In this document: in pieces, positions 1 through 32,074 of the stretch | Numbering within the stretch: the first letter of the stretch is position 1 | Layout of the letters: every line of letters starts with the position of its first letter | Origin: an uncultured Caryophanales bacterium | GTDB lineage: Bacteria > Bacillota_I > Bacilli_A > RFN20 > CAG-826 | Reading direction: 5' to 3' | Length of the DNA: 32,074 nucleotides | NCBI GenBank assembly: GCA_946612115.1 | Contig: CAMOEI010000001.1 | Coordinates: forward strand, 194,936-227,009 | Notes under the pieces: model-generated | The model's database searches: none | What the model was told of the DNA's origin: nothing | What the model saw: the letters and a program-made list of their open reading frames with translations, nothing else | Program-made: the position numbers and the translations under genes

Positions 1-1
1 A

Positions 2-1030
2 CAGGTAAAAGTTGGTAATTTGTCTATCGGTGGGCAAGATAAAGTTGTCATTCAATCGATGTGCAATATCAAGACAGAAAACTACGAAGCTGTTGCCGCT
101 CAAATCAATGAATGCAATGCATTGGGTGCTGAAATGATGAGAGTTTCTGTCATGGATATAGCTGACGCAAACGCCATTAAAGAGATCAAAAAGAGAATTT
201 CTATCCCTTTAGTTGCGGATATTCATTTTGATTATCGTCTCGCTATTTTAGCAATGGAAAATGGAGTTGATAAAATTAGAATCAACCCAGGAAATATTGG
301 AGATATTGAAAACGTCAAAAAAGTTGTTGAGTTAGCAAAAGAAAAGCACATTCCAATTAGAATAGGTGTCAATTCAGGATCGCTAGATAAGTCGATTCAT
401 GACTATTCTAGTAAATACACTGCTGAAAAATTAGTGGCATCAGCTAAAAAACATGTTGAAATACTCGAATCACTTGGTTTTTATGACATAGTCATATCCT
501 TAAAAGGATCCAACGTTTTAGAAACTGTTGAAGCTTATCGACTCGCTTCTGAAACTTTCCCATATCCATTACATTTAGGTATAACAGAGGCCGGTTATAA
601 AGAAATTGCGGTTATTAGAAGCGCTGCTGGATTAGCGCCTTTATTACTAGACGGGATTGGAGACACTATCAGAGTGTCCATTTCTGGAGATCCTAAAGAG
701 GAAATTATTGCTTGTAAGCGATTGCTTCACGACTGTGGATTATACCCAAATTATCCAACCCTTGTCGCTTGTCCAACATGTGGAAGAACTCAAGTTGATG
801 TCGAGAAGGTCGCTCGTGAGGTCATGAAGTATTTAGAAACTATCAACAAACCAATTCATGTCGCGGTTATGGGCTGCATTGTTAACGGACCAGGAGAAGC
901 AAAAAACGCTGACATCGGTATTGCCGGAGGAAAACACGAGTTTGTTATCTTTAAAAAAGATAAAGTAATTAAAAAAGTCCCAGAAAGCGAAGCTATCGGG
1001 GCTTTAATAGAAGAAATTGAGAAGCTTTAA
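2..1030 (+). CDS. ispG: 4-hydroxy-3-methylbut-2-en-1-yl diphosphate synthase (IspG/GcpE), 5' partial
   Basis: Penultimate enzyme of the MEP isoprenoid pathway; it reductively converts MEcPP to HMBPP with a 4Fe-4S cluster in the cytoplasm. Visible family marks are VVIQSMCN near the start, the TIM-barrel-like run VADIHFDYRLA and RINPGNIG, and the C-terminal cluster ligands in CPTCGRTQVD and MGCIVNGPGEA. A TTG at position 20 could be read as a start, but the frame stays open to position 2 and encodes QVKVGN just before LSIGG, which is the usual IspG N-terminal segment. The real start is therefore outside the window. The gene converges on nfo and the two stop regions overlap by 4 bases. The next MEP enzyme, IspH, is encoded under 1 kb downstream. 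Identification is secure; only the N-terminus is missing. Confidence 0.96.
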   Translation, partial: QVKVGNLSIGGQDKVVIQSMCNIKTENYEAVAAQINECNALGAEMMRVSVMDIADANAIKEIKKRISIPLVADIHFDYRLAILAMENGVDKIRINPGNIGDIENVKKVVELAKEKHIPIRIGVNSGSLDKSIHDYSSKYTAEKLVASAKKHVEILESLGFYDIVISLKGSNVLETVEAYRLASETFPYPLHLGITEAGYKEIAVIRSAAGLAPLLLDGIGDTIRVSISGDPKEEIIACKRLLHDCGLYPNYPTLVACPTCGRTQVDVEKVAREVMKYLETINKPIHVAVMGCIVNGPGEAKNADIGIAGGKHEFVIFKKDKVIKKVPESEAIGALIEEIEKL

Positions 1031-1947
1031 GCTTTTAACTTAGCCTCAGTTTGAAGGATTGGCTCATCACCTCTCCAATTAGATTTATATTCACCGCTCC
1101 TTAACATTTCAATCTCTTGTTTGTAAGGGGCTTTTTCATTGATGTAAGGAGTTTCGAGAATCTTTGGGATATTATCGAGTTTTGGATGATGACACACTTT
1201 ATATAAAGTGTCAAATCCTAAATATCCATAGCCAATGTTCTCGTGACGATCTTTATGAGCGCCAATTGGATTTTTGGTGTCATTAACGTGTACGCATAAG
1301 AGCCTGTCTAGTCCAATAATTCTATCAAACTCATCTAAGATATGGTCAAAATCGCTAACATCGTATCCAGCATCATTTATATGACATGTATCTAAGCAAA
1401 CGCCTAATCTATCTTTGTGTTGGCATTTATCAATAATCATTTTGATTTGTTCAAAAGTAATACCAATTTCATGGCCTTTGCCCGCCATAGTTTCTAAGGC
1501 GATTCTTACATTAGTTCCATCGGTTGCTAAAACAACATCTAAAGCTTTTGCTAAAGCAAGAATTCCATTTTCTGCTCCCATGCCAACGTGGCTGCCTGGG
1601 TGAAGGACCATCATTGTCGCACCAAAAGCCGCGCTTCTTCTAAGTTCGCTTACAATTGTGTTAATAGATAATTCCCATAAGTCTGGTTTAGTATAATTCG
1701 CTGCATTGATAATATATGGAGCGTGAACCACTAACTTAGTTTCATCGATTCCAGCTTCTTTTAGAAGCTTTCTGCCCTCTTCAATCTTTAGTCTCTCTAA
1801 AGGTAAGCGATAAGTGTTTTGTGGAGCGCCTGTATAAAACATAAATGTGTTTGCTCCATAAGAAAGCGCCTCTTTAACGCTTCCTAAATAAAAGTCAGGT
1901 GCACTGAGGCTCACGTGACTACCAAGGTATATTTCTTTATTTGCCAT
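1027..1947 (-). CDS. nfo: Deoxyribonuclease IV / AP endonuclease (Nfo)
   Basis: Endonuclease IV cleaves 5' of abasic sites during base excision repair and uses a three-metal zinc centre. The 306-residue protein starts GSHVSLSAP and carries the metal-site segments VVHAPYIINAAN, LHPGSHVG, CLDTCHINDAGYD and CVHVNDTKNPIGAHKDRHENIG, all of which are typical of the AP-endonuclease-2 family TIM barrel. Length is slightly above the usual 280-300. The start at 1947 has an AAAGGAAA-like ribosome site about 11 bases upstream. It is divergent from ispH, with a 37-base gap that contains a perfect 14-base palindrome, and convergent with ispG. In B. subtilis nfo (yqfS) also lies near ispH and ispG, so the context fits. 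Confidence 0.96.
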   Translation of the reverse strand: MANKEIYLGSHVSLSAPDFYLGSVKEALSYGANTFMFYTGAPQNTYRLPLERLKIEEGRKLLKEAGIDETKLVVHAPYIINAANYTKPDLWELSINTIVSELRRSAAFGATMMVLHPGSHVGMGAENGILALAKALDVVLATDGTNVRIALETMAGKGHEIGITFEQIKMIIDKCQHKDRLGVCLDTCHINDAGYDVSDFDHILDEFDRIIGLDRLLCVHVNDTKNPIGAHKDRHENIGYGYLGFDTLYKVCHHPKLDNIPKILETPYINEKAPYKQEIEMLRSGEYKSNWRGDEPILQTEAKLKA

Positions 1948-1966
1948 AACTTGTTATTTCCTTTGG

Positions 1967-1980
1967 ATATGTTAACATAT
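1967..1980. promoter_or_regulatory. 14-base perfect palindrome between nfo and ispH
   Basis: ATATGTTAACATAT is a perfect inverted repeat and lies 5 bases before the ispH start. No Shine-Dalgarno sequence precedes ispH. A weak TTGTTA (1951-1956) and TAACAT (1973-1978) pair, with a 16-base spacer, would put transcription start close to the ATG. The palindrome could be an operator serving both divergent genes or a chance AT-rich repeat; nothing else in the sequence decides. Confidence 0.35.
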
Positions 1981-1984
1981 TTTT

Positions 1985-2854
1985 ATGCAAATTACTCTAA
2001 TTAAACCTCAAGGATTTTGTGGAGGAGTCACTAGAGCGGTCTCCTTGGCGAAGAAAGCCAAAGAAGATCACCCAAGTAAAGATATATATATCTTAGGCAT
2101 GCTCGCCCACAATCAGACATTGATTGATGATCTTTCTAAACAAGGTTTTATTACCTTACTAGGTAATGAGGAAGAAGAGATTAACAAACTAAAAAAAGGT
2201 GATGTCATAGTTTTTACTGCGCACGGACATAGCGAGTATTTAGATAACCTAGCGATTTCAAAAGGTTTAATAACTTATGATGCGACATGTTTTAAAGTAA
2301 AAAGCAACTTAGAGAAAATTCAAAAAGAAATCGAAGACGGGCATCAAGTCATTTATATCGGCCAAAAGGGTCACAAAGAAACTGAAGCAGCGTTATCCAT
2401 TTCTCCACAAGTATCATTGTATGATACTAAACTACTAATTAACTACTATTTAATTACTGATAAAAATCCATATGTCATCAACCAAACGACGCTTAATTAT
2501 TATGAGTTAACGAGATTTTATGATGACATTAAAAAGCATATTCCGGGCGCTAGATTTGAAAATGAGATTTGTGATGCGACTAGATTAAGGCAAGAAGCTA
2601 TGCTTCATATTGATAAAGATGTCGAATTAATCGTTGTCGTTGGGCACAAGAAATCCAGTAACACAAATAGATTATTTGATATCGCTAAAACCCATTATCC
2701 TGACGCACTCGTGATGATGGTTAACGATGTTGAAGATATGAAGGTATTTGATTTATCTTTGATAAAAAAAGCCGCCATTGCGTCTGGGGCTTCTACACCA
2801 AGTTATATAGTTGATGAAATTTACGAGTACTTATCTAAATATGACTCTAGGTAA
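1985..2854 (+). CDS. ispH: 4-hydroxy-3-methylbut-2-enyl diphosphate reductase (IspH/LytB)
   Basis: Last MEP-pathway enzyme; it reduces HMBPP to IPP and DMAPP with a 4Fe-4S cluster. The 289-residue protein opens with KPQGFCGGVTRAV (first cluster cysteine), followed by HGHSEY, DATCFKV (second cysteine), GHKETEA, NQTTLNYYE, EICDATRLRQEAM (third cysteine), VVVGHKKSSNTNRL and ASGASTPSYIVDE. All three cluster cysteines and the substrate-binding histidine and serine-rich motifs are present, and the length is normal. No ribosome site precedes the ATG, so the message may be leaderless. The 3' end overlaps the end of convergent nif3 by 24 bases. Confidence 0.97.
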   Translation: MQITLIKPQGFCGGVTRAVSLAKKAKEDHPSKDIYILGMLAHNQTLIDDLSKQGFITLLGNEEEEINKLKKGDVIVFTAHGHSEYLDNLAISKGLITYDATCFKVKSNLEKIQKEIEDGHQVIYIGQKGHKETEAALSISPQVSLYDTKLLINYYLITDKNPYVINQTTLNYYELTRFYDDIKKHIPGARFENEICDATRLRQEAMLHIDKDVELIVVVGHKKSSNTNRLFDIAKTHYPDALVMMVNDVEDMKVFDLSLIKKAAIASGASTPSYIVDEIYEYLSKYDSR

Positions 2855-3604
2855 TTTCTCGTGATCAACCATCTTTATTTCTAAAGTTGGGTCGAATTCA
2901 AGAAGTAATTTATTCATCTGTCTGATGAATATTTTTTCTATTTCATGAGGCATATCTAAATAGTTGTATTTAGCATTTACAATTTCTCTTCTTATATGAT
3001 GAGGGGCATCTCCAGAAATAAAAATGTCATAGCCGCGTTCTTTAGCTAAAGTGTATCTACCACTTCCCGCTCCTCCAACTATCGCGACAGTTTCAATTTC
3101 TTCTTTTCCACTATTGATTAATAGTGAGTAGTCGACATTTAAGGCGTTATTAGCATATTTAGCAAAATCACTAGCTTTCATAGCGCGAGGGAGTTTTCCT
3201 CCTCTCATCATCATGTCTCCTTCGACAACTTTTACATCTTGTAAACCAAGCGCTTCAGCTAAGGCATCATTCATTCCATCTACACCAATGTCAAAGTTTG
3301 TGTGCATAGAATAAACTGGATAGCCAAGAGAATCTAATAAGTCACTTAACTCCTTTTTACTAGGATCTCTTTTAAAGACTTTTGCTCGTGTGCCATAAAT
3401 AAATGGGTGATGAGTTAAAACTAAATCTGGCTTAAATTCCTTTATTAAAGGAAGCGTTTCCCAATCGCAATCTAAACATAAGAAAATTTTATGAACTTCG
3501 TTAGGAAGCTTCCCAGTCATAAGTCCGACGTAATCATGATTCATTCTGGCATAGCGTTTTGGGAATCTTTTAGAAAGGTAACGTAATAGTTTCATCGTAT
3601 TCAT
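2831..3604 (-). CDS. Nif3-like dinuclear metal-centre protein (YqfO family)
   Basis: Member of the NIF3/DUF34 family, conserved hexameric proteins with a two-metal centre whose cellular role is poorly defined (GTP cyclohydrolase I-like activity has been proposed for some). Recognisable segments of the 257-residue protein are CLDCDWETLPLI, VLTHHPFIY (metal histidines), SMHTNFDIGVDGMNDALAEALGL, VAIVGGAGSGRY and DIFISGDAPHH, then MPHEIEKIF, which supplies a late metal-site histidine. It lacks the inserted PII-like domain that makes B. subtilis YqfO longer. The start overlaps the trmK stop as ATGA, which implies translational coupling. trmK-nif3 next to rpoD is the standard Bacillota order. Confidence 0.93.
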   Translation of the reverse strand: MNTMKLLRYLSKRFPKRYARMNHDYVGLMTGKLPNEVHKIFLCLDCDWETLPLIKEFKPDLVLTHHPFIYGTRAKVFKRDPSKKELSDLLDSLGYPVYSMHTNFDIGVDGMNDALAEALGLQDVKVVEGDMMMRGGKLPRAMKASDFAKYANNALNVDYSLLINSGKEEIETVAIVGGAGSGRYTLAKERGYDIFISGDAPHHIRREIVNAKYNYLDMPHEIEKIFIRQMNKLLLEFDPTLEIKMVDHEKLPRVIFR

Positions 3605-4263
3605 AAAACTTGTCTAATCCTTTCCTTTTCACTATTGAGTTTTGAGATTCTCTCCTCAGGAAGTTCTTTCTTTTCCAAGATTTTATCAATTTGAGCAATT
3701 CGATATAAGCATTTGTCTTTAAATTCAACAGATTTGCTTGTTCTTAATATTGGACCAAATTCAAAATCTTTATCATCTAAATATTTTTGTTCGCCTTTGG
3801 CGAATTTGATGATTTCATAATAGATTTCATCTTCGTGAACAATTGCTTCGTTTTGAATATAAAAGCCGAGTTCACAAACTTCTTTTCTAACTTCAGGAAC
3901 AGCGTTATGAGCGTCGACAACGATATATTTCACATGAGCAAGTTTTTCTTTGTGACTCTTTAAAATATCAATGACTGTTTGCCCTCCCATCCCGGCGATA
4001 ACAACTGTTGTTACATCGGTTGGAAGTTGACTAATACCATCAGAAAACATTGGAATGACGTTGTCCACTGAGATTTTGCTTTTAGCAATTTCTTTTACAA
4101 GCCTATTATACGGGCCCTTTTTATTTTCGATTGCATATCCTTTAGATATTCGGCCACTTTCAAATAAGGAAATAACTAATTTCCCATGATCACTTCCAAC
4201 ATCAGCAATTACCGATGTGGATATCATATTCGCAACAGCCTCTAATCTAGCGGATAATTTCAT
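3601..4263 (-). CDS. trmK: tRNA (adenine(22)-N(1))-methyltransferase TrmK
   Basis: SAM-dependent methyltransferase that makes m1A22 in bacterial tRNAs (COG2384/YqfN family). The 220-residue protein begins LSARLEAVANMI and continues with ADVGSDHGKLVISLF, the SAM-binding glycine-rich loop. Then come the segment NKKGPYNRL, VVIAGMGGQTVIDIL (the family's characteristic GMGG motif) and LAHVKYIVVDAHNAVPEVRKE. The start codon overlaps the rpoD stop in a TAATG arrangement, so it is probably made by coupled translation from the same mRNA. The gene sits between rpoD and nif3 as in B. subtilis. The histidine in VVDAH replaces the more usual QP in this segment, which is a minor variation. Confidence 0.93.
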   Translation of the reverse strand: MKLSARLEAVANMISTSVIADVGSDHGKLVISLFESGRISKGYAIENKKGPYNRLVKEIAKSKISVDNVIPMFSDGISQLPTDVTTVVIAGMGGQTVIDILKSHKEKLAHVKYIVVDAHNAVPEVRKEVCELGFYIQNEAIVHEDEIYYEIIKFAKGEQKYLDDKDFEFGPILRTSKSVEFKDKCLYRIAQIDKILEKKELPEERISKLNSEKERIRQVL

Positions 4264-5519
4264 TATATGTTACGGTAGTCCCCTAATTTTTTACGTCTTG
4301 TTGGATGTTTTAATTTCTTAATCGCTTTCGCTTCGATTTGACGAATACGTTCACGAGTAACACCAAATTCTTTTCCAACTTCTTCAAGAGTTCTTGGTCT
4401 ATTGTCATCTAAACCATATCTGAGTCTTAAGACTCTTTCTTCTCTATCAGTTAAATCTTTCAAGATAGAATCAAGTTCTTCTTTTAAGAGTTTTTTGGTG
4501 GTGTATTCCACTGGTGATTCATTATCTTTATCTTCGATAAAATCAATTAAGTGAGAGTCATCTTCTTCACCGATTGGGGTTTCAAAAGAAACTGGTTCAA
4601 GAGCAATTCTTTGAATCTCACGAATTCTTTTTGGAGTAAGTTCTCCACCCATCGCTTCAGAAATCTCTTCAGCGGTTGGATCTCTATCTAAATCTTGGAT
4701 GAGTTGTCTTTGAACACGAGTCATCTTATTGATCGTTTCCACCATGTGGACTGGAATACGAATGGTTCTGGCTTGGTCAGCAATCGCTCTGGTGATTGCT
4801 TGTCTAATCCACCATGTAGCGTAAGTTGAAAACTTAAATCCTTTTGTATAGTCGAATTTATCAACAGCCTTCATTAAGCCAAGGTTACCTTCTTGGATAA
4901 GGTCAAGGAATAACATTCCTCTACCAACATAGTGTTTTGCAATGTTGACAACCAAACGCAAGTTAGCATTAATAAGTCTTTGCTTTGCTTCTTCATCGCC
5001 TTCAAGGATTTTAGCGGCTAAGATTGGCTCTTCTTCAGGTTTTAATAATTCGTATTTACCAATTTCTTTAAGATAAATCTTAACCGAGTCGTTAACTTTA
5101 ACATCTCCACCGACGGAAAGGTCTAAATGGTCAATATCAAAATCAAGTTCTTCTTCTCCAGCGTGTTCTTCATCGTCCTCAAAGAAGTCATCATCTTCAG
5201 CCTCATCGAGGTTCATCTTGGATTCGTCAAATTCTTCGTCGAGGTCTTCTTCCTCTTCACTTTCATCACCGATAACTTCGATGTTTTGCTTTGCAAAGTA
5301 TTCAATTAAATCATCGACGACATCGTCCTCGATTTCATACATGTTCAATTCATCATAGATATCACTTTGATCAATTGAATCTCCATTAGCGCGTGCTTTT
5401 TTAACAAGCTTAGCTTCAATTTCCGCTAAGGTCGCTAATGTTTCATTGTCTCTTTTTTTAGTTTTTGCAGCTTTCTTCTCAGCAGGTTTTGCTGCTGCAT
5501 CTTTTCTTGGTCTTCCCAT
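4263..5519 (-). CDS. rpoD: Housekeeping sigma factor RpoD/SigA
   Basis: Primary sigma-70 factor that directs RNA polymerase to most promoters. From the N-terminus it shows a Lys/Ala-rich tail ([13 protein letters not shown]), a region 1.1-like segment (about 30-85), a strongly acidic stretch (about 87-130), and then region 1.2 ([16 protein letters not shown]). Region 2 has [36 protein letters not shown] and [20 protein letters not shown]. Region 3 follows, and region 4 has VLRLRYGL and [21 protein letters not shown] place the start at the second in-frame ATG, 5519 (418 residues): GGGAG at 5527-5531 is 7 bases from it but only 1 base from the ATG at 5525. It is longer than B. subtilis SigA (371) because of the tail and acidic stretch. 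Its stop overlaps trmK. Confidence 0.97.
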
Positions 5520-5526
5520 TGTCATA

Positions 5527-5531
5527 CTCCC
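5527..5531 (-). promoter_or_regulatory. rpoD ribosome binding site
   Basis: GGGAG on the minus strand decides the rpoD start. It is 7 bases from the ATG at 5519 but only 1 base from the ATG at 5525, so the downstream ATG is the more likely initiator. Confidence 0.6.
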
Positions 5532-5560
5532 TTTCCAATAAGATTCACAAATAATCTAAA

Positions 5561-7363
5561 TTATTTCTTTTTAATCATTTCCCTTCGACGGAATTCAGCG
5601 ATGATCCTTGCTTTCTCTAATTCGCTTTTTCCTTTCAAAGAGTCATTCAACATATCTTCAGATGTGATTCGATTCTTTTCAGAATCTATAGTTGATAATA
5701 AATTATCAAGTAGTTGTTTATTACATTCGTCTGGATGAGTTTCAATAACTAGTGATGATAAATCATTTAAGATTTCATCCTTGTTTTCTAAGTCGCTATT
5801 TTCGACTAAGACCATCACTCCACTTACGTCCATATCATCATGGGTTAAAGCGTATTCAACCATGAAGTTTGCAAGTTGACGGTAGATGTCATCGTAGAAA
5901 CCACCGACATTTTGCTCATAAAAGGCCACTGCAGCCTTATTTCTACTCATTTGGTATAAAAGCTCACGCTCCGCCGTTACGAGCTTCTGAAGGGCTTCTC
6001 TTTCAGGGTGGAAGTTTTGAAATAGATTTTTTTCCACTTTAAGTCCTTCACCAGTTCTAGCTTGCATCCTTGCTTGTTTTACAAGAGATCTAATTGATTC
6101 AACGTTGAATCCAGTAATTTGAGATAGTTTTCTTAAATAAGAATCTAACTCTAATTGGCTATTTAAGTTCGCTAAGATTGGTAAGAATTGCTTAACAAGA
6201 GCCTTCTTCTCTTCCACTGTTTTTAATGGATTGCTACGCAAATAATAGTTAAGAGCGAAATCATTATGAGAAACCATCTTATTAAGATATTCCTCTAAGG
6301 CCTTAGGTCCATCTTCGTTAAGTATTTCGTCTGGATCCTTTGAAGAGCCTTGATTATCCACTACTCTAAATTGAATTCCGTTAGCTGATAGCACTTTAGC
6401 AATCTTCATCATCGCGCTTTGTCCAGGTAAATCGCCATCAAGACAAAGTCTTAGTTCAACGTTCAACGTTCTTAATAAGGCGATTTGTTCACTGGTTAAC
6501 GCCGTTCCCATAATTGCTACTGCAGCATCTATACCGATACGGGCTAACGCATATACATCCATAAAGCCCTCACAAATATAGATGTATCCTTTTAGTTTTG
6601 CCGCTTCTTTAGCAATATGGAAATTGTATAGATTATTTGACTTATGAAACAAGTATGTTTCAGGCGAATTCATATATTTCGCTGTATCGTCGTTAACCAA
6701 TCTTCTTGCGCTGAAGCCAATAACATTTCCATCTGGATCACAAATCGGGAATGTCACACGCCCTTCATTCATATCAGCGTATGAACCTCCACCAATCATC
6801 TTGGCGATTCCAGTATCTTCAATGGTTTTGATTGAGTGCCCTTTCTTTTTAAGAAACTCAATTGTTGATTTGCCGTCTTTATTGGCGTAACCAAGTTTAT
6901 ATTTGTTCCTAAGAACGGTATCTAAGTGTCTAGATTCTAAATAATCCAAACCAGCTTTGCCTTCAGGTGTATTAAGAGAAAATTGATAATACAAATTAAG
7001 GTCATATAAGCACTTAAGCAGAGCTTCTCTTTTTTCATCGACCTTTTTAGGGCGAGAAATATTATCTAAACCAGCGGGATGATAATCGCATATATCAGCG
7101 ACTTTCTTCATCGCCTCTCCATAGGAGATGTGCTCATATTTTTGAACAAAGGTAATCGCGTTACCACCAGTTCCGCAAACAAAGCACTTAAACATCTTCT
7201 TTTCAGGAGACACAACCAAAGAAGGATTCGTATCGTCGTGGAATGGGCAAACCGCCTTATAGTTTCTTCCTTGTTTATACAAGGTGAGATAACTTCCAAC
7301 AACTTTCACGATGTCCGCATGGTTCAATATATCTTGTGCAATGCTAACGCTACTATTGTCCAT
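5561..7363 (-). CDS. dnaG: DNA primase DnaG
   Basis: Synthesises RNA primers for DNA replication together with the replicative helicase. The 600-residue protein has the N-terminal CHC2 zinc-binding domain (CPFHDDTNPS and FKCFVCGTGG, residues about 39-65). The catalytic core includes EGRVTFPICDPDGNVIGFSAR, and the TOPRIM domain has YICEGFMDVYALA with LCLDGDLPGQSA as its acidic metal motifs. A C-terminal helicase-interaction region follows (about 430-600). Length is normal for Bacillota. It lies between the glycyl-tRNA synthetase gene and rpoD, the classic macromolecular synthesis operon order. No Shine-Dalgarno sequence precedes the ATG; instead a TATAAC box lies 8 bases upstream, so this message may start almost at the ATG. 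Confidence 0.97.
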   Translation of the reverse strand: MDNSSVSIAQDILNHADIVKVVGSYLTLYKQGRNYKAVCPFHDDTNPSLVVSPEKKMFKCFVCGTGGNAITFVQKYEHISYGEAMKKVADICDYHPAGLDNISRPKKVDEKREALLKCLYDLNLYYQFSLNTPEGKAGLDYLESRHLDTVLRNKYKLGYANKDGKSTIEFLKKKGHSIKTIEDTGIAKMIGGGSYADMNEGRVTFPICDPDGNVIGFSARRLVNDDTAKYMNSPETYLFHKSNNLYNFHIAKEAAKLKGYIYICEGFMDVYALARIGIDAAVAIMGTALTSEQIALLRTLNVELRLCLDGDLPGQSAMMKIAKVLSANGIQFRVVDNQGSSKDPDEILNEDGPKALEEYLNKMVSHNDFALNYYLRSNPLKTVEEKKALVKQFLPILANLNSQLELDSYLRKLSQITGFNVESIRSLVKQARMQARTGEGLKVEKNLFQNFHPEREALQKLVTAERELLYQMSRNKAAVAFYEQNVGGFYDDIYRQLANFMVEYALTHDDMDVSGVMVLVENSDLENKDEILNDLSSLVIETHPDECNKQLLDNLLSTIDSEKNRITSEDMLNDSLKGKSELEKARIIAEFRRREMIKKK

Positions 7364-7371
7364 ATAACTTT

Positions 7372-7377
7372 GTTATA
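7372..7377 (-). promoter_or_regulatory. Putative dnaG -10 box very close to the ATG
   Basis: TATAAC on the minus strand ends 8 bases before the dnaG start, so transcription would begin at or one base before the ATG. No convincing -35 hexamer lies 16-18 bases upstream. The lack of any AGG-like ribosome site supports a leaderless reading, but the region is AT-rich and the box could be chance. Confidence 0.35.
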
Positions 7378-7411
7378 AATCTACTAATTTATTACTAATT
7401 TAATACTACGA

Positions 7412-8785
7412 TTAGAAAAACACTTTCTCAGATAAATATTTTTCAAGATCTGCGATTGGCATTCTAACTTGATTCATAGAATCACGGTCACGAACAGTTA
7501 CTTGGTTATCTTCCAAGGAATCAAAGTCAACTGTCACGCAGAATGGTGTGCCAACAGCGTCTTGACGACGGTATCTTTTACCAATACTACCAGTGTCATC
7601 ATAGATGACTGGCATATATTTGCACAAAGCCTTTTGAACTTCTCTAGCTTTTTCTTCTAGCTTTTTACTTAACGGTAAAATTGCAGCCTTAATTGGCGCA
7701 ACAGCTGGAGAAAGATGCATAACGATACGAGTATCGTTTTCACCAATTTGTTCTTCATCATACGCATCACATAAGGTCATAAGAACCAATCTATCTAGAC
7801 CAACAGATGGTTCGATACAATATGGAACAAACTTTTCGTTGGTTTCTGGATCGAGATATTCTAAAGACTCTCCACTATATTCCATATGACGTTTTAAATC
7901 GTAATCGGTACGATCAGCGATACCCCAAACTTCTCCCCAACCAAACGGGAATAAGTATTCAATATCAGTTGTGCCTTTTGAATAAAAGGCAAGTTCTTCT
8001 GGATCATGGTCACGGTATCTTAAACGATCACTTCTAATGCCTAAATCATTAATGAAAGTTAAACATTCCTTTTTCCAATGTTCAAACCATTTCAAGTCTT
8101 CTCCTGGTTTGCAGAAAAATTCCATTTCACATTGGTCGAATTCACGAGTTCTAAAAGTCATTTGACCTGGAGTGATTTCGTTTCTAAATGCCTTACCGGT
8201 ATTACAGATACCGACAGGTAATTTTCTTCTTGTTGTTCTTATAACATTTTTAAAGTTAACGAAAACCCCTTGAGCGGTCTCTGGTCTTAAATAGACTACT
8301 GACTTGCTATCTTCTGTCACACCAATATGAGTTTTAAACATCATATTGAATTGACGAATATCGGTGAAGTTTTCACTGCCGCAGTTAGGGCAAGCAATAT
8401 GATTAGAACGAATATATTCCATCATTTGATCATTAGTCATTGATGTTACTGGGGCTTTTGGGTCAGCCTCCTCAATTAAATGATCCGCTCTAAAACGTTG
8501 TTTACATTTCTTGCAGTCGATTAATGGGTCGTTAAATGTTGAAACGTGCCCTGTAGCTTCCCAAACTTTAGGATTCATCAAGATTGCTGCGTCGATTCCA
8601 ACATTAGTTGGACTTTCTTGAACAAATCTCTTCCACCACATTCTTCTAATGTTGGATTTGATTTCGCTTCCTAACGGACCATAGTCCCATGTATTTGATA
8701 AGCCACCATAAATTTCACTTCCTTGAAAATAATAGCCAGAAGTAATTAAGTGACTACATACTTTGTCAAAACTATATTCACTCAT
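7412..8785 (-). CDS. glyQS: Glycyl-tRNA synthetase, single-chain (alpha-2) type
   Basis: Class II aminoacyl-tRNA synthetase charging tRNA-Gly. The 457-residue protein is the eukaryote-like homodimeric form, not the separate GlyQ and GlyS subunits. Visible parts are the N-terminal [20 protein letters not shown] (motif 1 region) and the zinc-type cysteines in CKKCKQRF and [10 protein letters not shown]. Class II motif 2 contains [15 protein letters not shown], preceded by [11 protein letters not shown]. Motif 3 is represented by [13 protein letters not shown], and a C-terminal anticodon-binding domain ([17 protein letters not shown] onward) completes the protein. The ribosome site GGAGG lies 10 bases before the ATG. 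It follows its own TTGACA-containing promoter and leads into dnaG. Only about 90 bases separate it from recO, so there is no room for a full T-box leader. Confidence 0.96.
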
Positions 8786-8818
8786 AGTGATATATCCTCC
8801 AAAAAACGTACGCCAAAA

Positions 8819-8847
8819 AGTCTATAGGTAAAAACACTACTTGTCAA
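8819..8847 (-). promoter_or_regulatory. Promoter for the glycyl-tRNA synthetase gene
   Basis: On the minus strand a perfect TTGACA (8842-8847) is followed after 17 bases by TAGACT (8819-8824), or after 15 bases by TATAGA (8821-8826). A strong GGAGG ribosome site follows before the ATG at 8785. The -35 is exact, while the -10 is imperfect in either register. Confidence 0.5.
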
Positions 8848-8875
8848 CACATTATGAGTGTAGTTTGATTAAGAT

Positions 8876-9586
8876 TTATAACAAGCAGTCAAAAGACTGT
8901 AGATCTGCACCATTAACATCTAACATGAAGCGTTTCATCTTCATTAAGACACTAATCTTATCTTCTTTAGTGAATCTATCATCCCACTCGTTAAAATAAT
9001 CGTTAACGGAGAAGATGTATCTAACAAACTTTAGTTGGTTAGGAGTTAAATCTCTTTCAATCGTATCATCTAGACAATTTCGGCAGACAAACCCACCTTC
9101 GGTCATATCAAAGGCAACGATGTCTTTTTTGCTACCACATCTAACGCATTTATCGACAACAAATTCCATTCCTGCCTTTTTAAGGCAACGAGCAAAATAT
9201 ACCGCTACACAGGACAATTTATCTTTCACACTTCGTAAAGAAGCAAGCGCGGATTCTAGCTCATCAAATAGAATTGGCCTTTCATCCTCTTCGACTGCGT
9301 TAAGGGTGATGTCCGCTAAATTTGCGATTCCAGATAAATAATCAAATCCATCATTTCCATTTAATGGAGATGAAATAATCTTCGCTTCTTTTAGGACAGG
9401 GTATTTATATTTACCTTCGATTAGTTCGATGTCGGCGAATGTCAAAATATTGTTCATCCACACATATGGGCTTTTTGGATCTTGCCCATTTTTAACTTTG
9501 AATGAAATTGAGCGATCTTCGCATATCGCTGTATAAATTAAATCTTTCTCTCGATACTTCGAGATTTTTAATATGATTGCTTTCAT
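8876..9586 (-). CDS. recO: DNA repair protein RecO
   Basis: Recombination mediator of the RecFOR pathway; it loads RecA onto SSB-coated single-stranded DNA. The 236-residue protein has an N-terminal OB-fold region (ILKISKYREKDLIYTAICED) and, in the C-terminal half, a four-cysteine zinc site CVRCG and FVCRNC spaced as in Bacillota RecO. FARCLKKAGMEF is the typical segment just before it. Its start overlaps the era stop as TAATG and there is no ribosome site of its own, so translation is probably coupled to era. The era-recO pair is conserved across Bacillota. Confidence 0.93.
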   Translation of the reverse strand: MKAIILKISKYREKDLIYTAICEDRSISFKVKNGQDPKSPYVWMNNILTFADIELIEGKYKYPVLKEAKIISSPLNGNDGFDYLSGIANLADITLNAVEEDERPILFDELESALASLRSVKDKLSCVAVYFARCLKKAGMEFVVDKCVRCGSKKDIVAFDMTEGGFVCRNCLDDTIERDLTPNQLKFVRYIFSVNDYFNEWDDRFTKEDKISVLMKMKRFMLDVNGADLQSFDCLL

Positions 9587-10473
9587 TAATTTGCTTTGTA
9601 TTTATATCCGTAAGCTTGGAGAAGATTGTCATCGTTTCTCCAATTTTCTCTAACTTTTACTTCTATAGAGAGGTCAACTGGCTTACCTAATAGCTTTGCT
9701 ATATCATGAGTAGAACGCTCACGAATGGTCTTAATCGTCCTTCCGTTAGCGCCGATAATAATTCCTTTTTGAGAAGCTTTTTCAACGATGATGCTTGCGA
9801 TAATCTCCACTGGTTCACTCTCCCATTCAATGTTATGAACGTAAATAGCGACGCAGTGAGGAACTTCGTCTCGAAGCATTTTTAAAAGCTTTTCACGAAT
9901 GATTTCTTTGATTTGGAAAACATTATCTTTATCAGTTATCTCCCCTTCAGGATAATATTCTGGGCCTTCTGGGAGGAGTTTTTTGACTAATTCGATTAAA
10001 GAGTCAATATTGAACTTTTCGCTTGCCACAAGGTCAATAAACTCGCTTTGTGGGAATTTTTGACGATAAATCTTTTTAAGCTCTTCAGCTTTGTCTATTC
10101 TAGTGAGATCAATTTTGTTAAAAGCAATAACTAAAGGAGCGCTATTAATATCGAGGTGTTCGAGCAAGAAATCATCTCCTACCCCGTAAGGGCGAGAAGA
10201 ATCGACCACAAGGATATTAACATCCGCACTATGGGCGCTAGAAAAAGCCATATTGTTCATTTCAACACCTAGTTGAGCGTGAGGTTTATGTATACCTGGA
10301 GTGTCGATAAAAATAATTTGGCTATCTTCGTCTCGATAAATGCCTTTAATTGTGTTCCTGGTCGTTTGACTTTTGTCGGTAACAATCGCCACTTTTTTAT
10401 TAAGTATGGCGTTTAAAATGGTCGATTTACCAACGTTAGGATGACCTAAAAGAGTGACAAAACCTGATTTCAT
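9586..10473 (-). CDS. era: GTPase Era
   Basis: Essential GTPase that binds 16S rRNA near the 3' end and assists 30S subunit maturation. The 295-residue protein has all G motifs: GHPNVGKST (G1), the TTRNTI switch (G2), DTPGIHKP (G3), NKID (G4) and the region around ASEKFN (G5). A C-terminal KH domain with IIIGANGRTIKTIRE follows. Length is typical. The start is 7 bases after the cdd stop with no recognisable Shine-Dalgarno sequence, so re-initiation after cdd is likely. The order ybeY-cdd-era-recO is conserved in Bacilli, though dgkA, usually next to ybeY, is missing here. Confidence 0.97.
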   Translation of the reverse strand: MKSGFVTLLGHPNVGKSTILNAILNKKVAIVTDKSQTTRNTIKGIYRDEDSQIIFIDTPGIHKPHAQLGVEMNNMAFSSAHSADVNILVVDSSRPYGVGDDFLLEHLDINSAPLVIAFNKIDLTRIDKAEELKKIYRQKFPQSEFIDLVASEKFNIDSLIELVKKLLPEGPEYYPEGEITDKDNVFQIKEIIREKLLKMLRDEVPHCVAIYVHNIEWESEPVEIIASIIVEKASQKGIIIGANGRTIKTIRERSTHDIAKLLGKPVDLSIEVKVRENWRNDDNLLQAYGYKYKAN

Positions 10474-10480
10474 AAAATAA

Positions 10481-10882
10481 TTATTTTAAATCGTCAGCAG
10501 AGAACGCAAATGGAAGTAATTCTTCAACATTTGTTTCTTTGAAATCTCCCTTTAAATTTGTCATATAGATTGGAGCAGATTTTGGAAAAAGTTCGCTGAT
10601 AACTTGGCGGCACGCTCCACAAGGAGAACAAGGTTCATCAGTATCAGCAGATAAGGCTAAAGCGACAAAATCTTCCTTTTTATAACCGTTCATCATCGCA
10701 TTATATAATGCGTTTCTTTCAGCACACATACATAATGGATAAGATGAATTTTCCACATTAGCGCCTAAAAATACTTTTCCATCTTTAGTTAATAAAGCGG
10801 CGCCAACTGCAAAACGGCTATATGGTGAATAAGATAAGCCTCTAGCTTTTTTAGCCTGTTCAATTAATTTTTCTTTTTCCAT
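10481..10882 (-). CDS. cdd: Cytidine deaminase
   Basis: Zinc hydrolase of pyrimidine salvage, deaminating cytidine and deoxycytidine to uridine and deoxyuridine. The 133-residue protein is the small homotetrameric type. SPYSRFAVGAALL forms the substrate loop, NVENSSYPLCMCAERNA contains the zinc-ligating cysteine and catalytic glutamate (CAE), and SPCGACRQVISEL supplies the other two zinc cysteines. Its ribosome site GGAG is 7 bases from the ATG. It begins 2 bases after ybeY ends and precedes era, the usual arrangement. Confidence 0.96.
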   Translation of the reverse strand: MEKEKLIEQAKKARGLSYSPYSRFAVGAALLTKDGKVFLGANVENSSYPLCMCAERNALYNAMMNGYKKEDFVALALSADTDEPCSPCGACRQVISELFPKSAPIYMTNLKGDFKETNVEELLPFAFSADDLK

Positions 10883-10884
10883 AG

Positions 10885-11340
10885 TTACACTCCTACCTTT
10901 GTTAAGATTTTATCTTGAAGTTCAAACATTACTTTTTCATCTTCTTCATTCATGTGGTCGAAACCGAGCAAGTGAAGAAGACCATGCGTAAATAAAAACT
11001 GTAATTCTCGATCTAAACTATGTCCATATTCCTCTGCTTGCTCTTTAGCTTTATCGACGGAGATATAAATATCTCCTAACGCCACCATCGACTTAGAATG
11101 TAAGAGTTTTTCTCTATTTGGGTCATTATCCAAAAAAGCAAAACTAATCACATCTGTTGGACGGTCAATATTACGATATTTCTTGTTGATCTTGTGAATG
11201 TATTTATTGTCAACAAAACTCGCAGAGACAATCGGTTCAAATTCATACTGTAAGGTCTTTAAAGCAACCTCCATGATTTTGAGGTATTTCCTTTCATATT
11301 CTTCAAAACCCTCATATTTAGAATCGAAATCTAGTTCCAT
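10885..11340 (-). CDS. ybeY: Endoribonuclease YbeY (rRNA maturation factor)
   Basis: Zinc-dependent single-strand endoribonuclease needed for 16S rRNA 3'-end processing and ribosome quality control. The 151-residue protein begins MELDFDSKY, a typical YbeY opening. It has the conserved INKKYRNIDRPTDVISFAF segment and the metal motif HGLLHLLGFDH (three histidines in H-x3-H-x5-H spacing). The start at 11340 has no clear Shine-Dalgarno sequence. The next in-frame ATG (MEVALK) would remove the conserved N-terminal strand, so I keep the long form. It follows the C39 membrane-protein gene by 28 bases that contain a 7-base inverted repeat. Confidence 0.95.
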   Translation of the reverse strand: MELDFDSKYEGFEEYERKYLKIMEVALKTLQYEFEPIVSASFVDNKYIHKINKKYRNIDRPTDVISFAFLDNDPNREKLLHSKSMVALGDIYISVDKAKEQAEEYGHSLDRELQFLFTHGLLHLLGFDHMNEEDEKVMFELQDKILTKVGV

Positions 11341-11343
11341 ATC

Positions 11344-11365
11344 AATTATCTTAACATAGATAATT
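11344..11365. repeat. Short inverted repeat between the C39 gene and ybeY
   Basis: AATTATC and GATAATT are separated by 8 bases. The repeat is AT-only apart from one pair and is not followed by a T tract on the minus strand, so it is a poor terminator candidate. It fills most of the gap between the two genes. Confidence 0.25.
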
Positions 11366-11368
11366 AGT

Positions 11369-12616
11369 TCATTCTATTGATTTGTGATTCTCATCGATGA
11401 TAAATTCATCGATTGAGTTCACTAATTTCGACTTATGATAATCGTATTCCTCCATTTCTTTTGAATAGGAGAAAAGTTTAGTGAAGTTGCCCTTTAGCAA
11501 AGTTGCGATACATGCAAAGAAAATTACATAAGTAATATCGACAAGTCCTTTTAGACTCATGGTGAGTAAACTCACCAATAAGACAACTCCAATTTCAACA
11601 TAAGTTAAGGCATTTCTACCTAGTGCAAGATTATAGGCGAGTTCATGAGCCTCATCTGTCTTGCATTTGAATTGAAAATCATTCTTTACGTCATTAATTT
11701 CATTTTCAATCTGCACTATTTTTGTGTTTGCTTCTTCAAAATATGGTGAATAGAAGAATGCTTCAACAAAGGCGAACAAAAGCGGAATCAAAATATAGAT
11801 TAAGTTTCTAAGCTCGTTAGTAAGCAAAATCATAATCATAAATACCGAGACGAGTGTGTAGTAGATAAAATTTGGGAGTATAGATAAAGACACTCGTCGA
11901 TATTTCTCAATGTTTTCATATATTTCTCTATAAGAGAATTTAATAGTTAGGAACTTTCTAGAATAAATAATTGTATCCATTCGTTTCATCGCTTTCACTA
12001 ACGCTGCTCGATAGATGATTTCAAAAATCAAAAATCCAGCTAATAAACCGATAGGAATATATAGCGGATAAGACTCAGTTAAGAAATAAGTACCCGCTAA
12101 TAAAGACACTCCACTAAGAGTTTGTAAAATTGGCAAAACAACCTTATCTTTTTTGGCAATATAATCAGGAAAAGTGATTGGACATTTTGTTTTAACAAAA
12201 TTTTCCACCAAAATCACATTTCCGCTCCACATTTTCACAAACGTCTCAATCGGTTCTTTTTTGTGCCCGAGCGCAGGATCAAAATAATATACTTTGTTAT
12301 GCGCGACTTTCTTAATAATGACGCTATGGAGTTGACCTTTCTTAACTTTGATGTTTGTTAATAACGGCCAACATTTCTTGTTTTTGACAACCTCATGAAA
12401 ATTGTCTGGTTTGACCCCTATCGCTTCTACATTGTAAGATCGCGCTATTTCAACAATGTCTTTAAAACTGTAGCACTTTGTTTGATCACCGGGCAAATAA
12501 AGATACTTGCGGTCTTTGTGTAGATGTGCGAGAAGGATTTTTAAGCAGGTGAACGCACAGTCAGATTCACCTAATTGGGATATAAAATACATATGCCTCC
12601 ATTCTGAGAGAAACAT
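11369..12616 (-). CDS. C39-peptidase membrane protein resembling a peptide exporter without ATPase
   Basis: 415 residues, unnamed. Residues 9-125 form a C39 cysteine-peptidase domain of the kind that cleaves double-glycine leaders in peptidase-containing ABC exporters: oxyanion Gln14 and Cys20 in QLGESDCAFTCLKILL, His97 in GQLHSVII, and Asp113 in YYFDPALG. The full catalytic set is present. About six hydrophobic segments follow (roughly 155-175, 182-202, 240-262, 267-285, 325-344 and 348-367), as in an ABC-exporter membrane half, but the protein stops where the nucleotide-binding domain should begin; there is no Walker A or ABC signature here or in the neighbours. I chose the ATG at 12616 because GAGAGGA lies 5 bases upstream. 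An ATG at 12592, with GGAGG only 3 bases away, is possible, and an upstream TTG-type extension into dnaJ is not. Terminators and spacing suggest its own transcript. Substrate unknown. Confidence 0.78.
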   Translation of the reverse strand: MFLSEWRHMYFISQLGESDCAFTCLKILLAHLHKDRKYLYLPGDQTKCYSFKDIVEIARSYNVEAIGVKPDNFHEVVKNKKCWPLLTNIKVKKGQLHSVIIKKVAHNKVYYFDPALGHKKEPIETFVKMWSGNVILVENFVKTKCPITFPDYIAKKDKVVLPILQTLSGVSLLAGTYFLTESYPLYIPIGLLAGFLIFEIIYRAALVKAMKRMDTIIYSRKFLTIKFSYREIYENIEKYRRVSLSILPNFIYYTLVSVFMIMILLTNELRNLIYILIPLLFAFVEAFFYSPYFEEANTKIVQIENEINDVKNDFQFKCKTDEAHELAYNLALGRNALTYVEIGVVLLVSLLTMSLKGLVDITYVIFFACIATLLKGNFTKLFSYSKEMEEYDYHKSKLVNSIDEFIIDENHKSIE

Positions 12617-12621
12617 AAAAG

Positions 12622-12628
12622 TCCTCTC
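12622..12628 (-). promoter_or_regulatory. Ribosome site deciding the C39 gene start
   Basis: GAGAGGA sits 5 bases before the ATG at 12616. The alternative ATG at 12592 has GGAGG only 3 bases away, which is close for efficient initiation. Confidence 0.5.
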
Positions 12629-12638
12629 ATATATATAT

Positions 12639-12657
12639 GGAAATACATAGTATTTCC
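12639..12657. promoter_or_regulatory. Perfect 8-base inverted repeat upstream of the C39 gene
   Basis: GGAAATAC, a 3-base spacer and GTATTTCC form a perfect inverted repeat about 23 bases upstream of the chosen start. The centre contains TACTAT on the minus strand, a weak -10 candidate without a convincing -35. It could be an operator over the promoter or a 5' UTR hairpin. Confidence 0.35.
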
Positions 12658-12705
12658 TAGGGCACTTTTCAGAAAAATTTAAAAAATTTCTTAAAATATT
12701 TTTAT

Positions 12706-12733
12706 GAAAAAAGAAAAAGACCCAAAGGGTCTT
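12706..12733 (-). terminator. Intrinsic terminator after dnaJ
   Basis: On the minus strand AAGACCC, loop TTT and GGGTCTT (12717-12733) are followed at once by TTTCTTTTTT. The hairpin begins inside the dnaJ stop codon. It ends the hrcA-grpE-dnaK-dnaJ transcript and separates it from the C39 gene. The purine-rich opposite side makes it partly bidirectional. Confidence 0.85.
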
Positions 12734-13865
12734 ATTTTTTGAAGAATTTTTTGAACTTCTCAAACGGTGAATCGCCGGCTTTCGTATTTGCGCGGTATTG
12801 TTCGAGAGCTTCTTTTTGCTTTTTGGACAAGCTAGTCGGACTCTTGATTAGTAAGTGGACATATTGATCTCCTGGCTTACCAGTTCTTAAATCTTTAATA
12901 CCTTGTCCCTTCATTCTAAGGATTTGTCCTGGTTGAGTTCCTTCTGGGATGGTGAGAATCATCTCTCCATAGACAGTTGGCACTTCAATTTTGGTTCCAA
13001 GAATTGCATCGACAAAGTCGATTGGGACTTCAAGATGGATATCGTTTTTATCTCTTTGGAAGAATTGATGTGGCTTGACACTGATTTCAACATATAAGTC
13101 TCCATGTCCTCCACCGTTTTGTCCAGCTCCTCCATAACCTTGGAGTCTAATTTGTTGACCGCTGGCAATTCCAACTGGAATATGAATCTTCGTGGTCTTC
13201 TTTACGCGGTGAGTGCCGCTTCCTCCACAGGCAGAACATTTCTTTGAAATGATTTTGCCTTTTCCTCCACATGTTGGACAGACGACTTCGGTATCGACAA
13301 CTCCGAATAAGCTTCTTTGTTGTCTGGTAACTGAGCCTCTTCCTCCACAGGCGGTACAAGTTGAAATGTCGCTAGGAGATTCCGCACCGGTTCCGTGACA
13401 ATGTGGACATTCTTCATCAAAATCAAATGATATTTCTTGATCCTTTCCGTTGACGACATCCATGAAATCAACACGTAATTTCATTAAGACATCATCGCCT
13501 CTAATTGGACCAGTTCTTCTTCTGGTGGATCTAGCTCCTCCTCCAAAGAATTGTGAGAAGATATCTCCTAAATTGATGTCTTCTCCACCGAATCCTCCTC
13601 CAAAGCCGCTGAATGGATTACCTCCAGCTGGGCCTCCTCCGGTTTGTTCAAATGCAGCATGACCAAATTGGTCATAAGCGCTACGCTTTTGATCATCGTA
13701 GAGAATATCATAGGCTTCTTGAACTTCTTTAAATTTAGCTTCATCCCCAGTTTCTTTATTATCTGGGTGATATTTCTTAGCCAATTTACGGTAAGCAGAT
13801 TTTATTTCATCTTTTGATGCACTTTTATTAACACCAAGGACTTCATAGTAATCTCTTTTGGCCAT
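12732..13865 (-). CDS. dnaJ: Chaperone DnaJ (Hsp40)
   Basis: Co-chaperone that delivers unfolded clients to DnaK and stimulates its ATPase. The 377-residue protein is a full type I DnaJ: J domain (1-70, with KKYHPDNK containing HPD), Gly/Phe-rich linker (about 74-110), and a zinc domain with four CxxCxGxG repeats (CPHCHGTG, CTACGGRG, CPTCGGKG, CSACGGSG). C-terminal client-binding domains follow (about 210-345). The ribosome site AAGGA is 6 bases before the ATG. It is the last gene of the heat-shock operon; a strong mRNA hairpin precedes it and a terminator follows immediately. Confidence 0.97.
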   Translation of the reverse strand: MAKRDYYEVLGVNKSASKDEIKSAYRKLAKKYHPDNKETGDEAKFKEVQEAYDILYDDQKRSAYDQFGHAAFEQTGGGPAGGNPFSGFGGGFGGEDINLGDIFSQFFGGGARSTRRRTGPIRGDDVLMKLRVDFMDVVNGKDQEISFDFDEECPHCHGTGAESPSDISTCTACGGRGSVTRQQRSLFGVVDTEVVCPTCGGKGKIISKKCSACGGSGTHRVKKTTKIHIPVGIASGQQIRLQGYGGAGQNGGGHGDLYVEISVKPHQFFQRDKNDIHLEVPIDFVDAILGTKIEVPTVYGEMILTIPEGTQPGQILRMKGQGIKDLRTGKPGDQYVHLLIKSPTSLSKKQKEALEQYRANTKAGDSPFEKFKKFFKK

Positions 13866-13879
13866 ACTTTTTCCTTTCT

Positions 13880-13917
13880 ATTCCAACTAAAGAGGGCATT
13901 AGCCCTCCTTATGGAAT
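13880..13917 (-). promoter_or_regulatory. Large intercistronic hairpin between dnaK and dnaJ
   Basis: On the minus-strand RNA, ATTCCA pairs with TGGAAT. Inside a small internal loop, AAGGAGGGC pairs with GCCCTCTTT (nine pairs including one G-U) around a TAAT loop. There is no T tract behind it, only the dnaJ ribosome site. It is more likely an mRNA processing, stability or partial read-through element than a full terminator. Confidence 0.65.
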
Positions 13918-13930
13918 TTGTAATAGTTAA

Positions 13931-16311
<2,381 letters not shown>

Positions 16312-16325
<14 letters not shown>

Positions 16326-17346
16326 TCTCATTACCTCCTTTATCTCCGAAATATTTCTCTAATTCATCTGCGAGGATTTCAAGTGCGCTTAAGGCTTTGT
16401 CATAATCCATTCTTTTTGGACCGACTAAGGTAATTACACTATTGCCCTCATCACCAATTCTTACTTTAGTAGAGACCATCGCAACATCAGGGTTATTTTC
16501 AACATCACCAATGTTAACTTTGGTCACTCTTGGACCGTCGATTTCAAATTCTGATCCTTTTAGTAGTGATGCGTTGTCGAGTAATTTTATTACTCTTTGT
16601 AACGCTTCTGCATCATTTTTGAATTCTGGATGAGAGAACAATTCTTCTTTTCCATATAGGCTAAGACGATCTCCGGCAAATCTAACGAGCGTTTCTAATA
16701 ATGCCTTATAGACAACATCATGAGAGACAACGTAATCCGCCATAATAGGTTTAATCGCTTCCATCTTATCGATTAATTCGGTAACTGGGGTTCCAACTAA
16801 TCTCTTATTCATCAAATCGACACATTTGACCAAATCATCACGTTTAATCGATTCGGATAAGATGAAGGTTTTATTTTCAACGTATCCTTTATCGGTAACA
16901 AAGACCGCTGTTATGGTGTTATCACTAATTGGGATAAGTTGCACCGAGGCAAGCTTTTCAGTTTCTTCTTCAGTAGTAACCACGCTGACTAAGTTAGTCA
17001 TGTGAGATATAATCTCACAACTTTGTTTGATTACTTCCTCAACACTTTTGACTTGATCTGAGAAGACACTTTGGAGTGAATATCTGAATTGTTCATCTAA
17101 GTTGTTATTTCTTAGATGTTCGCAATAATATTCATATCCTTTAGTAGAAGGAACACGTCCTGCGCTTGTATGAGGCTTTTCGAGATATCCCATCTTTTCA
17201 AGAGCGAACATTTCATTTCTAATAGTTGCGCTGCTATAAGGAAGACCATATTCTTCAATTAAGGTATGACTTCCAACTGGTTCAGCGTTTTTGATGAAAT
17301 ACTCAACAACATATTTCAAGATTGTTTCGCTTCTAGTTAACGCCAT
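16312..17346 (-). CDS. hrcA: Heat-inducible transcription repressor HrcA
   Basis: Represses class I heat-shock genes by binding CIRCE operators; the GroE chaperonin helps keep it active. The 344-residue protein has an N-terminal winged helix (RSETILKYVVEYFIKNAEPVG, then SSATIRNEMFALEKMGYLEKPHTSAGRVPSTKGYEYY, which is diagnostic) and a GAF-like dimer domain with VQLIPISDNTITAVFVTD. The C-terminal part includes VSTKVRIGDEGNSVITLVGPKRMDYDKA. AAGGAGG is 7 bases upstream of the ATG. Two CIRCE-like sites and a near-perfect promoter lie immediately upstream, so it controls its own operon. Confidence 0.97.
16334..16340 (-). promoter_or_regulatory. grpE ribosome binding site inside hrcA
   Basis: AAGGAGG on the minus strand lies within the last hrcA codons, 8 bases from the ATG at 16325 and 2 bases from the ATG at 16331. 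This spacing picks the downstream ATG as the grpE start. Confidence 0.75.
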
Positions 17347-17361
17347 GATTGATCCTCCTTT

Positions 17362-17388
17362 TTAGCACTCACTTTTCCCAAGTGCTAA
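17362..17388. promoter_or_regulatory. CIRCE operator 1 (HrcA binding site)
   Basis: TTAGCACTC, nine bases, then AAGTGCTAA: one mismatch from the consensus TTAGCACTC-N9-GAGTGCTAA. It starts just downstream of the hrcA -10 box, covering the expected transcription start and 5' UTR. Confidence 0.95.
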
Positions 17389-17392
17389 TCTA

Positions 17393-17420
17393 ATTATAGT
17401 CTAAGTGTTAGCACTGTCAA
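17393..17420 (-). promoter_or_regulatory. hrcA operon sigma-A promoter
   Basis: On the minus strand a perfect TTGACA (17415-17420), a 16-base spacer and a perfect TATAAT (17393-17398). Transcription should start near 17386. Both flanks are occupied by CIRCE sites, and the -35 box overlaps the upstream one. Confidence 0.93.
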
Positions 17421-17434
17421 CAAAAAAGTGCTAA
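17408..17434. promoter_or_regulatory. CIRCE-like operator 2, overlapping the -35 box
   Basis: TTAGCACTG, nine bases, then AAGTGCTAA: two mismatches from the CIRCE consensus with the exact N9 spacing. It covers the hrcA promoter -35 hexamer, so HrcA binding here would block polymerase directly. Confidence 0.85.
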
Positions 17435-17460
17435 AAATAAAAAATTACCTTTTAGGTAAC
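17435..17460 (-). terminator. Intrinsic terminator after hemW
   Basis: On the minus strand TTACCT, loop AAA and AGGTAA (17445-17459), plus a G-U pair at the base, are followed by TTTTTATTTTT. The stem is short but the T tract is good. It separates the hemW transcript from the hrcA promoter. Confidence 0.65.
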
Positions 17461-17490
17461 ATTTTAAAATGATAGGAGATTTTTCAATAA

Positions 17491-18594
17491 TTAGTCGATT
17501 AAATCAAGCAAAATTTGATCCAAAATCATCATTCCATCAAAGGTTGGTTTAAGACATTCACCTTCAATATATAGATGTCTAGAATCAATATATGAATTAA
17601 TCTTTTCTTCTTTTTCTTTGAATAAATCCTTATTAAATTTATTTTTAAACGATTTTAGATTAAGGCCGTCCGCTAATCTAAGGTTAAGCATTATTTGATA
17701 TGTGATTTCATCTTTAGATGTTATTTTTTCGCTTTCACCTTGAAAATTACCCTTGAGGTATTCCTGAAAATTAGAACTATTTTGATAGCGAATATCACCA
17801 ATATATCCACTAGCGGCATAGCCGATTCCATAATAATGCTCATTTAACCAGTACGTCATGTTGTGCTTACTCTCATAGCCCGCTATTGCCCAGTTACTCA
17901 CCTCATAATGGCGATATCCTGCCTTTTCTAGTAACTGATTGACCATTTTATAGTTTTCATATGAAAAATCGCTATCAGGCTCTTTTATTTCATTTAAATA
18001 GAACACTGTGTGTGGATGAACGGTTAATGAATAACAAGAAATATGTTTTGGATTTAAAGAAATGATATTTGTGACATCTTGTTCAAGCATCTTTTTTGTA
18101 ACGTTAGGTAAACCTAAAATCAAATCTAGATTAATGTTATCAATTCCATTTTCTCTTAATAACTCCACTGCTTTTTTAACATCCAAAAAAGTATGATGGC
18201 GGTTGATTGACTTAAGAATTTGATCATTTGTGGATTCAACACCGATGGAAACTCTATTAACCCCATATTTCTTCATCATCTTAATTTTATTAAGAGTTAG
18301 TGATTCAGGATTACATTCTATAGTGTATTCTTCTACGCCTTTAGTGAACGAATAGACCATTTTAAGTAGTTCTTCAAATAAATCGTCATCTAAAGAAGTT
18401 GGAGTTCCTCCACCAATATAGATTGTTTTTAGAGTCCCGATTTGTCGATATTCGAATTCTTTTTTTAGTGCTTTTAAGTAATCAACTCCGAAATTACGAA
18501 AATACTGCAACTTTGGAAAGTCGCAGTAATCACATAATGATTCACAAAAAGGTATGTGAATATATAAAGATTTTATATCTTTAATCTTCTTCAT
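17491..18594 (-). CDS. hemW: Radical SAM heme chaperone HemW (HemN-like)
   Basis: Radical SAM protein related to oxygen-independent coproporphyrinogen oxidase. HemW members bind heme and are thought to insert it into target proteins and not to oxidise coproporphyrinogen. The 4Fe-4S motif is CESLCDYCDF, a Cx3Cx2C with phenylalanine where true HemN has a fourth cysteine, which favours HemW. Other marks are IYIGGGTPTSL, EYTIECNPESL, GVNRVSIGVES, NLDLILGLP and GYRHYEVSNWA. I take the ATG at 18594 (367 residues). A TTG at 18609 is also in frame, and neither has a strong ribosome site. It overlaps the preceding small-protein gene by 14 bases. lepA-hemW-hrcA is the standard Bacillota order, here interrupted by two genes. 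Confidence 0.9.
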   Translation of the reverse strand: MKKIKDIKSLYIHIPFCESLCDYCDFPKLQYFRNFGVDYLKALKKEFEYRQIGTLKTIYIGGGTPTSLDDDLFEELLKMVYSFTKGVEEYTIECNPESLTLNKIKMMKKYGVNRVSIGVESTNDQILKSINRHHTFLDVKKAVELLRENGIDNINLDLILGLPNVTKKMLEQDVTNIISLNPKHISCYSLTVHPHTVFYLNEIKEPDSDFSYENYKMVNQLLEKAGYRHYEVSNWAIAGYESKHNMTYWLNEHYYGIGYAASGYIGDIRYQNSSNFQEYLKGNFQGESEKITSKDEITYQIMLNLRLADGLNLKSFKNKFNKDLFKEKEEKINSYIDSRHLYIEGECLKPTFDGMMILDQILLDLID

Positions 18595-18811
18595 CCTTAT
18601 AGTTTTCAATCTCAGACGCTAGCTTTTCATCGTCGATTGGTTGAAGAACACGCTTCACTTCTTCGTCAGCAATTTGTTCTTCAGTTGGTTTATCATCAGT
18701 TTTTAATTTTGGTCTTAAATATAAGTAAATCAAGAAAGCGATGACCGCAATAACGACAATAACCGCAATAATGATTACTAATACCAACCAAGTTTGGTTA
18801 CCATTTCCCAT
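18581..18811 (-). CDS. Small single-pass membrane protein, unknown function
   Basis: 76 residues. A short polar N-terminus (MGNGNQTW) is followed by one very hydrophobic helix (residues about 9-32, almost all V, I, L and A), then a basic RPKLK stop-transfer and an acidic cytoplasmic tail (about 37-76) rich in Asp and Glu. The predicted topology is N-out, C-in. AGGA lies 7 bases upstream of the ATG, and the start is only 10 bases after the Fic-like gene stop, so the two are probably co-translated; its end overlaps hemW. I recognise no family. The hydrophobic segment and tidy ribosome site make a real gene likely. A role with the Fic-like protein is possible but is inference from position. Confidence 0.72.
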   Translation of the reverse strand: MGNGNQTWLVLVIIIAVIVVIAVIAFLIYLYLRPKLKTDDKPTEEQIADEEVKRVLQPIDDEKLASEIENYKDEED

Positions 18812-18821
18812 AAATCAATCC

Positions 18822-20258
18822 TCACTTCCTCTTAATTGGGGTATAAACGAACTTTTTACCCACTAGTTGCTTTTCATAATAGCCATATTCGACTAATTTA
18901 TCCATAGATGTACGTGCAGTTTCATACACACACTTTGTGGCTTTTTTATATTGTTCTATTGTATAGAACATTCCAAGGGTGCAATGTCTAGCGTAGAAAT
19001 ACGCTTGGCCCTTTTTCAATCTTACATCTAATTCAAGTAAATGTCTTTCTAATCTTTGAGCAGTTTTTTCATCTAACTCTTCTGGAATAAAACTGACCGC
19101 TAAACCAACTGGTTGAGTTTGGATAGGAGCAGGTGCAGACTTTTTCTCTTCAACTGCAGGAGCAGGTGCTACTTCTTTTATAGGCGCAGGTGCCGGTGTA
19201 GGAGTAGGGACTGGCTCAGGCTTCTTTTCCTCAGCCACCGGAATTGTGTATGTTTCTTTTGGCTCTTCGTCTAGTCTATAGAAATCATTTTTAATGATTT
19301 GAGTTGAATATTCCGCTAAAGAATCAAGGATCTTATAAGCTTCTTTTTCAACCAATTCTAGAGCAAATGTTAAGAAATAAGTAACGTCACTAGTTTGTTG
19401 GACCTCGTCAAAAATCTTTTGAACATAGACATCATTCTCATTTAAGAATGTCTCTAATGGAAAGAAGCTCGCAAATGTTCCTAATGAATAATGAGCAAGA
19501 ATTGCTTTAGCGTAAAGAACAGCAATTTCTCTATTATAATTAGAGAATGGTTGAACAAATCTAATGTAATAATAAGCGATTAGTGCTTTAGATACGACAC
19601 TTAAATTGGAGTTTTCAACAAAGTTGAATAAACCATCCATCATCTGCTCAATTAATACATGTGGAGCACTTCTATAAACACGCGAAATGACTGAGGAAGA
19701 ATTGATATCTTCAAAGTCCTTTTCACGGTAGAAATAGGTTAATTCACTATCGCCAACTAATCTACTATATAATTCTGCCAAGAAATCGACATCAACGTTG
19801 TTGACGTGTTTATTAGCAATATATTGTAGAGCCGAGAAGTATCTATCAAGTTCTGAATTTGGTTCTCTACTTTGACCATTAATAACGTCTTTAATGCGAT
19901 CTTCATCGCTAATAAGCATTGAACTCACACCAATATTTTGTAAACACTTTATAAAATAAAGTTGTCTAAAATGTTGCAAGTCACTATTAACTGGGGAGAG
20001 TTTATTATAATCGTTAAGTGCTCTACTTAATTTATTTTCAACTTCATTGAGTTTACTAGATACTGTTGGGCACAAACAGACTCGATATTGGTTCTTATCG
20101 ATGCCTTTGATGCTTAAATATCGATAGAATAATGAACGATAAGATAAAATCTTATCCCAAACTCCATCAATCATCGAAATCTTTAATTCTCTAGAAACTT
20201 GTTGCTTAGTTGCGTAGACATTTTCAGTAAAACGCATTGCTAAATCGTTATTGGCCAT
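18822..20258 (-). CDS. Fic-fold protein with degenerate catalytic motif and winged-helix tail
   Basis: 478 residues from the ATG at 20258, chosen because AGAGG lies 8 bases upstream. The middle (about 150-300) reads as a Fic domain: FYREKDFEDI, then VLIEQMMDGLFNFVEN, then KALIAYYYIRFVQPF before a helix. The catalytic HPFxxGNGR is replaced by QPFSNYNRE (236-244), losing the histidine, both glycines and the arginine, so AMP transfer by the usual mechanism is unlikely. Near the N-terminus SMIDG (28-32) resembles the S-x-IEG inhibitory motif with Asp for Glu. A Pro/Ala/Glu-rich linker (about 340-385) leads to a winged-helix-like end (about 405-478, with TARTSMDKLVEYGYYEKQ) as in Fic proteins that carry DNA-binding tails. 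It has its own promoter after lepA and is coupled to a small membrane protein. Function unknown; perhaps a regulator. Confidence 0.72.
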   Translation of the reverse strand: MANNDLAMRFTENVYATKQQVSRELKISMIDGVWDKILSYRSLFYRYLSIKGIDKNQYRVCLCPTVSSKLNEVENKLSRALNDYNKLSPVNSDLQHFRQLYFIKCLQNIGVSSMLISDEDRIKDVINGQSREPNSELDRYFSALQYIANKHVNNVDVDFLAELYSRLVGDSELTYFYREKDFEDINSSSVISRVYRSAPHVLIEQMMDGLFNFVENSNLSVVSKALIAYYYIRFVQPFSNYNREIAVLYAKAILAHYSLGTFASFFPLETFLNENDVYVQKIFDEVQQTSDVTYFLTFALELVEKEAYKILDSLAEYSTQIIKNDFYRLDEEPKETYTIPVAEEKKPEPVPTPTPAPAPIKEVAPAPAVEEKKSAPAPIQTQPVGLAVSFIPEELDEKTAQRLERHLLELDVRLKKGQAYFYARHCTLGMFYTIEQYKKATKCVYETARTSMDKLVEYGYYEKQLVGKKFVYTPIKRK

Positions 20259-20266
20259 ATCTATTA

Positions 20267-20271
20267 CCTCT
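20267..20271 (-). promoter_or_regulatory. Ribosome site deciding the Fic-like gene start
   Basis: AGAGG lies 8 bases before the ATG at 20258. An in-frame ATG at 20306 lies upstream of the predicted transcription start (about 20271), so it cannot be used from this promoter. Confidence 0.65.
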
Positions 20272-20277
20272 AGGGTC

Positions 20278-20306
20278 ATTATAAAAAAAGTAGATTCTAC
20301 TTTCAA
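20278..20306 (-). promoter_or_regulatory. Promoter for the Fic-like gene
   Basis: On the minus strand TTGAAA (20301-20306), a 17-base spacer and a perfect TATAAT (20278-20283). The spacer is itself a perfect inverted repeat that also forms the lepA terminator hairpin. Predicted transcription start near 20271 leaves a 13-base leader starting at the ribosome site. Confidence 0.8.
20283..20303 (-). terminator. Intrinsic terminator after lepA
   Basis: On the minus strand AAAGTAG, loop AAT and CTACTTT (20287-20303), followed by TTTTATAA. It lies about 45 bases past the lepA stop and overlaps the next promoter. The stem is modest, with two G-C pairs, so read-through is plausible. Confidence 0.6.
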
Positions 20307-20347
20307 TAAGAAACTAAAAAACCTACTAATTTTTTACCAACTTTTGA

Positions 20348-22162
20348 CTAATTATCTTCTTCGTCAATCGATAAGATTGACATGAATGCTTCTTGTGGAA
20401 CTTCTACAGATCCAACTTTCTTCATTCTCTTTTTGCCTTCTTTTTGCTTTTCTAGGAGCTTCTTTTTACGAGAAATATCTCCTCCATAACACTTAGCTAA
20501 TACATCTTTTCTAACCGCTTTAACATCTACTCTAGCGATAATCTTGCCTCCGATTGCGGCTTGAATAGGTATTTCAAATTGTTGTCTAGGAATAACGGTC
20601 TTAATACGTCTGATAATTCCTAGGCCCCTGCTATATGCGTGTGGGCGATAAACAATACTGCTCAAAGCATCGACTACTTGCCCGTTTAATAAGACATCCA
20701 TTTTGATTAAATCATTTGGACGATAATCTCCTGGTTCATAATCAAAGCTAGCATATCCTTTTGTGCAGCTTTTTAATTTATCGAAGAAATTGTAAACAAT
20801 TTCACTTAATGGTAATTCATAGACTAGAATCATTCGAGTGTCATCAAAATATTGAAGGTCTAGATAGATGCCTCTTTTTTCTTGGCATAACTCCATAACA
20901 GGTCCGACATATTCTTTAGGTGTCATAACACTAGCGCGAACATAAGGTTCTTCGATTCTATTGATTTTGGATGAGTCTGGTAATTTAGATGGGTTATCAA
21001 TATTAATGACTTCTCCGTTAGTCATCACTACGTGATATATAACCGATGGAGCCGTTAAGATGAGGTCGATATTGTATTCGCGTTCAAGTCTTTCTTGGAT
21101 GACATCCATATGAAGTAGACCTAAGAAACCACATCTAAACCCAAAGCCTAAGGCTTGTGATGTCTCGGGAACAAAATGTAACGACGCATCATTTAACGAT
21201 AGCTTTTCTAAAGCTTCTTTTAATTCTTGATAATCATCACTGTCGACAGGGTATAAGCCGCAATAAACCATCGGGTTTATGTTTCTATATCCAGGTAAAG
21301 CGGCAGATGCTGGTCTATCAAATAAGGTGACTGTGTCGCCAGGTCTAACATCCTTAATATCTTTGATTTGAGCGCAAATATAACCAACTTGTCCACACTT
21401 TAAAGTTTTTAACTTTATTTCATCAGGAGCTCTAATTCCTAATTCAGTGACGACATAGTCTTTATTTGACTGCATTAGTTTGATGTGATCTCCTACACTA
21501 ACGCTTCCTTCTTTAATTCTCACCATGATGACAACACCACGATATGAATCGTAATAGCTATCAAAGATAAGTGCTTGTAATGGATTATCATCACTTCCGC
21601 TTGGAGCAGGAATTTCTTTAACGATTGACTCTAATAAATCGTGAACATGGAATCCGGTCTTAGCAGAAACTTCGACACTCTTATCAGCGGGGATGCCGAT
21701 TCTTTTTTCAACTTCTTCTTTAGCCCATTCAGGCATCGCACTAGGCAAATCAACTTTGTTGATAACTGGAAGAATGGCTAAATCATTATCGATTGCGAGA
21801 TAAACATTAGCGAGTGTTTGAGCTTCAACTCCTTGAGTTGCGTCCACTACCAAAACCGCTCCCTCGCAAGCTGCTAATGAACGCGATACTTCATATGTGA
21901 AGTCGACATGGCCGGGAGTGTCAATTAAATTAAATATATACGTGTGTCCATCATCAGCTTTGTAGGATAATGTAACTGCGTTGAGTTTAATCGTGATTCC
22001 TCTTTCCCTTTCGAGGTCCATAGAATCGAGAATTTGATCTTTCATTTCTCTTTGAGAAATCGCTCCGGTCATTTCTAAAATACGGTCTGCCAAAGTTGAC
22101 TTACCGTGATCAATATGAGCGATGATTGAGAAATTTCTCGTATATTTTTGATCGAAATCCAT
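20348..22162 (-). CDS. lepA: Elongation factor 4 (LepA)
   Basis: Ribosome-associated translational GTPase proposed to back-translocate stalled ribosomes or to help initiation and assembly. The 604-residue protein shows [15 protein letters not shown] (P loop), RERGITIKL (G2), DTPGHVDF (G3) and NKVDLPSA (G4). Domains II, III and V follow, with the LepA-typical [35 protein letters not shown] and [19 protein letters not shown], and a C-terminal domain with [20 protein letters not shown]. Length is normal. No Shine-Dalgarno sequence precedes the ATG. An extended -10 (TGTTATAAT) ends 13 bases upstream, suggesting a leader of only about seven bases. Confidence 0.98.
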
Positions 22163-22175
22163 AATTTCAAGGTGA

Positions 22176-22184
22176 ATTATAACA
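22176..22184 (-). promoter_or_regulatory. Extended -10 promoter close to lepA
   Basis: TGTTATAAT on the minus strand is a full extended -10 element with no good -35. It ends 13 bases before the lepA ATG, and no ribosome site lies between. Transcription from it would give a nearly leaderless mRNA. Confidence 0.55.
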
Positions 22185-22189
22185 TAATG

Positions 22190-24532
22190 TTAATTTTTGA
22201 AAAATCTTTGTATTGCTCCTTGCATTTCTTCTATTGATAAAACAACTTCGTAGTCGCTCCACTCTTTCTTGAACAAGTCTTTATAGTCATTCCACATATA
22301 TCTTTCGTCGATTAATAAGGCAACGCCTCGATCTGTTTCGCTACGTATTACGCGCCCGACTGCTTGCATGACTTTGTTCATGCCTGGATATATGTAGGCG
22401 TAAGCGAAACCGTTTTTGTCATCGAGTTTATATCTTTCGACGATTTCATTGCTTTCAAAATTGATTTTAGGCAAGCCAATTCCAACGATTGCTACACCGA
22501 TTAATGAATCGCCAACTAAGTCGATTCCTTCTCCGAAAGCCCCACCAATTATTGCTAAAGCAATATTAGTGTTTTTTGTCTCTTTTTTGAAATGAGAAAT
22601 GAAGTCGCTTTTTTCTTGCTCAGTCATATCTTTATTCTGAGTGTAGACATTAACGTTTTCTTCAAAATGAAGTTCACCTAAAAGATTGTCTAGATATTCA
22701 TAGCTTGGCAAATAAATAAAATAGTTTCCTTTTTTGTGTGAGACAAAGGATTCTAAATATCTGGCAACTTCAGAATATGTTTTATCGCGATCTTTATATC
22801 TAGTTGAGATTTTTGGGGCAATTAAAAGTTTCAAATTTTCCTTTGGAAAAGGTGATGATAATGTCAATGTTGGATTGTTAGAACTTCCTCCCAAAACATC
22901 GACGTAATAGTTCATTGGAGATAATGTTGCCGAAAATAAGACGGTGGATCTGACCGCCATCATGTTAGCGGCTAAAAACCTAGAAGCGTCTAAGCAATAT
23001 ATTTTAAAAGTGATATTCTTTTCGATTTTAGAAATATATAAGAGAAATCTATCTGATATTAAATCAGATATTCTCACTAATTTATTTGCTTCGATATAGA
23101 AATCAGTGAGTTCTTTGCTAATGTCACTATTATGAGCTTTACTCTCTTCTTGATATAGCAAGATGAATTTTGCTAGGACTTTCATCAAACCCTCTGGGAG
23201 TTCTTCAACCTTACTATTACCGTGTGGAAAACGTAAATCCAAAATATCGAATTCATTTTCAATTTTCTTAAGAATTATTTTTATTCTCTTGTTAGGTATT
23301 TTTCTTTGAGCCTTTTTCGCATCCTTTAGTTGATTTAAAGAAATCGATGCTGAATACATCTCTTTTGAACGGTCTACTAAGTTATGGGCCTCGTCTACTA
23401 AAACAAGGTGTTCTGGATTAACGTCATCAAAATATCTCTTTAAGTAGGAAATTGGATCAAAGACATAGTTATAATCACATATGATTATATCTGTATATAA
23501 AGATAAGTCTAATTCCAATTCAAACGGACAAATTGAATATTTATTTGCGATATGGCATATCGTGTCGTAATCAAAATCATCATATCGAATAATCGATTCT
23601 TTAATGACATCTTTAATCTTGTTGTAATAGCCTTTAGTGAATGGACATTCATCAGGGTTGCACGCAACGCCTTTGCTAAAACAAATCTTTTCTTTAGATG
23701 TTAATATGACACTTGAAATATTTAAGTTTTTGTCTCTAAGAATTGATAACGCCTGATGAGCGCTTTCTTTTCCTGTTGCCTTTGCGGTCAAATAAAAGAT
23801 TTTATTATTCTCCTTTTCTGGGAGGAATTTGATATATGGGAATAAAGTTGACATAGTCTTTCCTATTCCAGTAGGGGCTTCAACAAATAATTGTCCTCCG
23901 TGAGTAGCGACGCTATAAACGTATTTTGCGAGCTCTTTTTGCCCTTCACGATAAGAATCAAATGGGAACTCCAAATCTTTGATAGAAGCATTTCTACGCG
24001 CTGTATTTTCTAAAACAATGTTATAAAACTGGACGTACTCCTCTAATAAGGAATAAAGCTCTTTTTCTAAATCTGAGACAACATAGGTATATTGCTCAAT
24101 GAGTTTTTTTGAATCTTTTCCTTGTTTGATGTAGGTGAGTCTAACATCAATTGATTCTAATTCCATGACCTTAGCAAACATATATGCATAGCATTTTGCT
24201 TGCCCTAAATGCCACTCAATGTTATTGTCGCGGAATTCTTCTAATTCCATAACGGTGGTTTTGATTTCATCAACAATATAGTGTTTTGAACTTTTTTTGA
24301 TGATTCCATCCGCTCGACCTTGTAGAACAATCTCAATTCCATCGACATTAAAAGTTCTACTCAAAGCGTATTCTGAAATGTAATTATCACCTTGTTTAGA
24401 TTGATATAAGGCATGTAAAAGAGTTCCTTCTTGCATCGAAGAACGATTAAAGACGCGATTATCAATATCGCCTTTTCTTAAAAGAAAGTCCACCAGTTGA
24501 TGGACCGATAATTCAATTTTCGCTCTAGCCAT
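22190..24532 (-). CDS. PD-(D/E)XK nuclease / XPD-DinG-type helicase fusion
   Basis: 780 residues, a Rad3/XPD-like superfamily 2 helicase with an N-terminal RecB/Cas4-like nuclease domain. Nuclease: GRADG (Asp75), VDEIKT (Glu89, Lys91) and QAKCYAYM (Gln111, Tyr115) match the PD-(D/E)XK core and QxxxY motif. Helicase: EAPTGIGKT (Walker A, about 218-226), VDEAHN (DEAH box) and QAVGRVIRSETDRG (motif VI). Between Walker A and the DEAH box, Cys284, Cys291, Cys296 and Cys335 are spaced like the XPD/DinG iron-sulfur cluster ligands. It probably unwinds and trims branched or damaged DNA 5' to 3'. It starts directly at the fmt stop with no gap, so the two are cotranscribed. This architecture is known in Bacillota, but the exact role is not clear. 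Confidence 0.86.
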   Translation of the reverse strand: MARAKIELSVHQLVDFLLRKGDIDNRVFNRSSMQEGTLLHALYQSKQGDNYISEYALSRTFNVDGIEIVLQGRADGIIKKSSKHYIVDEIKTTVMELEEFRDNNIEWHLGQAKCYAYMFAKVMELESIDVRLTYIKQGKDSKKLIEQYTYVVSDLEKELYSLLEEYVQFYNIVLENTARRNASIKDLEFPFDSYREGQKELAKYVYSVATHGGQLFVEAPTGIGKTMSTLFPYIKFLPEKENNKIFYLTAKATGKESAHQALSILRDKNLNISSVILTSKEKICFSKGVACNPDECPFTKGYYNKIKDVIKESIIRYDDFDYDTICHIANKYSICPFELELDLSLYTDIIICDYNYVFDPISYLKRYFDDVNPEHLVLVDEAHNLVDRSKEMYSASISLNQLKDAKKAQRKIPNKRIKIILKKIENEFDILDLRFPHGNSKVEELPEGLMKVLAKFILLYQEESKAHNSDISKELTDFYIEANKLVRISDLISDRFLLYISKIEKNITFKIYCLDASRFLAANMMAVRSTVLFSATLSPMNYYVDVLGGSSNNPTLTLSSPFPKENLKLLIAPKISTRYKDRDKTYSEVARYLESFVSHKKGNYFIYLPSYEYLDNLLGELHFEENVNVYTQNKDMTEQEKSDFISHFKKETKNTNIALAIIGGAFGEGIDLVGDSLIGVAIVGIGLPKINFESNEIVERYKLDDKNGFAYAYIYPGMNKVMQAVGRVIRSETDRGVALLIDERYMWNDYKDLFKKEWSDYEVVLSIEEMQGAIQRFFKN

Positions 24533-25471
24533 TTATTTTAAATATTTTCCGAGTAAACCCTGGTTACCGTTAAGAAATGATTTATAGTCCATTCTATTTT
24601 TTCCTTCCTTTTGAAGTTCTAAAATGGAAACGATTCCATTATTTAATTGGACTTCTAAACCACTCTTGTCTGCCTTAACGATTTCTCCAACATTTCCTTT
24701 GATTTCATCAGAAACAATTTTGCATTTATAAATTTTTAATTTATTTTCATCTAAATAACAATAGGCCCCAGGAACATCTGAAAGGGCTCTAACCAATCCA
24801 AAAAAACGTTCCTTAGTGCCATTAATATCAAGTTTTTCTTCTTCTGGTTTAATGGTTGGACAAAAACTCACTAGAGAGTCATCTTGAGGAACTCCAGGCA
24901 ATTTGCCATCTAAATAATCAGGCAAAGTTCTTAATATGAGTCTTAACGCCGCTTCACCCATCTTTTTAAACAAAGATGTGGAGTTGTCGTCTTCCTCGAT
25001 AACAACTTCTTCTTTAGCGTACATCTCTCCGGCATCCATTTCTTTCACCATTTTCATCAAGGTCATGCCAGTAACTTTGTCATTATTCATTAAAGCGTAT
25101 TGGATAGGCGCTGCCCCACGATATTTTGGTAATAAACTTCCATGAAGATTAATACAACCTCTTGTTGGAATGTCTAAAAGCCCTTGTGGGACGATTTGTC
25201 CATACGCCAATGTGACAATTACATCAGGAGCGATATCTCTAACAAATTCATAGTCTTTCCTAATTCTTTCTGGTTGATAAGTAGGAATATTATATTTATT
25301 TGCCACTGCTTTAGTAGGAACTGGTTCTAAAATCTTTTTTCTTCCAACTGGACGATCTGGTTGAGCAATAAGCGCAACAACGTTAAAACCATTTGAAATA
25401 AGTCCTTCAAGAACATAAGCGGATATTTCAGGAGTTCCCATAAAGATGATTTTTTCGCTTCTACTATTCAT
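24533..25471 (-). CDS. fmt: Methionyl-tRNA formyltransferase
   Basis: Formylates initiator Met-tRNA with 10-formyl-tetrahydrofolate before translation initiation. The 312-residue protein has the N-terminal FMGTPEISAYVLEGL, LIAQPDRPVGR, the formyl-transfer site INLHGSLLPKYRGAAPIQYA (Asn and His catalytic) followed by MDAGEMY (Asp), and a C-terminal OB domain with FFGLVRALSDVPGAY. Length is normal. A good promoter lies upstream (TTGAGA-N17-TATAAT), but no Shine-Dalgarno sequence is visible in the roughly 18-base leader. It is divergent from the phosphodiesterase gene and abuts the nuclease-helicase gene. The usual partners priA, def and rsmB are not in this window. Confidence 0.97.
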   Translation of the reverse strand: MNSRSEKIIFMGTPEISAYVLEGLISNGFNVVALIAQPDRPVGRKKILEPVPTKAVANKYNIPTYQPERIRKDYEFVRDIAPDVIVTLAYGQIVPQGLLDIPTRGCINLHGSLLPKYRGAAPIQYALMNNDKVTGMTLMKMVKEMDAGEMYAKEEVVIEEDDNSTSLFKKMGEAALRLILRTLPDYLDGKLPGVPQDDSLVSFCPTIKPEEEKLDINGTKERFFGLVRALSDVPGAYCYLDENKLKIYKCKIVSDEIKGNVGEIVKADKSGLEVQLNNGIVSILELQKEGKNRMDYKSFLNGNQGLLGKYLK

Positions 25472-25495
25472 ATATCTTTGATATACCCAAAAGTA

Positions 25496-25524
25496 ATTAT
25501 ATACGCAAAGTCATCGTTTCTCAA
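25496..25524 (-). promoter_or_regulatory. fmt promoter
   Basis: On the minus strand TTGAGA (25519-25524), a 17-base spacer and TATAAT (25496-25501). Transcription start is expected near 25489, giving a leader of about 18 bases without a clear ribosome site. Confidence 0.75.
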
Positions 25525-25536
25525 ACCAAAACAATA

Positions 25537-25542
25537 TATAAT
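25537..25542 (+). promoter_or_regulatory. Phosphodiesterase -10 box, 6 bases from the ATG
   Basis: A perfect TATAAT is followed by only GAGCGC before the ATG at 25549. Transcription should start at or next to the start codon, giving a leaderless message; no ribosome site is present. The -35 region (around 25513-25519) is weak. Confidence 0.55.
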
Positions 25543-25548
25543 GAGCGC

Positions 25549-26010
25549 ATGAAGATTTTACTAGTGAGCGACACGCACGGAAAAAACGAGCTTCTCCCTT
25601 TGTTAGTCACTCAATACCCTAATATGGACTATTACTTGCATTTGGGCGATTCACAAAGTGATCCATATAGTTTGTTCCCATTTGATTCAGTTAAAGGAAA
25701 CTGTGATTATTTCCCTTTTGATGAAATGAGAAGATTAAACACTCCATATGGATACCTCTTAGCCAAACACAAACCATTTAATTCTTATAAAGAATTGTTA
25801 GGTGTCAAGATCGCAGTTTATGGTCATACACATATGGTGAAAGTTGAAAAAATTGATGATATAGTCTATATTTGTCCTGGTTCGCTAACGTTGCCACGTG
25901 ATGGAGACGAAGGCACCTATATCATATTGGATATAGAAAAAGAGAAAATCAAAGTTTCGGTTTACGAGGTAAATTCAAAATCTATTCTCTCTTATTATGA
26001 AATAATGTAA
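25549..26010 (+). CDS. YfcE/MJ0936-family metallophosphoesterase
   Basis: Small 153-residue calcineurin-like phosphodiesterase with a two-metal active site. Metal motifs appear in order: LLVSDTHGKN (D-x-H), HLGDSQSD (GD), VKGNCDYF (GNCD) and AVYGHTHMVKVE (GHTH), then CPGSLTLPRDG, which is typical of the YfcE/YsnB/MJ0936 group. Such enzymes act on model phosphodiesters, and the natural substrate is usually unknown. It starts a plus-strand group: the ligase-ACP gene begins 26 bases downstream. The phosphodiesterase could act on a nucleotide or phosphopantetheine-related product of its neighbour, but that is only inference from adjacency. Confidence 0.92.
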   Translation: MKILLVSDTHGKNELLPLLVTQYPNMDYYLHLGDSQSDPYSLFPFDSVKGNCDYFPFDEMRRLNTPYGYLLAKHKPFNSYKELLGVKIAVYGHTHMVKVEKIDDIVYICPGSLTLPRDGDEGTYIILDIEKEKIKVSVYEVNSKSILSYYEIM

Positions 26011-26036
26011 AATACACAAGGAAAGCAGGTAAACAT

Positions 26037-28040
26037 ATGTACCCAGAATACAAAAAAGTTAAAGCTTGTGCCGCTGAAGCAAATAAGCTTTTATCCACTT
26101 CTCAAACTATGGAGGATATTTTCGTTTTATCTACCAAAAGAAATGAGAAAAGACTCGCTGTCACTTACATCGATAACCAAGGAAAATTAAAGAAATATAA
26201 ATACGCCTTATTTAGAAAACACGCATTTGAAATCGCATCAATTCTTTCTAACTTCATGATTCAAATGCCTAAAAACGTCCCATTAGTGTTAAAAGCCGCT
26301 AACGGACCACACTGGGGAGAAATCTTCTGGGCTATCTTAATGTGTGGATACAAACCACTATTAATCGACGCCAAAACTTCTAAAGAAGGCACTGAAAATT
26401 TAATTAAGCAAGCAAAAGCTGTCGCCATCATCACAGATGATAACTATAACTACGAAGTTCCTAAATTCTCCTTAAGAGACATCTTAGAAGAAAAACACAG
26501 TTATGACTTTGCTCCTAACTGGGAAAATGAAGTTATCTTCTGTTCAAGCGGAACTACTGGTGATGCCAAACTCATGGTTTATAACGGTGAAAATATGTGT
26601 AACCAAATCTTTGCAGCTTTAGACTTTGCTGAAACTAGTAAAGATCTCTTATACCCAAAATCAATGGGACCATTAAAGGTCTTAGCGATGATTCCATTCC
26701 ATCACATCTTTGGTTTTATCGCGACCTTCTTATGGTACTTCTATTACGGCGCAAACTTTGTTTTCGTTAGAAACTTAGCGCCAAGTGAAATCCAATCCAT
26801 CTCACAAAGATGCAAGGTCACTCACGTCTTCTCTGTCCCACTTTTCTGGGATTCTGTCGCTCAAGGATTAGAAAGAAAGAAGGCCTTAGAAACTCCAGCA
26901 AGACAACAATTAATCGACAAATGTATCGGTTATAACACCGGTAAAATTTCTAAAGAAGAAGCCGGACCTTATATGGTTGTTCAAAAGAAGATTCAATCCG
27001 GATTACTCGGAACCAAAGTTAAATATTGTATTTCCGGTGGAGGTTATCTTGATAGCAAGACCCAAACCGTGATTAACGGTATTGGTTATCCATTATATAA
27101 TGGATATGGCATGACCGAAATCGGTATTACATCCGTTGAACTTTCTCCAGTTGTTGAAATCAGATTAAAAGGTTCTATCGGTATTCCACTACACGGTGTT
27201 TCTTATAAGATCAAGCCATCTTCTCCTAAGAATCCAAACTCTGGTGAATTATTTGTCAAATCAAAGATTACTCACATTAGAGAAATTATTGGTGGAGTTG
27301 AAAAAGAAGTTACCCTTGATCCAGAAGGATATTTCGCTACAGGCGATATTGCTGAAGTTGACGCCACAAATAGATATTATTTAAAAGGTAGAATTAAAGA
27401 CGTCATTATTAACGCCGATGGAGAAAACATTTTCCCTGATGAACTTGAAATTTATTTCAAGAAATTACCACATGTCTTACAAGTCTGCGTTTTAGGTGTC
27501 GATCAAAAAGGTAGTAAGAACCAAAGAGTTGTCTGTGCTGTTGAAGTAGAAAATAGCATCTCTGAAGAAGATTTAGAAGCTCTCAAGGCGGAAATGAAAC
27601 GCGTTGGTGCTAATGACTTACCAAAAGGCACAAAGATTACTGAATTCTATTTCGCAAGAAAGAAGCTTCCTGTTGCCAATAACATGAAGGTCAAACGTTT
27701 CATGGTCAAGAAGGCTATTGAAACAAAATCTGAAGACTATATCTCTTTCGACTATAAGAAAGAAGGTAAATCCAAGAAGAACTTTGACGCGGCAACAATC
27801 GAGAAGGTTGTCGAACCAATGAGAAGTATCTTCTCAAAGATTCTCATCTTACCAAAATTCAAAGTTGAAGATGATGCCCACTGGGTTGACGATTTAGGTG
27901 GAGACTCCATGAGTTATGTTGAACTCATCACCACCATTCAAGATGAATTCGATGTCGTCATTCCAGAAGATTTATATGGCAAACTAACTTGTATTAATGA
28001 CTTCGTAGAAGAAGTAGTTAAATTACAGGGTAAAAAATAA
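26037..28040 (+). CDS. Adenylate-forming acyl ligase fused to a C-terminal acyl carrier domain
   Basis: 667 residues. Residues about 40-560 form an ANL-superfamily (AMP-binding) domain: CSSGTTGDAKLMVYNG (P-loop-like A3), IPFHHIFGF (A4), YNGYGMTEIG (A5), YFATGDIAEVD (A7) and KGRIKDVIINADGENIFP (A8 hinge). The A10 lysine is probably in KLPVANNMKVKRF. After a linker, residues about 590-667 are an acyl or peptidyl carrier domain whose DLGGDSMSY holds the phosphopantetheine serine (Ser624). The protein should activate a carboxylic acid and load it onto its own carrier arm. No condensation, reductase or thioesterase domain is present or adjacent. The substrate cannot be read from sequence. It follows the phosphodiesterase gene closely and precedes rpsT. 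Codons look richer in C-ending forms (ATC, TTC, AAC) than neighbours, hinting at high expression. Confidence 0.87.
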   Translation: MYPEYKKVKACAAEANKLLSTSQTMEDIFVLSTKRNEKRLAVTYIDNQGKLKKYKYALFRKHAFEIASILSNFMIQMPKNVPLVLKAANGPHWGEIFWAILMCGYKPLLIDAKTSKEGTENLIKQAKAVAIITDDNYNYEVPKFSLRDILEEKHSYDFAPNWENEVIFCSSGTTGDAKLMVYNGENMCNQIFAALDFAETSKDLLYPKSMGPLKVLAMIPFHHIFGFIATFLWYFYYGANFVFVRNLAPSEIQSISQRCKVTHVFSVPLFWDSVAQGLERKKALETPARQQLIDKCIGYNTGKISKEEAGPYMVVQKKIQSGLLGTKVKYCISGGGYLDSKTQTVINGIGYPLYNGYGMTEIGITSVELSPVVEIRLKGSIGIPLHGVSYKIKPSSPKNPNSGELFVKSKITHIREIIGGVEKEVTLDPEGYFATGDIAEVDATNRYYLKGRIKDVIINADGENIFPDELEIYFKKLPHVLQVCVLGVDQKGSKNQRVVCAVEVENSISEEDLEALKAEMKRVGANDLPKGTKITEFYFARKKLPVANNMKVKRFMVKKAIETKSEDYISFDYKKEGKSKKNFDAATIEKVVEPMRSIFSKILILPKFKVEDDAHWVDDLGGDSMSYVELITTIQDEFDVVIPEDLYGKLTCINDFVEEVVKLQGKK

Positions 28041-28054
28041 TTACAAATAAGTAT

Positions 28055-28083
28055 TTGCATTATTTAGATGCTTTTAGTATCAT
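28055..28083 (+). promoter_or_regulatory. rpsT promoter
   Basis: TTGCAT (28055-28060), a 17-base spacer and TATCAT (28078-28083), followed about 20 bases later by a GGGAG ribosome site and the rpsT ATG. Spacing is ideal and each hexamer has one or two mismatches. Confidence 0.65.
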
Positions 28084-28113
28084 AATTGCTGACGCAAAAA
28101 AGGGAGTATACCT

Positions 28114-28377
28114 ATGGCAAACATTAAATCACAAATCAAAAGAAATCGCACAAACGAAAAAGCTCGCTTAAGAAATAAATCTGCTAAGAGTGCAATTAGA
28201 ACCGCTATCAAGAGCGTTAGAGTTGCAGTCGAAGCCAAAGATTTAAAAGCTGCTGAAGCTGCTTTATTAAGAGCAACTTCTTTAATCGACAAATCTGTCA
28301 GTGACGGAATTCAACACAAGAATACCGCTTCCAGACAAAAAAGCGAAATCAGCAGATTAGTTAATTCTTTAAGATAA
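28114..28377 (+). CDS. rpsT: 30S ribosomal protein S20
   Basis: Primary binding protein of the 16S rRNA 5' domain. The 87-residue, Lys/Arg-rich protein starts MANIKSQIKRNRTNEKARLRN, the S20 signature, and continues through SAIRTAIKSVRVAVEAKD and GIQHKNTASRQKSEISRLV. It lies beside holA in opposite orientation, as in B. subtilis. The start has GGGAG about 7 bases upstream. Its own promoter lies in the 73-base gap after the ligase gene, and its terminator lies inside the 3' end of convergent holA. Confidence 0.97.
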   Translation: MANIKSQIKRNRTNEKARLRNKSAKSAIRTAIKSVRVAVEAKDLKAAEAALLRATSLIDKSVSDGIQHKNTASRQKSEISRLVNSLR

Positions 28378-28388
28378 GTATATTAAAT

Positions 28389-29366
28389 TTATTGCGCTTT
28401 AAATTTTAGCAAAAACAATTCAAAAGCATAATAGCGGTCGACAAGACCGCTTTTTATGTCGAAATCTAATTGATACAAAGTATCAAGTGTCTGATGAATA
28501 TAGCTTTCTGAGATATTAAATAAGAATTTAGAAAGTATATAGACTCTTCCTGGCTTAATATTCAATTCTTTAGCGATGTCTTCCTTGGAGTATCTCTTTT
28601 TATTTAGATAAGAGATCTCGTTTAATAGTCTAAATTGATTGGCTAGTTGCCCGATTAAAGTCACAGGTTCAACATTTAAGATTTTTAAATCTTTTAAAAG
28701 CTTTACCGCCTCAGCGTTTTTACCTTCTAATAACAGATTAAATAATAAAAATGCATTATCCTCTAATGGTTTAGCCACCATTAGACATACATCCTTATAT
28801 CTAATGTGATCTGTATATAAAGTTAAAACTTTAGTGGCGTTAATTAATAAACCAACATCTCCACTTGTACGGTCCGCTAATTCGATAATTGCATCTTTAT
28901 CAATCACCACTTCTTTTTTAGCGAGATATGCTTTTACATATTCGTTCCAGCCTTTTTCATCTGGGTCCACTATTTGGATAACTTTCCCTTTTTCTTTAAG
29001 AGCTTTAACAATTGAACTTTTCTCATCAATAGATGAAGAACAAACAGAGACGATAAAAAGTGTCTCCTCCATCGCTGGAGCGTTAATAAAATCTAAAAGA
29101 GCATCAAAATCTTGATCGGAATCAATTTTATTTTTTGGTTTTGGTTTTAATAAGAAATAACAATTCTCTAAAGATACAACTTTTTTCTCATATCCAAGCG
29201 AGACATATTTACATTCATCAATCGCATCTTGAACAAGGACATTATGACCATCTAATTTAATAAAATTAAATTCATCAGGCACTTCGCCTGCTAAAAATTC
29301 CTTTGAAACCTTTTTGATTTGAGATTTCACTGTTGGAGATTGATTGCCGTAAATAAAGTAAATCAT
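28389..29366 (-). CDS. holA: DNA polymerase III subunit delta
   Basis: Clamp-loader subunit that opens the beta sliding clamp. The 325-residue protein matches HolA/YqeN: MIYFIYGNQSPTVKSQIKKV at the N-terminus (a P-loop-like fold without a working Walker motif), ECKYVSLGYEKKVVSLENCYFL, then the conserved lid and collar region with IIELADRTSGDVGLLINATKVL and LLEGKNAEAVKLLKDLK. A weakly conserved C-terminal helical domain has LNIKPGRVYIL. The ATG has no ribosome site, and a TATAAT ends 7 bases upstream, consistent with a leaderless mRNA. It follows comEC, as in B. subtilis. Confidence 0.94.
   Translation of the reverse strand: MIYFIYGNQSPTVKSQIKKVSKEFLAGEVPDEFNFIKLDGHNVLVQDAIDECKYVSLGYEKKVVSLENCYFLLKPKPKNKIDSDQDFDALLDFINAPAMEETLFIVSVCSSSIDEKSSIVKALKEKGKVIQIVDPDEKGWNEYVKAYLAKKEVVIDKDAIIELADRTSGDVGLLINATKVLTLYTDHIRYKDVCLMVAKPLEDNAFLLFNLLLEGKNAEAVKLLKDLKILNVEPVTLIGQLANQFRLLNEISYLNKKRYSKEDIAKELNIKPGRVYILSKFLFNISESYIHQTLDTLYQLDFDIKSGLVDRYYAFELFLLKFKAQ
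28433..28456 (+). terminator. rpsT terminator embedded in the holA 3' end
   Basis: AGCGGTC, loop GACAA and GACCGCT (28433-28451), followed by TTTTAT. The stem is seven pairs, five of them G-C. It lies about 55 bases past the rpsT stop and is read antisense to the last holA codons. Confidence 0.75.
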
Positions 29367-29373
29367 CGAATTA

Positions 29374-29379
29374 ATTATA
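29374..29379 (-). promoter_or_regulatory. holA -10 box, 7 bases from the ATG
   Basis: TATAAT on the minus strand is followed by seven bases and the holA ATG, with no ribosome site. The -35 region falls in the loop and right arm of an inverted repeat and is weak. Confidence 0.5.
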
Positions 29380-29409
29380 ACTTATTATCGAAATTTTCGA
29401 ATAAGTTAT
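29377..29409. repeat. Inverted repeat between comEC and holA
   Basis: ATAACTTATT (29377-29386) pairs with AATAAGTTAT (29400-29409). Inside, CGAA pairs with TTCG around an ATT loop, with a 2-base bulge. It follows the comEC stop directly but is not followed by a T tract on the minus strand, so it is either a weak comEC terminator or an operator or leader element over the holA promoter. Confidence 0.5.
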
Positions 29410-29413
29410 TCTT

Positions 29414-31414
29414 CTAAATGACGATCGTTCCTTCCAAATCCGTTCTTCTTATCTTCACATCATATTTTTTCAAAGTCGAAAGAGTCGCTTTATGGGGGTG
29501 CCCAAATTTATTGTTTTTCCCACACGAGATAATCCCGATATCTGGATCAACCATCTTAATGAAGTCTTGCCCGCTTGATGTATTAGAGCCGTGATGCCCT
29601 ACTTTTAAAACATCAAATTTGAATTTTTTATGATCTTTAATGATTTGTGATTCAATCTTTTTTGGAGCGTCTCCCGTTATTAAATAACTTTTGTTATTTA
29701 AATTAAAACCAATCACTAACGATTCATCATTTTCTTCTTTCCAAAGTTCTGGATAGACATTGTAATTTGTTAGTGTTATCCCATCTATTAAAAGTGGAAA
29801 CTCTCTATAGTCCTTTGCATACCTTTTCACTTTAAAATTGTTAACAAGGGAACTAACCGCTCCTGAATGGTCAAAATCATCGTGAGTGGTAATTAGTAAA
29901 TCAATGTCATAAATCCTATTCTTTTTAAAAAACGGAATTAATACATCGCTGGCGATATCTTTATATACACTCCCTCCTGTATCAATTAAAATAGTCGTGT
30001 TATTTTTTCTAATTAATGTTGCGTCTCCTTGACCTACATTGATAAAACTAACGCTACTGGTGAAAACGTTTTTAATCGGAATAAAATATAATCCGAAAGT
30101 AACAACGAAAGGAATCAGAGTCATTTTAATCATCGGCTTATGTCTAATAGATAAATAATATAGGCAGGTAAAATAAGCTAACTCATAGATCAAAACTCCC
30201 CAACTTGGTAAATTTGGAGCGTATATCTTAAATAAGAATGGCCTTACACCTTTTAATATAAAAAGTAAAAAGCCGCTAAACCCATTTATCGCAGAATATA
30301 ATGGAATTCCTACTAGCGATAAAATAGACAATAAGAAATATATCCCAAATAATGGGGTTAGTAGAATTTGTAGAACAATCGATAATATTGATATCTCAGA
30401 ATAATATTTTAAGTAAAAAGGAATAAAGAGTAACGAAACCGCTATTAAGAGAACTATTCTTCTTTTTATTTTCCATTTCTTTGGCATACTTCCATTAAGG
30501 AAGTAAGTAAGTAATGGAATCGAAAATGATAAAAAATAACTATCTTGATACGCATAGTGATAATCAATAAGCAAAAAGAATAGACCAGTCAATGATAATA
30601 AAGTTAAATAATCGAGCTTTTTCTTAAAAATATGATCGTTAAAATACTTAAATAAATGATAAAAGAAAAACTTCAAAGTAATAAATCTAGGGAACGATAA
30701 AAATCCATATGGCACGAATAGTAATAGGCTAATTATGTCCCTATATTTTTCCTTTTTGATATATATAGATAATAGGCGAGAGATTAAGAAATATATTAGT
30801 GACAAATATAATCCACTACTTGAGATTAGTCTCATGAAGTGAAGGTCGCTAGCGAGATCTTTTAATTCGCCATCTTCATTTTTAGAAAAGAGCATCCCGG
30901 CGAGAAGAGATCGACTATTCTCGTCAAGTTTTAAAAGAAAATTCTGTTTGAATTTGTTAATTTTTAACGGATTAGAAAACTTAACCTTCAAACTTTCAAT
31001 ATGAAGTTCGCTATAAACTCCTTTATTATTTAAATACTCCTTGAAATCAAAATCTGATTCAAGTCTCACGAAATCAAGATCGGTTTTATAACCTTTAATC
31101 TCTAAGATATCCCCAATTTCGTGGGGATGCTCTTTTTCATATACATAAAATTTTTCTAGGCTACTAGAGGCGATAAAATAATTATCTTTGACTTCCACCA
31201 CTAGGGATCGATAAGTTGACTTGTTAAAACTAGGTCTAATAAATGAAACGCCAACACCAATTAAAACAAAAGCCAGACTTACTAGTGCGAATTTCTTGCT
31301 AATTCGAATGAAAACAAAGATTAATACAATTAAGGCTTCAATGACGCCTACAATTATCGAATATCTTAAATTCAGTCCTATTAATAATGAAATTAAGATA
31401 AAGAGAAAACTCAC
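29414..31414 (-). CDS. comEC: Competence protein ComEC (DNA uptake channel)
   Basis: Membrane protein thought to form the channel through which single-stranded DNA enters the cell during transformation. The 666-residue protein has two or three N-terminal membrane helices, a soluble OB-like domain (about 60-150), and a competence domain with many hydrophobic helices (about 185-450). Its C-terminal metallo-beta-lactamase domain has VGQGDATLI, TTHDDFDHSGAV, LITGDAPKKIE and VLKVGHHGSNTSSG, which hold the metal ligands, so the nuclease-like domain looks intact. It is shorter than the B. subtilis protein but has all the usual parts. Its start overlaps the comEA stop as ATGA, so the two are coupled. 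Confidence 0.95.
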   Translation of the reverse strand: MSFLFILISLLIGLNLRYSIIVGVIEALIVLIFVFIRISKKFALVSLAFVLIGVGVSFIRPSFNKSTYRSLVVEVKDNYFIASSSLEKFYVYEKEHPHEIGDILEIKGYKTDLDFVRLESDFDFKEYLNNKGVYSELHIESLKVKFSNPLKINKFKQNFLLKLDENSRSLLAGMLFSKNEDGELKDLASDLHFMRLISSSGLYLSLIYFLISRLLSIYIKKEKYRDIISLLLFVPYGFLSFPRFITLKFFFYHLFKYFNDHIFKKKLDYLTLLSLTGLFFLLIDYHYAYQDSYFLSFSIPLLTYFLNGSMPKKWKIKRRIVLLIAVSLLFIPFYLKYYSEISILSIVLQILLTPLFGIYFLLSILSLVGIPLYSAINGFSGFLLFILKGVRPFLFKIYAPNLPSWGVLIYELAYFTCLYYLSIRHKPMIKMTLIPFVVTFGLYFIPIKNVFTSSVSFINVGQGDATLIRKNNTTILIDTGGSVYKDIASDVLIPFFKKNRIYDIDLLITTHDDFDHSGAVSSLVNNFKVKRYAKDYREFPLLIDGITLTNYNVYPELWKEENDESLVIGFNLNNKSYLITGDAPKKIESQIIKDHKKFKFDVLKVGHHGSNTSSGQDFIKMVDPDIGIISCGKNNKFGHPHKATLSTLKKYDVKIRRTDLEGTIVI

Positions 31415-31944
31415 GCGTGTAAAATTACGTAATTTCGAATTTTTCGATATGTTGCATTACCAATTCCATAAACTTCTAATAGTTGCTCAAGAGTTGAGAA
31501 TTGACCATTTTCAGTTCGATAGGTAACAATCGAATTTGCCACTGTGCTATTAATACCGTTAATCGTTGCAAGTGTTTCAGCATCGTCAGTATTAACGTTA
31601 GCTTTGCTAACTTCACTAGTATTGCACACATCATTTGTGTCATATCTAGAAGCGATATAATAAGTCATGCCTTTGGTGAGTTCAGCAGTTTCATAATACG
31701 CTCTAGCATCTGCATTATTTGTTACTCCGCCAGCAGTGTCGATTAAATCTCCTAGCGTCGCGTTATCTTGCAGTGTATATGTGCCAGAATTATACACTTC
31801 ACCTTCAATTGTCACAGTAAATGTCTCGGCTACTTCTGTTACGGCTCCAGAAGTTGAGGTGATGCCAATGTTTGGGTCGAGGATAAGAAAAGTGCCAATT
31901 ACTGCAATAGCAACAATTACGACCCCAATAATAATTTTGACCAT
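31411..31944 (-). CDS. comEA: Competence protein ComEA (DNA receptor)
   Basis: Membrane-anchored receptor that binds double-stranded DNA outside the cell and passes it to ComEC. The 177-residue protein has an N-terminal signal-anchor helix (about 4-22), an SLBB-type domain (about 43-100, VTIEGEVYNSGTYTL, then LGDLIDTAGG) and a C-terminal helix-hairpin-helix pair (about 115-177: VNTDDAETLATINGI, ANSIVTYRTENGQFSTLEQL, VYGIGNATYRKI) that contacts DNA. AGGAGG is 5 bases before the ATG. The leader contains a hairpin and an alternative pairing. The presence of comEA and comEC suggests a transformation machinery, but no pilus or regulator genes are seen here. Confidence 0.95.
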   Translation of the reverse strand: MVKIIIGVVIVAIAVIGTFLILDPNIGITSTSGAVTEVAETFTVTIEGEVYNSGTYTLQDNATLGDLIDTAGGVTNNADARAYYETAELTKGMTYYIASRYDTNDVCNTSEVSKANVNTDDAETLATINGINSTVANSIVTYRTENGQFSTLEQLLEVYGIGNATYRKIRNYVILHA

Positions 31945-32008
31945 AAGGTCCTCCTATCCGAGGGCAGTTGACAAATATGGTCCACCATGGTTTACTATAA
32001 ATGGATGT

Positions 32009-32035
32009 GATCACCTGTTATGGTGGTCTTTTTTT
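32009..32035 (+). terminator. Hairpin with T tract upstream of comEA
   Basis: GATCACC and GGTGGTC (one G-T pair) around a TGTTAT loop, then seven Ts. It reads as an intrinsic terminator on the plus strand, although no plus-strand gene is seen to end here. On the minus strand it would be a hairpin spanning the stop of the upstream open frame and the start of the comEA leader. Confidence 0.5.
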
Positions 32036-32073
32036 ATTTCGAGGATAATCGCTAGGATTATGACGAGAACAAT
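32011..32073 (-). CDS. Possible C-terminal end of a membrane protein, partial
   Basis: On the minus strand the frame entering from the right edge encodes 20 residues, IVLVIILAIILEIKKDHHNR, and then a TGA stop at 32011-32013. Eleven consecutive hydrophobic residues followed by a basic tail look like the last membrane helix of a protein transcribed toward comEA. It could equally be a chance open frame, because only 20 codons are visible. Confidence 0.35.
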   Translation of the reverse strand: MVLVIILAIILEIKKDHHNR

Positions 32074-32074
32074 C

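Follow-up and report, generated by a model that had tools for sequence, protein, structure and literature searches.

An ABC-exporter-like protein that retains its C39 peptidase domain and lacks an ATPase is encoded by a core gene that is near-universal in the order of the uncultured Caryophanales bacterium analysed here. We consider it probable, at roughly 0.62, that the gene product is a leader peptidase anchored in the membrane, which arose from a PCAT-type exporter of the Mbov_0121/JCVI-syn3A 0401 kind by loss of the ATPase domain.

The reading frame of this gene, as given in the initial annotation, is open in the window, by which we mean the whole 32,074-nucleotide stretch of DNA that was analysed. 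Its strand had to be corrected to minus, and its start is likely to lie further in. The second in-frame ATG, Met9, has GGAGG immediately upstream, and in near relatives AGGAG(G/A) is found upstream of the methionine aligned with Met9. Because of this arrangement, the Met9 codon is probably the true start and the protein probably comprises about 407 residues. The features of the locus are collected in Table 1.

Table 1 Features of the C39 gene and its surroundings, in window coordinates
Feature	Position	Strand	Remarks
ybeY	10885..11340	-	next gene downstream, 28 bp gap
C39 peptidase-membrane gene	11369..12616	-	415 aa from first ATG; probable start 12592, giving 407 aa
Six-helix ABC-exporter-type membrane domain, residues 155-401, without ATPase domain	11414..12154	-	model, fold search, shortened cytosolic loops
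Peptidase C39 domain, residues 9-140	12197..12592	-	Pfam PF03412, E=5.2e-14; peptidase domains of LahT, ComA and PCAT1 matched by the model
Catalytic Asp113 codon	12278..12280	-	55/57 homologues
Catalytic His97 codon	12326..12328	-	57/57 homologues
Catalytic Cys20 codon	12557..12559	-	56/56 homologues covering the position
Gln14 codon, oxyanion-hole position of C39 peptidases	12575..12577	-	52/57 homologues; 3 others gapped
Ribosome-binding site GGAGG ahead of Met9	12596..12600	-	sequence; near relatives arranged likewise
Small leader hairpin	12605..12629	-	between dnaJ terminator and GGAGG; several relatives have comparable hairpins with other sequences (weak)
Intrinsic terminator at dnaJ end	12717..12733	-	overlaps dnaJ end
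dnaJ	12732..13865	-	upstream gene

We refer to the window's own GTDB family as f1 and to other families of the same order as f2–f8. In draft MAGs, on which all presence and absence counts rest, a single-sequence search of f1 gave homologues for 190 of 224 genomes and 33 of 35 genera. A 37-sequence profile detected homologues across the whole order in 257 of 279 genomes, which represent 50 of 56 genera, although some of the weakest of these matches, mainly in f5–f8, may be other C39 proteins; by family, the profile counts were 211/224 (f1), 21/23 (f2) and 16/18 (f3). When contigs were searched, the single-sequence query gave no match and the alignment query was successful. Full-length homologues span ~380–450 aa and all lack the ATPase domain. 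Plasmid and phage collections yielded partial matches only, at <30 % identity, the listed plasmid ones being annotated as peptidase-domain ABC transporters; these results and the fixed synteny described below rule out a mobile or accessory gene.

In the window the gene heads a ybeY-cdd-era-recO block. At the 38 f1 loci with the gene, ybeY, cdd, era, recO and glyQS belong to the same block, and in most of them ybeY follows it directly. At the f2 and f3 loci the downstream order is identical, and dnaB-dnaI (named from sequence reading) lie upstream in place of dnaJ. Of the placement between dnaJ and ybeY that the initial annotation proposed to look for in related genomes, the ybeY side is almost always retained, and the dnaJ side is not retained in f2 and f3. 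The distance from the C39 gene to ybeY has a median of 33 bp and is within ~125 bp in 46 of 53 measured loci, the others having an insert. Inserts of 0.8–1.8 kb occur at loci L053, L064, L073, L074 and L219, and the one at L219 is a 585-aa aminopeptidase-P-like gene. This fixed position beside ybeY argues that the C39 gene is an ancestral, vertically inherited member of the block, and its near-universal occurrence in that position marks it as core rather than accessory, contrary to the accessory function first suggested.

The same neighbourhood bears on how the gene was thought to be regulated. The terminator originally assigned to it belongs to dnaJ, whose end it overlaps, and with ybeY following closely on the same strand the suggested independent regulation was not borne out either. 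A perfect 8-bp inverted repeat (GGAAATAC-3-GTATTTCC, 12639-12657) lies upstream of the C39 gene; no equivalent was found among the relatives scanned, for which the first few repeats per locus were considered. A leader RNA that sequesters the ribosome-binding site was considered and rejected: individual folds were good, but pairing of the site was overall not above that in shuffles, and RNAalifold gave no consensus. An Rfam search of the window returned no matches. Elsewhere in the window, comEC-like and comEA-like genes occupy 29414-31944 on the minus strand.

The peptidase predicted at the outset was recovered by profile search. Residues 10–138 match Pfam Peptidase_C39 with 52.7 bits against a cut-off of 22, and the same family was matched by all 37 members of the homologue set. 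The Gln, Cys, His and Asp that make up the active site of peptidase family C39 are complete in the window protein, at the very positions first claimed for them. Conservation of these residues, counted in 57 homologues once reading frames with a start annotated too far downstream had been extended (Table 1), indicates that the peptidase is under strong constraint.

An AlphaFold model built from a 25-sequence alignment (pLDDT 85.5, pTM 0.79) begins with a C39 fold and continues with six long helices (residues 155-180, 186-218, 246-267, 269-309, 313-356 and 361-382), in keeping with the roughly six membrane segments, arranged as in peptidase-containing ABC exporters, that had been read from the sequence. 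The top PDB matches in Foldseek were PCAT1 structures (E=2e-13). Alignment to PCAT1 with VIA-align, the best obtained, gave a Z of 20.8 over 390 residues and covered only PCAT1 8-466, which is everything ahead of the ATPase domain; structure prediction thus returned the ABC-exporter membrane fold that the initial annotation had expected. A sequence profile search also found PCAT1 (2.7e-19), with a match that reached into the membrane domain. The Pfam ABC_membrane cut-off was passed by f4 relatives but by no other members. Mean identity to the window protein is 37 % in the membrane domain versus 39 % in the peptidase, and since the membrane domain is conserved about as well as the peptidase, it may do more than anchor the protein.

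That the protein ends before a nucleotide-binding domain (NBD), as first noted, is confirmed by its neighbours and its relatives. An NBD concealed downstream is impossible because ybeY starts 28 bp after the stop codon, and a frameshift or sequencing error is ruled out by the intact, ~400-aa, NBD-less homologues in >200 genomes. The cytosolic loops that dock the NBD have changed as well. ICL1 and ICL2 measure 39 and 54 aa in the intact PCAT and 39 and 46-53 aa in the ATPase-less f4 forms, whereas in the aligned f1–f3 homologues they measure 24-31 and 30-40 aa, apart from one f1 outlier with an ICL1 of 18; the f1–f3 loops are thus shorter than those of the intact PCAT by ~8-15 and 14-24 residues.

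This shortening of both loops disfavours the suggestion that the protein works with an ABC ATPase encoded elsewhere and supplied in trans, and so continues to export peptides. The bacterium's own genome holds 38 ATPase-domain matches from which such a partner could be drawn, and the f4 homologues have full-length coupling loops. However, the ~58 neighbourhoods inspected contain only four NBD genes. All of these are at f3 or f4 loci, lie far away or on the other strand, and can be assigned to other transporter types from the genes around them. We regard a split transporter as improbable, though it fares best among the alternatives. The statement that no ABC ATPase or double-glycine precursor gene is adjacent stands: beside the window gene there is no exporter-type ABC ATPase, and the neighbourhood scan revealed no convincing GG-leader precursor gene next to the C39 gene. 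In addition to the motorless protein, the same genome has an ordinary C39 system, a RiPP cluster (L077:4098-10543; C7:54.1-60.5 kb). Its GG-leader peptide (..LNAISGG/ACTP..) is encoded at L077:4098-4292, and the cluster further comprises genes for a radical-SAM maturase-like protein and a membrane-fusion-like protein, together with two exporters, one an NHLM-type PCAT that has its ATPase and the other a second ABC exporter.

Of the NCBIfam families, NF045998, the Mbov_0121 peptidase domain-containing ABC transporter of mycoplasma, is matched by the largest number of members (33 of 37). The ATPase-less f4 members align with it from residue 6 to residue 426 of 432 (E=1.2e-35), and hence through both the C39 and the membrane domains; the window protein scores 33.6 bits and the best f4 relative 123 bits, both under the 500-bit cut-off. 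Judged from these similarities, the parent of the ATPase-less form is likely the Mbov_0121/syn3A 0401 transporter family. In JCVI-syn3A, we take 0402 to be ybeY and 0404 to be recO. Locus 0401 of that genome encodes a C39 transporter for which there is no candidate GG peptide, and 0405 encodes glycyl-tRNA synthetase (PMC6609329); 0403 is Era (PMC6389857). Because 0403 is Era and 0405 is GlyRS, the three loci fit the order C39-ybeY-(cdd)-era-recO-glyS, if cdd is absent, and the locus numbers in these papers fit a position of 0401 equivalent to that of the window gene, before era and glyS. We infer that 0401 is itself a member of NF045998. Proteins that are canonical C39 exporters bar the ATPase, with near full-length coupling loops, are encoded in the f4 genomes G265, G266 and G268 (L217, L218 and L219). 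The loop lengths plausibly form a series from the intact PCAT through f4 to f1–f3, which may also be the order of events, and the f4 proteins could possibly be an evolutionary intermediate.

That the protease is conserved while the motor and the loops for docking it have been lost suggests a peptidase without powered export, and processing without transport, one of the two options raised by the initial annotation, is the reading best supported. In such a protein, the C39 domain would lie on the cytosolic side and would cut the leader of at least one precursor, the cut probably falling behind a Gly-Gly-like site. The membrane domain, which is probably dimeric like that of the parent, would position the substrate without pumping it, and the cleaved product would leave by another route or stay in the membrane. 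Proteolysis rather than transport would then be the activity preserved. The survival of a motorless protease throughout the order allows a broader proposal, which we advance tentatively and at somewhat less than even odds: the protein would be an order-wide housekeeping membrane protease and former exporter, and the ancestral activity in Mollicutes, that of 0401 included, would be proteolysis of a conserved cellular precursor and not export.

Other substrates and chemistries were weighed against a leader peptidase derived from a PCAT. Tad-like pilus operons found without an A24 peptidase made the C39 protein a candidate for a replacement prepilin peptidase. A conserved operon of this kind (L110:6467-11284, in the bacterium's own genome at C7:32.5-37.3 kb, and L122-L141), often followed by an acyl-carrier-protein gene, encodes in most f1 genomes an ATPase, TadB-/TadC-like proteins, small TadE-like proteins and a 48-61 aa pilin, MSEIKGQLLG... 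A Tad-type ATPase is present in ~193 of 224 f1 genomes and an A24 peptidase in 10 of 224, nine of these ten also having a second, long PilB-type ATPase; A24 (PF01478) had no match in the window protein and none in its genome at E<=10. The pilin start (MSEIKG/QLLG..) resembles a prepilin, but its leader contains only one Gly and lacks a GG-type leader helix, and no gene linkage joins the C39 gene to the Tad-like operon. In the f1 genus g28, 5/5 genomes have the C39 protein and 0/5 have Tad. Across f2 and f3, 37 of 41 genomes retain the C39 protein, and a strong Tad ATPase match occurs in 0 of 41. The prepilin role is therefore largely rejected, and we rate it as quite unlikely.

The C39 fold is common to other cysteine hydrolases and transferases, so conservation of Cys, His and Asp is no proof of peptide cleavage. 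The protein might then be a C39-fold enzyme of other acyl chemistry at the membrane, for instance the lipoyl-lysine transamidation tentatively proposed for 0401 by the syn3A authors (PMC6609329), and the mycoplasma relatives indeed lack candidate GG peptides. That activity was proposed solely to close a metabolic gap, however, and nothing found in the window bears on lipoyl transamidation; we give it as little credence as the prepilin role. A relic, that is a transporter gene in decay after loss of its ATPase, would account for the missing domain and the shortened loops, but the gene is intact in >200 species and its catalytic residues are all but invariant, so that a pseudogene is ruled out by its active site and decay is hardly credible.

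As a leader peptidase of exporter descent, the protein would be a transporter without its engine whose protease has been kept order-wide, and it would separate two activities that PCATs normally keep together. Should it be the orthologue of minimal-cell 0401, the peptidase half of that protein, with its catalytic Cys and its precursor, should be probed before peptide transport. The family was initially thought possibly undescribed; the ATPase-less form was found in none of the open-licence papers covered, which is weak evidence of novelty for NBD-less C39 proteins, but the likely parent family already has a name in NCBIfam.

Among known systems, FapD and FilB are stand-alone C39 peptidases that, like the window protein, are unfused to an ATPase. 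Their profile similarity is weak (31.1 versus a cut-off of 330 bits for FapD, 15.9 versus 475 bits for FilB) and limited to the C39 domain, whereas the window protein fuses that domain to a six-helix exporter domain. PCAT1 and the AMS-PCAT exporters, as well as ComA, LahT and NHLM ABC1, share the C39 fold and its catalytic set, and the exporter membrane fold is shared over PCAT1 8-466; the window protein differs from them in having neither an NBD nor an adjacent GG-leader precursor. The Mbov_0121 family resembles it most broadly, through the alignment of f4 members over both domains and a syn3A position relative to era and glyS that published locus numbers suggest to be equivalent, but proteins of the window type are set apart from that family by the absent ATPase domain, by coupling loops that are shortened in f1–f3 and by scores far under the family cut-off.
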